In this document: in pieces, positions 1 to 64,000 of the stretch | How the letters are laid out: each line of letters starts with the position of its first letter | How positions within the stretch are numbered: the first letter of the stretch is position 1 | NCBI RefSeq assembly: GCF_000211475.1 | Contig: NC_015474.1 | Span: 186,001-250,000, forward strand | From: Pyrococcus sp. NA2 | Lineage (GTDB): Archaea; Methanobacteriota_B; Thermococci; Thermococcales; Thermococcaceae | DNA length: 64,000 nucleotides | Direction of reading: 5' to 3' | Translations under genes and position numbers: made by a program | The notes under the pieces: generated by a model | Database searches by the model: none | What the model saw: the letters and a program-made list of their open reading frames with translations, nothing else | What the model was told of the DNA's origin: nothing

Positions 1-70
1 GAAAGGAAAGTAATAGAACATGCGAGAGTCCCAAGTAGAGGTTCAAACGAGAAAACCGGAACATTGAAAA
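1..70 (+). CRISPR. Possible distal end of a CRISPR array
   Basis: Positions 1-5 read GAAAG, the usual 3' end of Thermococcales CRISPR repeats. A 30-nt block at 41-70 starts GTTC and ends ATTGAAAA; by eye it agrees with the remembered P. furiosus-type repeat at about 18 of 30 positions, concentrated at both ends. The 35 nt between would be one spacer. A degenerate last repeat at the leader-distal end is a common pattern, and this orientation puts the leader to the left of the window. Only one partial and one poor repeat are visible, so the call depends on upstream sequence. Confidence 0.3.
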
Positions 71-271
71 TCCTTATGGCCTGGGATTAAACGAAAAGAG
101 GAAAAAAGACTTTCACTCTTCATCTTTGTTCCCTAGATGCTTGTTGGACGAATCCCTCCTACACACGGAGAATTTATTGAGTCTTGCACTATTACTTCGA
201 TCCACCTAATGATAATTTTTGTTTGCTTGTTTCCTAAGTCAAAAGTTAAAGTGAAATGGTCGAAAATAGCA

Positions 272-1150
272 TCATGCTCTCCTCATAACAATCGATGCAT
301 AACCCACTATTGCATCCGTAGATCTGCTAACTTCAAAACTCGTTGTGTAGTGTAGAAGTTCAGCCCTCTCAGCTCCAGATAACTTTGAGAATACTATTGC
401 GGCACCTACTCCTCCAGGGCCACACATAGTATGATTCATCCTCCTTATTTCCTCAAACATTCCATCAAGATCAAACTCAAGGATCCTCCTTATAACCCTC
501 ATATCTCCCTCTCTAACGAGATTTGGAAGCTCATCCGGTCTTCCTGTGAATGGAACGTAGCCATAGAAAGATCCGTAATGCATGAAGTCTGTACTTGCAA
601 GAATTATAACATCTCTTCCAAGGGATCTAGAGGCCTCAAATACCGCCTTTCCTAGGGATTCGGAAATATCTTCATCCTGAATTCCTAGGGTTATCGGCAC
701 TATCTTAACCTCAACTCCGGCTTTCTCGGCTATGTACTGGATGAATGGAAGTTGAACCTCTATTGAGTGCTCATATTTATGGGCTAGATCGTCAAGATCA
801 GCTATCCGAGACACCTTCACTATCTCCTTGGCGAGCTTGGAATCAACTTTAACGCTACCCAAGGGAGTTACCCATTCACCACTCGGATAAACCGCTATCG
901 GGGATCCAAGTCCAGTATGGTTCGGACCAAATATCACGAAAGTTTCTGGAATTCCATCTTCATATATTGCCTTATACGTTCTTGAGGCTGTATATCCTGA
1001 GAATATATAACCTGCATGAGGGGCAATTCCTGCAGTGATTTTCCTTTCACTTCCATGCTCTCCAAGGTCTTTGAAGAATTCCTTAAGCATTCCTATCAAA
1101 GCATCTCCTTCCGGATAAAATTGACCTGCTACAGCTGGATACCTCTTCAT
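272..1150 (-). CDS. MEMO1 family protein (AmmeMemoRadiSam system protein B)
   Basis: A 292-residue MEMO/LigB-like protein of normal family length. The probable non-haem metal site residues are present: His in the GIAPHAGY segment (about residue 45), His in FGPNHTG (about 77), and Cys in NHTMCGPGG near residue 240. The family's biochemical role in archaea is unsettled. Bacterial and archaeal copies often neighbour AMMECR1 and a radical SAM protein, but neither is seen here. The ATG start has a GGTGA ribosome-binding site a few bases upstream. It is the last gene of the minus-strand ribosomal protein cluster, 31 bp after the threonine-synthase-like gene. Confidence 0.9.
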
Positions 1151-1181
1151 TCACTTCACCAAATATAACTACTAATACCCT

Positions 1182-2216
1182 CTAAAAATCCTTAGCCATC
1201 CCTGTTAAAATCAGAAGCGAAGATCCCCATAAGTCACCTCTCTCCTTGGCCTTCCAGTATGCAGCTAGAACAGTGGCCGATGTTTCTTCAACGAAAAATC
1301 CATGTTCCTTAAGCCAATGAGAAGCTGCAAGTGTCTCCTCTTCACCAACGCTTACACAGAATCCCCCACTCTCCTTCAAAGCTCTCCTCATCTCATTAAT
1401 CCGCGGAGGATTTGGAATTGCTATCCCATCGGCAAGTCTGTTGATCCTCTTAGACCTTTCACATAGACTTTCAAATCCCTCGGCTTGTACCGCTATTAAT
1501 GAGGGAACCTCTTCTATCTCTCCCATCTCGATTAACTCCTTAAATCCTTTCCAAAGACCTAAAAATGCCGTTCCACTACCAACTGGAACGAATACATGGG
1601 CAGGAATTCCAAGTTGCTCATAAACTTCAAAGGCAATTGTCTTCGTCCCCTCAATGAAGTAGGGATTCAGCCAATGTGAAACGTACGCTATATCATTCTC
1701 GTTGGCAAATCTAATTGCTTCTTCATGAACCATCATTCTATCCCCATCAACAAAATGTATCTTAACGTTAAGAGCACTCAAGCGAGATACCTTCTGAGGT
1801 TTCGAGTCGTAAGATATGAATACGTGAAGCTTTATTCCTTCTATCCTAGCGTAAGTTGCCATGCTTATCGCAGCATTTCCCGAGCTATCGAGTACTATCT
1901 CTCTAATTCCCTGTTCCTTAAGCTTTGCCATGGTTACGTAGGTACCCCTGTCCTTAAAAGAGCCGGTCGGTTGCAGATAATCCAACTTGAAATAGAGATC
2001 GGAGGAAGCATTAACAACTGGGGTTACGGCAGGAGTCAAGTAAGGGAGGTACTTGGGTGAAACCGGAAGATATTGCAGGTATCTTCTGATGTCAAAGAAC
2101 CTTGAGTTAGGAGTAAAGGACTTGTAATTCCTCTTAACTAGTAATGTTCCCCCACAATCACATCTTAACCTAAACTCTTCATCATAGGTTTTGCCACATT
2201 TGATGCATACTAGCAA
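1182..2216 (-). CDS. Threonine synthase-like PLP-dependent enzyme
   Basis: A fold-type II PLP enzyme of 344 residues. It opens with a zinc-ribbon-like segment (Cys pairs CIKC and CDC within the first 25 residues), as in archaeal threonine synthases. The PLP lysine sits in SFKDRG (about residue 88), the substrate loop in DSSGNAAIS, and a phosphate-binding Gly loop in PVGSGTAF. It probably performs beta/gamma replacement on a phosphorylated or acylated amino acid. Threonine synthase is the nearest match, but the true substrate cannot be read from sequence. The start is TTG, preceded by a GGTGAGG ribosome-binding site. It follows rps2 by 32 bp and may be co-transcribed with it. Confidence 0.8.
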   Translation of the reverse strand: MLVCIKCGKTYDEEFRLRCDCGGTLLVKRNYKSFTPNSRFFDIRRYLQYLPVSPKYLPYLTPAVTPVVNASSDLYFKLDYLQPTGSFKDRGTYVTMAKLKEQGIREIVLDSSGNAAISMATYARIEGIKLHVFISYDSKPQKVSRLSALNVKIHFVDGDRMMVHEEAIRFANENDIAYVSHWLNPYFIEGTKTIAFEVYEQLGIPAHVFVPVGSGTAFLGLWKGFKELIEMGEIEEVPSLIAVQAEGFESLCERSKRINRLADGIAIPNPPRINEMRRALKESGGFCVSVGEEETLAASHWLKEHGFFVEETSATVLAAYWKAKERGDLWGSSLLILTGMAKDF

Positions 2217-2248
2217 GAGGCCTCACCAGAAATAAAAAGAAAAAGGGA

Positions 2249-2857
2249 TCACCTTCTAACTATCTTCATCTCAAATTCCTCAACAGGTATCTTGAAGTCT
2301 TCCCTGCTTGAGATTTCACCTCTGTTGTAGAGTATTTCCCTAGCAAGTATCCAGTATATCAATGCTAGAGCCTTCCTACCCTTATTGTTGGTTGGTATTG
2401 CTAGATCAACATAGCTTAGAAGATTCTCGGTATCAACTAATGCTACTATTGGGATTCCTATCTCAATTGCCTCCTTCATGGCTTGATGATCAGCCCTTGG
2501 GTCAGTTATTATTATAACATCGGGCTCAAAGAAGTTCTTTACGGCTGGATTTGTCATCGTCCCAGGGAGAAATCTTCCAGGTATTGCCTTTGCCCCAGTA
2601 ACTTCTCCGAACTTCTTGACGGGCTTTTGACCGTACAATCTCACGCTCACCGCTAGTATGCTCTGTGGGTCAAATTTGGCAAGGAACTTTCCTGCAACTT
2701 TCAGTCTCTCATCAGTCTTTCTAACGTCGAGTACGTAGAGCCCATCCTGTCTAACCCTGTAGATGAACTTCTTCATATCCTTTGTCTTTTGTTGAGTTCC
2801 TATGTGCACTCCTGCAGCTAGATATTGCTCGAGGGGAACTAGATACTCATCAGCCAC
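2249..2857 (-). CDS. rps2: 30S ribosomal protein S2 (uS2)
   Basis: Small-subunit ribosomal protein uS2, 202 residues. The start chosen is the GTG at 2857, which gives the family N-terminus (V/M)[12 protein letters not shown] and lies 6 nt after a GGGGGTG ribosome-binding site. A GTG six codons upstream (2875) overlaps the stop of the enolase-like gene but lacks family support. Conserved AGVHIGTQ and TDPRADHQA motifs are present. It lies directly behind the enolase-like gene in the ribosomal/RNA polymerase operon. Confidence 0.95.
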
Positions 2858-2871
2858 TTCAAACACCCCCT

Positions 2872-3897
2872 TCACTCCTCAAACGTTATTATTCTACCTC
2901 TTTCACCCAATTCTTCGGCGATCCTATTTAGCTCGTTTATCTTTTCAACGGAGTCCCTACTTATCAGCATGGCCGGGCATCTAAGGCCGAGGGCCAAATG
3001 AGGCAAAGTCTCATCGGCAGGTTCATACTTCGCCTCGGATAAAATTGGGGTTATTTTCTCAGCCTTCACATCATTCACGAAGTTGTACAGATCGGTGAGC
3101 GTTCCAAGGTTTATAGGTTTTATTGATAGTGCATTATAATACCTTCTGTCGAGGATGTTATTATTCCTAAACAGGTATTCCCCATCTATGAAAACCCCAT
3201 GAGTACCAGCTATCAATTCAAGAAATAGTTCCGGAGGTCCAATTGGTTTTATGTAGGCTATGTTGTTATCTTCCACTATATTCAGAACCTCTTCAATGTC
3301 CATTTCCTTGAGCATTTTGATGCCTATTGCAACTTCAAGTCCAAGCTCAAGACTTACATCTTCAGAGGCCCTCGATAATTCCTCGAGAGTTGTTGACTTT
3401 GAACTCTCCATTATCTTGTTAACGGCATCCACTATGTCAGTAACTTCAAGGAGATCCTTGACGATTAGATAGTACTCAAACTCATTGTCCCTGGAAAACA
3501 TTATTATTGGAACTGGAAGTTCCGTGGCAAAGGTACCTCCTATGTAAGAGTACAATGACATGTCTCTTGAGTTTGCTGCTGCTTTGGCTATTGCTACGGA
3601 AACCGCTAACGCTGTATTAGCACCTATGTGACTGAAGTTTTCTGTCCCGTCTATTTCCCAGAGATAGCTGTCTATTAACTCTTGATCGACTGCATCAAAT
3701 CCTATAAGCTCGGGACCTATTATCTCGTCAACTTCACTCACTGCTCTTCTTGCATCGGCTATATGGAGAATTGGATCTTCCTCTATAGGGGAAGCGAATC
3801 TACCAAAACCTTCATCAGTTGCCACGTCAACCTCGACGGAGTACTTCCCACCCCTTAAAACAACCACCCTGCCTATAACATTCTGTATTACGCTCAT
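2872..3897 (-). CDS. Enolase-like protein, catalytic site lost
   Basis: A 341-residue homologue of enolase; true enolases have about 430. The N-terminal domain is recognisable ([29 protein letters not shown] as two short blocks), as are GTLTDLYN and the C-terminal ELGERGR. The active site is gone: the family PSGASTG loop reads as PIEEDPI, the metal-binding ED of SIEDP is KP in YIKPIG, the GDD loop is DGEYLF, and SHRSGETED is replaced by [11 protein letters not shown]. Only the lysine equivalent in SIKPINLG remains. It cannot be expected to dehydrate 2-phosphoglycerate. It holds the position between rpoK and rps2 where many euryarchaea have true enolase, suggesting a retained non-catalytic role. 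It is 6 bp from rpoK. Confidence 0.9.
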
Positions 3898-3903
3898 TCT
3901 TCA

Positions 3904-4077
3904 TCAGCTCGGCCTAATTACTGTGATTGGTATTACACCCCTTTCAAACTCCATTATTGCTGCATCGAGTGGAGTTATCCCCTCGGGAACGTCTATCAGG
4001 ATTGGAGCCCCCATTGCTATCTGAAGGGCCCTTGCACCGATAATTCTAGCTTTCTCAAACCTCGTATACTTGAACAC
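3904..4077 (-). CDS. rpoK: DNA-directed RNA polymerase subunit K
   Basis: Small RNA polymerase subunit, orthologue of eukaryotic RPB6 and bacterial omega, 57 residues. The GTG at 4077 gives the family start (V/M)[15 protein letters not shown] and has a GAGGTGGT ribosome-binding site about 6 nt upstream. A longer frame from a TTG at 4092 would include that site in the coding region and adds no conserved residues. The typical GAPILIDVP and [10 protein letters not shown] segments are present. The 3' end of tRNA-Pro is only 21 nt upstream, so tRNA 3' cleavage would leave a very short leader. Confidence 0.95.
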
Positions 4078-4098
4078 CCGGCACCACCTCAAATGTTT

Positions 4099-4175
4099 TG
4101 GTGGGGCCGCCGGGATTTGAACCCGGGTCTCCGGCGCCCCAGGCCGGGAGGATAGCCAAGCTACCCCACGGCCCC
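4099..4175 (-). tRNA. tRNA-Pro (GGG)
   Basis: A complete cloverleaf on the minus strand. The acceptor GGGGCCG pairs with CGGCCCC, the anticodon stem CCGGC pairs with GCCGG around loop CTGGGGC (anticodon GGG), and the T stem CCGGG pairs with CCCGG around TTCAAAT. Discriminator A and CCA are encoded. It lies between rpoN and rpoK on the same strand, so it is probably processed out of the operon transcript. Confidence 0.97.
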
Positions 4176-4197
4176 GCCAAACAAAGAAAGGATGGTT

Positions 4198-4395
4198 TTA
4201 GTAAACTCTGTAGTGCATTATCTCATCAATTAGTTCAACATGGCTAAGGAGCATCCTTCTACAGCAATATCTTTCTAAGCCAAGGTCGTCCAACACTTTT
4301 TCTGGATCCTCGCCAGCTTCAACCCTTCTCTTGAACTCGTAATATTTATCTCCAATAACTTTACCGCAAGTGAAACATCTCACGGGAATTATCAA
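4198..4395 (-). CDS. rpoN: DNA-directed RNA polymerase subunit N
   Basis: RPB10-type RNA polymerase subunit, 65 residues, normal length. It has the family zinc site: CFTCGK near residue 7 and the atypical paired cysteines in RYCCRRM near residue 44. The N-terminus [11 protein letters not shown] is canonical. It lies between rps9 and tRNA-Pro in the operon. Confidence 0.97.
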
Positions 4396-4452
4396 GGGCT
4401 AGTCACCTCACTAACCTTCGATAATAAAAAGTTTTTAAAATTAACGCCAAGT

Positions 4453-4860
4453 TCAACGATAACTCTTCTGTCTCTTTGCTCTTGGACCCTTTGTTGATCT
4501 GTTAGGCTTGTGTGGCTCTGTCCTTCTTGGATCTCCAACTAGCATTGTCCTATCATACTTCATGAACTTCTCCTTGAGCTTCATATCCCCAGTCCACTCA
4601 ACCAAAGCCCTTGCTATGGCTATCCTAGCGGCTTCAGCTTGACCCATGAAACCTCCACCTTGAACCTTAACATCAATGTCAACGCTGTTCCATATCTCTT
4701 CTCCAGCTAGAATCAAGGGCTCGAGAATCGTGAATCTTGCTATTTCAGGCTCAATTATCTCAACTGGCTTTCCGTTTATCCTTACTCTACCTTTACCCTC
4801 TCTAATAACTGCCCTCGCGATTGCGGTCTTTCTTTTTCCAGTAGTCTGAATGATCCTCAT
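4453..4860 (-). CDS. rps9: 30S ribosomal protein S9 (uS9)
   Basis: uS9, 135 residues. The N-terminal [11 protein letters not shown] motif and the very basic C-terminus ([10 protein letters not shown]), which contacts P-site tRNA in the family, are both present. It is 10 bp downstream of rpl13 and transcribed with it. Confidence 0.97.
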
Positions 4861-4870
4861 TCACATCACC

Positions 4871-5299
4871 TCAAAACTTTCCTCCCAGAAACTTGGCAAC
4901 CTCTCCAACTGTAACATACTTAGGCCTTGAAAGCCTTGAAACATGAGCTTCCACTATTGTCTCAAGTGGCTTTCCTTGAAACTCTTTCGGAATGCCCACG
5001 TAAACCTTAAGTCTCTTGAAGGCCTTCCTTCCCCTGTCAGTTTTCCATGGAAGCATTCCCCTTATAGTCCTCCTGACTATCTCATCACTCCTCTTTGGGT
5101 AAAATGGACCCCTTCTAGGATTTGTTAGGGTTCTAAGCTCAGTCCTCTGCTTATACTTGCTGAATATATCTTCCCTATTCCCAGTAATCACGGCCTTCTC
5201 GGCATTCACTATCACGACTTCCTCTCCCTCGAGGAGCATCTTTGCAACCTTTGACGCAAGTCTGCCGAGTATGAGACCTTCAGCGTTAATAATTCTCAT
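4871..5299 (-). CDS. rpl13: 50S ribosomal protein L13 (uL13)
   Basis: uL13, 142 residues, with the archaeal hallmarks LGRLAS near the N-terminus and the [12 protein letters not shown] block in the middle. It follows rpl18e by 6 bp. The order rpl18e-rpl13-rps9-rpoN-rpoK is the classical archaeal arrangement. Confidence 0.97.
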
Positions 5300-5305
5300 G
5301 GCTCA

Positions 5306-5668
5306 TCACTCCATTATTATTACTCCACTACCCTTGGGGTTTCTCTCAACTAATTCTTCAATCGTGATTGCCTCTCCACCAGCTTCAATTATCTTCCTTC
5401 TTGCAGTTTCACTGAACTTCCATGCAGCAACTATTACCCTCTTCTCAAGCCTGCCTGCACCTAGAACGCTCCCTGGGACAACGATCATATCCCCATCCTT
5501 TGCATACCTATTTATCTTGCTGACGTTAACTTCAGCCCTTTGTCTCCTAGGTCTTTCAAGCCTCCAAGCTATGTCCTTCCAGATCCTAACTTTCTCTTCA
5601 TTTGACTTCTTTCTGAGGAAGCGGATGAGCCTTCTAAGATTTGGATCAGTTGGACCAGTCCTCTTCAT
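5306..5668 (-). CDS. rpl18e: 50S ribosomal protein L18e
   Basis: Archaeal/eukaryotic ribosomal protein eL18, 120 residues, rich in Arg and Lys. It contains the family segment [10 protein letters not shown] and a C-terminal KGSGVIIME. Its start codon is 54 bp beyond the 3' end of tRNA-Leu on the same strand. Confidence 0.96.
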
Positions 5669-5721
5669 GAAAGCATTCCCCCTTTCTGGAGTTTAATTCT
5701 CGCGAACAAGTAAGGAAAGTT

Positions 5722-5809
5722 TGGTGCGGGGGCGGGGATTTGAACCCCGGAACCCCTACGGGACGGGACCCTAAATCCCGCGCCTTTGGCCAGGCTCGGC
5801 AACCCCCGC
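5722..5809 (-). tRNA. tRNA-Leu (TAG)
   Basis: A class II tRNA with a long variable arm. The acceptor GCGGGGG pairs with CCCCCGC, and the anticodon stem CGGGA pairs with TCCCG around loop TTTAGGG, giving anticodon TAG. The T arm has TTCAAAT. Discriminator A and CCA are encoded. Its 5' end is only 4 nt after the rpoD stop codon, implying excision from a polycistronic transcript. Confidence 0.96.
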
Positions 5810-5813
5810 TCGA

Positions 5814-6593
5814 TCAACCAGCTAATCTTTGGAGCTCATTTATAAATCTATCGGCCTTTCTCATCAATATCTTAAGGGCTATTTTAACTATTTCCTCAAC
5901 GGGGAGTTCACCATTGCTTTCAACCACAAAGACGTAGCTGTTTGGCACTATCTCCTCCCAAATCTCTTTGCCTTCGTATTCCTCAAATTCCTTTGGAATG
6001 TAAAAGGGCTTTATGGTTTCAACTATTATCTCATTATCGTTCTCTTCCACTGGAAGCCCCCTCTTCTTTGCGAGCTTTTTCAACTTTTCCCAACCTTCAA
6101 TCTTTTTACTTATGTGGATCTTGGTGTAATATTTGTAATAAGTAAAGCCAGGCTGCCATTTCGCATGATCCTTGCCTCTGCCAAGCCTAGCATAGGCATT
6201 GAAAACGAGTTTTTGACCCTTAGCTAACTTAACTATTGGAATATTAGGATTGACAGGTTTTACATCTGGATCATCACTTTCCAAGTCTCCGGAGTATACT
6301 ATCCCAGGCCCCTCAGCTTTTAGGGATAAGGTAACAGTATAATCATCGAGCTCCAGGGCATCAAGCTCGAATCTATCGACTGGTGTCTTGAGTGGTATCA
6401 TTGCCAACCTATGTGCTATTATCTCATCGAAAAGGGCGGAATCATTCTCATAGAACTCTACCTCATCAACGGCAAATGTTGGAACTTCCCCAAGAATCGT
6501 TCTTCTAAGAGAGTTTGCAAAGGCCACACTTACCCCTTCCAGGAGGAATGTTATTGAATCTTCGGTCTTTTTCAGAATCTTAATCTTTACCAT
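5814..6593 (-). CDS. rpoD: DNA-directed RNA polymerase subunit D
   Basis: Alpha-like assembly subunit (RPB3 homologue), 259 residues. Conserved blocks include [15 protein letters not shown] and [12 protein letters not shown]. The middle segment lacks the clustered cysteines that bind an Fe-S cluster in some archaeal RpoD proteins. The ATG at 6593 is preferred over a GTG two codons earlier, because the GGAGG ribosome-binding site (6601-6605) is 7 nt from the ATG but only 1 nt from the GTG. It lies between rps11 and tRNA-Leu. Confidence 0.95.
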
Positions 6594-6623
6594 CTTCACG
6601 CCTCCAAAATGAAAATGAGGAAA

Positions 6624-7037
6624 TCAGACACGCCTACCTCTCCTTCCACCCTTAGGCCTTGTACCATCGTGGGGGATTGGAGTCACGTCTTCAACTCTTC
6701 CTATCTTGAGGCCTGCCCTTGCCAATGCTCTAATAGCAGCCTGAGCTCCTGGTCCTGGAGTCTTGCTCTTACTTCCTCCAGGGGCTCTTACCCTTATGTG
6801 AACTCCAACTATTCCCTTTTCAAGGGCCTCTTCGGCAGCCCTCTTGGCTGCTAACATTGCAGCATATGGTGAAGGCTCATCTCTATCTGCCTTAACTACC
6901 ATACCACCGCTCCACCTGCTTATGGTTTCAGCCCCAGTTATGTCCGTGATATGAATTATCGTGTTGTTGTAACTTGAGTAGATGTGAGCAATACCCCACT
7001 TCTCCTTCTTCTTTATGTTAACCTGCTCCTCACTCAT
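6624..7037 (-). CDS. rps11: 30S ribosomal protein S11 (uS11)
   Basis: uS11, 137 residues, with the family motifs [15 protein letters not shown] and a C-terminal [16 protein letters not shown]. Its start overlaps the rps4 stop by 4 bp, indicating translational coupling. Confidence 0.97.
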
Positions 7038-7576
7038 GCCTCACCACCCTGCTTAGCCTTCTCAATCATCATTCTCTCTGGGTGCTGGGGATTTGCAAAT
7101 GGGGAAGTTCTTGCGTAAGTTATCTTATCCTCTTCCTCCTTGAGTACAAGATAGCTTGGAGACCTTATTATCTGACCATTGACCTCAATGTGACCGTGAA
7201 CTATCAACTGCCTTGCCTGTCTCATAGTTCTCGCTAATCCCTTCCTGTAAACTATCGTCTGCAATCTCCTCTCAAGAATATCCTCAACTGTTAATGATAG
7301 GACGTCATCAAGAACTGCATCCTCCGGAAGGAGACCAAGTCTCTTTAGCCTGGCAAGTAGTTGCTCTCTCTCAATCTCAGCCTGCTTACCTCTAGCTGCA
7401 AGTAGCCTTCTAGCCCTTCTTCTGAAGTTCTTAAGTTGTGTCTCGTGCTTCCAAAGCTCTTTCTTGTTCTTAAGCTCATATTTGTCCATTAGAACCCTTT
7501 CCCTCTCTAACCTCTCCTTGATCCAAGGATGAGGTGGAGTTTCATACTTCTTCCTCTGCCTCTTAGGATCACCCAT
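7034..7576 (-). CDS. rps4: 30S ribosomal protein S4 (uS4)
   Basis: uS4, 180 residues. The S4 RNA-binding domain is visible in the C-terminal half ([19 protein letters not shown] as one continuous motif, around residues 115-135). It is in the conserved order rps13-rps4-rps11-rpoD, 10 bp after rps13. Confidence 0.97.
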
Positions 7577-7586
7577 CTAAATCACC

Positions 7587-8033
7587 TCACTTCTTCTTCT
7601 TAGTTACACCAACGGTCTGACCTCTTCTGAAGTTTGACCTAGTTCTCTGACCTCTAACTGGCAAACCAAGCTCGTGCCTTATACCTCTGTAGGCCCTTAT
7701 CCTTCTGAGTCTCATTATGTCCTCTCTAATTGCCATCTCCAACTTTGCAGTGATAAGGTGCAGATCTTTCCCTGTCTCGTAATCCTTCGGCCTGTTAACG
7801 GCCCATCTTGGTATTCCATGAGCAACTGGATCCTGCAGTATTTCTTCTATCTTCTTGATTTGCTCATCTGTTAGGTAACCTGCCTTCATGAATGGGTCCA
7901 ACCCTGCAACCCTGCAAACCATTGTAGCGAAGTTAATACCAACTCCCTTTATAGCAGTGAGCGCCCATCTTAACTGCTTATTCCCATCCAAATCAACTCC
8001 CGCGACACGAACGATGTGCCTGAAGTCTGCCAT
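7587..8033 (-). CDS. rps13: 30S ribosomal protein S13 (uS13)
   Basis: uS13, 148 residues. The start is the ATG at 8033 ([12 protein letters not shown]), with GGTGA 4-5 nt upstream. The frame is open for 27 more codons, but those run into tRNA-Ser and are not coding. It has the helix-two-turn-helix region with GVGINFA and a basic C-terminus ending in four lysines. It is the first protein gene of the ribosomal/RNA polymerase operon, 27 nt after the tRNA-Ser 3' end. Confidence 0.96.
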
Positions 8034-8060
8034 TTTATCACCCTCCAAATATAATAATTC

Positions 8061-8147
8061 TGGCGCCGGGACGGGGATTTGAACCCCGGCGGGCAAACGC
8101 CCACGGGCTCTCAAGGCCCGCGCCCTACCAGGCTAGGCTATCCCGGC
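8061..8147 (-). tRNA. tRNA-Ser (TGA)
   Basis: A class II tRNA. The acceptor GCCGGGA pairs with TCCCGGC. The anticodon stem CGGGC pairs with GCCCG around loop CTTGAGA (anticodon TGA), and a long variable arm (TGGGCGTTTGCCCG) follows. Discriminator G and CCA are encoded. The first 15 nt, through the start of the D arm, also encode the C-terminus and stop codon of the upstream methyltransferase gene. Confidence 0.96.
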
Positions 8148-8720
8148 ATACACCCTATACCCCGAACCTTTCGATAACTCAACTACCTCGGTGAAGGTGT
8201 CCTTCATGATCTCTTTAATAAACTTTGCCCCAAGTTTGGTCTTAATGACTAGCTGTAGCATACCGCCATCGTGAAGGTAATTAGGTGCATTTATAACTAT
8301 TTCCCTCAGGATGTCCTTTCCAGCATGAACGGGAGGGTTTGTTATTATCGAATCGAACTTCTCGCCCTCAACCGGCTCGTATAAATTTCCAGATCTAACC
8401 TCAGCATTCGTTACATTGTTAAGCTTCAGATTTTTCTTAGCGATGGCCACAGCCCTTCTATTTATATCCGTCATGATCACATAATCAACGAAGCGAGAGG
8501 CAACTATACCTATGGGACCGTAGCCACAACCCAAGTCAAGAACTCTCCAATTGGGTTTGAGTACCATGTTCTCTATCAATAGCTCAGTTCCCCTATCCAG
8601 TTTTCCAAAAGAGAACACTCCACTGGCCGTTATAAATTTAAAACAGTAACCTCTGATGCAAACCTCAATAACCTTCGTCCTTAACTCCCCTCTAGGTTCC
8701 CTGGAGTAATAGTGGGTCAT
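8133..8720 (-). CDS. Class I SAM-dependent methyltransferase (RsmC/MJ0882-like)
   Basis: A 195-residue Rossmann methyltransferase. SAM motif I is VLDLGCGYGPIG (about residues 60-71), the acidic residue of motif II is in MTDINRRA, and the catalytic NPP motif in IITNPPVHAG suggests N-methylation of a base, as in RsmC. The substrate is probably an RNA base but is not shown. The last codons and the TAG stop lie inside tRNA-Ser (15-nt overlap, same strand), so one transcript cannot yield both an intact mRNA and a mature tRNA. Confidence 0.85.
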   Translation of the reverse strand: MTHYYSREPRGELRTKVIEVCIRGYCFKFITASGVFSFGKLDRGTELLIENMVLKPNWRVLDLGCGYGPIGIVASRFVDYVIMTDINRRAVAIAKKNLKLNNVTNAEVRSGNLYEPVEGEKFDSIITNPPVHAGKDILREIVINAPNYLHDGGMLQLVIKTKLGAKFIKEIMKDTFTEVVELSKGSGYRVYAGIA

Positions 8721-8789
8721 CCTGAATGTGTTTGATTACAGAGTTAAAAATTTAAGGTTAGAATGCAATGTTACCCTAGGTGTTTATTA

Positions 8790-9293
8790 ATGAAACTCCT
8801 AAAACTTGTCGTTATCGTATCATTAGCAGGATTAGTTTTAGTTACTGGATGCATAAGCCAACCTGAAAGAACAGAGGTTTCTTCCAAAAGAGGAATTCTT
8901 CAAATGGAAGCCAAGATAATTGAAAAGGGAAACAACTGGTATCTTATCAACTTCACCGTGAGAAACGTTGGGAACTCAAGCGTTAGAGTTGCATTACCAA
9001 TCTATTTTATCACTCTGAAGGTAAAACTTTACGAGGGGGACAGGGAGTTGAAGTACATGGGACCAGTCCCAACGTACCTACCGCTGACAGAATCTCAAAC
9101 AAAGGTTCTCAAACCTGGGGAAAGCATTAACGTTGCATACAATGTTAATCTCTGCTGGTGGAACATAACTAAGGGTGGCACCTACCGCTTGGCAATCACG
9201 TACGTTACCCGGAACGTGGCGTCGAAAGGGGTTGACTTTCTAAGAACTGAGATCACGATCTCTCAAAATGTAACCGCTGTTCCATGTCAGTAG
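8790..9293 (+). CDS. Putative lipoprotein, beta-sandwich-like
   Basis: An exported protein of 167 residues. The ATG at 8790 gives a typical lipoprotein signal: MKLLK, a hydrophobic stretch, then LVTGC with Cys21 as the lipid-anchor candidate. An AGGTG ribosome-binding site lies about 8 nt upstream. An in-frame ATG nine codons earlier is less likely. The mature part alternates beta-type segments (LINFTVRNVGNSSVRV, LKPGESINVAYNV), like a one-domain immunoglobulin-type sandwich. No enzyme motif is seen. Function unknown; it is probably displayed on the outer face of the membrane. Confidence 0.7.
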   Translation: MKLLKLVVIVSLAGLVLVTGCISQPERTEVSSKRGILQMEAKIIEKGNNWYLINFTVRNVGNSSVRVALPIYFITLKVKLYEGDRELKYMGPVPTYLPLTESQTKVLKPGESINVAYNVNLCWWNITKGGTYRLAITYVTRNVASKGVDFLRTEITISQNVTAVPCQ

Positions 9294-9294
9294 T

Positions 9295-9672
9295 TTAAAA
9301 CTTAATGTCCAAAAATGGGCCTTTGGCAAACCTCCTCCGCTTGAAATACTCATCCTCCCTTATCAATTCCTGCAATAAATCCTCAAGTCTCCAGGTTAAA
9401 GAGGTTGGAGTTGTAGTTGCAAAGATAACATCCTTGAATCTTGGTTTAACAAGCTTTATGACATTCTTAATTTCCTCATTCGTGAGGTTATGCATAATTA
9501 TGAATTTTCTAAGATGCCAATCGCACCTCCCCTCTAAGTTTTTACGTTCAACTATCGAACCAACTGTCCAATCCTTGCAGTACTCGGGAACACAAACTAA
9601 CTCATGCTTCAGGAGTTGCTTTAACTCTTTATACTCCTCCCTAGAGAAACCGATCAGCAGTATTTTACCCAA
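9295..9672 (-). CDS. DUF3783 family protein
   Basis: A soluble protein of 125 residues beginning MGKILLIGFSREEYKELKQLL, here split as MGKILLIGF and EEYKELKQLL. It resembles the DUF3783 family found in archaea and some anaerobic bacteria, with no assigned function. It lies 11 bp downstream of cbf5 on the same strand and may be read through from it. Its stop is 1 bp from the convergent lipoprotein gene. Confidence 0.65.
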   Translation of the reverse strand: MGKILLIGFSREEYKELKQLLKHELVCVPEYCKDWTVGSIVERKNLEGRCDWHLRKFIIMHNLTNEEIKNVIKLVKPRFKDVIFATTTPTSLTWRLEDLLQELIREDEYFKRRRFAKGPFLDIKF

Positions 9673-9683
9673 AGCCCTTCACC

Positions 9684-10703
9684 TCAAGCACCACTCCCCT
9701 TCCAAAGCTTTGGATACCAATCTCTAGGCATGAACACCTTCTCAACGTCAACGGCTATTCCTTTACTTCTCTGTAACATCTCTTGGCTCGTCATTAGAGC
9801 TTTTCCTAGTGCCACAAGTTCCTCCTTCAACGTCATTATTGCAACTAAGTCTCCTCTCTTAATTCCCGCATGAAGCTTGGCTATCCCTGGAACAGTTAAG
9901 TTTGCCCCATGTGTCACCGCAGCAACCGCAGAATCCTTTATCCAGATCTTTGGAAGATGTTCAACGGCCTTCTCCATTGGCTGAATGGCCTTCCTTAGGT
10001 ATTCCTCTATTCCATCCTCCTTCCAGAAGTGGTAGTAATCAACGAGATCATGGAGCGTTACTAACGTTTCATCTTCCTTAAATGGGCCACTCCTGGTCCT
10101 TCTAAGCTCTGCCATGTGGGCTCCAACCCCAAGCGCTAACCCAATGTGGTGAATCAAGGATCTAATGTAAGTCCCAGCCTCAACCCCTGCCCTAAATAGA
10201 ACATCCCTTCCATCAATTTCAAGTATCTCGATGTAGTAGACCTTCCTAGTCCTAAGTCTCCTCTTCACGGCACTCCTGAGTGGGGGCCTCTGTATTATCT
10301 CCCCCTGGAACTCCTTCATCACCTGCACTATTCTATCCTCCGGAACATCGCCGTGTAAATGCATTAGGGCAACGTACTCCTTTCCAGCTGGGAGTAGAGC
10401 TTGAACAACTCTAGTGGCTTTCTCCAGGGCAACTGGTAAAACACCGCTAACCTTTGGATCGAGCGTTCCTCCATGACCGGCCTTCTCCAAGTTGAATATT
10501 TTCTTTATCCAAGCTACAACCTCATGACTCGTTGGTCCTGGGGGTTTATCTAAGTTTATTACACCGTATTGGATGTGTAGTTCAATTGGCCTCTTATCAG
10601 GTGGAAATCCCCATTTGGGATTCGTTTCAGCCTTCTCGTCTTTTATAAGAATCTCCCTCTTAATGTCAGCGGGAAGTATTCTCCTCACCTCATCCCTCGC
10701 CAA
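9684..10703 (-). CDS. truB: tRNA/rRNA pseudouridine synthase Cbf5 (TruB family)
   Basis: Archaeal Cbf5/dyskerin, catalytic subunit of H/ACA guide RNPs; it can also make pseudouridine 55 in tRNA. 339 residues. The catalytic Asp is in GGTLDPKVSG (about residue 77), followed by the C-terminal PUA domain (VPGIAKLHAGIKRGD). The start is taken as the TTG at 10703 (LARDEVRRIL), because a strong GGAGGTG site lies 6 nt upstream. The nearest ATG (10718) overlaps that site. It is divergent from pfkC. Confidence 0.93.
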   Translation of the reverse strand: MARDEVRRILPADIKREILIKDEKAETNPKWGFPPDKRPIELHIQYGVINLDKPPGPTSHEVVAWIKKIFNLEKAGHGGTLDPKVSGVLPVALEKATRVVQALLPAGKEYVALMHLHGDVPEDRIVQVMKEFQGEIIQRPPLRSAVKRRLRTRKVYYIEILEIDGRDVLFRAGVEAGTYIRSLIHHIGLALGVGAHMAELRRTRSGPFKEDETLVTLHDLVDYYHFWKEDGIEEYLRKAIQPMEKAVEHLPKIWIKDSAVAAVTHGANLTVPGIAKLHAGIKRGDLVAIMTLKEELVALGKALMTSQEMLQRSKGIAVDVEKVFMPRDWYPKLWKGSGA

Positions 10704-10792
10704 ACTCTTCACCTCCATGTTATTTCCAAAGTTAAAACCTTATAAGCTAAGTGTTTCATACTATCATAACCCTTTAACCAAGGTGGTATAGA

Positions 10793-12154
10793 ATGGTAAA
10801 TTTAGATTTTTCTGTTTACACAGCCTATAATGCGAACATCGATGCAATAGCTAGGTTAAGACAGGAGGTAATTCAAAATGTAATCAATGAGTTTGATCCA
10901 AGGGATGTTCTTGAAAGAATTGAAGTGTATCCCAGGGAAATAAGCGAGCCTCTAGATTTTGTTGCTAGATTAGTTCACGCCCTTAAACTTGGGAAACCTA
11001 TGGAAGTTCCACTTGTAAATGAAAAGTTAAATGCCTGGTTTGATGAAAAATTTAGATATGAGGAAAGACTCGGAGGACAAGCCGGAATAATCGCAAATGT
11101 TCTTGCTGGTTTAAGAATCAAAAAGATCATAGCATACACTCCCTTTCTTCCAAGGAGACTTGCAAACCTGTTCAAGGAAAATGTGCTATACCCAGTTGTC
11201 GAAGATGGAAGACTTAAGCTTAAACCGATAAGGGAAGCTTACAGGAAAGGAGATCCACTAAAGGTAAACAGGATATTTGAGTTCAGGGAAGGTATGAAGA
11301 TAAAGCTTGGAGATGAAATGATAAGGGTTCCAGCCTCTGGGAGATTCATAGTTTCTGCAAGATTTGAGAGTATAAGCAGAATAGAGACAAGGGATGAGTT
11401 AAGGCCTTACCTAAGGGATATAGCCAGGGAAATTGACGGTGCAATACTTTCTGGCTACCAAGGTCTTAGGATGAAGTACTCTGACGGAAAGGATGCTAAT
11501 TACTATTTAAGGAAAGCTAAGGAGGATATAATGGCATTCAAGGATGAGGGAGTTAAAGTTCACGTTGAATTTGCCTCCATCCAGGATAGGAAGTTAAGGA
11601 AGAAGGTCATAACAAACATATTTCCCCTCGTCGATAGCGTCGGAATGGATGAAGCAGAGATAGCACAGATACTTAGCGTTCTCGGATATAGAGATTTGGC
11701 CGATAGGATTTTCACGTATAATAGACTGGAGGACTCAATACTTGGAGGCATGATAATCTTGGACGAGCTGAATTTTGATATGTTGCAGGTTCACACAATG
11801 TACTACGTAATGCTCATTACACATCGGAACAACCCCCTAACCGAAGAAGAATTGGTCAAGATTCTTGAATTTGGAACAACGCTCGGTGCAGCAAGGGCTT
11901 ACCTTGGAGATATAAACAGGCCAGAAGATTATGAGATTGGACTTAAAGTTCCATTCAATGAGAGGGGTGAATACGTTAAGCTTAGGTTTGAGGAAGCAAA
12001 ATCAAAGCTCAGGATGAGAGAATATAAGATAGCGGTTGTTCCAACTAGGCTAGTTAAAGAGCCAGTCCTCACAGTTGGACTCGGAGACACGATATCCACT
12101 GGGGTATTCTTAGCTTATCTGGAATTCCTAAGGAAGAAGTTTTTAACTGGATAG
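10793..12154 (+). CDS. pfkC: ADP-dependent phosphofructokinase
   Basis: Converts fructose 6-phosphate to the 1,6-bisphosphate with ADP as phosphoryl donor, in the modified Embden-Meyerhof pathway of Thermococcales. 453 residues. It resembles remembered Pyrococcus PfkC (VYTAYNANIDAI, FRYEERLGGQAG, IVSARFESISRIETR) much more than the ADP-glucokinase paralogue. The catalytic Asp is in VGLGDTIS about 20 residues from the C-terminus. A TATA-like TTATAAG sits at about 10740, and a GGTGG ribosome-binding site precedes the ATG. The moeA gene follows by 15 bp. Confidence 0.95.
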   Translation: MVNLDFSVYTAYNANIDAIARLRQEVIQNVINEFDPRDVLERIEVYPREISEPLDFVARLVHALKLGKPMEVPLVNEKLNAWFDEKFRYEERLGGQAGIIANVLAGLRIKKIIAYTPFLPRRLANLFKENVLYPVVEDGRLKLKPIREAYRKGDPLKVNRIFEFREGMKIKLGDEMIRVPASGRFIVSARFESISRIETRDELRPYLRDIAREIDGAILSGYQGLRMKYSDGKDANYYLRKAKEDIMAFKDEGVKVHVEFASIQDRKLRKKVITNIFPLVDSVGMDEAEIAQILSVLGYRDLADRIFTYNRLEDSILGGMIILDELNFDMLQVHTMYYVMLITHRNNPLTEEELVKILEFGTTLGAARAYLGDINRPEDYEIGLKVPFNERGEYVKLRFEEAKSKLRMREYKIAVVPTRLVKEPVLTVGLGDTISTGVFLAYLEFLRKKFLTG

Positions 12155-12169
12155 CTAAAGTTTCTCAAC

Positions 12170-13353
12170 ATGGAGTTCAAAAAGCTAACACCATATAGAG
12201 AAGCCTTAAGACTCCTTCTTAACGACATGAAAGAAGTTGGAGAGGAAACAGTTCCGCTCAATGAGGCTCTTGGGAGAGTTCTAGCTCAAGATATTGTCGC
12301 AGAGTTTAATATTCCTCCATTTGATAGATCTGCAGTAGATGGATATGCCGTTAAGGCGGAAGACACCTTTCAGGCCAGAGAATACAATCCCATTGAGCTT
12401 GAGGTTCTAGAAGACGTTCCGGCGGGAGAGAGACCCAGACACGAGGTGACAAACGGAAAGGCGATAAAGGTGCTTACTGGGGCCAAGATACCTTCGGGAG
12501 CAAATGCAGTTATAATGCAGGAGATGGTAAAAAGAGAGGGGAATAGGATATACGTTCTGAGACCTGTCGCTCCAGGCCAGAATATAGCCTTTGCCGGTGA
12601 AGATGTGAGGAAAGGTGAAGTCGTACTGAGGAAGGGAAGCATACTAAGACCTCAAGATTTGGCAATGCTAAAGGCCTTGGGAATAAAGAAGGTTCCGGTG
12701 AAGGTGAAACCCAAAGTTGGGATAATAATAACGGGTAGCGAACTCGTTGATGAGCCTAGTGAAGAAGCGTTCAACGCAGGAAAGATAGTCGAGACAAACT
12801 CGATAATGCTGATAAGTTTGGTCAGCAAATTCTTTGGGGAACCGATATTTTATGGCGTGATTCCAGATGATGAAGAGGAGATAAGAGATGTAATTGAAAA
12901 GGCAAGAGAAGACTGTGACATAGTTCTCGTAACCGGAGGATCCGCCTTTGGAGAGAGGGACTATGCCCACAAGTTCGTCAATTTACTGTTCCATGGAACC
13001 ACGATAAAGCCCGGGAGGCCTATAGGGTATGGGGAGAGAACATTCATCATGAGCGGTTATCCAGTTGCCGTCTTTGCTCAGTTCCACCTCTTTGTTAAGC
13101 ATGCCTTGGCCAAGCTAGTTGGGGCAAGGAATTATGAGGTTAGGATAAGAGCAAAGCTTGAGGATGACGTTCCAAGTCAACTTGGCAGGTATGAATTTGT
13201 CAAGATCCATTACGAAGAGGGTAAAGCGAGGGTGATAAAAAGAGGGGTAGTGGGATAATATCCTCGTTGGTACAAAGTAACGCTTACTTAGAGATACCTG
13301 AGGACAGTGAAGGTTATAGAAGAGGTGAAGAAGTTTGGATTACTCTGTACTGA
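12170..13353 (+). CDS. moeA: Molybdopterin molybdenumtransferase MoeA, frameshifted near the C-terminus
   Basis: Inserts molybdenum or tungsten into adenylylated molybdopterin. Domains are canonical: FDRSAVDGYAV (about residues 45-56), LTGAKIPSGANAV, and the MoCF-type segment with IITGSELVD and VTGGSAFGERD. The uninterrupted frame stops at 13258 after 362 codons, inside domain IV. The same coding sense resumes one frame over at 13252 (GIISSLVQSNAYLEIP, then RRGEEVWITLY) and stops at 13353. One extra G in the run GGGG (13244-13247) would restore KRGGSGIISS. This is a real or sequencing 1-bp deletion. Without the tail the product lacks the end of its C-terminal barrel. Given with the full restored span. 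Confidence 0.85.
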
Positions 13354-14855
13354 GGAAGAGATGGAAGGAGATAATTTTCATCCTATATCTCCTAACCCTA
13401 CTTCTAGCTCCTTCCTATTTCATGGTAAAGCAGGCAAAACTAGATGATTACATGGGGGATGAGGTTTGGTACGTTTCAGCGACAAGGAACATGCTTCACT
13501 TACTCGGTTTACGAACCATGTACGTTGAAAATAATTCTGTTGGAGTTAATGTAATTTTAAGGGAACCCCTATACAGCGGGAAGGTTATCGTCGAGGTTCT
13601 TGGGATAAAATTTGAGAAAGAGGTTAGGGAATATCCTGAGGTACCAGAATTTGCGAAGAAGCTTGGCATTAAGGTCGAGTACATCCCATTTAACTACACG
13701 AGGAACGAAAGTTTCTGGGAGAGCCTAAAGCTCAGAATATGGGAAATAGCGAACAAGTACAACTTCACGGAATATGAAAGCTATTCAAATTTCCCTGGAG
13801 TTTACTACATGGTACCAAGGGATAACTATGAGAAATTCATTGAAGAACTTAGAAGTTTCCCCAACATCACAATAATCCCAGGATACAGATATCCCGACAA
13901 GGAGAACATTCACAAATACCTGAACACTGAACATCCACTCCTTGGAAAGGATATAATAGCCCTGGGAATGTTGATAAGAGACGAGCCATTCTATTGGAGG
14001 ATACCAGGGATTATAGAACATGCACTAATTGTAATAATGGTTGCCCTCATTACTTATATGCTCACAAAAAGTTATCTCGCAACTTCGATAGCAACAACGT
14101 TTGTTGCCTTAGATCCACTCCTGTTCGCAACCGGGATCGTTGCCATGCTTGACATTCACGTTGCTTTCTTCGTGGCCCTATTCATGCTCTTTATGACCCT
14201 TAATAGGTTTAAGTTAGCCGGAATCTCCCTGGGGCTTGCAGCTTCAACCAAATTAAGTGGAGCATTCGTCTTCCCAATCCTCTGGATCAGATTACTCAGG
14301 GAGAAGGATCTAAAGGAGTTTATAGTTTCAGGCCTTTTACTCCCATCCTTAGCCTTTTTGATTCCTGAGGTTCCAATAATAAAGGCGATGGGATTCATCC
14401 CATGGCTTGAAGAATTCATTGCTAGCTTCTCATGGCATCTCAGCTTTAAGGGAGAACATCCAGCCGAAGCTCCTTTCTGGATGTGGTTCATCTCTCTTAA
14501 ACCATTTCCCTTCCATTACAATCCTGATGTTTACGCAGTTACCGATCCAATTTTAATGTTGGCAATGGTAGTTTTCATATTTGCAGTCCCTTACGTCGCC
14601 CTCAAGAGAAGAAAGGTATGGGAGATCTTTTGCATGTTTTGGTCCATAATAGGATTCTTTGCGTTACAGTATGTTTTAGGAGGGAAAACTCAGTTCATAT
14701 TTTATGCAACTCCTTTGGTTCCACCAGCATCGGTAGCCCTTGGTATCATTGGCTATGAGATAGTTAAATGGGAGTACTTCTCAGAGTCACTAAAGATCTA
14801 CTGGGGTTGGATAAGGAGGGTTATAACCTCTCTCCCCTTACGACGTATACGGTAG
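13335..14855 (+). CDS. Membrane glycosyltransferase, dolichyl-phosphate-mannose:protein mannosyltransferase-like (GT39)
   Basis: A polytopic membrane protein of 506 residues. After TM1 comes the acidic pair in YMGDEVWYV, as in the first loop of PMT/GT-C enzymes. A long extracytoplasmic part (about residues 40-190) precedes the PMT-like HPLLGKDIIALG and FYWRIPGIIEH motifs, and then at least eight hydrophobic segments. It probably transfers a sugar from a lipid-phosphate donor on the outer side of the membrane; the acceptor is unknown. The TTG start has a GAGGTGA site 7 nt upstream and lies inside the restored moeA tail. The 3' end overlaps phoU (convergent) by 35 bp. Confidence 0.8.
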   Translation: MDYSVLRKRWKEIIFILYLLTLLLAPSYFMVKQAKLDDYMGDEVWYVSATRNMLHLLGLRTMYVENNSVGVNVILREPLYSGKVIVEVLGIKFEKEVREYPEVPEFAKKLGIKVEYIPFNYTRNESFWESLKLRIWEIANKYNFTEYESYSNFPGVYYMVPRDNYEKFIEELRSFPNITIIPGYRYPDKENIHKYLNTEHPLLGKDIIALGMLIRDEPFYWRIPGIIEHALIVIMVALITYMLTKSYLATSIATTFVALDPLLFATGIVAMLDIHVAFFVALFMLFMTLNRFKLAGISLGLAASTKLSGAFVFPILWIRLLREKDLKEFIVSGLLLPSLAFLIPEVPIIKAMGFIPWLEEFIASFSWHLSFKGEHPAEAPFWMWFISLKPFPFHYNPDVYAVTDPILMLAMVVFIFAVPYVALKRRKVWEIFCMFWSIIGFFALQYVLGGKTQFIFYATPLVPPASVALGIIGYEIVKWEYFSESLKIYWGWIRRVITSLPLRRIR

Positions 14856-15411
14856 CCCTCGCTATCAGGGTTGCGTGATCACTTATCCTCTCGAGATGTC
14901 TCATGATCAAAGCTCTTACAGCTTTCTTCAAGGTTATCTCCTGCCTAAGAGACGAAATTGCAAGCTTATACTCTTCATCTATCTTTGAGTCTAGATCAAA
15001 TACTCTCGTAACCAACTCATCGTTCTCATCTAGAAATGACGTAACGGCTATGGCAACGGTTTCCTTTACGAGACTAATGGCATTGGTAATTTCTAACTCC
15101 TCAACATCAACTCCACTCAGTTCAAGGGTTCTCCTTATCTCAAAGATGTACCTGGAGATTCTGAATAGATCGTAACTAACGTCAAGCGATGCTTGTATGT
15201 ACCTTAGATCTCTGGCCACTGGTTGGTACCTTACGATCAGCTCGGTTGCTATATCCCTTATTTCCTCCCTAAGAAGGAGCATTTTTGAGGGGATATCCTG
15301 GATGTCCCCTTTTCCTATCACATCATCCATCATGTCCAGATCAGTCCTTGCCATCTCTTCGAGTATCTTCTTTATGTGCATAAGCCCTATATCGAGCAAT
15401 TTTCTCAACAT
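14821..15411 (-). CDS. phoU: PhoU-like phosphate transport regulator
   Basis: An all-helical 196-residue protein with the PhoU signature (ELIVRYQPVARDLRYIQASL shortened here to QPVARDLRYI) and a C-terminal HLERISDHATLIA segment carrying the acidic and polar metal-ligand pattern. It is last in the pst operon, 10 bp after pstB. In bacteria PhoU signals phosphate status; in archaea the partner is unclear. Here it probably modulates the Pst transporter. Confidence 0.9.
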   Translation of the reverse strand: MLRKLLDIGLMHIKKILEEMARTDLDMMDDVIGKGDIQDIPSKMLLLREEIRDIATELIVRYQPVARDLRYIQASLDVSYDLFRISRYIFEIRRTLELSGVDVEELEITNAISLVKETVAIAVTSFLDENDELVTRVFDLDSKIDEEYKLAISSLRQEITLKKAVRALIMRHLERISDHATLIARATVYVVRGERL

Positions 15412-15420
15412 ACCACCTCC

Positions 15421-16182
15421 TCATCCAATTGCTCCCGTGACGTATTTTTCAGTGAGCTCATTTCTTGGATTTTCGAATACCCTTCTCGTTGGTCCAACTT
15501 CAATTACCCTACCCATATAGAGAAATGCAACAAAATCGCTGATTCTAGCCGCTTGAGCTGGAGAGTGAGTTACCAAAACTATCGTGTAATCTCGCTTGAG
15601 CTCAAGTAATAGCTCTTCAATTTTCCTTGTACCCACAGGGTCTATATTTGCCGTCGGCTCATCCATAAGGAGTATCTTTGGCTTTAGTGCCAGAACCCTG
15701 GCTATCACGAGACGCTGCTTTTGGCCTCCAGATAGACTTGAAGGATAGTCGTTCAGCCTGTTCTTAACTTCATCCCAAAGTGCAGCCTTTTTTAGAGCCC
15801 ATTCAACTCTCTCCCTTAACTCCTCTTTGCTCTTGACAAGTTTGTTGAACTTTAGGCCTACCGCAACGTTCTCAAATATTGTCAGGTGGGGGAATGGGTT
15901 TGGATACTGAAACACCATTCCAACTATCCTTCTGATCTTAGTGGGATCAACATCAGGCGAATACACATCCAAGCCAAATATCTTGACCTTCCCCTCTACT
16001 CTAGCCTCGGGATTCAAGTCCAACAACCTATTGAAGGCCCTAAGTAAAGTTGACTTGCCACAGCCACTGGGACCCATGAGTGCGAATATCGTATTCCTGG
16101 GAATTTTGATATTTACATCCTTGATCACGTGGTTGTTTCCATAGTATATATTTAGATCCTCCGTCTCTATTGCATACTTCAC
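15421..16182 (-). CDS. pstB: Phosphate ABC transporter ATP-binding protein PstB
   Basis: Nucleotide-binding subunit, 253 residues. Walker A is GPSGCGKST (about residues 35-43), the ABC signature is LSGGQKQR, Walker B is [12 protein letters not shown], and the switch His is in VLVTHSP. The GTG start follows GAGGTGAGATT and overlaps the pstA stop (4 bp). It powers phosphate import with PstC, PstA and PstS. Confidence 0.96.
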
Positions 16183-17006
16183 AATCTCACCTCCCTGATC
16201 TTAAGCCTTAATGGGAGGAAAATTGAGAGGAAAATAATTAGGAGAACAAGGGCAGCTCCCCAGGCAATGTCCTGATGATACCTGGACGGGCTTTGAATCA
16301 ACGTGTATATTAATAGTGGAACTGCTCCTACCGGTTCCAGTGGATTTAGGGAGTAGCCCTCGTACATCCCACCAATTGTGAACATCAAAGGCGCTGTTTC
16401 ACCGGCTATTTTTGCCAGACCTATTAAGATACCTGTTACAATTCCCTTTCTGGCAATTGGAACGAGGATCCTGAAAAGGACTTGAGATTGTGTAAATCCA
16501 AGTGAATATCCAGCCTCCTTATAGGTAAGGGGAACCTGCCTTAGGGCCTCGGCGGTATATATTGCAACGTAGGGAATCATTATTATTGAGAGAGCAAAGG
16601 CCCCAGCGATCGCGGAATAATGACCCATTGGAACCACTAAAACTTGCATTACGAAGATTCCAGTTAGGATAGTTGGAAATTCGAGCATGAGCTGAAGTAA
16701 TCCCCTAAGAATCTTCGCGAGTTTATCCTCTCTATATTCATACATGTACACTCCAATTGCAAATGCAATTGGTATTGATATCAGAGCCGTGATTAAAACC
16801 AACATAAGGGTCCCCAAAATCGCTGGCCCTATTCCACCCTCTGAGAGAGTTCCAACTACAAACCTCAATCCTGAGGAAATCAAGGGTTTCAGGCCTTTCA
16901 TTGTAATGGTAAATATAACATGTAAAAGGATGAAAATTGAGAGCGCCGTGAAGGCCATAATTGAAAATAGAAATACAATGTCTTTGAGCTTTCTAATAAA
17001 TTCCAT
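16179..17006 (-). CDS. pstA: Phosphate ABC transporter permease PstA
   Basis: A membrane permease of 275 residues with about six hydrophobic segments. The coupling-helix EAA-type loop is [18 protein letters not shown] (about residues 150-167), and [14 protein letters not shown] follows as in PstA. It overlaps pstC by 14 bp and pstB by 4 bp. Confidence 0.95.
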
Positions 17007-17901
17007 AGCCTTCCCACCTCCTCAGAAGGTAAAGACCGATTATATTCACGATTAAACCTATTAGGAATAGAAGTAATCCAGCCGCAAATAGCGCAGATGT
17101 CATGTATTTGTATATAAACGCATTTCCAAATTGGTTTGCTATTAGCGATGATATCGTGTATCCAGGGGCAAAGAGGGCAATGCTCAAATTGAATGTGTTC
17201 CCAATAACGAGACTGACAGCAACCGTTTCTCCAATGGCTCTTCCGAATGCCAGTATTATGCCAGAATATATTGCTGGCCTTATGTAGCCAAGTAAGATTT
17301 TTGTCGCCTCATATCTCGTCAACCCAATGCTATACGCTGCTTCTCTATAGGTAAATGGGATTGCACTATAAGCCTCCCTTATTATGGCAGAGGCAAAGGG
17401 AGTAACCATGAATCCTAAGAGGACACCTGCCGAGAGATAGCTGAATCCCAATACAGGAGGATGAGAGAATATGGGAATTGGTGAAAAGATATCATACAAA
17501 GGCTTCATGATGTAATTTTTCAGAAATGGGACGAGGACAAATGCTCCCCATATACCGTATAAAATAGTTGGCAGGCCTGCCATTATATCAGAGATCATCA
17601 CGAGTATGTGCTTTATTCTCCTGGGAGCATAATCAACGATGAACACGGCATAGGATATTGAAAGGGGGATAGCTAAAAGTATCGCGATGAGGGAGGTGTA
17701 GATGCTTCCCCAAATTGCCGATAGAACTCCATAATATTCTTCATTTGGATTCTCAGAGGCTCTCCATATGTTTTTCGTTAGTATGTCAATACCCTCCCTC
17801 TTGAAGATCGGTATTGAATTGTGAATGTAAACCGTGAGCATCAGCACCATTATGCCAAAAACTAGAATAACAGGAAAGAGCAGGACCCTCCTAAGCTGCA
17901 T
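16993..17901 (-). CDS. pstC: Phosphate ABC transporter permease PstC
   Basis: The partner permease of PstA, 302 residues, with about six membrane segments. The EAA loop is REAYSAIPFTYREAAYSIG and the pore-region motif is FGRAIGETVAVSLV. A strong GGAGGTAAAATT ribosome-binding region precedes the ATG. It is 11 bp downstream of the TIM-barrel gene. Confidence 0.95.
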   Translation of the reverse strand: MQLRRVLLFPVILVFGIMVLMLTVYIHNSIPIFKREGIDILTKNIWRASENPNEEYYGVLSAIWGSIYTSLIAILLAIPLSISYAVFIVDYAPRRIKHILVMISDIMAGLPTILYGIWGAFVLVPFLKNYIMKPLYDIFSPIPIFSHPPVLGFSYLSAGVLLGFMVTPFASAIIREAYSAIPFTYREAAYSIGLTRYEATKILLGYIRPAIYSGIILAFGRAIGETVAVSLVIGNTFNLSIALFAPGYTISSLIANQFGNAFIYKYMTSALFAAGLLLFLIGLIVNIIGLYLLRRWEGYGIY

Positions 17902-17912
17902 AATTTTACCTC

Positions 17913-18701
17913 CTACCTAGTAACTTGTTTTAGCTTCACCACACTCTTCTTGACCAGATTTATTGAGGAAATGACATTTTCAATCGATGAATACCTCCTT
18001 ATTTCCAGGATTATCGTTCTAGGCTTAGACATCAGAACTCCCAGGAAGAAGTTTGGTGGAATTAATCCTTCACCTATCGGCCTATGTTCGTCGAACTTTC
18101 CATTGTTATCATGTAAATGGACATGCTCAAAGGGAAGCAATAAGTACTCCTCAAGAGGAACATTGTATTTGACGCTCATGAGATATGCATGTCCCGTGTC
18201 TAAGCATATTGAGACGTTTGATTCCAAAAAAGGTAAAAGTTCATGGGGAAATGCACCTATCCTAGTATCAAGTAGATTTTCAATGAACAGCTTCACTCCG
18301 TATTCCTCCGCTATCGTTGCAAGCTCCATTACCTGTCTCTTCGTGTTTATGAATGCCTCGTGATAACTTCCCTTGATGTCACCTCCATGGATAACAATGT
18401 TTCTCACGTCTAGAGCTTGAGCTATCTTAAACAATGCCTCCATTATCCGTATGTTCTTCCTGGAGTATCTTCCCAAATCGACCTTAACATTAGCACCATC
18501 TGAGGTCGGAGCGTGTATTGTGAAAGAGACCCCCAGGGTTTGCAAGTTTTCAACCTCGCTCCAATTTATCCTGTCATCGATTAAGATGGGAACGTCATCG
18601 GTTCCTATCTCGACTAAGTTCACCTTTAAGATATCTATAGGAATTCCATTCCCAGTTATTTCTGAGACTATCGTGGAGGATATGCCAACCTCAGTTTTCA
18701 T
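17913..18701 (-). CDS. Sugar phosphate isomerase/epimerase-like TIM-barrel protein in the pst operon
   Basis: A 262-residue AP-endonuclease-2/xylose-isomerase-like TIM barrel. Putative metal ligands are spread as in the family: HAPTSDG (about 63), VIHGGD (about 103), FIENLLD (about 143), CLDTGHAY (about 170), HVHLHDNNG (about 195) and a late ILEIRR. These barrels bind two or three divalent metals and act on sugar phosphates, hydroxypyruvate or DNA ends; the substrate cannot be told here. It sits between pstS (2-bp gap) and pstC (11-bp gap), so it should be expressed under phosphate control. Confidence 0.75.
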   Translation of the reverse strand: MKTEVGISSTIVSEITGNGIPIDILKVNLVEIGTDDVPILIDDRINWSEVENLQTLGVSFTIHAPTSDGANVKVDLGRYSRKNIRIMEALFKIAQALDVRNIVIHGGDIKGSYHEAFINTKRQVMELATIAEEYGVKLFIENLLDTRIGAFPHELLPFLESNVSICLDTGHAYLMSVKYNVPLEEYLLLPFEHVHLHDNNGKFDEHRPIGEGLIPPNFFLGVLMSKPRTIILEIRRYSSIENVISSINLVKKSVVKLKQVTR

Positions 18702-18703
18702 AT

Positions 18704-19840
18704 TTAACCCTCCTGAATCATTTCAACGGCTTTTAGACCAATTTCAGCAACCTCCTTTGGGAGTCCAACGTATCCTGGGGCTAGATGCTCTTCCTTCTGT
18801 CCCTCGGTTAGGATCCACCTCAGAAACTCTTTTATCGCTCTTGCCTTTTCAGGTGTATAGTGCTTTCCATTCTTGTTTTGCCAAACTAGGAGATGAGTAA
18901 AGGCCACTATTGGATATGAGTTCTCTCCAGGGGCATTTAATAGTTGCTTAAGATCCTCCTTGTATCCCTCGGTAGGATCTGGGATGAATGCCTTAACGTT
19001 GGCAACAGCCGCCTTAATTGTCTCCTCCGTTGGTTTAACGAAATTTCCGGCCCTGTTCTTTAAGGCAACTACCGAAAGGTTTTCCATTATCGCAAACGAT
19101 AGTTCAGTATAAGCTATACTATACTTTGTCTGCTTCAATGCAAGAACAACGCCTGGGTTACCCCTAGCTCCAATTCCCCTGCCCAACTTGTCCACTGGCC
19201 AGTCTACAACCTTTCCAGCTCCAACCTTCTCCGCCCACTCTTTGCTGACGAGGCTAAGGTAAGTTGTGAATATCTTCGTTGTTCCACTAGAGTCGCTTCT
19301 ATGGATTACTATGATCTTCTCATGGGGCAAGTTCACATCTGGATTGAGCTTCCTTATTGCGGGATCATCCCAGTACTCTATCTCACCCATGAATATCTTC
19401 GCCAACGTTTCTCCATCCAGTTTAAGCTCATGAACTCCAGGAACATTGAAGACCACAACAACAGCTCCAACTATCTCAGGGAACTGCAATGGTTGATCTC
19501 CAGTCTCCAAGAATTTCCTCCAGATTGATTCCTTTACGGGTGGATCTGTCCTACCTATATCAGTGAGACCTTTTAGAAAAGCTTCCTGGCCGTGACCACT
19601 TCCTCCTCCCTCATATTCTATTTTAATGTTTGGATGGGTCTTCATGAAGTCCTCAATCCACTTTTGGATTTGATATTGCGGAAACGTTGCTCCGGTTGTT
19701 CTTATCGTTATTATTTGTTCTTCTGTTTTCTTAATTTCTTTTTTCTTAGTTTCACTTGCTTCCCCTTTTAGACAGCCACTTCCACTAACGACGAGACCTA
19801 CAAGAAGTAATAGGATGAACAATGCCTTGAGCCACTTCAT
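18704..19840 (-). CDS. pstS: Phosphate-binding lipoprotein PstS
   Basis: A periplasmic-side substrate-binding protein of 378 residues. The lipoprotein signal ends SGSGC (Cys23), followed by a Lys/Glu-rich linker. Phosphate-site motifs are TTGATFPQ, EGGGSGHGQEAFL and HRSDSSGTTKIF, and later GNPGVV. It is first in the operon, with GGAGG before the ATG and a TATA element about 35 bp upstream. Confidence 0.95.
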   Translation of the reverse strand: MKWLKALFILLLLVGLVVSGSGCLKGEASETKKKEIKKTEEQIITIRTTGATFPQYQIQKWIEDFMKTHPNIKIEYEGGGSGHGQEAFLKGLTDIGRTDPPVKESIWRKFLETGDQPLQFPEIVGAVVVVFNVPGVHELKLDGETLAKIFMGEIEYWDDPAIRKLNPDVNLPHEKIIVIHRSDSSGTTKIFTTYLSLVSKEWAEKVGAGKVVDWPVDKLGRGIGARGNPGVVLALKQTKYSIAYTELSFAIMENLSVVALKNRAGNFVKPTEETIKAAVANVKAFIPDPTEGYKEDLKQLLNAPGENSYPIVAFTHLLVWQNKNGKHYTPEKARAIKEFLRWILTEGQKEEHLAPGYVGLPKEVAEIGLKAVEMIQEG

Positions 19841-19873
19841 GATTCCTCCACCGATTTGACTTCAAAGCAAAGT

Positions 19874-19939
19874 AAAATATAAAGATTGCCGAAATAGAAT
19901 ATAGATTGGCAAATTCTCTACATTGATCTATATAGAATA
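19874..19939 (-). promoter_or_regulatory. pst operon promoter with direct repeats
   Basis: Read on the minus strand, TTTATATTTT (19874-19883) is a good archaeal TATA element for pstS. On the plus strand AGATTG occurs at 19883-19888 and again exactly 20 bp on, at 19903-19908, within the longer similarity AGATTGSCRAA. TAGAATAT occurs at 19895-19902 and 19932-19939. Such spaced direct repeats upstream of the TATA box could bind an activator or repressor that responds to phosphate. This is inference from spacing only. Confidence 0.45.
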
Positions 19940-19954
19940 TGGAAATAAAAACAT

Positions 19955-20614
19955 TCAAAGAAATCTGTCAAGAGTTAGTTGACTTTTCCCAAACTTTGCC
20001 TCTATCCTCTTCACAGTATCCCAAGACCTCCTGACTATCGGAGGAAACTCTCCATATTCCTTATAATACTCCTCAAGCCATCTTCTTGTTCTTGGATCGC
20101 TGGGATAACCTGAGCCAAAGTCTCCATATCTCTCCTTCAGTTTCTCTATCTCTCTATCCCTAATGACCTTTGCCAAGATGGAGGCTGCAGCTACAACTTC
20201 ATACTTCGCATCAGCCTTATGCTCAGCAATTACCTCTGCATTGTAGTTCAACTTGGCACGTATAAGGCTTGCAAATCTCTTTTCGTCAACATCGGCAGAG
20301 TCAACGTATATCCGTGAGGGCTTAACATTAAGGGAATTCAATGCCAAAGCGAACTTCTCAACTTCCAACAAATTTAGAGAAGAGCTTCTATTGTCTATTT
20401 CCTGAGGAGATACGACAACCACACTATAATCATCTAAAACGTTAACTATCTCATCGAATATCCTCTCACGTTGCTCAGGAGTTAGCTGCTTTGAATCCCT
20501 CACTCCAATACTTCTCAAATCTGACAACATGTCTTCACTGATCACAACGGCCACTATTACAAGGGGTCCTATCACTGGACCCCTTCCAGCTTCATCGACT
20601 CCTCCTATCCTCAT
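19955..20614 (-). CDS. rnhB: Ribonuclease HII
   Basis: Cleaves RNA in RNA-DNA hybrids, including single ribonucleotides in DNA. 219 residues. The catalytic acidic residues are in GGVDEAGRGP (Asp7, Glu8), YVDSADVD (about residue 100) and EHKADAKY (about 124), and the conserved GSGYPSDPRT is present. It differs from the remembered P. furiosus, P. horikoshii and P. abyssi enzymes at many positions, arguing for another Pyrococcus species. Its start overlaps the metal-transporter permease stop by 4 bp. Confidence 0.95.
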   Translation of the reverse strand: MRIGGVDEAGRGPVIGPLVIVAVVISEDMLSDLRSIGVRDSKQLTPEQRERIFDEIVNVLDDYSVVVVSPQEIDNRSSSLNLLEVEKFALALNSLNVKPSRIYVDSADVDEKRFASLIRAKLNYNAEVIAEHKADAKYEVVAAASILAKVIRDREIEKLKERYGDFGSGYPSDPRTRRWLEEYYKEYGEFPPIVRRSWDTVKRIEAKFGKSQLTLDRFL

Positions 20615-21441
20615 ACTACTTTCCCCCTAAACGTTAAGATTCCGTAAATCGTTCCAAGGAATATCGTGGCCAATCCACTAGGTGGAATGTTAAAGTAATA
20701 CCCAAGGAATATTGAGACTACCTGAATCACTAGTGTCAATAGCAAACTAACGGCAACCAACTCTCTAATTCCCCTTGAGATCGTAGAAGCTATTGCCCCA
20801 GGTAGCACCGCAAGAACCTGCAAAGTTATCAGCCCAACGGTTTTTACTATAAGTCCTCCGATTGCACCTACAAGGAAGTATAGGAGCATTAGATAAAACC
20901 TAACGTTACCACCATGACTCTCTAGACCCTCAGGATCAAAGCTTAGATACAAGAAGTCTCTATAAAAGAGAAGCATGATACCAAAGAGTATTGCCCCACC
21001 AATCACAAGGAAGAGAAGGTCAGTAAAAGTTATCAGAAATATTTCACCTGTTAGGTAGGTAACTATGCTCTCCGAGAGCGCGAAGTATGGCTTAGAGGCC
21101 ATAACCTTATAGAGAACCCCAAAGCCAAGGACTGTTAAACCGGCGATTATTCCTGCTATGGTACCGACAGCTGTATCCGAGGAGTAACCCCTTATCTCCA
21201 TCTCAGCTATTCCAATGACAATTGCTATGGCAACAATTAGGGACATCCAAAAAATCAAGGAAAGCTTCGCGAATATTAACCCAAGAATCATTCCTAATAC
21301 AGCTCCAAAAAGTAGGGCATGGAAAGTTGCATGAGTCAGAAATGCTATTCCCTTCAGATTTATGAGAGGACTTAGCATGCCAAGCAAAGTTCCAACCATT
21401 AAACCAGCCAACAAGGCCCTCAGTAGGTATTCCTCTATCAT
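20611..21441 (-). CDS. Metal ABC transporter permease (Zn/Mn type)
   Basis: A 276-residue membrane permease of the ABC-3 (ZnuB/MntB) family with about eight hydrophobic segments, and the family motif GAIGGLIVKTVGLITLQVLA in its second half (the core is GLITLQVLAVLPGA). The ATG at 21441 follows GAGGTGGGG by about 5 nt; an upstream in-frame start lacks support. It is coupled to the ATPase gene by 4 bp. No substrate-binding protein gene is adjacent. Confidence 0.85.
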   Translation of the reverse strand: MIEEYLLRALLAGLMVGTLLGMLSPLINLKGIAFLTHATFHALLFGAVLGMILGLIFAKLSLIFWMSLIVAIAIVIGIAEMEIRGYSSDTAVGTIAGIIAGLTVLGFGVLYKVMASKPYFALSESIVTYLTGEIFLITFTDLLFLVIGGAILFGIMLLFYRDFLYLSFDPEGLESHGGNVRFYLMLLYFLVGAIGGLIVKTVGLITLQVLAVLPGAIASTISRGIRELVAVSLLLTLVIQVVSIFLGYYFNIPPSGLATIFLGTIYGILTFRGKVV

Positions 21442-22223
21442 CTTCCCCACCTCAGGTGAACATCTCCGATTATGCAATAGAGCCTCTCTCCAACGCGAAC
21501 TGTCTTTGAAGCTGGACCATAGACCCTGAATATTACATCATCCCTCAAGACTTCTTCTGGCGTTCCAAAGGCTATTAGCCTTTTATCTATCAGCATGACT
21601 TTGTCTCCTATTTCGGCGAGGGGATTTATGTCATGGGTCGTTATCACCATTGTAACGTTCATCTCTTCTTTTATCTTTGAAAGTGTTGAGGTTGCCTCAA
21701 TCTTAGCCTTAGGATCTAAGGCCGAAAGTGGCTCGTCAAGGAGTAATAACTCTGGATTGGACATCAGAGCTCTAGCTATTATGACCCTCTGCTTCTGCCC
21801 ACCGCTAAGCTCCCTGAAGGGTTTCTCAGCCAAGTGTCTCAAGCCCAAGAATTCAAGAACCTTGAGGGCCCTCTTGATGATCTCACTAGATATCGTGAAG
21901 TGTGCCAAACCTCTTTTGTAGAGTGCACCCATTGCAACAACTTCTATAACACTAAGGGGAACTCTAGAATTGAGAGAAAATGTTTGTGGAACATAAACAA
22001 CCTTATCCCTAACCTCAATGGGGGGCTTGCCAAATACCCTAACAACGCCCTCATACTCTGTATGGAAACCAGACAAGACTTTCAACAGTGTTGTCTTTCC
22101 AGCGCCGTTTGGGCCAAGCAAAAGTAGGGTTTCTCCACTTTTTAACTTAAAAGTTAAATTCTCCACTGCCTTGACTCCATTGTACAGGATAGTTAAATTC
22201 TCGGCCTCAACAACGTACTCCAT
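21438..22223 (-). CDS. Metal ABC transporter ATP-binding protein (Zn/Mn type)
   Basis: A nucleotide-binding protein of 261 residues from the ATG at 22223. Walker A is GPNGAGKTT, the Q-loop VYVPQTFSLNSRVPLSV is typical of ZnuC/MntA, the signature is LSGGQKQR, and Walker B is LLLLDEPLSALD. The start is uncertain: a GTG and a TTG lie up to four codons upstream and the GGTGAG site is close to the ATG. It pairs with the downstream permease. The metal is not determined. Confidence 0.83.
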   Translation of the reverse strand: MEYVVEAENLTILYNGVKAVENLTFKLKSGETLLLLGPNGAGKTTLLKVLSGFHTEYEGVVRVFGKPPIEVRDKVVYVPQTFSLNSRVPLSVIEVVAMGALYKRGLAHFTISSEIIKRALKVLEFLGLRHLAEKPFRELSGGQKQRVIIARALMSNPELLLLDEPLSALDPKAKIEATSTLSKIKEEMNVTMVITTHDINPLAEIGDKVMLIDKRLIAFGTPEEVLRDDVIFRVYGPASKTVRVGERLYCIIGDVHLRWGR

Positions 22224-22365
22224 TCTCACCGCCAAAGTTTGGTTGACCTAATTGAAACTTAAAAAGTTATCCGCTGAATATGTGACAAATATCCCCTTGG
22301 ATTCTCTTGAAGTAGAGGATAAGAGGCTGTAAAACGTTCAAAGAAACGCGTATTCAAATGCACAA

Positions 22366-22375
22366 GGTTTAAATT
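22366..22375 (+). promoter_or_regulatory. glyA promoter (TATA-like element)
   Basis: GGTTTAAATT is centred about 38 bp before the glyA ATG, the usual distance for a Pyrococcus TATA element with a short leader. The rest of the 22224-22408 intergenic region holds no gene that I can see. Confidence 0.5.
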
Positions 22376-22408
22376 ATTTTGTAGGGATTATGTTGATGGT
22401 GATTTTTG

Positions 22409-23692
22409 ATGAGCTACAAGGAGTATAGGGACAAGGTGTTGCACTTTATTGAGGAACATGAGAAGTGGAGGAGCCATACAATAAACCTTATTGCAAGTGA
22501 AAACATAACGTCCCCAAGTGTAAATAGAGCAGTAGCCTCAGGTTTTATGCACAAGTACGCTGAGGGTTGGCCAAGGCAGAGGTACTACCAAGGATGTAAG
22601 TACGTCGATGAAGTTGAACTCATTGGAGTTGAACTCTTCACGAAGCTATTCAAGAGCGACTATGCAGACTTAAGACCAATCTCTGGAACTAACGCTAACC
22701 AGGCCGTATTCTTCGGATTAGGACAGCCGGGTGACAAGGTGATAGTCCTTCACACGAGCCATGGAGGACACATAAGCCACATGCCCTTCGGTGCTGCAGG
22801 TATGAGAGGATTGGAAGTACACACATGGCCATTCGATAACGAGTCATTCAACATAGATGTTGACAAAGCTGAAAAGATGATAAGAGAGCTCGAACCAAAG
22901 ATAGTCGTCTTCGGAGGTTCACTGTTCCCATTCCCACACCCAGTTAAGGAGCTCGCCCCAGTCGCTAAGGAGGTTGGGGCATTCGTGGTTTACGATGCAG
23001 CTCACGTCCTCGGTCTAATAGCTGGAGGAGAGTTCCAAGACCCACTCAGAGAGGGAGCCGACATAATGACGGCTTCAACTCACAAGACATTCCCAGGACC
23101 ACAGGGTGGAGTGATCCTCTACAAGAAGTTTGCAGATGATGAGACGATAGCGAAGCTACAGTGGGCAATCTTCCCAGGAGTTGTCAGTAACCACCACCTA
23201 CACCACATGGCTGGAAAGGTCATTACAGCTGCTGAAATGCTCGAGTACGGTGAAGCCTATGCAAAGCAAATAGTTAAGAACGCAAAGGCCCTGGCGGAGG
23301 CTCTAGCTGAAGAAGGATTCAAGGTCATTGGAGAGGATCAGGGATACACCAAGAGCCACCAGGTTATTGTTGATGTAAGTGACCTACACCCAGCTGGAGG
23401 AGGATGGGCCGCACCGCTCCTCGAGGAGGCAGGAATAATACTTAACAAGAACTTGCTTCCATGGGATCCACTTGAGAAGGTCAACGAGCCAAGCGGACTA
23501 AGAATCGGAGTCCAGGAGATGACGAGGGTTGGAATGATGGAGGATGAAATGAAGGAGATAGCCCACTTCATAAGAAGGGTACTCATCGACAAGGAGGATC
23601 CAAAGAAGGTAAGAAAGGACGTCTACTACTTCAGGCTCGAGTACCAGAAGGTTTACTACTCCTTCGATTATGGTCTTCCAATGAAGGAGTGA
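22409..23692 (+). CDS. glyA: Serine hydroxymethyltransferase
   Basis: Interconverts serine and glycine with a tetrahydropterin one-carbon carrier, PLP-dependent. 427 residues from the ATG at 22409, with GGTGA about 6 nt upstream. Family motifs: NLIASEN (about 27), YAEGWPRQRYYQGC, the PLP lysine in TASTHKTFPGPQGG (about 228), and a C-terminal RIGVQEMTRVGM. Gene codons are rich in GGA and AGG, as expected for a highly expressed Pyrococcus gene. The 3' end overlaps antisense with ribH by 62 bp. Confidence 0.96.
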   Translation: MSYKEYRDKVLHFIEEHEKWRSHTINLIASENITSPSVNRAVASGFMHKYAEGWPRQRYYQGCKYVDEVELIGVELFTKLFKSDYADLRPISGTNANQAVFFGLGQPGDKVIVLHTSHGGHISHMPFGAAGMRGLEVHTWPFDNESFNIDVDKAEKMIRELEPKIVVFGGSLFPFPHPVKELAPVAKEVGAFVVYDAAHVLGLIAGGEFQDPLREGADIMTASTHKTFPGPQGGVILYKKFADDETIAKLQWAIFPGVVSNHHLHHMAGKVITAAEMLEYGEAYAKQIVKNAKALAEALAEEGFKVIGEDQGYTKSHQVIVDVSDLHPAGGGWAAPLLEEAGIILNKNLLPWDPLEKVNEPSGLRIGVQEMTRVGMMEDEMKEIAHFIRRVLIDKEDPKKVRKDVYYFRLEYQKVYYSFDYGLPMKE

Positions 23693-24152
23693 CACCCCTC
23701 TCTTTTAGCTTTTTATTTAAATTTGCCATCTCCAAAGCTGCAAGTGCATATTCAAATCCCTTGTTTGCCTTTATTCCAGATCTATCCAGAGCCTGAATTT
23801 CATCATCGACGGCTATTATCCCAAAGATAACTGGAGTGCCATGACTCAAGTTTATCTGACCTATTCCCCTTGCAACCTCATTCGCGACCAATTCAAAATG
23901 ATATGTCTCACCTCTGACTATGGCTCCAAGGGCGAGTATTGCATCATATGACTCCTCTTTAGCTATCTCCTTAACTACAAATGGAATTTCAAAGGCCCCT
24001 GGAACCTTGAATATGTCAATATCTGTAACCCCATGCCTCTTTAAGCAGTCAAGGGCTCCTTCAAGTAGTTGCTTCGTCAATAGATCGTTGAACCTGCTCA
24101 CAACTATAGCTATTTTCAATCCTTCTCCCCTATACTCTCCCTCGTAGATCAT
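23631..24152 (-). CDS. ribH: 6,7-dimethyl-8-ribityllumazine synthase
   Basis: Condenses the 4-carbon product of RibB with the ribitylamino-uracil to form lumazine. 173 residues from the ATG at 24152, chosen because GGAGGTG lies 6 nt upstream. Motifs: IVVSRFND, KVPGAFEIPFV (about residues 53-63), LGAIVRGETYHFE with the catalytic His, and SGIKANKGFEYA. The family normally ends soon after this, at about 155. Here a polar tail of about 20 residues is read antisense through the end of glyA. It overlaps ribBA by 23 bp. Confidence 0.92.
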   Translation of the reverse strand: MIYEGEYRGEGLKIAIVVSRFNDLLTKQLLEGALDCLKRHGVTDIDIFKVPGAFEIPFVVKEIAKEESYDAILALGAIVRGETYHFELVANEVARGIGQINLSHGTPVIFGIIAVDDEIQALDRSGIKANKGFEYALAALEMANLNKKLKERGVTPSLEDHNRRSSKPSGTRA

Positions 24153-25323
24153 CACAACCACCTCCAAGAAGCTCCTCTAGTTCATGCCCAAGCTTCATCA
24201 TCTTCGTGAGGAGGTAACTCTTATTATGCTCGGTGAGATCACCAAAAATCCTGATTGTCTCAACGACATCAATTCCAAGTTCCTTAAGTGCTTCCACTTT
24301 CCTTGGATTGTTAGTTAGGAGTCTAACTTTTGATATCCCTAAGGCCTTCAAAATTTGGTATGCAACGCTGAAGTCCCTCTCATCGTCATTAAATCCGAGG
24401 ATTCTGTTAGCCTCAACGGTGTCATATCCCTCCTCTTGCAAGGCATATGCCCTTATCTTATCTTTCAATCCAATCCCCCTACCCTCCTGCCTCAGGTATA
24501 TCAATACACCTCCCTCCTGTCCAATAAGCTTCAGCGAGTTTTCAAGCTGACCTCCACAATCGCATCTCAACGAGGAGAACACGTCACCTGTTAAGCACTC
24601 AGAGTGCACTCTGACAAGGGGGACATTTCCCATCGGTCTCTTTATGAGAACTAAGTGATCCTTGAAATCCAACTCATTTTCAAAAGATATGACCTCGAAG
24701 TCCCCATACTTTGATGGTAACTTTGCCTTTGCGTAGATCTTCAAAAAGCTCTTCCGTTTAACGGTTTCTTTCCAAACATCCCTTATCGTGACAATTGGAA
24801 GTTCATGATCCTCTGCAAATTCTCTGACGAACTCTAGATTATGTGAGGAACCCATCCTGTCAAGTATCTCGATTATTAAGGCATATCTTTTGAACCCCAA
24901 AAGTTCCATGAGTTCAAGAGAAGCCTCCGTGTGCCCTTTCCTCCTATTTAAACCTATTCCTCCAAGGACATGAAGATGACCCGGATATCTGAAGTGTTCT
25001 ATCCCAAGACCTTCGGCAATTTTTCTAGCAGTTAGTGCCCTTTCATCGGCTGATATACCAGTTTTTGTGTCCTTGTAATCGACACTTATCAAGAAGTTCG
25101 TCTCACTGTTCTTGGAGGGCAATCTAAAGAATCCCCTCTTAAGGGCCTCCTCCTCATCCATTGCCAAGCATAGCATGCCCTTGGCTTCCAGCATGAAGTT
25201 GACAACTTCTGAGGTAGCCAACTCCGCTGGATACACTAAATCAGCCTCTTTCTCTCTTCTCTCATCAACGAGGACAATTGGCCTTCCATTAAGAATGGCT
25301 TTCCTTAAAGCATTTGCATCCAT
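24130..25323 (-). CDS. ribBA: Bifunctional DHBP synthase / GTP cyclohydrolase II
   Basis: A 397-residue fusion. The N-terminal half matches 3,4-dihydroxy-2-butanone 4-phosphate synthase (acidic loop DERREKEADLV at about residue 23, GHTEAS near 130). The C-terminal half matches GTP cyclohydrolase II (zinc cysteines in SECLTGDVFSSLRCDCG and the RQEGRGIGL loop). It supplies both early riboflavin precursors. The start is the ATG at 25323 with GGTGA upstream. It overlaps ribC by 35 bp. Bacterial domain architecture. Confidence 0.94.
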   Translation of the reverse strand: MDANALRKAILNGRPIVLVDERREKEADLVYPAELATSEVVNFMLEAKGMLCLAMDEEEALKRGFFRLPSKNSETNFLISVDYKDTKTGISADERALTARKIAEGLGIEHFRYPGHLHVLGGIGLNRRKGHTEASLELMELLGFKRYALIIEILDRMGSSHNLEFVREFAEDHELPIVTIRDVWKETVKRKSFLKIYAKAKLPSKYGDFEVISFENELDFKDHLVLIKRPMGNVPLVRVHSECLTGDVFSSLRCDCGGQLENSLKLIGQEGGVLIYLRQEGRGIGLKDKIRAYALQEEGYDTVEANRILGFNDDERDFSVAYQILKALGISKVRLLTNNPRKVEALKELGIDVVETIRIFGDLTEHNKSYLLTKMMKLGHELEELLGGGCDDLRGRV

Positions 25324-25870
25324 AGAAATCACCGAGGGCCTTTATGTACTTGGCCACCAGGTCTATTTCATAATTTACCTTATCACCAACCTTGAGGAAT
25401 CTGAAATTCGTGTTCTCCCACGTGTATGGAACCACCTGAACCCAGAATACTTCATTCTCAACTTTGGCTATCGTCAAGCTAATCCCATTTAAAGCAATGC
25501 TACCTTTCTCGACTATACCAAATTCATTCTTCGGAATTTCAAAAGCGATCCAGTAGGTGTTTCCTCTTTTAACGATCTTTCTAACCCTGATTACCCCATC
25601 AACGTGTCCAGTGACTAAGTGCCCATTGATCCTATCTCCAACTTTCAATGCCCTCTCAAGGTTAACGAATCTAGACTCACGAAGGTTCGTTTTCTTGAGT
25701 GTCTCTTCTCCCAGCTCAAAGGTTATGTACCTTCCGATATCGACGACCGTTAAGCACACACCATTCACTGAAACGCTGTCTCCCACATTGACACTAATGA
25801 CATTTTCAACGTAAAGTCTCCTTCCGCTGCAGTATGCTCTAGCAACTTTCTCAATTATTCCCGAGAACAT
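25289..25870 (-). CDS. ribC: Riboflavin synthase alpha subunit (bacterial type)
   Basis: Dismutates two lumazines to riboflavin. 193 residues, with two lumazine-binding repeats: the first starts MFSGIIE and contains VSVNGVCLTV, the second contains NGHLVTGHVDG and SIALNGISLTIA. This is the bacterial two-barrel enzyme and not the short archaeal-type riboflavin synthase. It overlaps ribD by 16 bp. Confidence 0.94.
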   Translation of the reverse strand: MFSGIIEKVARAYCSGRRLYVENVISVNVGDSVSVNGVCLTVVDIGRYITFELGEETLKKTNLRESRFVNLERALKVGDRINGHLVTGHVDGVIRVRKIVKRGNTYWIAFEIPKNEFGIVEKGSIALNGISLTIAKVENEVFWVQVVPYTWENTNFRFLKVGDKVNYEIDLVAKYIKALGDFYGCKCFKESHS

Positions 25871-26904
25871 GGCCTGGCCTCCACGAGATAGCTGTCACCG
25901 AAAGTTTCAATGTTGAGGAGTTCAACTTTCAGTGCTAGATTAACATCGTCAACTTCTAAACACTCGAATGGCGATATCCCATTTCCAATCAGCTTGTTTC
26001 CGTAGAACAGGTAAAGTTTATCCGCGAATGGTAAGAATTGACATGCTATTCTCCCACCTTCTATAAGAACACTATCAATACCCATCTTTCCCAATATTTC
26101 AAGGATCCTCTTAGGGGATGTTTCCTTTATGACCTTGGCGTTGTCCCAAGATTTATCACTCTCAGTGAATACGATTACCTTTCCTTCCTTGAATACGTTC
26201 AGATCTTTTCTATTGGCAGTTGTTCCATGCCTGTCCAGGATCACCTTAACTTTATCTCTACACCCATTAACTCTACAGTTGAGCCTTGGATTATCTATGG
26301 TTACTGTATTTGCTCCCACCATGATTGCCATGAACCTCCTTCTAATTTCCTGAACCTTCAATCTGGCCTTTTCATTGGTGATCCATTTTGAGGAGAATGA
26401 CTTCGTTGCTATGAATCCATCCAATGTTAGAGCGAGCTTTATTGCCACAAAAGGCATGCTCGTCTTAATGTATTTGAAGTATATCTCGTTTAGCTTTTCG
26501 GCTTCTTCTTTCAGAATTCCAACTTCAACTTCAATTCCAGCTTCCATTAACCTTTTAACTCCCTCGCCATTCACCATAGGGTTAGGATCGAGGGTTGCTA
26601 CCACAACCCTTGATATGCCTTCTTTGATTATCCTATCAACACAGGGTGGTTGCTTTCCCCAGTGAGCGCATGGTTCCAAAGTAACGTACATCGTTGCTCC
26701 TCTAACAGAATATCCATTTCGTTTCGCATCTTCTATTGCGTTAACTTCTGCATGCTTTCCTCCGAAATATTCATGATGTCCTTTGCCTATTACTTTCCCA
26801 TTTTTAACTATGACGGCGCCAACCATTGGATTTGGATTTACTCTTCCCTCTCCAAGTCTTGCAAGCTCCAATGCAAGCTTCATGTACTTTTCATCTTCCT
26901 TCAT
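25855..26904 (-). CDS. ribD: Bifunctional riboflavin deaminase/reductase RibD
   Basis: 349 residues. The N-terminal deaminase domain has zinc motifs GKHAEVNAI (about 50) and EPCAHWGKQPPC (about 76-87). The C-terminal reductase has VAIKLALTLDGFIA, MVGANTVTIDNPRLN and VLIEGG. It catalyses steps 2 and 3 of riboflavin synthesis. It is first in the operon, with a very short leader after the TATA element (TTTTTAAA at 26929-26936 on the minus strand). Confidence 0.95.
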   Translation of the reverse strand: MKEDEKYMKLALELARLGEGRVNPNPMVGAVIVKNGKVIGKGHHEYFGGKHAEVNAIEDAKRNGYSVRGATMYVTLEPCAHWGKQPPCVDRIIKEGISRVVVATLDPNPMVNGEGVKRLMEAGIEVEVGILKEEAEKLNEIYFKYIKTSMPFVAIKLALTLDGFIATKSFSSKWITNEKARLKVQEIRRRFMAIMVGANTVTIDNPRLNCRVNGCRDKVKVILDRHGTTANRKDLNVFKEGKVIVFTESDKSWDNAKVIKETSPKRILEILGKMGIDSVLIEGGRIACQFLPFADKLYLFYGNKLIGNGISPFECLEVDDVNLALKVELLNIETFGDSYLVEARPCSRE

Positions 26905-26919
26905 CGATATTCCATATTA

Positions 26920-26958
26920 GGAACATTGTTTAAAAATATTTGTTCCATATATAGAACA
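26920..26958. promoter_or_regulatory. Palindromic operator between ribD and the HAD gene
   Basis: TGTTCCATATATAGAACA (26941-26958) is a near-perfect palindrome (16 of 18 positions match the reverse complement). A further half-site GGAACA lies at 26920-26925, so GGAACA and TGTTCC also flank the ribD TATA element. This arrangement would let a dimer block ribD transcription. In some archaea riboflavin genes are controlled by RbkR, a DNA-binding riboflavin kinase; whether it reads this site is inference. Confidence 0.55.
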
Positions 26959-26971
26959 GAATGTGAATAAG

Positions 26972-26986
26972 AAAAAGGCTATAAAT
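26972..26986 (+). promoter_or_regulatory. HAD-operon promoter, leaderless
   Basis: The purine run AAAAAGG followed by CTATAAAT (26979-26986) fits an archaeal BRE/TATA pair. Transcription would start close to the ATG at 27008, giving a leaderless or nearly leaderless mRNA. This agrees with the poor ribosome-binding site in front of that ATG. Confidence 0.5.
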
Positions 26987-27007
26987 GAGTTCTCCCAGGG
27001 AACCTTG

Positions 27008-27724
27008 ATGATTAAGGTAGTATTCTTTGACTTGGATGACACCATAGTCGATACTAGTAAGCTAGCTGAAATAGCTAGAAGGAATGCCATAGAGAATATG
27101 ATAAGGCATGGCTTGCCAGTTGATTTTGATACCGCATATTCCGAGCTAATGGAACTAATTAAAGAATACGGAAGTAACTTTCCATACCACTTTGATTACT
27201 TGCTAAGAAGGTTGGATCTCCCTTACAACCCAAAGTGGGTGTCTGCTGGGGTTATAGCTTACCATAATACAAAGTTCGCTTATCTTAGAGAAGTTCCTGG
27301 GGCCAGGAAGACCTTAATTAAGTTAAGGGAGCTTGGATATAGATTAGGAATAATAACCGATGGCAACCCAGTTAAGCAGTGGGAGAAGATATTAAGGTTA
27401 GAGCTAGATGACTTCTTTGAGCACGTAATAATTTCCGACTTTGAAGGTGTCAAGAAGCCCCATCCAAAGATATTTAGAAAGGCCCTGCACGCCTTTAATG
27501 TGAAGCCAGAGGAAGCAGTTATGGTTGGAGACAGGTTGTATTCAGATATTTATGGAGCAAAGAGAGTCGGCATGAAGACCGTGTGGTTTAGATACGGAAA
27601 ATATTCTAACGAAGAACTCGAATATAGGGAGTACGCTGATTATGAGATTGAAAGGCTAGAAGATCTTGTGGAGGTGCTAACTCGTGAAAACAGTTCAAAT
27701 AAGGAGGTTCATCCTTCTAGATAA
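27008..27724 (+). CDS. HAD superfamily phosphatase (TIGR02253-like)
   Basis: 238 residues from the ATG at 27008 ([16 protein letters not shown]). HAD motif I is DLDDT with nucleophile Asp8, motif II is the T in IITDG, motif III is KKPHPKIF with its Lys, and motif IV is [12 protein letters not shown]. It probably removes phosphate from a small metabolite; the helical cap at residues 15-90 would select the substrate. The frame extends 15 codons upstream without family support. It overlaps the ASCH gene by 41 bp. Confidence 0.88.
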
Positions 27725-28250
27725 TAAATACAAGTCAAAGATAATAAAGGGAGAGAAAGTGACCACCATTAGATTCGGGAAATATGAGGCCAAACCAGGT
27801 AGTGAGGTCTATATAGTTATAACGCCAAGTGATACGGCGATAGCGAAGGCCATTATAAAGGACATCAGGACTAAGAAGGTCAAAGAGTTGAACAACGAGG
27901 ATGCAAGGCTCGATGGCTTCTCAGATGTTAAGGAACTTGTGAGGGAATTATCGAAGATTTATGGAGACCTTTACGGGGAAGATGAAGTTACGATAATAGA
28001 ATTTGAAAATGTAAGGCCTCTAAAAGAGGGAATACCCCTAAAGCTACTCAAAGGACTTAATTACAGAGATCCTTACGAGATTGCAAGGCTTGCCCTAGAG
28101 AACCTAGAGTTGACGGAGGATGTCAAGGTTATACTCCACAAGATAAACGAGGAAGGGTTAAGGGAAGCGGCTAAAAGATTCGGACCAAAGAGAGTTCAGC
28201 AAGCACTGTTAAAGGCATATCATTCCCTGTATGAGAGGGGCATCATATGA
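27684..28250 (+). CDS. ASCH domain protein
   Basis: 188 residues. The ASCH fold (PUA-like, RNA or nucleotide binding) occupies the first 115: conserved [18 protein letters not shown] as [14 protein letters not shown], then [10 protein letters not shown] and an [11 protein letters not shown] strand. The C-terminal part is helical. The GTG start is 7 nt after GGAGGTG. Role unknown; a link to RNA or coenzyme chemistry is typical of the fold. Confidence 0.8.
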
Positions 28251-28813
28251 GAAAGCTTGTTATTCTTGGAATTACCTCCTTCACAATAGGAGTACTTGAA
28301 GGAATTGGGGCATTTAATGGCATAAATACAATTGTAAACGAATATGCACCCCAGGGAAATTACATAGTTTCAGCATTAACTAAGCTCGGAGATACCAGTG
28401 TAGTCTTAATTATAATAACACTAACAATCCTACTTAAAGCTAGAAGAGAGAAGATCGACATTGTAAGACCCTATCTATCCTTTTTCCTGGTCTTGGCAAC
28501 TGTTGGTGTATTAAAAGTTGCCTATGGAATACCTAGGCCAAGTTCATACGGAAGTGGAATAGCTTCCTACGCTTTTCCCTCCGGACATGCTGCAAAAACT
28601 TCTATGCTTGCCAATTATTTGGGGGATCTTTGGCCGAGGTTTAAGCTAGTTTTCTACATAATTCCACTGATAGTTGGAGCTACGAGAATACTACTTCATG
28701 TCCATTGGTTTAGCGATGTCCTCTTTGGCGTATTTTATGGGGCATTCATAGATGAGGCCGTGAAAGAGGTGATTAAAAGATGGGTTTCCTCGAGATCCTA
28801 TTACTCTCACTGA
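28247..28813 (+). CDS. PAP2 family membrane phosphatase
   Basis: 188 residues with about five hydrophobic segments. The three PAP2 motifs are present: KVAYGIPRP (about residue 90), FPSGHAAKT (about 111-119, catalytic His) and ATRILLHVHWFSDVL (second catalytic His). It is probably an outer-face phosphatase for polyprenyl diphosphate or phospholipid, recycling lipid carriers. Its start overlaps the ASCH stop by 4 bp. Confidence 0.9.
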   Translation: MRKLVILGITSFTIGVLEGIGAFNGINTIVNEYAPQGNYIVSALTKLGDTSVVLIIITLTILLKARREKIDIVRPYLSFFLVLATVGVLKVAYGIPRPSSYGSGIASYAFPSGHAAKTSMLANYLGDLWPRFKLVFYIIPLIVGATRILLHVHWFSDVLFGVFYGAFIDEAVKEVIKRWVSSRSYYSH

Positions 28814-29241
28814 TACCAACGTTAGAGGGGAGATATGCAATAATTTATGGACTTGCAAGGGGATATCCCCTTCATGAGGCATTACTAGCCTCAGTATTAG
28901 GAGTTTTCATTCTCTCAATTATCCTACCAAAGATTCTACCTTTCATAGATGTTATAGTGGCCAAACTAGAGGGAAGTAAGCTTAATTCCTTGGCAAGACT
29001 GTATTTGATCTACGTCAACAGGGCAAGGAGAAAGGCCAAACCATACGTTGAAAAATGGGGGTTTATAGGATTGATGATCTTCGTTGCGATACCACTCCCT
29101 GGAACAGGCGTATGGACGGGAGCTATAGCTTCATACATTCTTGGAATAAGAGAGAAAACGGCAATTCCAGCCTTGTTGTTAGGAGGATTGGTCAGTATAG
29201 TATTAACGATGCTACCCACGATCGGATATCTAAAAATTTGA
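28780..29241 (+). CDS. COG2426 small multidrug-export-like membrane protein
   Basis: 153 residues, about four membrane segments. Features of the family include the early PTLEGRYAI loop, with Glu and Arg in a membrane-adjacent position, and FVAIPLPGTGVWTGA late in the sequence. Function is not established despite the family name. It overlaps the PAP2 gene by 34 bp and ends the operon. Confidence 0.75.
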   Translation: MGFLEILLLSLIPTLEGRYAIIYGLARGYPLHEALLASVLGVFILSIILPKILPFIDVIVAKLEGSKLNSLARLYLIYVNRARRKAKPYVEKWGFIGLMIFVAIPLPGTGVWTGAIASYILGIREKTAIPALLLGGLVSIVLTMLPTIGYLKI

Positions 29242-29242
29242 A

Positions 29243-30295
29243 TCAGGAAGAGGCGAGGGCACAAGTCTTTGGCTGATAAGCATAGTTAAACGCTTCAGGA
29301 TGAATGAAGTAAGCTAGTTCCTCTAAGCCGAGCACTATCCTTGGTCCTGGTCTTGAGATTAAGTTGTCATCACTTATCATGTAAACCCTACCAGTCTTAA
29401 AGGCGGTAGTCTTTGCCAGGGGACTCTTGCATAAGTCCTCCAAAGATATTCCAGCATGAGCCGAGTATATTATCACTTCAGGATCTCTAGCAACTATGTC
29501 CTCAGCACTAACAGTCTTCCACCCACTGACATCATGGAATATATTTTCTCCTCCCGCCAGGTAAATTAGGCTGTCTATGAATGTTCCGTTTCCAGCAGTC
29601 CAATATCCATTCCAGTAACCAACCAGGTAGAAAACCCTTGGTCTTGTGAGGTTACTCGTCTTTGCTTTTACGTCTTCAACTATTGCCTTCATGTAATTCA
29701 CAACGCCTTCAGCTTCTTTTTCCTTATTAACAACCTTTCCTAGCTTTATTATCCACTCATAGATTTCATCTATGTTCTTTGGATCCACTATTATGACCGG
29801 AGCAATCTCCTCCAACTTGTCAAGATACTTTACATGCATGCTCGTCCCTATTATTAAGTCGGGCTTAAGGCTAGCTATGACCTCTATGTTTGGATTGGAG
29901 AATCCTCCTATTACTGTTCTACCTTCCTTAACCCCTGGAGGGAAGTCGTCAAACTTTGTAACTCCAACGACTTTGTCTAAGGCTCCAATGAAATACAGGG
30001 TTTCTGTTATGCTTGGAGCTAGTGAAACTATCCTTTGAGGCTCCTTGGTTATCGTAACTTTCCTACCCAAAGAATCAACGATCGTCAGAGGATAATGAGT
30101 TGGAGCCTTTGTGACAGTTTCCGTGATGGTCTTTGTATAGGTCTCAGTGTAGGTAAGGGTTGATGGTGATGAGGAAGTTGAAGTGGTGCTCGAACCAAGA
30201 GTTGTTGTGGTTGTTGGAGTTATCGCTTGAGAGCCAATGCAACCACTAACAAGGACAATTAAAGCCAGGAAAAGCGGAAGAGCGATTTTCTTCAT
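29243..30295 (-). CDS. Iron-complex/cobalamin ABC transporter substrate-binding lipoprotein (BtuF/FhuD-like)
   Basis: 350 residues. The lipoprotein signal ends VLVSGC (Cys19), then a Thr/Ser-rich linker of about 50 residues. The helical-backbone binding-protein fold is indicated by DSLGRKVTI, QRIVSLAPSITETLYFIG, KPDLIIG and a late GPRIVLGLEELA. It likely binds a corrinoid or ferric chelate. No permease or ATPase gene is adjacent, so it must pair with a transporter elsewhere. Confidence 0.85.
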   Translation of the reverse strand: MKKIALPLFLALIVLVSGCIGSQAITPTTTTTLGSSTTSTSSSPSTLTYTETYTKTITETVTKAPTHYPLTIVDSLGRKVTITKEPQRIVSLAPSITETLYFIGALDKVVGVTKFDDFPPGVKEGRTVIGGFSNPNIEVIASLKPDLIIGTSMHVKYLDKLEEIAPVIIVDPKNIDEIYEWIIKLGKVVNKEKEAEGVVNYMKAIVEDVKAKTSNLTRPRVFYLVGYWNGYWTAGNGTFIDSLIYLAGGENIFHDVSGWKTVSAEDIVARDPEVIIYSAHAGISLEDLCKSPLAKTTAFKTGRVYMISDDNLISRPGPRIVLGLEELAYFIHPEAFNYAYQPKTCALASS

Positions 30296-30320
30296 TTCTT
30301 AACCCTCCTGTGGATTATTC

Positions 30321-30360
30321 GTCCAACTACTTATGCCTATAGTTTAAAAATATTTTGGAC
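30321..30360 (-). promoter_or_regulatory. Promoter of the BtuF-like gene with flanking inverted repeat
   Basis: The element TTTTTAAAC (30342-30350, minus strand) is a likely TATA box. It is enclosed by GTCCAA at 30321-30326 and TTGGAC at 30355-30360, a 6-bp inverted repeat spanning the core promoter. This could be a repressor site (iron or cobalt control is a guess), though 6-bp arms 28 bp apart can occur by chance. Confidence 0.35.
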
Positions 30361-30393
30361 AATATCACCATTTTGAATCAAAAACAGAAAAGA

Positions 30394-30939
30394 TTAGAGA
30401 CCCTTAGCTAGTTCAAAACCCTTGCTAAGAGCTCTTAAATTGATTTCTTCAGTTCCCTTTGGAACTGCGTCAAGAACGGCTTTTTTGATGCTCTCCTTTT
30501 TCACTATACCAGTTAGGCCAACGAAGAGGCCGAGAGTTAAGATGTTCATCGTTAAGCTAAGTCCAGTTGTCTCCTCAGCTATCCTCGTAAGGGGATATGG
30601 ATATATATTCTTCCCCTTCTCCCTTTCCTTATTCCTGTGGGGAACTAAATCTTCCTCTATTATAACTAACCCTCCATCCTTTACGAGGCCCAGATACTTA
30701 TCATAAGCCTGCTGGCTTAATAGGATAGCATAATCGGGCTCTATTACCTTTGGATAGTCTATTGGTTCATCGCTTATAACAACCTCCGCCCTACTCGCTC
30801 CTCCTCTGGACTCTGGACCATAGGCTTGAGTCTGAACCGCATAATACCCTTCATAAACGGCAGCAGCCCTTCCTAGAATGACACTTGCAAGTATTACACC
30901 TTGACCTCCGAATCCTCCTATCAGAATCTCCCTTCTCAA
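30394..30939 (-). CDS. 2-oxoacid:ferredoxin oxidoreductase gamma subunit, second set
   Basis: 181 residues. Family motifs are GGFGGQGVILAS near the N-terminus, SRGGASRAEVVIS and PLTRIAEETTGL. The TTG at 30939 overlaps the beta stop (TTGA) and lies 5-6 nt after GGGGTGG; a GTG three codons earlier is the alternative. It forms one complex with the beta and alpha genes upstream. The substrate is unknown: this trio matches the arrangement of the uncharacterised second set next to the 2-oxoglutarate enzyme in P. furiosus. Confidence 0.85.
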   Translation of the reverse strand: MRREILIGGFGGQGVILASVILGRAAAVYEGYYAVQTQAYGPESRGGASRAEVVISDEPIDYPKVIEPDYAILLSQQAYDKYLGLVKDGGLVIIEEDLVPHRNKEREKGKNIYPYPLTRIAEETTGLSLTMNILTLGLFVGLTGIVKKESIKKAVLDAVPKGTEEINLRALSKGFELAKGL

Positions 30940-31781
30940 ACTTCCCACCCCATCATCTTCTTGGCCCTCTTCTTGTATTCCTCATATTCTCTAACTAAAC
31001 CGGGCCTATCCCTATCAACGAATTCTCCAATGATTATTTTGCCCTCAAGCTCCTCTGGTTTCATCTTCTTGGCCTTTTCTATTGGAACGGTTATCTTCTG
31101 ATACCACTTTATTATCTCTGGCGCCGTCTTCATCCTGTTCCTTCTTCCAAAGCTTATCGGGCATGGAGAGAGGAACTCCACTAAGCTGAACCCCTCTTTC
31201 TGAAGGGCCTTCTTTATGCTATTAATTCCCTGTATGTAGTTGAAGACTGTCCATCTTGCCACATAGTTTGCTCCAGCTGCAACAGCTAGCTGGGCTATAT
31301 CAAATGGATTCTCGAATTGACCATAGGGAGCGGTAGTTCCCCTCAACCCCTTTGGCGTAGTTGGAGCAACCTGTCCTCCCGTCATTCCATACGTGAAGTT
31401 ATTGATTAGTATGACGGTAACGTCGAGGTTCCTCCTTATCGCATGTATGAAGTGGTTCCCGCCTATTGCTGCAGCGTCTCCATCTCCCATGAAGGCTATT
31501 ATCTTGAGCTCTGGATTTGCCAACTTTATTCCAGTGGCGAATGCCAAAGCCCTTCCATGGGTTGTGTGGAGACCATCAAAGTTGACAAATCCGGGAACTC
31601 TCGAAGAACATCCGATGCCACTCACCCAAACTATCTTATCTGGATCAAGTTTCAACTCATCTATAGCCCTTAAGGTGTATTGAAGTACGGAGCCTATCCC
31701 ACAACCAGGACAAAAGATCGTTGGAAGCATGTCCTTTCTAAGATACTTATCCCTGATCTCGTAAGCTGAGACTAGTCTCAC
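30936..31781 (-). CDS. 2-oxoacid:ferredoxin oxidoreductase beta subunit, second set
   Basis: 281 residues. The TPP-binding subunit shows CPGCGIGSVL (about residues 24-33), GIGCSSRVPGF, the Mg/TPP motif GDGDAAAIGGNHF (about 97), NNFTYGMTGGQ and a late Cys in SPCPISFGRRN. It has the cysteine pattern for one [4Fe-4S] cluster. The GTG start overlaps the alpha stop by 4 bp. Confidence 0.92.
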   Translation of the reverse strand: MRLVSAYEIRDKYLRKDMLPTIFCPGCGIGSVLQYTLRAIDELKLDPDKIVWVSGIGCSSRVPGFVNFDGLHTTHGRALAFATGIKLANPELKIIAFMGDGDAAAIGGNHFIHAIRRNLDVTVILINNFTYGMTGGQVAPTTPKGLRGTTAPYGQFENPFDIAQLAVAAGANYVARWTVFNYIQGINSIKKALQKEGFSLVEFLSPCPISFGRRNRMKTAPEIIKWYQKITVPIEKAKKMKPEELEGKIIIGEFVDRDRPGLVREYEEYKKRAKKMMGWEV

Positions 31782-32935
31782 CTCATATCCCTCCTTATGA
31801 ATTCAACGATCTCAACTGGAGTGTGAACCTCTCCACCAATCTTGCTGATCAGTTTAACCTCAGCCTTACCATTTGCCCCTTCTCTAACTAGATGGTAGAG
31901 CTGTCCAAGATTCATCTCAGGAACGTAAATTCTCTCAACCTTCTCCGCTATCTTCTCAATGAACTCAAAATCGAAGGGCCAGATCGTGTTTATCTTTACG
32001 AGTCCAGCCCTAATTCCTTCCCTTCTAAGATCCCTGACAGCTCTTAGAGCTGACCTAGCAACTATCCCTGTTGTTATTATCGCGATCTCTGCATCCTCAA
32101 TTTCCTTAACCTCATAGTCAAATATGTCTTTCTTGTTCTTCTCAATCTTTTCCACTATCCTCCTTATTATCCTCTCATGAACTTCCCGCTCGACGGTTCT
32201 CGGTCTCCCCCTTTCGTCGTGGGTTAGACCAGTAACATAAGTCCTGTAACCCTTTCCAAAGATAGGCATTGGTGGTACTCCATCTCCATGAGGATCCCCG
32301 AAGGGTAGCTCAGCCTCTTCCTCATTCTGGGGTAACTTTCTGTTAACTATCTCTATCTCATCAGGATTTGGAATGTAGACTCTCTCCCTCATGTGTCCTA
32401 CTTCAGCATCGCTTAGCAATATCACCGGCGTTCTGTACTTTTCTGCTAAGTTAAATGCTCTTATCGTGAAATCGAAGGCTTCCTGAACTGTTGACGGGCT
32501 TAGAACTATCAGGGAATGATCCCCGTGAGTTCCCCATATTGACTGCATTATATCTCCCTGGGATGGTAAAGTTGGTTGGCCAGTTGAAGGACCTCCCCTT
32601 TGCACGTCCACTATCACTATAGGAGTTTCAGTCATTACAGCGTAACCTATGTTCTCCTGCATTAGGCTAAAGCCGGGACCAGAAGTAGCTGTCATGGCCT
32701 TAACTCCGGCCCAAGAGGCCCCAATTATTGCAGCTATGCTGGCTATCTCATCCTCCATCTGAATCACAACACCATCAACAAGCGGCATGTAGAGAGCCAT
32801 GGCCTCAAATATCTCACTTGCAGGTGTTATTGGATAACCTGCATAGAAACGACAACCGGCAAGAATTGCAGCTCTGGCTATGGCCTCATCTCCCTGGATG
32901 AAATCTGCTGTTCCTACAGGAAATGGATATTTCAT
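31778..32935 (-). CDS. 2-oxoacid:ferredoxin oxidoreductase alpha subunit, second set
   Basis: 385 residues. Motifs: GCRFYAGYPITPASEI (about 28-43), ATSGPGFSLMQENIG, GPSTGQPTLPSQGD and GDPHGDGVPPMP. It pairs with the downstream beta and gamma genes. Two stretches of its DNA are identical to the paralogous alpha gene: 89 nt at 32613-32701 and 46 nt at 32265-32310. It overlaps the korC stop by 4 bp. Confidence 0.92.
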   Translation of the reverse strand: MKYPFPVGTADFIQGDEAIARAAILAGCRFYAGYPITPASEIFEAMALYMPLVDGVVIQMEDEIASIAAIIGASWAGVKAMTATSGPGFSLMQENIGYAVMTETPIVIVDVQRGGPSTGQPTLPSQGDIMQSIWGTHGDHSLIVLSPSTVQEAFDFTIRAFNLAEKYRTPVILLSDAEVGHMRERVYIPNPDEIEIVNRKLPQNEEEAELPFGDPHGDGVPPMPIFGKGYRTYVTGLTHDERGRPRTVEREVHERIIRRIVEKIEKNKKDIFDYEVKEIEDAEIAIITTGIVARSALRAVRDLRREGIRAGLVKINTIWPFDFEFIEKIAEKVERIYVPEMNLGQLYHLVREGANGKAEVKLISKIGGEVHTPVEIVEFIRRDMR

Positions 32936-33444
32936 TTGGAACCCACCTCTAACCCCTTTCTAAATGCCTTTATGTTTATCTCCTCAGTCCCTCTAGGAAC
33001 TCTCCTCCTTATAGCTTCTTCAACGCTCTCAGGTTTCACGATTCTTGTTTTTGCTATCAAATAACCTAAAGCCACCATATTCACTGTTAAAGCCAATCCT
33101 GTCGTTTCCTCAGCTATCCTAGTGAATGGAGCTCCAACGAACTCTCTATCTGGCTTAACGAGATCTGTATCTATTATCAGCAATCCATCAGGCTTAAGCT
33201 TTGACTTTGCCGTTTCATAACCTAACTGATGTAGAGCAACGAGGACATCGGCGTTGGTAACCATCAGGTCATATATCTCCTCCTCAGAGATTATAACATC
33301 GGCAATTGAGTGCCCTCCCCTTGATGCTGAACTGTAGTCCTGGGTTTGAAGAACCTTAAGTCCTTCTATAGCAGCAGCTTCTCCCAGGATGACACCAGCT
33401 AAAACAACTCCTTGACCTCCAATTCCTGCAAATCTGATCTGCAT
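32932..33444 (-). CDS. korC: 2-oxoglutarate:ferredoxin oxidoreductase gamma subunit
   Basis: 170 residues from the ATG at 33444, chosen for the GGTGA site about 6 nt upstream (a GTG three codons earlier overlaps that site). Motifs are FAGIGGQGVVLAG, SRGGHSIADVIIS and PFTRIAEETTGL. It completes the first complex (delta-alpha-beta-gamma), whose gene order matches the P. furiosus 2-ketoglutarate oxidoreductase. Confidence 0.87.
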   Translation of the reverse strand: MQIRFAGIGGQGVVLAGVILGEAAAIEGLKVLQTQDYSSASRGGHSIADVIISEEEIYDLMVTNADVLVALHQLGYETAKSKLKPDGLLIIDTDLVKPDREFVGAPFTRIAEETTGLALTVNMVALGYLIAKTRIVKPESVEEAIRRRVPRGTEEINIKAFRKGLEVGSK

Positions 33445-33449
33445 CCTCT

Positions 33450-34292
33450 TCACCTCACAAGGCTACTCTGCACATCCCTAATCAACTTGTTTAGCTCCTC
33501 TACGAATTCCGGCCTCCTTCTGTTTACGAACTCACCAATGACGAACTTTCCTTCAAGTTCTTCTTCACTCATGTTCTTTGCCTTATTTATTGGAATGCTA
33601 TTCTTTAAGAACCAACGAAGCATCTCAGCTGGTTCCTTCATCTTGTTCCTCCTTCCGAACTGAACTGGACACTGGGAGATAACTTCAACGAGAGAGAATC
33701 CCTTGGTCGTTAATGCTTTCTTTATGCTCTCTATCAACTGATAGACATGGGCAGTTGTCCATCTCGCGACGTAGGAAGCTCCAGCAGCAGCTACAGTCTC
33801 AGCTATCTTTAGTGGGTGTTCTATATTTCTGTAGGGGGTCGTCGTGGTTATCGCACCGAAAGGAGTCGTTGGAGCAACTTGGCCCCCCGTCATTCCATAG
33901 ATAAAGTTGTTAACCAAAATCACGGTTATATCCACGTTTCTTCTCGCGGCATGTAGCAGGTGATTTCCACCTATACTCGCCAAATCCCCATCGCCACTTA
34001 TGACGACCACATACTTATTAGGCAATCCAACCTTAACACCAGTTGCAAATGCTATGGCCCTACCATGGGTTGTATGAAGGGTATCAGCGAGAAAGTAAGG
34101 AGATGCTATCCAAGCTGAGCATCCTATCCCGCTCACCACGACTATATCCCTTGGGTCTATCTTTAATTGGTCTATTGCGTTAGCAAATGCATTAAGCACT
34201 GTTCCTCCACCACAACCAGGACAGAGAGCTGTAGGAAGAGCTTCCTTACGGAGATACTTAACCATCGGATACTTGGAATATATCTCAGGCAT
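33450..34292 (-). CDS. korB: 2-oxoglutarate:ferredoxin oxidoreductase beta subunit
   Basis: 280 residues from the ATG at 34292, which overlaps the alpha stop (ATGA). Motifs: LCPGCGGGTVLNAF (about 23-36), GIGCSAWIASPYF, the TPP motif GDGDLASIGGNHLL, NNFIYGMTGGQ and SQCPVQFGRRN. It transfers electrons from the TPP-bound intermediate to an Fe-S cluster. Confidence 0.92.
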   Translation of the reverse strand: MPEIYSKYPMVKYLRKEALPTALCPGCGGGTVLNAFANAIDQLKIDPRDIVVVSGIGCSAWIASPYFLADTLHTTHGRAIAFATGVKVGLPNKYVVVISGDGDLASIGGNHLLHAARRNVDITVILVNNFIYGMTGGQVAPTTPFGAITTTTPYRNIEHPLKIAETVAAAGASYVARWTTAHVYQLIESIKKALTTKGFSLVEVISQCPVQFGRRNKMKEPAEMLRWFLKNSIPINKAKNMSEEELEGKFVIGEFVNRRRPEFVEELNKLIRDVQSSLVR

Positions 34293-35482
34293 CACACAAC
34301 ACCCCTAATCTCCTTCAATATCTCCTCAACGGTCAGGGGAATTCCACCGATCTTATTAATTCCCTTGAGTAGCACATCATCGTTAACAAAGCGCTGAACC
34401 TCAAGTATCATCTGGCCAAGGTTCATTTCAGGAACTAGAATGGCCCTCACATTCCTACCTAGTTCCCTAATCCTATCCCCAGGAAATGGATGAACGGTCT
34501 TTGGAACGAAGAGACCTACTTTAATACCCTCCTTCCTAGCCCTCAGAACAGCCCCCAGGGAGGGCCTTGCAGAAACTCCCCAACTCACAACGAGGATCTC
34601 GGCATCATCCGTGTAGTACTCTTCGTATTTTTCGTAAACATGTTTGTTCTTCTCTATCTTCCTGTGTATCCTTCTCACTAACCTGTCGTGAACCTCTTGA
34701 GTGTAAACATCTCTTAAACCATTTTCCTTATGCGTTGAACCCGTTACATGCGTGAAGTAGCCATGACCAAAGAGGGGCATTGGTGGTACTCCATCTCCAT
34801 GAGGATCCCCGAAGGGTAGCTTGGCCTCTTCCTCATTCTGAGGTAACTTCCTATAGACTATTTCAACCTCTTCAGGATCTGGAATCCTTATCTGTTCTCT
34901 CGTATGAGCGAGAATACCATCAAATAATACAACAACAGGTGTTCTCAATCTTTCAGCAATGTTAAAAGCTCTAATCGTCTCCCAGAACGCATCTTCAACG
35001 CTTACGGGTGAAACTGCAACTATTGGATGGTCGCCATGTGTGCCCCATCTGGCCTGGAAAAAGTCTCCCTGGGCCCCTTTCGTAGCTTGCCCTGTTGATG
35101 GCCCACTTCTCTGGACATCTACAATCACTATAGGAGTTTCAGTCATTACAGCGTAACCTATGTTCTCCTGCATTAGGCTAAAGCCGGGACCAGAAGTAGC
35201 TGTCATGGCCTTGAGACCCGTCCATGAAGCTCCAATCATTGCAGCTATGCTCGCTATCTCATCCTCCATTTGCAGATAGTACCCTCCAACCTTTGGAAGC
35301 TCTCTGGCCATTGTCTCCGCTATTTCACTTGATGGAGTTATTGGATAACCAGCATAGAAGCGACAACCGGCAAAGATTGCACCATAAGCTACAGCTTCAT
35401 CTCCCATCATAAAATAGTTCCCTGGTTTGTAGAGTTTTCTCAAAAGTTCTATCTGCTCGGGCTCGTCTCCTCTAATTATCAT
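34292..35482 (-). CDS. korA: 2-oxoglutarate:ferredoxin oxidoreductase alpha subunit
   Basis: 396 residues. It shares GCRFYAGYPITPSSEI, ATSGPGFSLMQENIG, GPSTGQATKGAQGD and GDPHGDGVPPMP with the second-set alpha subunit, and has a 12-residue longer N-terminus. DNA blocks at 35124-35212 and 34776-34821 are identical to the paralogue. The ATG has GGTGG upstream. It lies 3 bp after the ferredoxin subunit. Confidence 0.92.
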   Translation of the reverse strand: MIIRGDEPEQIELLRKLYKPGNYFMMGDEAVAYGAIFAGCRFYAGYPITPSSEIAETMARELPKVGGYYLQMEDEIASIAAMIGASWTGLKAMTATSGPGFSLMQENIGYAVMTETPIVIVDVQRSGPSTGQATKGAQGDFFQARWGTHGDHPIVAVSPVSVEDAFWETIRAFNIAERLRTPVVVLFDGILAHTREQIRIPDPEEVEIVYRKLPQNEEEAKLPFGDPHGDGVPPMPLFGHGYFTHVTGSTHKENGLRDVYTQEVHDRLVRRIHRKIEKNKHVYEKYEEYYTDDAEILVVSWGVSARPSLGAVLRARKEGIKVGLFVPKTVHPFPGDRIRELGRNVRAILVPEMNLGQMILEVQRFVNDDVLLKGINKIGGIPLTVEEILKEIRGVV

Positions 35483-35485
35483 GAC

Positions 35486-35755
35486 CTACCACCTTACGGC
35501 AATTGCAAAATCTGGACAGAGTAGTTCACAGAGCTTACACCTCACGCATTTTTCAACATGCAGGGGGACTGGATAATGAACGCCCTTTTCGCTTAGCTCC
35601 TTGCTCCATTCAAAAACCTTCCTGGGACACATTTCCACACAGATGCCACAACCCTTACATAGAAAAGTATCAACACTTATCTCTGTTGTCTTTGTTTTCC
35701 CTATAACTAGGTATCCATCCCTCTTAACTTCTGTTTGAACGTCCGAATCCACCAC
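35486..35755 (-). CDS. korD: 2-oxoglutarate:ferredoxin oxidoreductase delta (ferredoxin) subunit
   Basis: 89 residues with two [4Fe-4S] motifs: CKGCGICVEMCPRKVF (about 33-48) and CVRCKLCELLCPDFA (about 69-83). It passes electrons from the complex to soluble ferredoxin. The GTG start follows GGGGGTC. It is the only ferredoxin subunit for the two tandem complexes, so it may serve both, or the second set may use another. Confidence 0.92.
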   Translation of the reverse strand: MVDSDVQTEVKRDGYLVIGKTKTTEISVDTFLCKGCGICVEMCPRKVFEWSKELSEKGVHYPVPLHVEKCVRCKLCELLCPDFAIAVRW

Positions 35756-35773
35756 TTATGACCCCCATTTGAT

Positions 35774-35800
35774 GTTTACATTTGTAAACATTTAAATCTT
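35774..35800 (-). promoter_or_regulatory. kor operon promoter and perfect palindromic operator
   Basis: TGTTTACA-TT-TGTAAACA at 35774-35791 is a perfect 8+2+8 bp inverted repeat. It abuts the TATA-like AGATTTAAAT (35791-35800, minus strand) on its downstream side, where it would cover the transcription start. This is a typical archaeal repressor position. The remaining intergenic bases up to ftsY (35801-35950) hold no recognisable gene. Confidence 0.65.
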
Positions 35801-35950
35801 TTGTAGATGGTCATCAATGTCCAGAAAAAGAAAAGACGAACAAATAATTTCATGCCTGAAAAATTATCAAAATTTTTGAACATTCGGAGGATTTCTTGTG
35901 GAAGGGAATGTTAATTAAGGTTCATAAAACATTTCAGGGAGGGATGAAAC

Positions 35951-36919
35951 ATGCTCGGAAAGTTAAAGGAGAAGTTAAGGTCATTTATAAAGAAGGTTGA
36001 GGAGAACGTTGAAAAAGAAGAGAAAGAAGCTGAGAAAAAAGGGTTACTGGATAAAGTTCTCATGGTTGAAATAAAGGAAAAGGACGTTGAAAAGGCTCTT
36101 GAGGATCTCGAGCTTGAATTACTTGAAGCGGATGTTGCTTTGGAAGTAGTTGATGCTTTGAAGGAAAGAATAAAGAAGAACTTGGTCGGAAAAAAGGTCA
36201 AGATAGGAACAAACAAGGAGAAGATTATAGAGGAGGCAGTCAGAGATGCAGTTCTTGAGATTCTAAGGCCTCCTCGTAAGATTGATCTTATAGAAGAGAT
36301 AAAGAAGGCCGAAAAGCCCTACGTGATACTATTCGTTGGTTTTAACGGCTCAGGGAAGACGACCACGATAGCCAAATTAGCCCATTGGCTTAAGAAAAAT
36401 GGATTCAGCGTTGTCATAGCTGCAAGTGACACGTTCAGAGCTGGAGCAATAGAACAGATAGAGGAGCATGCGAAGAGAATTGGTGTGAAGGTCATAAAGC
36501 ATAAGTATGGAGCTGATCCAGCCGCCGTCGCTTACGATGCAATTCAACATGCCAAGGCTAGGGGAATTGATGTTGTGCTAATAGATACGGCTGGAAGAAG
36601 TGAAACTAATAGGAATCTAATGGATGAAATGAAGAAGATAGCTAGAGTTACAAAGCCAAACTTAGTGATATTCGTAGGCGATGCCTTAGCTGGAAATGCC
36701 ATAATTGAGCAGGCCAGGGAGTTCAACGAAGCCGTTAAGATAGACGGAGTTATACTTACAAAGCTTGATGCCGATGCAAGGGGAGGATCTGCCTTGAGCG
36801 TAACCTATGCAACGAACGCTCCGATATTGTTCGTTGGAATTGGCCAAGGATACGATGACTTGATACCCTTTGACGAGAGATGGTTTGTTGAAAGGATCCT
36901 AGGTGAGTCAAATGCTTAA
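35951..36919 (+). CDS. ftsY: Signal recognition particle receptor FtsY
   Basis: Membrane-associated SRP GTPase, 322 residues. A charged N-terminal N-domain is followed by the G domain: [10 protein letters not shown] (about residues 130-139), [29 protein letters not shown] and GIGQGYDDL. It works with SRP54, encoded at 60027-61358, to deliver nascent membrane proteins. A GGGAGGG site precedes the ATG. It is divergent from the kor operon. Confidence 0.96.
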
Positions 36920-37190
36920 GGAAACCCAGGAAGGAACTTTAATTTACGTTTTGGTTAAACCAAATGCGAAAAAGACAGAAATAGAAGGAGTAGATACCTG
37001 GAAGAAGAGGATAAGGATAAGCGTCAAGGCACCTCCGGTCAAGGGGAAAGCAAATAGAGAACTCGTGAACTTCCTACAGGGGCTTCTCAATGCCGAGGTC
37101 ATATTAGTTAGGGGAGAAACTTCGAGGGAGAAAGAGTTGCTGATAAAGGGATTAAAAGTTGAAGAGGTTAAGAGAAAGTTAAATCTCTAA
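36912..37190 (+). CDS. DUF167 (YggU) family protein
   Basis: 92 residues from the ATG at 36912, with GGTGA 5 nt upstream (inside the end of ftsY). It has the family core [12 protein letters not shown] and [13 protein letters not shown], a small alpha/beta fold of unknown function often near cell-division or membrane-targeting genes. It overlaps ftsY by 8 bp and the convergent UPF0173 gene by 12 bp. Confidence 0.85.
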
Positions 37191-37856
37191 TTCTTCTCCA
37201 GGCTTTAATATCACAACTTCTGCCTTGTCTCCTACCAATTTCTTGAACTCCTCTGGATCAGCTGATATTGGTGGCCAGGTATTGTAGTGCATTGGGACAA
37301 CGAACTTTGGCTTAAGCATCTCAACTGCCTTTGCAGCCTCCTTAATTCCCATAGTGAAGTGTCCTCCTATCGGGAGTAGCGCAACATCTATTGGTCCATA
37401 GAGCTCTGCAAAGAGCTCCATGTCTTTGAACACGTAGGTATCTCCAGCGTGGTAGATTACCCTGTCGTCAATCTTAACTATGTACCCACATGCATTTCCT
37501 ATGCTGTACTTTCCATCGCTGCTCGAATGCCAGGCCGGAACCTGAACTATGAAGACACCGTCTATTTCGGTTGGCCCGTAGTTCATTCCAACGGTTTCAA
37601 CTCCCCTATACTTCTCGGCTATGTAGTTTGCTAGATCGTACATTGCAACTATCTTAGCTCCGCTAATCTTTGCTATCTCCCCAGCATCCCCGAGGTGATC
37701 CCCATGTGCATGAGTAACTAAAATTAAATCTACATCCTTAAAGTCCTGTGGCCTTGCAGCAGCTACTGGATTCCCTGTTAGGAATGGATCAATTAGTATC
37801 TTCTTGCTACCCTCAATGTAGAAGGCCGCATGTCCCAAGAACTTCACCTTCACCAT
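37179..37856 (-). CDS. UPF0173 metal-dependent hydrolase
   Basis: 225 residues with the metallo-beta-lactamase fold. Metal motif THAHGDHLGD is at about residues 49-58, further ligands in VPAWHSSSD, YHAGDTY (about 137) and a late VPMHYNTWP. It likely hydrolyses a small ester, lactone or phosphodiester; the substrate is unknown. The ATG start follows GGTGATGTGA. Confidence 0.88.
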   Translation of the reverse strand: MVKVKFLGHAAFYIEGSKKILIDPFLTGNPVAAARPQDFKDVDLILVTHAHGDHLGDAGEIAKISGAKIVAMYDLANYIAEKYRGVETVGMNYGPTEIDGVFIVQVPAWHSSSDGKYSIGNACGYIVKIDDRVIYHAGDTYVFKDMELFAELYGPIDVALLPIGGHFTMGIKEAAKAVEMLKPKFVVPMHYNTWPPISADPEEFKKLVGDKAEVVILKPGEELEI

Positions 37857-37967
37857 TCACATCACCCAAGAATATACTAACAAAAGCTTACTTAAATCTT
37901 TTCGAGCCTATACCTTTTAAAGGCCAGCTATAACCTTAAAATTAGAATAGGCCAGGAGGTGCCCAGA

Positions 37968-39131
37968 ATGCCAACCAATGTAACAGCAGAGTACCTAGCA
38001 GCTGAAGAAGAGTACAGGAATGCAAAGACTATCCCAGAGAAGATAAGAGCTCTTGAGAAAATGTACGCCTTGGTTCCAAAGCATAAGGGAACTGAAAAGT
38101 TGAGACTCCAAATAAAGAGGAAGCTAGCAGAGCTTAGAAGGGAACTTGAAAAGCAGAGACAGCAAAGGAAAGGGGGAGGCTACTCTTTAGCAGTTAAAAA
38201 AGAAGGTGCAGCACAAATTGTCCTTGTAGGTTTACCCAACGTTGGAAAGTCAGAGTTGTTGAGAGCCCTAACTGGAGTTGATGTCGAGAGTGCAGATTAC
38301 CCATTTACAACAACGGAGCCTGTACCTGCGATGATGAAGTATAAAGATGTCCAAATCCAGCTCGTCGAAGTTCCTGGGTTGTTAGAGGGAGCTGCCCTAG
38401 GAAAAGGTATGGGACCACAGTTGCTTGCCGTCATAAGGAATGCCGATGCAATAGCAATAGTCGTTGATCTAAGTGAGGATCCAATTAAGCAGATGGAGAT
38501 CTTACTAAGGGAATTTGAGAGAGCTGGAATTAAGGTCAACAAGAGGAAACCAAGAGTTGAAATTAAGAAAACACCAAGCGGTGGGATTGTGATAAATGGG
38601 GCTGAAAACATAAAAGGAGATATAAACGAAGTCATGAGAATGCTCAGAGAGGAGAAGATACATTCTGCTGAAATTACTGTTAAGGAACCAGTGACTCTTG
38701 AGGAATTTGCAGATGCATTAGACGATAGTCTCGTTTGGAAGAAGGCAATCATAATAGCCAACAAGGGAGATGCTCCAGGGAGTAAAAGGAATTACGAAAG
38801 GCTCGTCGAGAGGTATAGTGAGAGATTTAAGATAATTCCCGTCTCAGCTAAGAGAAGAATCAACCTTGAGAAGGTTAAGGAGGCATTATATGAGATTGCA
38901 GATATAATAAGGGTGTTCACAAAGAGTCCTGGAGAAGAGCCAGCATATCCACCTATAGCTATGAAGAGAGGTTCAACAGTTTTAGATGTTGCAGAGAAGA
39001 TACACAAAGATCTCGTCAAGAACTTTAAGTATGCAAGGGTGTGGGGAAAGAGTGTAAAATTCCCAGGACAAAGAGTTGGACCAGACCACGTTCTTGAAGA
39101 TGGTGATATAGTAGAAATACATGCAAGGTAG
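37968..39131 (+). CDS. DRG/Obg-family GTPase with TGS domain
   Basis: 387 residues from the ATG at 37968, 6 nt after AGGAGGTG. A helical N-terminal region (about 1-75, Lys/Arg/Glu-rich) precedes the G domain: GLPNVGKSELL (about 88), TTTEPVPAMM, VEVPGLLEGAA and NKGDAPG. A C-terminal TGS domain follows (VLDVAEKIH, LEDGDIVEIHAR). Related to the developmentally regulated GTP-binding proteins that associate with ribosomes. Confidence 0.9.
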   Translation: MPTNVTAEYLAAEEEYRNAKTIPEKIRALEKMYALVPKHKGTEKLRLQIKRKLAELRRELEKQRQQRKGGGYSLAVKKEGAAQIVLVGLPNVGKSELLRALTGVDVESADYPFTTTEPVPAMMKYKDVQIQLVEVPGLLEGAALGKGMGPQLLAVIRNADAIAIVVDLSEDPIKQMEILLREFERAGIKVNKRKPRVEIKKTPSGGIVINGAENIKGDINEVMRMLREEKIHSAEITVKEPVTLEEFADALDDSLVWKKAIIIANKGDAPGSKRNYERLVERYSERFKIIPVSAKRRINLEKVKEALYEIADIIRVFTKSPGEEPAYPPIAMKRGSTVLDVAEKIHKDLVKNFKYARVWGKSVKFPGQRVGPDHVLEDGDIVEIHAR

Positions 39132-40220
39132 CTAAATCTTAGGTTTCCTCCCTTTTTCTCCCCTTTGCCTGTACACGTACTTCAGCATCTCCTTTGCTTT
39201 CCTTATATAGTCCATTGCAGTTGATATGTCTCCACGTCTTAGCGCCTCTTCAGCTTTTGATATTAACTCCCTGACTTGTCTAACGTTCACTCCCTGGGAT
39301 TCAAGCCTCATGACAAGCATTTTTAAGAATCTCAGCTGCATCTGAACCTCAAGCCTTGGTGGAAGCTTTAATCCTGGTCTTAGGAGTAATCCCATGCTTA
39401 TTATCCTCTCAGCCTGCAATCTAGCAAGATTGGCATAGTTGTAGGCCCTAAGGTAGTTTCCATGAGAATAAGCATCCTTTGCCATGTTCAACAACCTCGT
39501 GGCACTCTCCAGCATGTTTCCCACGTGAAATCTAGTTAACTCAATAACCCTCTTGGCCCTTTCTATTGCCACTTCTGCTCTTTCAATGGCATCTTTTGCA
39601 ACATCAGCCGTTATATTTGCCCTTACTATCACAGGATTTGGGATCCTGAGTTTCCTTAGAATGTTAATCGAAAGTGGAGTTTCCACTATAATCACTTTAT
39701 CATTCCAGGTGATTGGAATTTTAGTTGAATTCCTGGAGACGTATACTGGTATTACATTTTGCTTTCTCATCAGCTTCCTCAGTTCCAAAATACCTGCGAG
39801 ATCCCATCCATAGACGACGGCAAGTTTCACATCTTTAAATAATCCTGGATAGTCCTTCTTTATAAACTCTAAAACGGCAAGTGCTGTTTCCACTCTAGTC
39901 TCTCCCCACTTCCTCGTGTATGGAATTCCGAGTGCTTGAAGGTCAGACTCATATTGGGGATTAACTGCCTTTGGACCCCCTATGATCAAGACGAGAGATG
40001 GATTTCTGTTGATAATCTCAACGCTAATGCTCTCATTATAGATTCCCCATGGTGTCACTACAACCTCCGCTTTCAACAACTCTCCAATCTTTTCCGCTAA
40101 AGTTAGATCTGCCTCATTATCACTTACTAGGATGATGATGTTCTTCACTTGAGCCTCTGAATTTGGTATGCCTGTGGACAATATGAGAAAAGAAATTAAG
40201 AGGGGGAGGAATTTTTTCAT
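39132..40220 (-). CDS. Exported protein with cell-wall-binding-like N-terminus (paralogue B)
   Basis: 362 residues. A signal peptide (MKKFLPLLISFLILS, cleavage likely after SEA) is followed by a domain with VSDNEADLTLAEKIG and LVLIIGGPKAVN. This resembles the putative cell wall-binding repeat 2 domains, which detect named loci and numbered attempts. The second half is helical, with heptad-like Ala/Glu/Arg spacing (VAKDAIERAEVAIERAKR). It overlaps paralogue A by 4 bp. Probably surface-located; function unknown. Confidence 0.7.
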   Translation of the reverse strand: MKKFLPLLISFLILSTGIPNSEAQVKNIIILVSDNEADLTLAEKIGELLKAEVVVTPWGIYNESISVEIINRNPSLVLIIGGPKAVNPQYESDLQALGIPYTRKWGETRVETALAVLEFIKKDYPGLFKDVKLAVVYGWDLAGILELRKLMRKQNVIPVYVSRNSTKIPITWNDKVIIVETPLSINILRKLRIPNPVIVRANITADVAKDAIERAEVAIERAKRVIELTRFHVGNMLESATRLLNMAKDAYSHGNYLRAYNYANLARLQAERIISMGLLLRPGLKLPPRLEVQMQLRFLKMLVMRLESQGVNVRQVRELISKAEEALRRGDISTAMDYIRKAKEMLKYVYRQRGEKGRKPKI

Positions 40221-41305
40221 CTCCTTCCACCTCTTTCATGGAACTCCCTAATTATCCTCCTTAACTCTTTGTGGATTCCTATTATTAAGATCTTCGCAAC
40301 CCTAATGTTGCCATGGTCTAGCGCAACTTTTGCCTCTTTTAGCAACTTCTCCTCAAGTGAAACATCAATTCCTTTAGCCTTGAGTCTGTTCAACACCCTT
40401 TCAAGGATCCTTAATTCAATTCTTAGCCTTATGGTTTCTCTATTTATCTTCTTCTGAACGTTTTCAGTCGCTGATCTTATGATAATCTCAGCTATGCTCT
40501 TAGATGCTGTAGCAAGTCCAAACGCTGCTCCGTATTTGCCCTCTTCATACTTCTCCTTGGCAAGTCTCAACTTCTCTTCAGCATTCTTGAGTAATATCTT
40601 TGCATTCGGAAGTGTCGAGTTCTGAACTAATTCTTTTGCAATTTCCACTCTCTCCTCTGCAATCTTTATGGCCCTCTCTGCCATTTCCGCAGTTACGTTT
40701 ACGTTGACTTCAATTGTCCTGTTTCCAAGCCTTTCCCTTAGTCTCTCCATGATTTTCTCAGCGTACCTACTCCTTATGATCTTGATTTTTCTGAACTTTC
40801 CTATGTCCACCGTTGCATTTTTGACTATTAAAGGTACTATCCCCTTCTCCTTCATTGCCTCCATTAGTGCTGGGTAATCCCATCCGTGTACAACGACTAT
40901 GGTCACGTTCTCTAGTATCTTTGGAAACCTATCTTGAAGTATTTCAAATACCTTCCTACAAGTATCGGCCCTGTCAACACCGTTTGCCCAGAGAACTGTA
41001 ATGTTAAAGTCTTTAAGCATGTCATAGTACATCCTTGGAACCGCTACAGGCCCTCCTATTATTATTACAAGGTCTGGACTCATGTTCAAAATCTCCTCTA
41101 GTACGCTCTCGTTATACACTCCCCACTTAGTGACGACTAGAGTTGCATTAATTACTCCCGCAACTTTCTGGGCTAATGTTAGGTCTGCCTCATTATCACT
41201 ACTAAGTATAACTATTGAGCCCTGTTCCTGCGCCGTCACTTCCTGTATTCCTGCAAGGCTAAACACCATCAATAGGGTTGTCAGTAGGCCCAACAACCTT
41301 CTCAT
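40217..41305 (-). CDS. Exported protein with cell-wall-binding-like N-terminus (paralogue A)
   Basis: 362 residues from the ATG at 41305, with GGTGA 5 nt upstream. Signal peptide MRRLLGLLTTLLMVFSLAG, then SSDNEADLTLAQKV and LVIIIGGPVAVP, matching paralogue B block for block. A coiled, charged helical C-terminal half follows. Same length and architecture as the next gene, so the two arose by tandem duplication and are translated as a coupled pair. Confidence 0.7.
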   Translation of the reverse strand: MRRLLGLLTTLLMVFSLAGIQEVTAQEQGSIVILSSDNEADLTLAQKVAGVINATLVVTKWGVYNESVLEEILNMSPDLVIIIGGPVAVPRMYYDMLKDFNITVLWANGVDRADTCRKVFEILQDRFPKILENVTIVVVHGWDYPALMEAMKEKGIVPLIVKNATVDIGKFRKIKIIRSRYAEKIMERLRERLGNRTIEVNVNVTAEMAERAIKIAEERVEIAKELVQNSTLPNAKILLKNAEEKLRLAKEKYEEGKYGAAFGLATASKSIAEIIIRSATENVQKKINRETIRLRIELRILERVLNRLKAKGIDVSLEEKLLKEAKVALDHGNIRVAKILIIGIHKELRRIIREFHERGGRR

Positions 41306-41417
41306 GGCCATCACCATTATACAATAGAACTTGATCGATAAAAGGAATCTCGCGTTTCTAAATTGTTCCTAGGTGTTTCTAATCAGCCCAATAAAACAAA
41401 AAATGTTTCCAAAGGGG

Positions 41418-42548
41418 TTAAACAACCTTAACAAGCTTTTCGGCCCAGGGAGAGACTCTAACCCTGATGTAACCCCTGAATTTTTCATCAACTTCCTTAT
41501 CGCCTGTGTACACCCTAACATAGCCATCTTTAACCTTAGAAGATGTTGCCACAACTATTATGTCATCCTTGCTTACCTTCCTAAGCACCTCTGGGGAGAA
41601 TTGCTGATTGCCCCTCCCGAATAGGAAGTTAAGTCCACCAATTATCGTTACCACAACCTTCGGTCTCTTGTCTAGGAACTTTAAGAGATCCCTTTCGCTG
41701 GCATCTTTCACGAGTAGCTTTGCCTTGCCATCCTTGATTTCAACTATATCAACCCCAAGCAACGTTCCATTGATGCCAAGCTTGTCTTTTATCCTCTTAA
41801 TTGTTGAACCAGCTCCCAGGAAGTAAATTCCCTCCTCCTCAAGTAGCTCTTCAACAACGGCCTCAGCTATAGCCTCGAGCTCAGCTTCCTCGTCAAGTCT
41901 AACTGCCTCCTTACTTCCCTGGACGAGTTCTTCAACAACAGGAGTTAAAGCTTCAAAGAATTTCCTAGCCCTAACTTCGTCCCTTCTATATGCATTCTCA
42001 TCCAAATCCATTACAGGTCTTTCCTCAACTTTCGCATTTCCCCTCAAAAATTCAACGAGGACTTTTGCCGCGTTCTCTGGCGATGTTGCAAAGACTCCAG
42101 AAAACATCTTAACTCCAGTTGGTATTCCCAAGATGGGAACCTTCTTGTCAATTACTTCCGCAATGTCCCTAGCTGTTCCGTCACCTCCAGCAAATACTAT
42201 TAGATCAACATTCCCCAACATCTCCCTTGCCAAAGTCTTGGTATCTTCAGCGGATGTGTCTGGAATCTTGACACCATATACCTCCCTATACTTTATCTCC
42301 CTGTGCTTGATTACCTCGTATGGAAACTTTGATCTCTTCAAAGGCTCTTCCCCTAAAGGGCCCGGACCTGTTAGGAATGTTACATTAACGTCATAAGCCT
42401 CAAGCTCCTTGAGAAATAACTCAACCAACCCAGGGGTCACTGGCCTGGCTCCCCTCTTTATTGCCTCTTCAACTACGCCATCGGTACCTTTTAGGGCAAC
42501 CCTACCTCCCATTCCAGCAATTGGATTAACTATCAATCCAATCTTCAA
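41418..42548 (-). CDS. ATP-NAD/AcoX-kinase-like protein
   Basis: 376 residues from a TTG at 42548 (LKIGLIVNPIAGMGG), with GGTGA 5 nt upstream; a GTG three codons earlier lies within that site. The NAD-kinase-type motif FAGGDGTARDI (about residue 115) and GIPTGVKMFSGVFA are present, followed by a long acidic helical insert (about 185-230). COG3199-type family. It may phosphorylate NAD or a related diacylglycerol-like substrate; not resolvable. It overlaps nothing but follows the channel gene by a few bases. Confidence 0.78.
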   Translation of the reverse strand: MKIGLIVNPIAGMGGRVALKGTDGVVEEAIKRGARPVTPGLVELFLKELEAYDVNVTFLTGPGPLGEEPLKRSKFPYEVIKHREIKYREVYGVKIPDTSAEDTKTLAREMLGNVDLIVFAGGDGTARDIAEVIDKKVPILGIPTGVKMFSGVFATSPENAAKVLVEFLRGNAKVEERPVMDLDENAYRRDEVRARKFFEALTPVVEELVQGSKEAVRLDEEAELEAIAEAVVEELLEEEGIYFLGAGSTIKRIKDKLGINGTLLGVDIVEIKDGKAKLLVKDASERDLLKFLDKRPKVVVTIIGGLNFLFGRGNQQFSPEVLRKVSKDDIIVVATSSKVKDGYVRVYTGDKEVDEKFRGYIRVRVSPWAEKLVKVV

Positions 42549-42553
42549 TTTTA

Positions 42554-43999
42554 TCACCTCATATACTTTCTAGCAAATACTGTTAAGAACACGGCCCACA
42601 TGAACATTCCAAATATTGCCTCAACGGAAGCAATCACCTTCCCGATTCCCACTGGGTGCAGGTCACCATAACCGAGAGTGGTAGCTGTGACTATGCTAAA
42701 GTATACGTAATCAAGCGGAGAACTAATTGGAATAACGCTCTTTGTTATGGCATAGAGGAGTGGAAATCCAAAGATAACAAGGCTTATCCAGAGGAATACC
42801 GGTCTCTTCCAGTCGGTTCCATACTTACACGTTAAATCAGCAAAGAGAAATTCAAAGAGAACTTCCAAAAGTTTGATAGTCTTTTTAATGGTCTTTGGTC
42901 CCCTTTTGTAATGCTGGATTACCCTCTTACGCCTAGCTGTCATCTCCAAGTAATAGTACTCATCAGCATTCTCCTTGTCACCACTCTCCTCCCATGTTGT
43001 CCTCGCTATCCTGTAGAAGACCTCGGCTAGGTATGGGTTGTTGAAGTGACAATTTTGTATGACTATGAAACCATAAACATTTAACTCGGCTAGTATGTTG
43101 GGTAGGTACGTTAAATTCCAATTTTCGTCGCTATAGAGCCTCGAATTCCTCAGCACTAGGTTGTTGTGAATCACAACGTGGATGAATTCTGGATACAAAA
43201 CTCTACTGTTAGTTATCTCAACGTGTCCAGGAATTGAAACACCTTCAAGCGTTAGCTGGCCTGAAAATGCGTTTATGAATATTCTGACCTGTCTCTTAAA
43301 TCTCGGACTCTCATCAAACTTTATTCCCGTGATATTCAGGTTATGAACCCTCACAGGCTTTTTCTTATCAAGAGGTAGCTTGATGCCTAATTCTTCAGCA
43401 ATCCTACGCATTAATGGATATTTAGAGTTAAGGGCTATTCTTCTCACATCCCTCAAGTTAGAAAGCTCTATCCTCCCTGCCATTCTTCCTCTTTCTCCAA
43501 ACTCCTCCTCTGTGGTTACCTCTTTTGGAGAGAACTCCGTGGAATTTATCATGATGTATCTAATACTAGAATCCCTAATCAATATTGCTGAGCTGAAGTT
43601 CACGGAACACAAGCTGATTCCATAGGCGCTACCTCCCGTGACGTATACGGAATCCACCTCAGAATCAACTAGGATAAATGAATCGATTGTCGTATTTATC
43701 AGTGCCACATTTTTTATCTTTGAAGTGGCAATTATGAGCCTCCTTATAGTCGAATTCCTGAAGACAAGGGCCTCTTTAATATCTTTATTTTTTATTATAA
43801 CGTCATAAAGCTGAACCCCTTCAAAGCTTCTAACACCTCTCTCTATAGCCCTCTCAAAGGCCCTCCTCTTTATCTCCTTTATCTTTTCACCATAGAGTAG
43901 CTCTCCCTCTTCAAAGGGTATGTGGAGTGAACAGTACTTTGATCCCTTTAGGGGCTTTCTCTTGCACTTTCTACCATTGGAATAAATATATTCACACAC
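42554..43999 (-). CDS. Two-TM potassium-channel protein with Cys/His knuckle and repeat domain
   Basis: 481 residues in three parts. Residues 1-26 form a C-x9-C-x10-C-x2-H cluster (C2, C12, C23, H26), likely zinc-binding. Residues about 60-330 show short repeating beta-type segments (VFRNSTIRRLII, ALINTTIDSFIL, VIHNNLVLRNS), like a pentapeptide or other beta-helix. The last 85 residues have two hydrophobic helices around a pore loop with TTLGYGDLHPVG, the K+ selectivity filter. Probably a K+ channel with a large cytoplasmic sensor. Its start overlaps the TrkA-C gene by 8 bp. Confidence 0.8.
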   Translation of the reverse strand: MCEYIYSNGRKCKRKPLKGSKYCSLHIPFEEGELLYGEKIKEIKRRAFERAIERGVRSFEGVQLYDVIIKNKDIKEALVFRNSTIRRLIIATSKIKNVALINTTIDSFILVDSEVDSVYVTGGSAYGISLCSVNFSSAILIRDSSIRYIMINSTEFSPKEVTTEEEFGERGRMAGRIELSNLRDVRRIALNSKYPLMRRIAEELGIKLPLDKKKPVRVHNLNITGIKFDESPRFKRQVRIFINAFSGQLTLEGVSIPGHVEITNSRVLYPEFIHVVIHNNLVLRNSRLYSDENWNLTYLPNILAELNVYGFIVIQNCHFNNPYLAEVFYRIARTTWEESGDKENADEYYYLEMTARRKRVIQHYKRGPKTIKKTIKLLEVLFEFLFADLTCKYGTDWKRPVFLWISLVIFGFPLLYAITKSVIPISSPLDYVYFSIVTATTLGYGDLHPVGIGKVIASVEAIFGMFMWAVFLTVFARKYMR

Positions 44000-44771
44000 T
44001 TATTCCAGCCTCCCTCTCTTCCTGGGCTCTCCTTACCTTTGCCATCTCCATTGCTTCCACGTGTTCTCTCTCACCTTTAGCACCCCTTAACCTTTTTGAC
44101 AGTGACGCTAACACACTCTCAGGCCCATACAATATCACCTCATCACCCGGCAATATTCTGGTGCTACCATGGGGAGCTCCAAGGTAGACTTTCTTCCCAT
44201 TAACCTCTCTATAAATCCCTAGAACTAGGACACCTTCCTTATCCAGTTGTAATTCCCTTAGCGTCTTATCGGCAAGCCAACTTCTCCTTTTAACTTTTAT
44301 TTGAGCTATCGAGTATCCCCTTGTTATTCCAAGCAATTGAGAGTAATCTATAATCCTAAGGGAGGGCGCAAGCCTAGACAATGCTCTCCTAATTGCCTTT
44401 CTCATTATTCTCTCAATGAACTTAGACCTGAAAAATAAGTAAAGAGCTATTAGACCAATTACTAGCACAATTATCCTATAACCAGCCTCTTCTCTTGTCG
44501 TCCCAACGAAGCTGAGGACTAATGTTGCTATAGCTGAAGTTATCCCACCACTTCCCAGGAGCATCAGGAACCTTATTATCCTTCTCCTTACGGGATGGGA
44601 AACAACATATTCACTTTCGCTAGTTGTGAAACCAACCCCAGAAAATGCCGACTGTGCTTGAAATGCGGCAACATCTTTGGACAATCCAGTCATTTCTAGT
44701 GCTACGGCCCCTATTCTAACTATTATTGCAGAGATTAGGACCACGAGGAGGAAGGTTATTATTGGGATCAC
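43992..44771 (-). CDS. Membrane protein with TrkA-C domain
   Basis: 259 residues. Three hydrophobic segments (about 3-22, 66-90, 98-114). Between the first two lies QAQSAFSGVGFTTSESE, which resembles a TrkH/KtrB-type pore loop. The C-terminal half is a TrkA-C (RCK-C) ligand-binding domain: SIAQIKVKRRSWLADKTLREL as IAQIKVKRRSW, GVLVLGIYRE and ILPGDEVILYG. It probably senses a nucleotide or ion and acts with the overlapping channel gene in K+ handling. Confidence 0.72.
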   Translation of the reverse strand: MIPIITFLLVVLISAIIVRIGAVALEMTGLSKDVAAFQAQSAFSGVGFTTSESEYVVSHPVRRRIIRFLMLLGSGGITSAIATLVLSFVGTTREEAGYRIIVLVIGLIALYLFFRSKFIERIMRKAIRRALSRLAPSLRIIDYSQLLGITRGYSIAQIKVKRRSWLADKTLRELQLDKEGVLVLGIYREVNGKKVYLGAPHGSTRILPGDEVILYGPESVLASLSKRLRGAKGEREHVEAMEMAKVRRAQEEREAGISV

Positions 44772-44843
44772 ATTAAGTTATGTGTAGAATGTTATTTTAT
44801 AAGCTTGACCAAAATATTTTTATCTTTATTAACATCCTTTGCC

Positions 44844-44901
44844 CTGGGATGATGACGGAGATTTCGGCCGAAGGGTGAGGAGACTCGCATGGGCTGACCA
44901 T
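44844..44901 (+). ncRNA. C/D box guide sRNA upstream of ttuA
   Basis: Box C ATGATGA (44849-44855), a 12-nt guide CGGAGATTTCGG, box D' CCGA (44868-44871), a 3-nt spacer, box C' GTGAGGA (44875-44881), a 12-nt guide GACTCGCATGGG and box D CTGA (44894-44897). The two 12-nt spacings are the usual ones in Pyrococcus. Expected 2'-O-methyl sites (fifth pair from D or D') are the U in CCCAUGCGAGUC and the second A in CCGAAAUCUCCG. C' and D' are slightly off consensus. It ends about 20 nt before the ttuA start. Confidence 0.75.
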
Positions 44902-44917
44902 TAAGAGGTCGATAAAC

Positions 44918-45889
44918 ATGAAGTGTTCCAAGTGTGGGAGGGAAGCCGTCTATTTTGCGAGATATGAGGGAAAGTACTACTGTCACAAGCATTTTAACGA
45001 AATGGTTGAATCAAAGGTAAAAAGGACAATAAGAAAGTATAGGATGATAAGGAAAGGTGAGAGAATAGGAGTCGCCGTGAGTGGAGGAAAGGACAGCGTA
45101 GTTCTTCTTCACCTTTTGGCTAAATTAAGGAAGAAATTTCCCTTTGAGATCGTTGCCATAACGATAGACGAGGGGATTAAGGGTTACAGGGATAAGAGCG
45201 TTGAAGTTGCCAAGAGAAACGCTGAGCTCCTAGGAGTTGAACACCACATCTACAGGTTCAAGGATTACATAGGGTTCACGCTTGATGAGACGGTCCAAAT
45301 AATGGGAGAGAGAGGGGAGAGATTAGGGGCTTGCTCTTACTGCGGAGTTTGGAGGAGATGGCTTCTCAATAAGGCAGCGGAAGAGCTTAAAGTTGACAAG
45401 CTTGCCCTCGGGTTGAATTTGGACGATGAAGTGCAGGTGTTTCTAATGAACCTGATGAGGGGAGACGTTGCGAGGCTTGGAAGGACCGGACCTTATTACG
45501 AAGTAATTCATGAAGGTCTCGTGCCAAGAATAAAACCCCTAAGGGAAGTTCCTGAGAAGGAGATAGTTCTATACGCGGTTCTAAACAACATCGAGGTTGA
45601 CCTAAGCGAGTGCCCGTATGCAGTTGAAGCTTTTAGGGCTGAGATAAGGGACTGGCTGAATGAGATGGAAGAGAAGCATCCTGGAACTAAGTACCAGTTG
45701 CTGAGGAGCTACGATAAAATATTCCCGCTCCTCGCAAAGACTTATGCTAGGGAAGTTAAGCTGAATAGGTGTAAGATATGCGGTCAACCAACTAGCGGAG
45801 AGATATGCAAGGCCTGTCAGTTCAGGCTTCAGGTAAAGGAGAGGGCCGAGAAACTTAAGTTTGGCCTTTCTCAATCCTCTCAAGTATGA
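44918..45889 (+). CDS. ttuA: tRNA-5-methyluridine(54) 2-sulfurtransferase TtuA
   Basis: Thiolates U54/T54 of tRNA, stabilising tRNA at high temperature. 323 residues. An N-terminal zinc finger (CSKCGREAVY, CHKH), PP-loop SGGKDSVVLL (about 54-63), an Fe-S cysteine region (ACSYCGVWRR about 127-136 with SECPYAV near 230) and a C-terminal zinc finger (CKICGQ, CKAC). The ATG follows GAGGTCG. Its 3' end overlaps padR (convergent) by 35 bp. Confidence 0.93.
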   Translation: MKCSKCGREAVYFARYEGKYYCHKHFNEMVESKVKRTIRKYRMIRKGERIGVAVSGGKDSVVLLHLLAKLRKKFPFEIVAITIDEGIKGYRDKSVEVAKRNAELLGVEHHIYRFKDYIGFTLDETVQIMGERGERLGACSYCGVWRRWLLNKAAEELKVDKLALGLNLDDEVQVFLMNLMRGDVARLGRTGPYYEVIHEGLVPRIKPLREVPEKEIVLYAVLNNIEVDLSECPYAVEAFRAEIRDWLNEMEEKHPGTKYQLLRSYDKIFPLLAKTYAREVKLNRCKICGQPTSGEICKACQFRLQVKERAEKLKFGLSQSSQV

Positions 45890-46211
45890 GCCTTATATTC
45901 TTTACCTCCTCTCTAATCTCCTGTAGAACCTCAATTCCAAGTTCCGTGATTCGATAATACCTTCTAATCCTCCCCCCGACCTCAGCCCAATAATCTTCAA
46001 CTAATTTGTGCTTTTTCAACATTTTTAAAATTGAATAAATCGTCCCCTCGCTTGGAACTATTTTTCCTTCACTTAGGGACTCAATTTCCTTTCTTATCGC
46101 ATAGCCATGAAGTTTCTCCCTCTTGCTTAAGATTAGCAAAATAATGTAGGAATATAAACCGGAGCGTATGTCCTTCTTTAGCTTCCTCACCACCTCTTCT
46201 TTACTCACCAC
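45855..46211 (-). CDS. PadR family transcriptional regulator
   Basis: 118 residues. Winged-helix PadR domain: KLHGYAIRKEIE, VPSEGTIYSILKMLKK (recognition helix), GGRIRRYYRITE, then a dimerisation helix. It probably represses its own operon (YbjQ-YhfC-PadR) in response to an unknown ligand. It overlaps the YhfC gene by 7 bp. Confidence 0.9.
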   Translation of the reverse strand: MVSKEEVVRKLKKDIRSGLYSYIILLILSKREKLHGYAIRKEIESLSEGKIVPSEGTIYSILKMLKKHKLVEDYWAEVGGRIRRYYRITELGIEVLQEIREEVKNIRLILERIEKGQT

Positions 46212-46855
46212 TTGAGCCCCTCCTCCTCGATTTCTATCCTAGGGAGGGAGAGTTTTAGCATTATTAACGCTATAACCCCAATTAAGGCCTCTACCCAAAG
46301 TATCTTGGAACTACTTAAAAGACCTGAAAGCTGGGAATAAGAGGCCACAGTATCAACTATCCCGTGAACTATAAACACTCCCAGGAAAGTTAACATGCCA
46401 GAGCTCGAGAGAAGGGAAGTGCTCGCTACATGGAATATCACTGAGAAAAATCTCTCGATACATGCGGCAACTAATAAAAACCATGGAACATTGGAGGGTC
46501 CAACTATAGTTACAACAGCAGCCAGCAGTATAACCTCTGCTATTCCGAAGCCAATTCCGACAATTGCCCCCTTGTAAGGGCTCATGTTCTTCACAAGAAC
46601 GTACTTGGCTCCTTCCTGGACAAAGCCCGCCGAAAAGCCAATCCACATGCTAATGATCAACTTATCCCAGGCATTTACGTCAAACCAAACTAAAGGAGCC
46701 CTCTGAATCACATTTTGAACTGTCATTGCAATACCAAACGCAAAGACCCCTAATAGGAATTCTCCAGGATAGAATCTCCTTAGTCTTATTGTGTAAAGCA
46801 GGATCCAAGCTAGAGCACCACCTAAAATAAGAAATGGAGCAGAATTCATCCTCAC
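46205..46855 (-). CDS. YhfC-type intramembrane protease-like protein
   Basis: 216 residues with about seven membrane segments. It has the spaced Glu/His motifs of the YhfC/PrsW-type glutamic intramembrane protease group: AGFVQEGAKYV (about 73), IGFGIAEVILL (about 101), ERFFSVIFHVAS (about 135) and GVFIVHGIVDT (about 158). Substrate unknown. It overlaps the YbjQ gene by 4 bp and padR by 7 bp. Confidence 0.78.
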   Translation of the reverse strand: MRMNSAPFLILGGALAWILLYTIRLRRFYPGEFLLGVFAFGIAMTVQNVIQRAPLVWFDVNAWDKLIISMWIGFSAGFVQEGAKYVLVKNMSPYKGAIVGIGFGIAEVILLAAVVTIVGPSNVPWFLLVAACIERFFSVIFHVASTSLLSSSGMLTFLGVFIVHGIVDTVASYSQLSGLLSSSKILWVEALIGVIALIMLKLSLPRIEIEEEGLKW

Positions 46856-47190
46856 TCCCTCTCAACAACTACAGCGGTGCCATAGGCATATATCTCAGCC
46901 ATGCTACCTCCAAGGTTAGACGTTGCAAACCTCACGTTAACGACGGCGTTAGCGCCCAGTTCCTTAGCGTGAAGAGCCATTCTCCTTAGGGCCTCTTCTC
47001 TAGCTTCAGCCATCATCTCCGTGTACTCCTTAACTTCGCCTCCCTTTATGTTCCTAAGGATTGCCATTATGTCCCTTCCAATGTGGGTGGCCCTAACAAC
47101 ACCTCCCCTTGCAATTCCCTTTACTTCAACTATCTTGTACCCTGGGATCTCAGGGGTTGTAACAACGATTATTCCCTCTATCCTCTCCAT
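46852..47190 (-). CDS. YbjQ/UPF0145 heavy-metal-binding-domain protein
   Basis: 112 residues from the ATG at 47190, after GGTGGAAGGT. Family hallmarks: VTTPEIPGYKIVEVKG, RGGVVRATHIGRDI and LGANAVVNVRFATS. It forms pentameric rings in related structures; no catalytic role is established. First gene of a three-gene operon with the YhfC and PadR proteins. Confidence 0.85.
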   Translation of the reverse strand: MERIEGIIVVTTPEIPGYKIVEVKGIARGGVVRATHIGRDIMAILRNIKGGEVKEYTEMMAEAREEALRRMALHAKELGANAVVNVRFATSNLGGSMAEIYAYGTAVVVERE

Positions 47191-47253
47191 ACCTTCCACC
47201 CCAATACATCGGACTTAGAGGTATGTTGCCTTCTACCCTTATATAGTTTTCGC

Positions 47254-48177
47254 CTAGGATAATCTCAGAGTTCCATTGCAATACGTCGCAGTTCCATTGT
47301 ACAGCCCAAATATTGCGCACCCATTCTCATCTCTCATGCCCCACCCTGGGATTATACTGCAAAGACAGGGCTCACTCATGCCAAAGGTCTTCTGGTAAAT
47401 TACCTCGCTTCCGTTAAGAATCATGAGATGAGCAAGGTAAGGGGATCCATCTGGAAGAGACCTTTCAAAGCCAAGAAGAGCGTAAGTATTGTTAGTAACT
47501 AAGAAAGCATTCCTCAATGGAATTACGCCCTTTCCAAGATTGAACTTTCTTACTATTCCATTTTCACCAAGTATGTAGAGAGTGTCCTCAGGGGCATATT
47601 TTCTGAATTCTTGAAAGCTTCTTGGAGCTGTTTGAAAAATGAAGGCATACAGGTAATCCTTTGTACTTGCAAGGAGGACATTTGGAGTGGAAACTCCACT
47701 CTTTCTATTGTTTCCCCTCTCGTAAACCCATACATAGCCCGGAAGTTCCAAACTCCAAAGGAACTTTCCATTATAGGTGCATCCAGTAATTAGTCTGACC
47801 CGAACTTGAGATGTAACGTTCTGAATGCTAACGTTGGTAACTCCTAAAGAACCTACTCGCCACATTATTTGGGTTACATTTCTAGTTTGGGTTACATCTT
47901 GCAAGGCAATGAAACCCCAATTAAAGAAGAACACCTTAGTTGTATTCAAGAAATAACGTGATCCTCTTTTTTCTATAACGTAGCCATTGGCCACCCTATA
48001 GATTTTCGCATCATCGAGCTCCAAAAAGAGTTCTAGATCTTCTATATTCTTGGAGTACTTCTCAAGGTGACATGCTTCATCTCCATCCTTTTGATTCCAG
48101 GATTTCTCAGGATGCACTAAGAGCATCCCTGCAAGGAATATACCAAGAATGAGGACTATATAAAACTTCTTTATCAT
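47254..48177 (-). CDS. Exported protein of unknown function
   Basis: 307 residues with an N-terminal signal or anchor (MIKKFYIVLILGIFLAGMLLV). The mature part is rich in beta-type segments and Asn-x-Thr/Ser sequons. Repeated YLYAFIF / DTLYILGENG / TYALLGF blocks could form an incomplete beta-propeller. Two Cys pairs (CLC near 282 and a late CNG) may form disulfides. I do not recognise a family. It lies 3 bp after the SDR gene on the same strand. Confidence 0.6.
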   Translation of the reverse strand: MIKKFYIVLILGIFLAGMLLVHPEKSWNQKDGDEACHLEKYSKNIEDLELFLELDDAKIYRVANGYVIEKRGSRYFLNTTKVFFFNWGFIALQDVTQTRNVTQIMWRVGSLGVTNVSIQNVTSQVRVRLITGCTYNGKFLWSLELPGYVWVYERGNNRKSGVSTPNVLLASTKDYLYAFIFQTAPRSFQEFRKYAPEDTLYILGENGIVRKFNLGKGVIPLRNAFLVTNNTYALLGFERSLPDGSPYLAHLMILNGSEVIYQKTFGMSEPCLCSIIPGWGMRDENGCAIFGLYNGTATYCNGTLRLS

Positions 48178-48180
48178 TCT

Positions 48181-48885
48181 CTACCTCCTCATTAATTCCT
48201 TGAGATCTTTCTCCTCTTTAAACTTAAACCTATATTTGAGCTCAAAGAACTTAGCGAGCCTTAGGTACCAAGGAATAAAGAGCTCTCGCTTGTCGCTTTC
48301 AATGGCGTCAACTACTTTCCTAGCAACATAGTCAGGAGACAGGGTGCCCCTAGGTTTAATACCCCTCCAAAAACCCGTAGCCACTTGCTTCGGATAAACT
48401 CTTAGAACCCTTATCCCTCTCTCCTTTAGCTCCTCCTCAAGAATCTTAGCCATATAGTGAAGTGCAACCTTTGAGGCACCATATCCCGGCAAGTCAAAAG
48501 TATAAACGTGGGAGGCACCGCTAATAATGAAGACGACCTTCCCTCCTTCAGGAATAAAATCCAGAAGTTCCTTGGTCAATATTATCGGAGCTATCGTATT
48601 AACCCTGAACATCTCTTCAAGCTCTTCCCAGGAGTGCTTGAGAAGAGGTTTCAAGATGCCGAAGCCGGCATTATTTATCAGAACGTTTATTTTTCCTTCG
48701 ATACTCTCCCTCACTTTAAAAATGCCCTCATAGGTAGATAAATCGGCGGTTATGTATTCAATTCCAAGCTCCTTGAGTGCCTCTTCGTTTCTTCCAACTC
48801 CTATGACCTCGTAACCCCTGTTTATTAATTCCTTGGCTATTTCCCTACCTATTCCACCAGAAGCTCCAGTCAAAAGAACTCTCAT
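48181..48885 (-). CDS. Short-chain dehydrogenase/reductase
   Basis: 234 residues. NAD(P) motif TGASGGIG (residues 6-13), INNAGFG (about 91), the catalytic Ser in IISGAS and the YGASK catalytic Tyr/Lys (about 154-158). Arg and Asn residues after beta-2 (GVGRNEEAL) favour NADP. Substrate unknown. It is divergent from the fumarase genes, with a 52-bp shared promoter region. Confidence 0.9.
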   Translation of the reverse strand: MRVLLTGASGGIGREIAKELINRGYEVIGVGRNEEALKELGIEYITADLSTYEGIFKVRESIEGKINVLINNAGFGILKPLLKHSWEELEEMFRVNTIAPIILTKELLDFIPEGGKVVFIISGASHVYTFDLPGYGASKVALHYMAKILEEELKERGIRVLRVYPKQVATGFWRGIKPRGTLSPDYVARKVVDAIESDKRELFIPWYLRLAKFFELKYRFKFKEEKDLKELMRR

Positions 48886-48937
48886 ACTATTAAGAAAGCT
48901 CAGGAAGTTTTTAAAGGTTGATTACCTCCCAGGAATC

Positions 48938-49756
48938 ATGAGAGAGCATATAGTTGAGGCCATAAGAATTGCAGTCACAAGGATTCCAGATGATGTAGTC
49001 GAGGCGATTAAGGAGGCCCTGAGAAGAGAGGATAACGAAGTAGCTAAATTTAACCTGGAGATGATATTAAAAGCGATAGAAATCGGAAGAAGGGATGGGA
49101 TACCGGTGTGCCAAGATACTGGAACGCCAATATTCTTCGTCAAAACTAACGAGCCTATTGATAATCTATACAGGGAAATCATTGAAGGAGTGAAGATTGC
49201 AACTAGAGAGGTGCCGCTTAGGCCCAATGCGCTTCGAGTAATCGATGGGAAAGTCGTTGGAAACGTTCCAGAAGTTCACTTTGAGCCTGGAAACGAGACA
49301 AAAATCTCCATCCTAATGAAAGGTGGAGGAAGTGAGAACTGCACGGCTTTATTTACCCTAACTCCTGGGGAAGGGTTAGAGGGGTTAAAAAGGAAGATCA
49401 TAGAGCATGTTAAAAGCTGTGGGGGTAAGCCATGCCCCCCAATAATAGTTGGAATAGGAATCGCCAGCCCAGCTGAAAAAGCCTTGATATTGGCAAAAAA
49501 AGCGTTGCTTAGAAGGATCGGGGAGAGGAATGAGAATGAAAAGCTTGCAAGGTTTGAGGAAGAGCTACTTAAGGAAATAAACTCCCTGGGGATAGGACCA
49601 ATGGGTCTGGGAGGGAGGGTTACAGCTTTGGACGTCAAGGTTGAGGTTGAAACTAGACATCCAGCCAGCTACATAGCTGGGGTAGCAATTCAATGCTGGG
49701 CCCACAGGAGGGCTTTCCTCGAGGTTAAGGAGGGGAGAGTGAGGATATGGCAATAA
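48938..49756 (+). CDS. Fumarate hydratase class I, alpha subunit
   Basis: Fe-S dependent fumarase (heterodimeric form), 272 residues from the ATG at 48938. Cluster cysteines are in PVCQDTGTP (about 53), GGGSENCTALF (about 135) and a CGGKPCPP segment (about 170). The frame extends 35 codons further up with no family similarity and would cover the promoter (TATA-like GTTTTTAAAG at 48907-48916). Acts with the beta subunit in the partial citric-acid pathway. Confidence 0.92.
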   Translation: MREHIVEAIRIAVTRIPDDVVEAIKEALRREDNEVAKFNLEMILKAIEIGRRDGIPVCQDTGTPIFFVKTNEPIDNLYREIIEGVKIATREVPLRPNALRVIDGKVVGNVPEVHFEPGNETKISILMKGGGSENCTALFTLTPGEGLEGLKRKIIEHVKSCGGKPCPPIIVGIGIASPAEKALILAKKALLRRIGERNENEKLARFEEELLKEINSLGIGPMGLGGRVTALDVKVEVETRHPASYIAGVAIQCWAHRRAFLEVKEGRVRIWQ

Positions 49757-50256
49757 AACTTAGAACTCCCCTATCATTAGAAGACATCCTTAAACTCAAA
49801 GCTGGTGACATAGTTTACCTCTCCGGAACGATTTACACAGCTAGGGATTTAGCCCATAAGAGGTTCCTCTCCCAGGGATTTCCCTTCGAGCCAGAGGGGG
49901 CGGTCATATACCACTGCGGGCCCTTGGTTAAGGATGGGAATATAATTTCAGCTGGGCCCACGACAAGCGCGAGAATGAACCCTTATCTGGAATTCCTATT
50001 CTCGAACGGGATTAGAGGAATAATAGGCAAGGGAGGTATGGATGCTAAGAAATTCAGAGGAAAGGCCGTTTATTTTGCTTTCCCTGGGGGAGCAGGTAGT
50101 TTAGCGGCTAAGCACCTGAAAGTCAAAAGAGTTTACTGGGAAGACCTCGGAATGGCCGATGCAGTATGGGAGCTTGAGGTTAAGGATTTACCATTGTTAG
50201 TTGCCATAGATGTGAACGGAAACAGCTTATACGAGGGTGCACATCGTGAGCTTTAG
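49747..50256 (+). CDS. Fumarate hydratase class I, beta subunit
   Basis: 169 residues, beginning IKLRTPLS after the Met-Ala. Motifs are GDIVYLSGTIYTARDLAHKR as GTIYTARDLAHKR, YHCGP, GPTTSARMNPY and GKGGM. Start overlaps the alpha stop by 10 bp, so the subunits are translated together. Confidence 0.93.
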   Translation: MAIKLRTPLSLEDILKLKAGDIVYLSGTIYTARDLAHKRFLSQGFPFEPEGAVIYHCGPLVKDGNIISAGPTTSARMNPYLEFLFSNGIRGIIGKGGMDAKKFRGKAVYFAFPGGAGSLAAKHLKVKRVYWEDLGMADAVWELEVKDLPLLVAIDVNGNSLYEGAHREL

Positions 50257-51058
50257 AGATGTCATCGGAATCCTAATCATAGTAGGAATTGTTGCATGGA
50301 TAGTTTGGGCCGTGATAGTAGAAAGGAAAAGTAGGAAAAAGGCCGAAGAATTCTTCAACTCAATAAAGATAGAAGGAGATAGGATCCTACTTCCTGGGAG
50401 GAAGAAAGTTAAGAGGGGAAGGATTAGACTCCAAGGAGAGTGGAGGTACAATACCAAGGGAGGACGTTATTATAACGTCTCCAAGGAGTTCAAAGAAGAG
50501 GAAGAGTTTGAAACTGACTTCATAAGGTTAAAACCTAGTGAATTCAAGATTATTATGTCAAAGGACGAAACAATTCTTCTTGAAGCTGAAGCATACCTCA
50601 TTGGAGATAACGCTTTAATTCCGATAATCCCATCTTATGATATCTCCTTAGAAAAGAACACGCTTGAAGTATCTTGGAACGGTGATTTTGCCAGTGCAAC
50701 TCTGAGAGTCGAAGATGGAATATCTGGAGTAGTAGGTGGAAACTTCAGCAAAACTAGGGGAGTTAAAGTTGAGTTGAAGAGCAGAGAACCAAAGGTTAAG
50801 GTAAAGCTCTTTGAGGGAAAAGAAGGAAAGTTCAAGTATGAGCCACTGAAAGATAGTCCAATCTTGGTTACAACTATTAAAGCTCCGAGATTAAGGAAGC
50901 TAGGCGAGCTTGGAAAGCCATTTATTTATGGACACGGTGAGTTTGAATTATCATTAATTCTTGACGTTCCGTTTAGGAGGGATGTTATAGATTCAGCAAA
51001 AGTCCTCATAAAACCAAATTCTCAAATTGAAGGAAGAATTAGGAAAGTGCTACTATAG
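50246..51058 (+). CDS. Membrane-anchored protein of unknown function
   Basis: 270 residues from the GTG at 50246, 6 nt after GAGGGTG. One N-terminal membrane helix (about 5-25: IGILIIVGIVAWIVWAV) is followed by a basic stop-transfer (ERKSRKK) and a soluble, mostly beta domain containing SWNGDFASATLRV and FELSLILDVPF. It looks arrestin- or Ig-like in its spacing but no family is recognised. The start overlaps the fumarase beta end by 11 bp. Confidence 0.6.
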   Translation: MSFRDVIGILIIVGIVAWIVWAVIVERKSRKKAEEFFNSIKIEGDRILLPGRKKVKRGRIRLQGEWRYNTKGGRYYNVSKEFKEEEEFETDFIRLKPSEFKIIMSKDETILLEAEAYLIGDNALIPIIPSYDISLEKNTLEVSWNGDFASATLRVEDGISGVVGGNFSKTRGVKVELKSREPKVKVKLFEGKEGKFKYEPLKDSPILVTTIKAPRLRKLGELGKPFIYGHGEFELSLILDVPFRRDVIDSAKVLIKPNSQIEGRIRKVLL

Positions 51059-51087
51059 TTTACCAGTTAAAATCCTGGAATGAGCAC

Positions 51088-52044
51088 TTAGCTGGCTATC
51101 AAGAGAACGATAAACGTGACCAAAGTTGCCGCTACAAAGTAAGGGATTGAATACCTATGGAAATCCCTCCACCTCAGCCCAGATATTCTAATTGCGATTA
51201 AATTCGCCAGAGAGGAGATAACGGTTCCATTCCCACCTAAATTAACTCCTAAAGAAAGGGGAAGCCAAGGTACATTTGAGTGAACAAGTATCGCCGTAGC
51301 TGGAACGTTGCTTATGAACTGAGTTATGAACAAAGACACCAGAAAAGTTGAGCCATAACCAGCGACGTTGAGCTTAACTAGCTCGCTGATCTCGGCGAAA
51401 TTCGAGAATATAAGGGCAAACGTCGGAATTAAGGCGACATCAAAGCTGAGGAGCACGTTCCTATCGACGACAAGGAAAAGCGCCAAGGTAGCAACCAGCC
51501 CCCATAGGCTCATATCAAACTTACCAAGAAGGACATCCAAAACCAGGAGAAATATTGATGCTAGAAAGAGATCTTTTCTAATCTCAACCCCAGGAACCTC
51601 CAAAATTTTCACTTTGCTCTCCTCTAGCCAGGCGAACCCCAATACAATTAGGAGCCAAGCCAGGGTGAAGGGAAGCATCCCCTTAATGAACTCTAGAATT
51701 CCCAGCCTGTAATACCTCCAAATTATTATGTTCTGAGGGTTCCCCATCGGTGTTAACGAGGATCCAACGTTGGCTGAAATGGCAACTAAGGTAACCAACC
51801 TAGGAACATTGACATCAGCTATCCTCCCCAGACTAACAACCAGAGGTGTAAACACGAGCACTGCGGTATCGTTCATTATAAATGTGGATGAAAAGGCGGT
51901 CAAGAGAGCTAGCCTTATAAATATTTTCCTCACAGAGTCCTTGGCCAGTCTTATGGCGAGGGAAGTGAAAACTCCCGAAAGTTCGAGGCCCTTAGAGGCG
52001 ATTATTAGGGAAGTTATAAGGAAGAGGCCATCCCAATTAACCAA
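51088..52044 (-). CDS. ArsB/NhaD-type anion permease, start codon uncertain
   Basis: 318 residues from the TTG at 52044 (7 nt after GAGGAG). Motifs of the ArsB/NhaD/SLC13-like group: SSTFIMNDTAVLVFTPL, ANVGSSLTPMGNPQN and ISNVPATAILV. Family members usually have about 400 residues. The same frame continues upstream to 52160 and encodes RREWFLLSLIIL YLILAL VDPSYP, a clear extra membrane helix, but contains no ATG, GTG or TTG. The substrate may be arsenite, Na+/H+ or a dicarboxylate. Confidence 0.75.
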   Translation of the reverse strand: MVNWDGLFLITSLIIASKGLELSGVFTSLAIRLAKDSVRKIFIRLALLTAFSSTFIMNDTAVLVFTPLVVSLGRIADVNVPRLVTLVAISANVGSSLTPMGNPQNIIIWRYYRLGILEFIKGMLPFTLAWLLIVLGFAWLEESKVKILEVPGVEIRKDLFLASIFLLVLDVLLGKFDMSLWGLVATLALFLVVDRNVLLSFDVALIPTFALIFSNFAEISELVKLNVAGYGSTFLVSLFITQFISNVPATAILVHSNVPWLPLSLGVNLGGNGTVISSLANLIAIRISGLRWRDFHRYSIPYFVAATLVTFIVLLIAS

Positions 52045-52129
52045 GTGCAAACTCCTCTTTGGATACGAAGGATCGACTAATGCAAGGATAAGGTATAGAA
52101 TTATTAGGGAAAGGAGGAACCACTCTCTT

Positions 52130-52576
52130 CTAATATCTAATGACGTTTCTCCTAACCTCCTCCGTCAATGGATAGTCCGGTATAATCTTTTCACCATCAA
52201 AGGAAACCTTAACGTGCATGATTATGAAGCCCTCCCAGGCTACTGGAACGACCCAAGCCCTTTCAGGCTTCCTGAACTCGCAGGCTTCGAGAACCTGAGA
52301 TTCGCTCAGGACTACTTTCATCCTCTCGATTATTTCCTCCCCCTTCGGGAGAATCCCTGAAGATACCGGAAACCCCTTGGGTGAGGGGGAATTAGTGTCG
52401 GCGTTGAAGTGAACCCTGTCGATGGCGAAATCCATGTAGAGAATGGGAACATCTATGTGATAGCCCTCGGGACCCCTGTGGATTATCGGGGGAGCAGGGA
52501 TGAAGAGGGGAAGGGCCTTCCTAACGGTGTCAATGGCCTTCCTTGCCAGCTCACTTGTGAGCGTAAATTGCGACAA
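52130..52576 (-). CDS. Conserved hypothetical protein
   Basis: 148 residues. Start taken as the TTG at 52576, 4 nt after GGGGGAG; it overlaps gltX by 26 bp. Sequence features: PPIIHRGPEGYHIDVPILYMDFA and a C-terminal beta region (RAWVVPVAWEGFIIMHVKV). A small alpha/beta protein I cannot assign. It lies between gltX and the anion permease on the same strand. Confidence 0.55.
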   Translation of the reverse strand: MSQFTLTSELARKAIDTVRKALPLFIPAPPIIHRGPEGYHIDVPILYMDFAIDRVHFNADTNSPSPKGFPVSSGILPKGEEIIERMKVVLSESQVLEACEFRKPERAWVVPVAWEGFIIMHVKVSFDGEKIIPDYPLTEEVRRNVIRY

Positions 52577-54266
52577 CTTTCTCCCCCTCTATCCTGTCTA
52601 TCCTAACGAAGCCGAAGCGCTCGAACTGAACTATCTCACCAACCTTAACGTTTGCATCTTTCTCCAGCAATCCCTTCCTAACTATGAGCTCATCTCCCTG
52701 GGGAACTATGACTTCACATGGTCTACCCTCTGGAACCCAGTGAATCATCCTCCACCTGTTCTTTCTAGCGATTTCATACTCGAAGCTGTGGAACCTAGCC
52801 TTTATCTTCTCGCCCACCTCAACTATTTCGACGTTGAATAAATCCTTGAGCCTAACGAAGCTTCCTGGCTTGAGAAGCTCAAGGTCATCCTTCGAAACGT
52901 ATATCGGCTTCTCTGGAGTGAATTTCAGCTTCCTCTTTCCCCTCTCGGGATGATCTGGATGTAACGGTATCTCAGCTGTGAACTCCGGAGCACCTTCAAC
53001 CTCTATGGGGATTGGATCGGCGACGAAGAAGTACCTATTTGCTATTGGATCGACTAACTTCCTATTTATAGCGGCAAGATTTTCCCAGCTAACTGTTGCA
53101 TCGCTCTTCTTTAATCCGACTTCAATTATCAGTTCCCTTATGGCCTCTGGAAGTATTCCCCTTCTTCTAAGGGCCCTTATCGTTCCGAGCCTTGGGTCGT
53201 CCCAGCCTAGGTATTTACCTTCCTCAATCCCCTTCCTCGTCTTCGACTTGCTCAGTATTACACCCTCTATGCTCAACCTTCCGTGATGAACCGTAACTGG
53301 ATACTCCCAGCCCAGGTATTCGTAGATGTACCTCTGCCTCGTCTCGTTCTCTGAGTGTTCCTGGCCTCTAAATATGTGAGTAACGCCAAGCTCGTGGTCA
53401 TCTATTGCCGAGGCGAAGTTATAGAGGGGCCAAACCCTGTATTTATTCCCGGCCCTCGGATGGTTCGGATTGTCAACTATTCTCAAAGCAGGCCAATCTC
53501 TGACAGCTGGATTTGGATGGTTTAGATCTGTCTTTATCCTAACTACTGCCTCTCCCTCTTTGTACTCCCCATTCAGCATCTTCCTCCAGCGCTCAAGCTG
53601 GACTTCAACTGGCTCATCCCTGTGTGGACATGGAATTCCCTTGTCCCTAAGCTCCCTGAACTTCTCCGGTTTACATGTGCAGACGTAGGCTTTCCCCATC
53701 TTAATGAGCTCTTCAGCGTACTTATAATAAATCTCAAGCCTATCGCTTGCGTAGACTATCTCATCGGGCTCTATTCCAAGCCACTTGAGGTCTTCAATTA
53801 TCATCTCGTAGAATATTGGCTCAGGCCTCTTGACCTTCGGATCGGTATCATCAAACCTTAGGATGAACTTTCCGTCGTACATCTTAGCGTATTCGTAACT
53901 CAATATCGCTGCCCTCGCGTTTCCCAGGTGAAAGGCTCCATCCGGATTCGGTGCAAACCTGGTAACAACCTTTCCCTTCTCAGCTTTCGGCAAAGGTGGC
54001 AATCCCTTCTTTTCTTCTCTCTTCTCTTCCCTCTTTTCGAAGTACTCTGGATAAATCTCTCTCAGCTTTTTCTCTTGTTCTTCAAGTGATAGCGAGTTAA
54101 CTTCCTCAACGATCCTGTTTATGATTGGAACTATTTCCCTAGCTTTGGGCCTAAGCTCGGGATTCTCGCCAAGAACCTTTCCTATGACTGCTTTAGGGTT
54201 CGCCTTCCCACCGTGCTCGATAGCGTTAATCAAAGCATGCTTAAGGGCTATTCTCTCAACTTCCAT
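52551..54266 (-). CDS. gltX: Glutamate--tRNA ligase (archaeal type)
   Basis: 571 residues. The HIGH-type motif is HLGNARAAI (about 117) and the KMSKS-type motif is SKSKTRKG (about 340), with FRGQEHSENETRQRYIYEYL as GQEHSENETRQ between them. The C-terminal beta-barrel anticodon domain (KFTPEKPIYVSKDDLELL region) is that of GlnRS-like archaeal GluRS. It probably charges tRNA-Glu and tRNA-Gln. N-terminal helical extension of about 80 residues with Glu/Lys repeats. Confidence 0.95.
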   Translation of the reverse strand: MEVERIALKHALINAIEHGGKANPKAVIGKVLGENPELRPKAREIVPIINRIVEEVNSLSLEEQEKKLREIYPEYFEKREEKREEKKGLPPLPKAEKGKVVTRFAPNPDGAFHLGNARAAILSYEYAKMYDGKFILRFDDTDPKVKRPEPIFYEMIIEDLKWLGIEPDEIVYASDRLEIYYKYAEELIKMGKAYVCTCKPEKFRELRDKGIPCPHRDEPVEVQLERWRKMLNGEYKEGEAVVRIKTDLNHPNPAVRDWPALRIVDNPNHPRAGNKYRVWPLYNFASAIDDHELGVTHIFRGQEHSENETRQRYIYEYLGWEYPVTVHHGRLSIEGVILSKSKTRKGIEEGKYLGWDDPRLGTIRALRRRGILPEAIRELIIEVGLKKSDATVSWENLAAINRKLVDPIANRYFFVADPIPIEVEGAPEFTAEIPLHPDHPERGKRKLKFTPEKPIYVSKDDLELLKPGSFVRLKDLFNVEIVEVGEKIKARFHSFEYEIARKNRWRMIHWVPEGRPCEVIVPQGDELIVRKGLLEKDANVKVGEIVQFERFGFVRIDRIEGEKVVAIYAHK

Positions 54267-54376
54267 GCTCCCACCACCTTTACGAACGCTGGAGAGTTAA
54301 TAAAGGTTGAGCCGAAGATTTTAGGAACGAAAAGTTAATAAAATTTCCAATGGATTTTAAATTGAGGTGAGGAAGG

Positions 54377-54721
54377 ATGGTGCACGAGTACATTAAGGGG
54401 AAGATTAAGGAGTTCACGAAGGAGGAGAAGGAGAAGAGATACAAGTATCTTGGAAAAGAGGTCATAGACGTTGGAGATCCTGGGTTGGACAGCATTCCAG
54501 AGTTCTATGGGATAGCGAATGCAATATGGCGCGACTGGAAAAAGGGTGAGATCAGCACGAAAACGGCAATCGGAAGGTTGGCCCTGTTAAAGTTGTTAAC
54601 GTATAAAAGCAAGAACAAGAAGATAAAGGACATACCGGAGGAAGAATTAGAGGAAGTTAGGAAGTTCATAGACTATATTATACAGGTTATAGAAAATGAA
54701 AGCAGGAGGAGTCAGCGATAG
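54377..54721 (+). CDS. Conserved hypothetical protein, helical
   Basis: 114 residues, strongly charged and mostly helical (IKEFTKEEKEKRYKYLGKE, then EEELEEVRKFIDYIIQVIE). The ATG follows GGTGAGGA. The last codons overlap the antisense C/D sRNA on the other strand. I recall similar proteins only in Thermococcales; no function known. Confidence 0.6.
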   Translation: MVHEYIKGKIKEFTKEEKEKRYKYLGKEVIDVGDPGLDSIPEFYGIANAIWRDWKKGEISTKTAIGRLALLKLLTYKSKNKKIKDIPEEELEEVRKFIDYIIQVIENESRRSQR

Positions 54722-54765
54722 CTGGTGTCATCACAACTCAGTCCCGAAACCGGTCATCATCCACT
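54706..54765 (-). ncRNA. C/D box guide sRNA antisense to the 3' end of a CDS
   Basis: Minus strand: box C ATGATGA (54754-54760), guide CCGGTTTCGGGA (12 nt), box D' CTGA (54738-54741), 4-nt spacer, box C' TGATGA (54728-54733), guide CACCAGCTATCG (12 nt), box D CTGA (54712-54715). All four boxes are consensus. The D guide would pair with CGAUAGCUGGUG, which contains the conserved GAUAGCUGGU of 23S rRNA domain II (from memory), with methylation at the A after CGAU. The D' guide predicts methylation of the G in UCCCGAAACCGG. Confidence 0.9.
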
Positions 54766-54771
54766 TGTCAT

Positions 54772-55839
54772 TTACTCTGCTTCGTTTAAAATTTTAACAC
54801 CTCTCTCCTTGAGCTCATCTACTATTCTCTTGAACGTGTCAATCCTCATTCCAAGGATCTCCGGTGGAATAACTCCAAAGGTGCAACTTCCCTCGGCAAC
54901 TATTCTGGCTATTATGGCCGTTGTGAAGCCAGTAACCCTTGAGACTGAGAAAAATCTCTCATCAGCCTCGTCATAAACGAAGAACCTCATTTCATTACCA
55001 TTTTTGAATTCTCCCCGTCCAATAACCTCCATTATTGAGAAGTCCCTACTCTTATATTCCATCAAGGGGGCAATTACCCTAAGTGTAAAGTCCAAGTTTT
55101 CAGGCTTGAAGAATCCTAGTTCCTTGAGAACCTTCATTTTCTCAAGATGTCCTGGCCACCTTAGCGTCCACTCCTCAAGTCTCCTGGCCCTTATGCTCTC
55201 AAGCATGCTTCTTAAACCGTCGGTTAGAAATGCCTCGAACTCGAAATCTCCAACTTTGACCCTTTTAATCTCAGACAATGGATCAACTTCCACGATTCTT
55301 CCATCCCTAATTGCCCTTGCTGGCCTGGTATACTCCTCTATGAGATCCTTTGGAGACCATGTAAGCCTATAGTAGAGAGGTGGTCTTGGCTCCTTTGGGA
55401 GTGCTCCAACGTATATATAACCCTCTTCAAGATCCTCAGCCTCGTTCCATATTCTACCCATTAGAATATTGCTCAACCCAGGAGCAAAGCCCGCGTCAAA
55501 TATCACCGTAACTTGAGCGTTTTCGGCCTCTTCCCTGAGCTTCAAAGGATCCTCGGGCATAAAAGAAACATCTACCATATCAATTCCAACTTTAATTGCC
55601 GCTTTAATTGACTTAAATCCCAGGAACCCTGGAAGAGCACCAACAACTAGGTCAAAGCCCCTTATTTTCTCAGTTAATTCCTGGAAATCATTTGCATTGA
55701 GCTTTATTGGATTTGCAAAATCCTTAACTCTTTGCAGTGCACTCTCATCTATATCTGCCACGTAAACGTCAAAGTCTTTACTTAGATCCCATGCTATAAC
55801 CCTACCAACACTTCCAGCACCGAGGATTATGACTTTCAT
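54772..55839 (-). CDS. Saccharopine dehydrogenase-like oxidoreductase
   Basis: 355 residues. N-terminal Rossmann motif ILGAGSVGRVIA (about 4-15), then VVGALPGFLG and DAGFAPGLSNI as in LYS9-type enzymes; the second half is the dimer and substrate domain. Close relatives are annotated as lysine 6-dehydrogenase or saccharopine dehydrogenase, which differ in substrate only. Ends convergent to the sRNA and the small helical protein gene. Confidence 0.85.
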   Translation of the reverse strand: MKVIILGAGSVGRVIAWDLSKDFDVYVADIDESALQRVKDFANPIKLNANDFQELTEKIRGFDLVVGALPGFLGFKSIKAAIKVGIDMVDVSFMPEDPLKLREEAENAQVTVIFDAGFAPGLSNILMGRIWNEAEDLEEGYIYVGALPKEPRPPLYYRLTWSPKDLIEEYTRPARAIRDGRIVEVDPLSEIKRVKVGDFEFEAFLTDGLRSMLESIRARRLEEWTLRWPGHLEKMKVLKELGFFKPENLDFTLRVIAPLMEYKSRDFSIMEVIGRGEFKNGNEMRFFVYDEADERFFSVSRVTGFTTAIIARIVAEGSCTFGVIPPEILGMRIDTFKRIVDELKERGVKILNEAE

Positions 55840-56161
55840 GAGTTTACATTAGAAGAAAGCACGTTAAATGCTTATTGGTAAACTGTTCCAATGCAAAATT
55901 TGACTATCCGAGGCACATATCTCCGTTGTCTTACATCTCCTAGCGTTTCAACAAGAGGAAAGGATAATCCTAGTCTAATAAAACCAATTTGGAAATTCAC
56001 TATGATGGGAGCAAAGAAATCTTTGATATCCACAGCTACAACGTCATTCTTTACACCACCGACGAGGCGGAGAGAAGACGTGCTAGAGGCAAGAAATACT
56101 CAACCTAGAAAGCTGAGATGAGGGAAGCGAAGTCGCTGAAAAGATGTTCTATATCTTCGCT
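55840..56161. other. Eroded intergenic stretch with possible coding remnant
   Basis: No intact gene. On the plus strand a short frame at about 55997-56110 reads HYDGSKEIFDIHSYN followed by VILYTTDEAERRRARGK, which looks like protein sequence, flanked by stops. It may be a fragment of a deleted gene; I cannot name the family. The overlapping 76-codon frame starting at 55891 is out of register with this and looks spurious. This patch borders the CGP-CTERM pseudogene. Confidence 0.35.
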
Positions 56162-57135
56162 TTATCCCCTCCTCAAAATCAGTAGCAGAGAAGCTACAAG
56201 AATTAACGCTGACCCGCAGATTCCTTTCTTTCCCCCAATGGGGAAAGAGATCGATGTTGGGGATTGACTAGTCGTTCTTGGGGTAGATTCTGTGATGCCC
56301 CTCATATTTGTTTCTGTGGTTGTGCCCTTTGGATGGGCTTGAGTTCCACATCCTGTACAACTGTCTTTATTGTTACTGTAAAGTTCTCCTCGAGGTAATC
56401 TTCCTTCCTAACTACAACCCTTAAGGAGTCTCCCCAGCTTTTTCCCGTCTATGAAGACTTCTGCACCACTTAGTTTTGAAGTAACGGTCAAATAGCCGAA
56501 GGCTGGAGTCAGACTCACATTGAGCGTCTTTTCCTCTCCCGGCTTTAGCGTTACCTTGACAGTATAGTCCGAGTAGTTCTGGAATGAAAGGGTATGGTAG
56601 GTGCCGTTCAAGTACACCCTCGCTCCTAGAGGCTTTGAAAACACCCTTAGAACCAAGTGCCCGGAGACGGTGGCGCTCCACTGTCCCACCATTTTTGCTG
56701 AGGTCTCTTTGATGAAGGCACTGGAATCTGGGGTTGGCTCTTGATTCTTGCCTTCAACCCAGTACACACTTCACATCCAGTAAGCTCCCCTTCAAAAGGG
56801 AGACGGAGGATCCAGACGTTTAGGTAGTCCGAAGAGCTTATCAGGAATGCGCTCGTAGTGCCCACCGCTATGATGTCTCCATCATCAGAGAGGGCAACTC
56901 CATTGGCCCAGTCCCTGGAATATATTTTCCGCACTTCTCCGTCAACTTCACATCGCCGTTTCCAGCTCCCGCCGTATGTCCTTGCCCATTTTAAGTTCCC
57001 GTCTCCATCGAGCTTCATCACGAGAACATCCCACTTGTCAGCTCCAGAGCTGTTAGTGAGACCCACAATCACGATGTCCCCATTAGGTGTTAAAGCAATG
57101 GCATTGGCCTTGCTCAGACCCTCCAACCTTCTCAC
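56162..57135 (-). pseudogene. Decayed CGP-CTERM surface protein (beta-propeller/PEGA)
   Basis: Minus-strand remains of an exported protein. From 57135 a beta-propeller-like part (ANAIALTPNGDIVIVG, KWARTYGGSWKRR, DDGDIIAVGTTS) runs to about 56765. One frame over comes a PEGA-like pair (SKPLGARVYLNGTY, KLSGAEVFIDGKKLG). A second shift at about 56430 leads to RVVVRKEDYLEENFTV. A third near 56335 leads to a Thr-rich linker and a C-terminal sorting tail GICGSALILVASLLLILRRG, ending at 56162. At least three frameshifts and no N-terminus: an in-frame TGA precedes 57135, where vapC begins. Confidence 0.85.
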
Positions 57136-57587
57136 TCAAGCAGAATGGAGTTAAGGCCCTCCTTGACGGCCACCTTGTGAAGTCTCTTATCCGAGGTGTA
57201 GAACTCTTCAGCCATTTCGTGTTTAGCTGAAACGATCTGAAGTGCATCTGCCTGATAAATGTGATGCCTCTCAATTAACTTCCAGGCATCCACTAGGATC
57301 AGAGAATGAACTGGAACAACTTCCAAGACGCCCAGCCTCGAGAGCCGTTTTACATCCGCAAGGAGGGCCCTCCTGAGGAAAGCATAAGTTTCCTCGTCCA
57401 GGAATCCCTGTCGCCTCTTTCTGTCGAAGACTCCAAGAACCTCACCCACGTTCCAGAGACTCGTTATTAGCGTAACCTCACCACTATATGCCTTCTTGTA
57501 AAGCCCTTTAACTATATCACTATCCTTCTCTTTCACATAGCGCTTGACAAGAGCACTACTGTCTAAGTAAACTCTTCTCCCGCTCAT
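57132..57587 (-). CDS. vapC: VapC-type PIN domain toxin
   Basis: 151 residues. PIN-domain acidic and polar residues: YLDSSALVKRY (Asp8), NVGEVLG (Glu), HIYQADALQI (Asp) and TSDKRL (Asp). Predicted RNase toxin, neutralised by the upstream antitoxin. Its start overlaps vapB by 32 bp and its stop touches the broken propeller gene. Confidence 0.88.
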   Translation of the reverse strand: MSGRRVYLDSSALVKRYVKEKDSDIVKGLYKKAYSGEVTLITSLWNVGEVLGVFDRKRRQGFLDEETYAFLRRALLADVKRLSRLGVLEVVPVHSLILVDAWKLIERHHIYQADALQIVSAKHEMAEEFYTSDKRLHKVAVKEGLNSILLE

Positions 57588-57813
57588 CCCTCATCTCCCT
57601 CACTATCTCCGATGCGGGTTTTCCACCAACCTCTATAGGTTCAAACCATATCGGGATGTCAGAGTCATCAACATCTATTATCTCCTGAATGATGTAGTTC
57701 CTTATCGCCTCTTCAAGGAGCTTGCTAACCTCACTCCCCTCCCTGAGTGCCAGCTGTCTAAACTCCTTCCAGAGTTCCTCGTCGATGTAAACGCTTGTCT
57801 TCACTTTACCCAT
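57556..57813 (-). CDS. vapB: VapB-type ribbon-helix-helix antitoxin
   Basis: 85 residues. N-terminal RHH DNA-binding domain (KTSVYIDEELWKEFRQLA, then EVSKLLEEAIRNYI) and a C-terminal part rich in Asp/Glu (IDVDDSDIPIWFEP) that should wrap VapC. AGGTGG precedes the ATG. A palindrome over its promoter suggests autoregulation. Confidence 0.87.
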   Translation of the reverse strand: MGKVKTSVYIDEELWKEFRQLALREGSEVSKLLEEAIRNYIIQEIIDVDDSDIPIWFEPIEVGGKPASEIVREMRDEREKSLLRQ

Positions 57814-57833
57814 GCTACCACCTATAAGTAATT

Positions 57834-57855
57834 ACCGACATCGGTATATAAACAC
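57834..57855 (-). promoter_or_regulatory. vapBC promoter with palindromic operator
   Basis: TACCGA-CA-TCGGTA (57834-57847) is a perfect palindrome adjoining the minus-strand TATA-like TTTATATACC. It lies about 22 bp before the vapB start, ideal for repression by the VapBC complex. The rest of 57856-57985 has no visible gene. Confidence 0.65.
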
Positions 57856-57985
57856 ATCTTGAAACTGTATTAGACCGCTGTTGAAATTAGATAGTATATG
57901 ACAAGCAATCTTATCGAAGTTAAAGCTTCCTAGAAGCTCGTTCTAACTCTATTTAATTGCCTCATAATTTCAGGAATATTAAAGG

Positions 57986-58063
57986 TGGTGGGCCCGCGGG
58001 GATTCGAACCCCGGACCTCCGCCTTGTGAGGGCGGCGTCATAACCAGTCTAGACCACGGGCCC
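57986..58063 (-). tRNA. tRNA-Val (CAC)
   Basis: Acceptor GGGCCCG pairs with CGGGCCC. The anticodon stem CCGCC pairs with GGCGG around loop CTCACAA (anticodon CAC). The T loop is TTCGAAT. Discriminator A and CCA are encoded. It stands alone between the vapBC patch and the PRTase regulator. No integrase or duplicated 3' end was seen nearby. Confidence 0.96.
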
Positions 58064-58152
58064 TCAATACCTACCTCAAATTCAACCTTTTAAGGCTTTC
58101 GAGCCGAAAGTGATTTATACATAATTTTGTCAATAGCCGAGAGGGAGACAAT

Positions 58153-58866
58153 ATGAACCAATATGAAGTCATCAAGGAGAAGATCAAGGTTATCAGGATG
58201 CTCAGAATTTTAAAGAAGAGTTACACGTATGAAGATCTCTCCAAGATTACTGGATTACCCATTACAGTTTTAAACAGATACGTGAGAGGTAAGGTTCTTC
58301 CAAGTGTCGAGAGAGCCAAAGAGTTATCTGAAAAATTAAGTCCTTATCTGAACTTGGAAGAGGAGGTAAAGAGAAGACTAAGGTTTGATTCCTTTGGATT
58401 CTTTGACACAATGAGTGTGCTCAGCGACACAAATTTGATGGCACTCATAGCAGAAGAGGTTGCTCTCAAGTTCATGAGAACTGGAGTTAGCAAAGTTCTA
58501 ACCGCTGCGACAGATGGCATTCCCCTGGCTGTACATATAGCAAATGAACTTGGAATAGATGTTGTCTATGCAAAGAAAAAGAAGGAGGTTGGAGTTGAGA
58601 AGTTCTACGAGGTTAATTATGTTCCGAGTGCTTCAGGGAGCATAACAACCTTATATCTTCCTACATGGGCCCTAAAGAGAGGGGAGAGAGTGCTTATCGT
58701 TGATGATGTCGTAAGGAGTGAAGAGACCCAAAGGGCCTTAATAGAACTCTGCAGACAGGCAGATGCAACACCAGTTGGAATGTTCTTCCTGATAAGCGTT
58801 GGGGATATAATAGACAGACTCCAGGAAGAGTACAACATTCCCGTGGAAGCCTTAGTAAAGCTCTAG
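58153..58866 (+). CDS. HTH/phosphoribosyltransferase-type regulator (GfcR-like)
   Basis: 237 residues. N-terminal helix-turn-helix (YTYEDLSKITGLPITVLNRYVRG as EDLSKITGLPITVLNR, about 26-41), then a PRTase-like domain with the PRPP loop VLIVDDVVRSEETQ (about 178-191). Family members regulate purine/pyrimidine or sugar genes in archaea and are often mislabelled orotate phosphoribosyltransferase. Convergent with the Lrp gene, overlapping by 4 bp. Confidence 0.82.
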   Translation: MNQYEVIKEKIKVIRMLRILKKSYTYEDLSKITGLPITVLNRYVRGKVLPSVERAKELSEKLSPYLNLEEEVKRRLRFDSFGFFDTMSVLSDTNLMALIAEEVALKFMRTGVSKVLTAATDGIPLAVHIANELGIDVVYAKKKKEVGVEKFYEVNYVPSASGSITTLYLPTWALKRGERVLIVDDVVRSEETQRALIELCRQADATPVGMFFLISVGDIIDRLQEEYNIPVEALVKL

Positions 58867-59309
58867 AGTTCTAGTCTGAAGTCCTCTTTAACTATTTCAA
58901 GAACGACGTGTGTGTTTGTTTTTTCAACCCCATCTATGCTCAATACACTCTTAACGAAGCCATTCATCTCTTCCCTATTTCTAAACTTTGCTATTACTAT
59001 TATGTCATAATCTCCCGTTACATCGTAGACGCACATCACTCTCTTGTCCTTTGCTATTATCCTCTCTATTTCTCTAATTTTCTTTCCCTGGGCCTTTATT
59101 CCCATTATTGCTGTAAGTTCGTAGCCAACATGCTCATAGTTCAGTTTAACGGTAAAACCTTGTATGATTCCAGAGTCCTCAAGCTTTTTTATCCTATTGT
59201 AAATTGTGCCAACGGCAACATTTAGCTCCTTGGCTATCTCCCTGTAAGATGTTCTTGAGTCCCTAAGCAATATGTCAATAATCTTCCTATCTAACTCGTC
59301 TAACTCCAT
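58863..59309 (-). CDS. Lrp/AsnC family transcriptional regulator
   Basis: 148 residues from the ATG at 59309, 6 nt after GGGTG. N-terminal HTH (SYREIAKELNVAVGTIYNRIKKL) and C-terminal RAM/ligand domain (TGDYDIIVIAKF). Not the remembered Pyrococcus LrpA sequence. Probably an amino-acid-responsive repressor; targets unknown. Confidence 0.9.
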   Translation of the reverse strand: MELDELDRKIIDILLRDSRTSYREIAKELNVAVGTIYNRIKKLEDSGIIQGFTVKLNYEHVGYELTAIMGIKAQGKKIREIERIIAKDKRVMCVYDVTGDYDIIVIAKFRNREEMNGFVKSVLSIDGVEKTNTHVVLEIVKEDFRLEL

Positions 59310-59361
59310 GTTTAACACCCAACTCCTTCAATACCTCCTTAAAGTACATATCAACTATTTC

Positions 59362-59784
59362 CTATACCGGAACACCTTCAGGGTGATTTATGCCAGGACA
59401 GTCAACGTCCCTGACGTAAATTTCAAGTTCATCTCCATGTTTCACTAGTTTGAAGGGATAAATTCTACACGCTAAGGGTCTATTCTCATAAATCCTGCAC
59501 ATCTTCGTTTCTGGGTCAAGGAAAACGCAAGCATCATCAAAGGGTCTCTTCTTGATGGTATAGCCTAAGAAGTTTGATCCCCTATAAACCATCTTCGTGA
59601 AATCCACGAAGTAATCCTCATCGTATCCTAACTCCTTAATTCTCTCAATGTCTTCATCCCTCAAAGGAACATCATTCTCAATGCAACACTTACCGCAGTT
59701 GTCTATGCACTTAAATCTGAAGTCCTCATCTATCACATCGAGTTCTCCAGTTTTGAGGTTTATCTTTGCCAGCAACCTCTCCAT
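59362..59784 (-). CDS. YkgJ/CxxCxxCC family Fe-S or zinc protein
   Basis: 140 residues. Cysteine motifs CIDNCGKCCIEN (about 26-37) and, later, CVFLDPETKMCRIYENRPLACRIYPF read as DPETKMCRIYENRP, plus a final DCPG. The UPF0153-type family is thought to bind zinc or an Fe-S cluster; function unknown. 12 bp after the Lrp-like ligand domain gene. Confidence 0.82.
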   Translation of the reverse strand: MERLLAKINLKTGELDVIDEDFRFKCIDNCGKCCIENDVPLRDEDIERIKELGYDEDYFVDFTKMVYRGSNFLGYTIKKRPFDDACVFLDPETKMCRIYENRPLACRIYPFKLVKHGDELEIYVRDVDCPGINHPEGVPV

Positions 59785-59796
59785 CGCATCACCTCC

Positions 59797-60030
59797 CTAA
59801 TAAGAGCTCGCTATCAAGGTTTCGCTTAGTTCTATTCCCGGCAATTTCCTTAGAACCCTATCGTGGAACTCATCTAAAGCCTTTATACCCTCAACAGACA
59901 ACCTTAGGATGATATCGTAATCACCATAGACTTTGTATATCTCCTTTACCTCCGGCCTTTCCTTGAGTATTTCATAGATCTCGTTCTCAAGTCCTGGCTT
60001 AACCACCAGGAGGATGAACACGTCCATCAC
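59797..60030 (-). CDS. Stand-alone Lrp/AsnC ligand-binding (RAM) domain protein
   Basis: 77 residues, all RAM domain: FILLVVKPGLENEIYEIL, VYGDYDIILRL, then a late ELSETLIASSY. No DNA-binding part. Such small proteins form ring oligomers that bind amino acids and can modulate Lrp-type regulators. Its start overlaps the srp54 end by 4 bp. Confidence 0.88.
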   Translation of the reverse strand: MMDVFILLVVKPGLENEIYEILKERPEVKEIYKVYGDYDIILRLSVEGIKALDEFHDRVLRKLPGIELSETLIASSY

Positions 60031-61358
60031 ATTCCAAACCTCCTTGCTAGTCTTGAAAGTTGTCTCTTATTCATGCTCTTGAAGAACTTTTTCATCTGTC
60101 TATATTGATTCAGCAACTCCTTAACATCCTTAACTGAAGTGCCTGATCCCCTTGCTATTCTCTTTATCCTCGAGTAATTTATTATTTCAGGGTTCATAAG
60201 CTCTTCTTCTGTCATCGAATCCATTATCACCTTAAATTTTCTCAACCTCTCCTCACCAACGGATATCAATTCATCCGGAAGAGAATAACCAAGTCCAGGG
60301 ATCATCCTAAGTATCTGCTTTAGTGGTCCCATTTTCCTCATCGCCTCTAACTGGGCATACATATCTTTTAGTGTGAATTTTCCCCTCAGAAACCTCTCTA
60401 AATCTTCCTCCTTAATTTCAATTTCCTTCTCTATCTCTTTAAACTTCTCCAATAATCCCTGGATGTCACCTAAGCCCAGTAATCTAGAAACGAATCTTGC
60501 CGGATCAAATGGTTCTATGTCATCTATCTTCTCTCCCACTCCAATGAATTTAATCGGAGCTCCAGTTGCTGCAACTGCCGAGAGAGCCCCTCCTCCCTTT
60601 GCTGAGCTGTCTAACTTCGTAACTATTATTGATCCTATCGGGGTTGCCTCCTTGAAGGCTAATGCCTGATTGTAGGCTTGCTGGCCTATGGTTCCATCTA
60701 TCACCAAGATAACTTCATGCGGATTTATCGCCTCACTTATCTGCCTCATCTCCTCTATAAGGTTCTTTTCTTCCTTGTGTCTCCCAGCGGTATCCACTAT
60801 TATTAGATCAACTCCCTTCTCCTTGAAGTGCTTCACTCCCTCTCTGGCTAACTTTATTGCATCCTTCTCTTGGGGATCGCCAAAGACCTCTATGTGATAA
60901 GGATCAAGGAGTTGCTTGAGCTGGTGATAAGCTCCAGGCCTCCAGGTGTCCGAGCATACAACTCCAACCTTATAACCCCTCTTCTGAAAGTACCTTGCGA
61001 GCTTTGCCACTGTGGTTGTTTTTCCACTTCCCTGGACTCCAACCATCAGCAGTATCGTTGGCTTTTCCCTGATCTCTATTGGTCTGGCCTCAGTCCCAAG
61101 GAACTTCGTCAGCTCTTCGTAGACTATCTTTATTATGTGTTCCTTCCTTGAAATTCCAGCAGGAGGCTTTTCCTCGAGAGCTCTCCTCTGTATTTCTCTC
61201 GTTAGGTTTAGAACAAGTCTAACATTAACGTCAGCTTGAATTAAAGCTCTCTGAATATCCCTAACGACCTCCTTAACTAGGGCCTCATCAACACTACCCG
61301 CTCTTGCTATCTTCTTAAGGGCATTGCTAAGTGCCTTTCCAAGCGTATCTAGAACCAT
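60027..61358 (-). CDS. srp54: Signal recognition particle protein SRP54
   Basis: GTPase of SRP, 443 residues. N-domain, then G motifs [10 protein letters not shown] (about 107), [30 protein letters not shown] and GVGEKIDDI. The C-terminal M domain carries GMxMP-like RMIPGLG and a basic [16 protein letters not shown] that contacts 7S RNA. Acts with FtsY (35951-36919). Confidence 0.96.
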
Positions 61359-61392
61359 GATACTCCCCTAAGATTAAGATTACAATATTTGT

Positions 61393-62010
61393 TTATAAAC
61401 CCAGAAGCTCATGCTTAACTAGCGTGACTACATTGTTATGCACATCCTCTATGTTAGCCATTGCATCAACTACCCTGATCTCTGGAAACATTTCAGCCAA
61501 CTTCAAGTAATTTTCCCTGACCTTTCTCTGAAGCTCCACTAATTTGTCAAATTCTGTCTTTATAACTCTCCCCCTTATCCTCTCCAAACTCTTTGTTATT
61601 GGTAGATCTAGTAGGATAACTAGGTCTGCCCTTGGAGCAAATGAATTTACTTTAATGAGCCATTCTAGATCGAGTCCTCTAGCCCATTGATAGGCGAGGG
61701 AGGAGTATAGGTATCTATCACAGATGACAATCTTGCCCTCTCTTAGCGCTGGCAGAATTATCTTCTTAACATGCTCCGCCCTATCTGCAGCAAAGAGCAG
61801 TGCTTCAGCCTCATAACTTATCCTAGAACCATCGATTATGCTTCCCTCAAGGACCAATTTTCTTATCAACTTTCCAAACTCTGTATCAGTGGGCTCCTTG
61901 GTAAGTAGAACCTCATATCCATTATCCCTAAACCACTTCGCAAGCAATTTTGCCTGGGTAGTTTTTCCAGACCCATCAATACCCTCAAAGACTATGAAAT
62001 ATCCCTTCAT
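61393..62010 (-). CDS. tmk: Thymidylate kinase
   Basis: dTMP to dTDP, 205 residues. P-loop [11 protein letters not shown] (about 8-18), LID-type [15 protein letters not shown] (about 96-110) and a late [10 protein letters not shown]. 5 bp after the phosphohexomutase-like gene. Confidence 0.95.
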
Positions 62011-62014
62011 ATAA

Positions 62015-62719
62015 TCACCACGAACTCAGGAAATCCATCAATTTCCAGAGGCTGTTGAATTCCTTGATCTCCCCTTTATGATGGAACTCAACTACTCCGT
62101 CCGGTCTAAATCTAAGCCCAAAATCATAATCTCCCTTGGCCAACTTCTGTAGGAATACCTCCTTAGGCTTCGGAGGGAGGTAACTTGTCATCATGTCATT
62201 TATCATCTCTACTTGGAGCCCAAACTTCTCGCTTAATCGTGGAAATAGGAGAACCGCTGGCGTGTTCATGCAATCAACTAGAACCCTCTTCTCAAGTTTG
62301 AAATTATAATGCTTTAGAATATCATGAAGTATGTCTTCGAGTGCATTTGGATAATAAACTGTGGCCCCTATGTCTGTGGGTGCAGCTTCAACGAAAGCCC
62401 TGCTTTCCAATATTGTCCTTACTTCCTCAACGTCTATCCCATGGATTTCCACCCTAACGCCACCATAATAGTATACGTAAGCATAGGGGTAACCTTTCTT
62501 GGTGGCAAAATCTCTGAGTGCTATTAATGGAATAAGCCTAACGTCCATTATCGTTGAACCTGTGCTAACTATGCCAACGACTAAAGCTCTCTTTCCGTAT
62601 CTGGAGATAGCTCTGCCATCCCTACCAACGACTATTGTTCCCTGGGCTATTGTTCCTATGGCCCTTCCAAGGAGTGCAAGTTCTTCAGGATTGAATTTTT
62701 CTGAACTATACAATTCCAT
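62015..62719 (-). CDS. Phosphohexomutase-like protein, active site lost
   Basis: 234 residues. It keeps the domain I core of PMM/PGM enzymes ([23 protein letters not shown]) and a reduced domain with LDILHDILK-like helices. But the FGTSGIRG start is MELYSSEKF, the TASHNP phosphoserine loop is [11 protein letters not shown], and the metal-binding DGDADR loop is FRPDG. Normal mutases have about 450 residues. A pseudo-enzyme that may act as regulatory partner of the adjacent nucleotidyltransferase. Start taken as the second ATG, 6 nt after GGTGA. Confidence 0.72.
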
Positions 62720-62731
62720 CATCAATCACCC

Positions 62732-63817
62732 CTAATCAGGAAGTATTACACTACCCTTTCCAACTCTTGAGTCCGGCCATATCTTAATGTTTGCCCCAAT
62801 TTTACTGTATTCTTCTATAACGGAATTGTCTCCTATAACACTTCCGGGTTCAATAACAGAATTTCTACCAATGTGAACATTTTCTCCTATTATAGCCTCC
62901 CTTATCTCGGCTCCTTCCTCGATTGTAACGTTTGAGAATATTACTGATCTCTCTATCTTCACGTTCCTATCAACCTCAACTTCATCCCCGAGAACAGCGA
63001 AACCTACGATCTTTGGATTTCTAAGTATACATCTGACCCCTGTAAAAAGGCTACCCCCTCTTTCCATACGACCCTTTCCTCTTCCAACATTTATATGGGA
63101 GAGTCCTAACTTTCCAAGGAATACATCCTCTGTTGCTTGGAGGTAAGTTGAGGGCCTACCTACGTCATTCCAGTACTCATCGAACGGAAAGCCATATATA
63201 GGAATTCCCTCCTTCAGCATTCTTGGAAACAGGTCTAAGGAGAAGTCAAAGTTTTCTCCTTTAGGAATCAGATCAAATACCTCCGGCTCGAAGATGTAAA
63301 TGCCTGCATTTACCAAATTACTTGGAGCCTCCTCTGGTCTTGGCTTTTCTTTGAAGTATCGTATTTTGAAATCTTTGTCGAGAACTGCAACACCATAATG
63401 GCTTGGATCTTTGACCTTAGTTAGGGCTATGGTTGCAATGCCACCCTTTTCTTTATGAAACTTAACCAACCTATTAAGGTCTAGATTAGTTAGAACGTCA
63501 CTAGATGCCACGATAAATGTCCCTTCTATGAACTTTTCAACTTTTTTCAATGCTCCAGCTGTTCCTAATCTCAGGTTCTCCTCGTCGGAATACCTTATTT
63601 TAACTCCAAATTCATCCCCACTTCCAAAGTAGCTAATTATCTTTTCCTTTAAGTAGCCAACTAAGACTATGACGTCCTCAACTCCGATTTCAACCAGTCC
63701 ATTCAAAATGTATTCCATCAAGGGCCTATTAAAGAAGGGGATCATAGGTTTTGGTCTGTATATTGTCAAGGGGAGTAGTCTAGTTCCCTTCCCACCGGCG
63801 AGCAATACTGCCTGCAT
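62732..63817 (-). CDS. NDP-sugar nucleotidyltransferase (mannose-1-phosphate guanylyltransferase-like)
   Basis: 361 residues from the ATG at 63817. N-terminal Rossmann-like transferase: LLAGGKGTRLLPLTIYRPKPM (signature AGGKGTRLLPLT), the metal Asp in VASSDVLTNLD and NAGIYIFEP. C-terminal left-handed beta-helix of hexapeptide repeats (VIFSNVTIEEGAEIREAIIG, later GDNSVIEE). Makes a nucleotide sugar, probably GDP-mannose-type, for glycosylation. Downstream pair: degenerate mutase at 62015-62719. Confidence 0.85.
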   Translation of the reverse strand: MQAVLLAGGKGTRLLPLTIYRPKPMIPFFNRPLMEYILNGLVEIGVEDVIVLVGYLKEKIISYFGSGDEFGVKIRYSDEENLRLGTAGALKKVEKFIEGTFIVASSDVLTNLDLNRLVKFHKEKGGIATIALTKVKDPSHYGVAVLDKDFKIRYFKEKPRPEEAPSNLVNAGIYIFEPEVFDLIPKGENFDFSLDLFPRMLKEGIPIYGFPFDEYWNDVGRPSTYLQATEDVFLGKLGLSHINVGRGKGRMERGGSLFTGVRCILRNPKIVGFAVLGDEVEVDRNVKIERSVIFSNVTIEEGAEIREAIIGENVHIGRNSVIEPGSVIGDNSVIEEYSKIGANIKIWPDSRVGKGSVILPD

Positions 63818-63883
63818 AGTTGCTCCCAATATCTTACAGGGTGGATAAATATTAAATATTTACTGGGAAAAGGAAGAGAAAGG

Positions 63884-64000
63884 CTATTCGGCAAATGTTA
63901 TTACCTTCAAATCAACAGGCCTTCTAACCACGTTGGCTTTCTTTGCTCCTATTAGATACTTTACCCCCTTCTCACTGACGATATCTATTAGCCTCTGCGT
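63884..64000 (-). CDS. dnaG: Probable DnaG-type primase, C-terminal end (partial)
   Basis: The last 38 codons of a minus-strand gene continue beyond the window and end in TAG at 63884-63886. The segments TQRLIDIVSEKGVKYLIGAK and RRPVDLKVITF match the C-terminus I remember for archaeal DnaG (toprim) proteins, an exosome-associated family. Identity rests on this tail only. Confidence 0.6.
   Translation of the reverse strand, partial: TQRLIDIVSEKGVKYLIGAKKANVVRRPVDLKVITFAE

Follow-up and report, generated by a model that had tools for sequence, protein, structure and literature searches.

A predicted K+ channel with a beta-helix-like domain and its conserved NAD-kinase-like gene partner in Thermococcaceae

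What might control a potassium channel that carries a large sensor-like domain in a hyperthermophilic archaeon, and which of its neighbouring genes is its true partner? The question arises from a locus of Pyrococcus sp. NA2, whose genome is a single contig of 1.86 Mb, within a stretch of 64,000 nucleotides that we call here the window. Three genes follow each other in series on its minus strand, all of them with a GTG start codon and with successive overlaps of 8 and 4 nt: the first (43992..44771) encodes a 259-aa membrane protein with a TrkA-C domain, the second (42554..43999) a predicted K+ channel of 481 aa, and the third (41418..42557) a NAD-kinase-like protein of 379 aa. An initial annotation of this DNA had paired the first two genes; both are present as described, with their 8-nt overlap, and the third overlapping gene had been left out. 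A TATA-box-like CTTATAAAA (44795..44803, minus strand), recognised by reading the sequence and by pattern matching ~28 nt ahead of where the first gene starts, is a possible promoter of the three-gene operon. Such matches are frequent by chance (a mean of 3.9 per 4.4 kb in shuffled sequences), and therefore constitute weak promoter evidence. Scans for sigma-70 promoters and terminators were uninformative, the host being an archaeon. Following the operon, two adjacent secreted-looking proteins (window 39132-41317) occur in the examined loci of one genus (designated here g1, with the other genera numbered likewise), the first of them showing weak cell-wall-binding (CWB2) similarity.

The C-terminal part of the channel protein (residues 372-481; 42557..42886, minus strand) comprises a pre-TM helix, TM1, a pore helix, a TTLGYGD filter and TM2. 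Pfam Ion_trans_2 matches residues 405-479 with an E-value of 8.5e-14, and Pfam, alignment and an AF2 model all recover the two TM helices, pore helix and T-x-G-Y-G filter of Ion_trans_2 channels, the modelled helices spanning residues 371-392, 398-419, 429-441 and 452-479. A sequence search of solved structures with the channel as query returned K+ pores only. The protein would conduct K+ and, judging from its pore family, is presumably a tetramer. At the opposite end, a head of the form C2-x9-C12-x10-C23-x2-H26 (43922..43999, minus strand) is seen in the orthologue alignment, in paralogues and in an Aeromonas relative. The four putative zinc ligands of the head (C2, C12, C23 and H26) and the TTLGYGD motif are invariant in an alignment of 24 orthologues, 23 of them 51-81% identical to the window protein, which confirms the head and pore noticed initially; a segment around ADLTCKYGT before TM1 is likewise invariant or nearly so. 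The head gives sub-threshold matches to zf-C3Hc3H and HGG_STG, and its residue pattern suggests that it may bind zinc. Its original label of zinc knuckle strictly denotes a CCHC motif with other spacing, so that CCCH zinc-binding-like head is a better name. When the 61 remaining long frames with an ATG start were scanned across the window for a relaxed CCCH pattern, none matched; the scan also missed the channel's own head, because it took ATG starts and the gene begins with GTG.

Between head and pore lies a predicted beta-helix (residues 58-320, interrupted at ~160-215; 43040..43828, minus strand), indicated by AF2, sequence periodicity and Foldseek, and a helical hairpin (residues 322-365; 42905..43036, minus strand) connects this putative sensor to the pore. 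The AF2 model (mean pLDDT 84) shows a solenoid of ~8-residue strands, one per 10 residues from position 58 to 152, with more strands up to 315 and a low-confidence insertion near residues 162-170. Moreover, hydrophobicity periods of 10 and 5 were detected in residues 58-155, at strengths reached by 1 and 9 of 2000 shuffles, respectively. On both grounds, the short beta repeats pointed out in the initial annotation are real. No Pfam pentapeptide model matches the channel at E<=10 and its repeats are therefore divergent; a profile search meant to tell pentapeptide from other beta-helix repeats thus gave no pentapeptide match, and it is the predicted structure that resembles pentapeptide-repeat proteins. 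The best Foldseek match is the pentapeptide-repeat protein HetL (3du1, E 4.6e-4), followed by HalA, designed repeat solenoids, other pentapeptide proteins and KirBac pores. TM-scores of 0.24-0.45 among these top matches are low, which makes the likeness, itself to a predicted structure only, one of architecture and fold class and not of close relationship. In two-helix K+ channels both the N- and C-termini are cytosolic, and the 370-residue front part of the protein would consequently face the cytosol, in support of the original idea of a sensor-like cytosolic domain set on a K+ pore.

The product of the upstream gene is modelled by AF2 as TM1 (residues 2-26), a half helix (32-44) with a GVGFTT loop, TM2 (60-88), TM3 (93-115) and an RCK-C domain, the latter matched by Pfam TrkA_C at residues 156-228 (E 4e-12). 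The model has a pLDDT of 85 and a pTM of 0.55, a value that leaves the relative placement of the domains uncertain. Residues R19, G21, G47-T50, E52, E54, P60, R62 and R63 are invariant in 25 sequences with identities down to 33%. When aligned by hhalign with the TrkH of the same archaeal family, its two best alignments fell exactly on TrkH P-loops 3 and 1, with a score of 25.1 as against a mean of 15.0 (s.d. 3.1, maximum 25.4) when columns were shuffled 150 times. A TrkH-like loop is plausible from these alignments; no Pfam TrkH match occurs in the 259-aa protein, and one M1-P-M2-like unit is seen in its model. The gene had been read as a TrkH-like pore-loop segment combined with an RCK-C domain, of which the second element is now backed by Pfam and the first has modest support, its score lying just within the range of the shuffles. 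The RCK-C part and MthK accounted for the best Foldseek matches, and a direct comparison of the membrane part with the pore of the window channel found nothing. A full TrkH is encoded elsewhere in all 61 genomes tested, the source genome included, so that these cells do not rely on the TrkA-C protein alone for taking up K+. The TrkA-C family (window 43992-44771 and loci L081-L120) spans Thermoproteota, Thermoplasmatota, a methanogen and some bacteria, and is possibly a single-repeat relative of TrkH with a fused RCK-C; should that single repeat be real, the protein might represent the TrkH pore in a simple form resembling its ancestor. One copy (G068:C41:4347-5109) looks broken, with internal stops and a split match.

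Which of the two neighbours belongs with the channel was addressed by a gene-order survey of 94 Thermococcaceae genomes, where the channel is present in 80, the NAD-kinase-like gene in 91 and the TrkA-C gene in 32. The TrkA-C gene directly precedes the channel in 8 of the 9 genomes of g1 and in all 7 of g5, that is, in 15 genomes of two genera. This adjacency, the overlap of both genes in the window and the K+-pore-like segments of both proteins would suit a single ligand-gated K+ control complex made of channel and TrkA-C protein, a reading that we judge improbable in view of the remaining genomes: TrkA-C is missing from most of the genomes that have the channel, 11 genomes of g3 carry the two genes at separate places, and in two genomes of g2 (G002 and G003) TrkA-C stands directly before the NAD-kinase-like gene in the absence of the channel. 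Furthermore, in 40 homologue loci of other than Thermococci type, several of them on short contigs, no channel adjoins the gene. The TrkA-C homologues of Desulfurococcales, Thermoplasmata, Methanolobus and a few bacteria are not found beside such channels, and their common Pfam-annotated neighbours in other archaea reveal no K+ theme. The proposal of a conserved channel and TrkA-C unit is not supported by this comparison, since adjacency is confined to those 15 genomes, and the two genes rarely co-occur beyond the two genera, an outcome that the initial annotation had itself named as damaging. On the basis of gene order across genomes we reject TrkA-C as the conserved channel partner.

The situation on the other side of the channel is very different. 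In 76 of the 80 genomes that have it, the channel is followed on the same strand by the NAD-kinase-like gene at a gap of -1 to 64 nt; among the four exceptions, one falls at a contig edge (G082), one belongs to an incomplete assembly (G045), and two look genuine, with the genes apart (G001 and G093). The pair is kept across four genera (g1, g3, g4 and g5) at ~50-58% channel identity, with upstream neighbours that vary (TrkA-C, a radical-SAM-type protein, a disulfide-reductase-type protein, a 138-aa protein or none) and with both outer flanks rearranged between genera. The conserved partner of the channel is the NAD-kinase-like gene and not TrkA-C, and the pair is a feature of Thermococcaceae: in the other archaea examined, none of the NAD-kinase-like homologues adjoins such a channel, and homologues are also found on bacterial and haloarchaeal plasmids. 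The enzyme seems to have work of its own, because its gene is retained in 11 of the 14 genomes without the channel, a few of which are incomplete. In one of these, G072 (L132, C1:732767-732823), an intact NAD-kinase-like gene is closely preceded by 19 residues left over from the last helix of the channel, which points to channel loss. The enzyme gene could then be a mere stable operon neighbour of a beta-helix-gated channel, devoted to an unrelated task and held in place by shared transcription or translational coupling. That 11 genomes have it without the channel, and that no such channel adjoins it in the other archaea examined, would agree with such an arrangement, which we regard as possible though less likely than a functional link, given that the pair persists across four genera while its two outer flanks have been rearranged. 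As a side observation, a conserved protein of ~302 aa that Pfam does not recognise is encoded after the NAD-kinase-like gene in many genomes (L054:7821-8729, L042:8924-9838, L048:7008-7922), and directly after the channel in G001, where the NAD-kinase-like gene sits elsewhere.

The NAD-kinase-like protein itself gives Pfam matches to NAD_kinase (4.4e-23) and NAD_kinase_C (1.7e-16), both far above cut-off, and a GGDGT motif is invariant in 17 of its orthologues; both domains and the motif place it in the NAD kinase superfamily. A separate, canonical NAD kinase that scores above the curated cut-off is encoded in the same genome (1364846-1365676). Sequence searches found no solved relative of the NAD-kinase-like protein.

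HalA is the only characterised channel of such an architecture that we found. It is described as the ion channel of the Hailong anti-phage system (Tan et al. 2025, Nature 643:794; PMC13275509, PMC12657230), in which, according to PMC12657230 and PMC13275509, which cite Tan et al. 2025, single-stranded DNA made by HalB keeps the HalA effector inactive. Foldseek aligns the window channel with HalA bound to oligo-dA (9nyi_A) with E 7.1e-4, probability 1.00 and TM-scores of 0.31/0.43, over 403 columns that cover most of the length of HalA (target 333 aa) at ~10% identity. The crown-plus-ion-channel architecture of HalA is thus recovered in the window channel, at low TM-scores. The NCBIfam HalA model NF051894 matches residues 328-480, a region that starts within the hairpin and takes in the pore, with E-values of 0.002 and 7e-4; it reaches up to 1.4e-18 in sister channels, where the score includes repeat similarity. 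The curated HalA cut-off of 250 bits is not attained by the window channel (17-18 bits) nor by any protein of the 94 genomes. The repeat region had been expected to lose its novelty if it were a known channel domain with an established function, and HalA does provide a characterised structural relative with a gating function, albeit a distant match. The HalA-like architecture, the weak profile similarity and the constant enzyme-gene partner might even suggest a Hailong-type anti-virus effector held shut by an enzyme-made signal. This we consider highly improbable: the channel is a near-universal core gene with a conserved neighbour, when defence genes are usually patchy, its partner belongs to the NAD kinase superfamily, and PADLOC gave no significant match. 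No nucleotidyltransferase, whether HalB or another, adjoins the window channel, whose neighbours are the TrkA-C and NAD-kinase-like proteins, and it is this absence together with the core status of the gene that led us to set a defence role aside.

The anatomy of the channel, its predicted fold class, its conservation and its gene pairing are established here, and on them we build a model to which we assign a probability of about 0.5, namely a beta-helix-gated tetrameric K+ channel functionally linked to the NAD-kinase-like enzyme. Four copies of the 42554-43999 product would assemble into a K+ channel with two helices per subunit; the large N-terminal part, in the cytosol, would fold as a beta-helix of the pentapeptide type and bear a CCCH zinc site at its tip. 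By analogy with oligo-dA in HalA, the helical hairpin would relay the binding of a ligand or partner at the beta-helix 'crown' to the inner pore helix, and K+ flux would be set in this way. In Thermococcaceae the channel would act with the product of the next gene downstream, the NAD-kinase-like enzyme, whose most likely role is to produce, consume or report the nucleotide or phosphorylation state by which the channel is gated. As the only conserved neighbour is nucleotide-kinase-like, a nucleotide, polyphosphate or the enzyme itself would be the prime suspect as gating ligand. The TrkA-C protein would be a separate K+-handling protein, combining one TrkH-like pore repeat with an RCK-C domain for a ligand, and found in the operon only in two genera. 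A more specific version, in which a housekeeping Hailong-like logic has the NAD-kinase-like enzyme make or consume the nucleotide (or polyphosphate) ligand of the crown, with K+ flux tracking nucleotide state in hyperthermophilic archaea, seems to us unlikely as it stands. If HalA does have a near-universal relative outside defence, accompanied by a constant enzyme, this would point to crown-gated K+ channels as a class of sensors of general scope, and structural studies would gain a heat-stable protein in the Thermococcaceae channel. The link to the channel would also be the first functional lead for an uncharacterised NAD-kinase-like family, and the interest of the locus would rise if the enzyme proves to control gating.

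The window channel is not alone in its class. Thermococcaceae genomes carry extra channels with the same C-terminal half, several of which start with the same kind of CCCH head, such as MRCTYEYRHSIKECPREALEGLPYCIFH, and these CCCH-headed sister channels match both Pfam Pentapeptide (E down to 1.9e-75) and Ion_trans_2. An Aeromonas relative has the head MCRYLVADGRHCTEEAGDHDLCRWH, and haloarchaeal relatives are annotated either as 'potassium channel family protein' or as 'pentapeptide repeat-containing protein'. The window channel thus belongs to a widespread class with CCCH head, predicted beta-helix, hairpin and K+ pore, within which its repeats are divergent. In the literature searched we found no function for pentapeptide-repeat K+ channels, and no paper on this channel or on its pairing with a NAD-kinase-like gene; the word 'channel' is absent from a review of pentapeptide proteins (PMC8145042). 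The earlier impression that no such system had been described agrees with this search, which returned no described function for the exact gene set. The extra pentapeptide-type K+ channels of other Thermococcaceae (L126:2866-5764 in G074, L128:2130-3254 in G029, L124:3868-5850 in G060 and L130:1048-3717 in G022) measure 370-890 aa, have Cys/His heads and vary mainly in the length and type of their repeats; some form tandem pairs (G074), and a DUF6036 nucleotidyltransferase-like gene lies near one such paralogue (L125:2448-3170, G074).

Altogether, the three proteins can be set against four known systems. The TrkA-C protein would share with TrkH/KtrB an M1-P-M2-like unit, whose SAFSGVGFTT may correspond to the TrkH P-loops, and has an RCK-C in addition; it contains one such unit where TrkH has four repeats, and, in contrast to TrkH/KtrB working with TrkA/RCK, its RCK-C is fused to the membrane part without the RCK-N half. 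The NAD-kinase-like protein has both Pfam domains of the proteins annotated as 'ATP-NAD kinase family protein', but is a second, divergent member beside the canonical enzyme. The pentapeptide-repeat K+ channels of haloarchaea and bacteria (Pentapeptide plus Ion_trans_2) have, like the window channel, a hairpin, a C-terminal T-x-GYGD pore and, in several cases, a CCCH head, whereas the window channel has repeats too divergent for any Pfam pentapeptide model and constitutes a distinct Thermococcaceae orthologous group paired with a NAD-kinase-like enzyme. Finally, its similarity to HalA is distant: both proteins have an N-terminal domain that aligns with the beta-helix and is joined by helices to a two-helix pore, but the window channel is a near-universal core gene, its partner is a NAD-kinase-like enzyme instead of the HalB nucleotidyltransferase, and it carries a CCCH head, the head of HalA itself falling outside this comparison. 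What both channels may have in common is the way in which they are opened and closed, with a ligand on the crown setting the gating of the window channel in the manner of oligo-dA on HalA.
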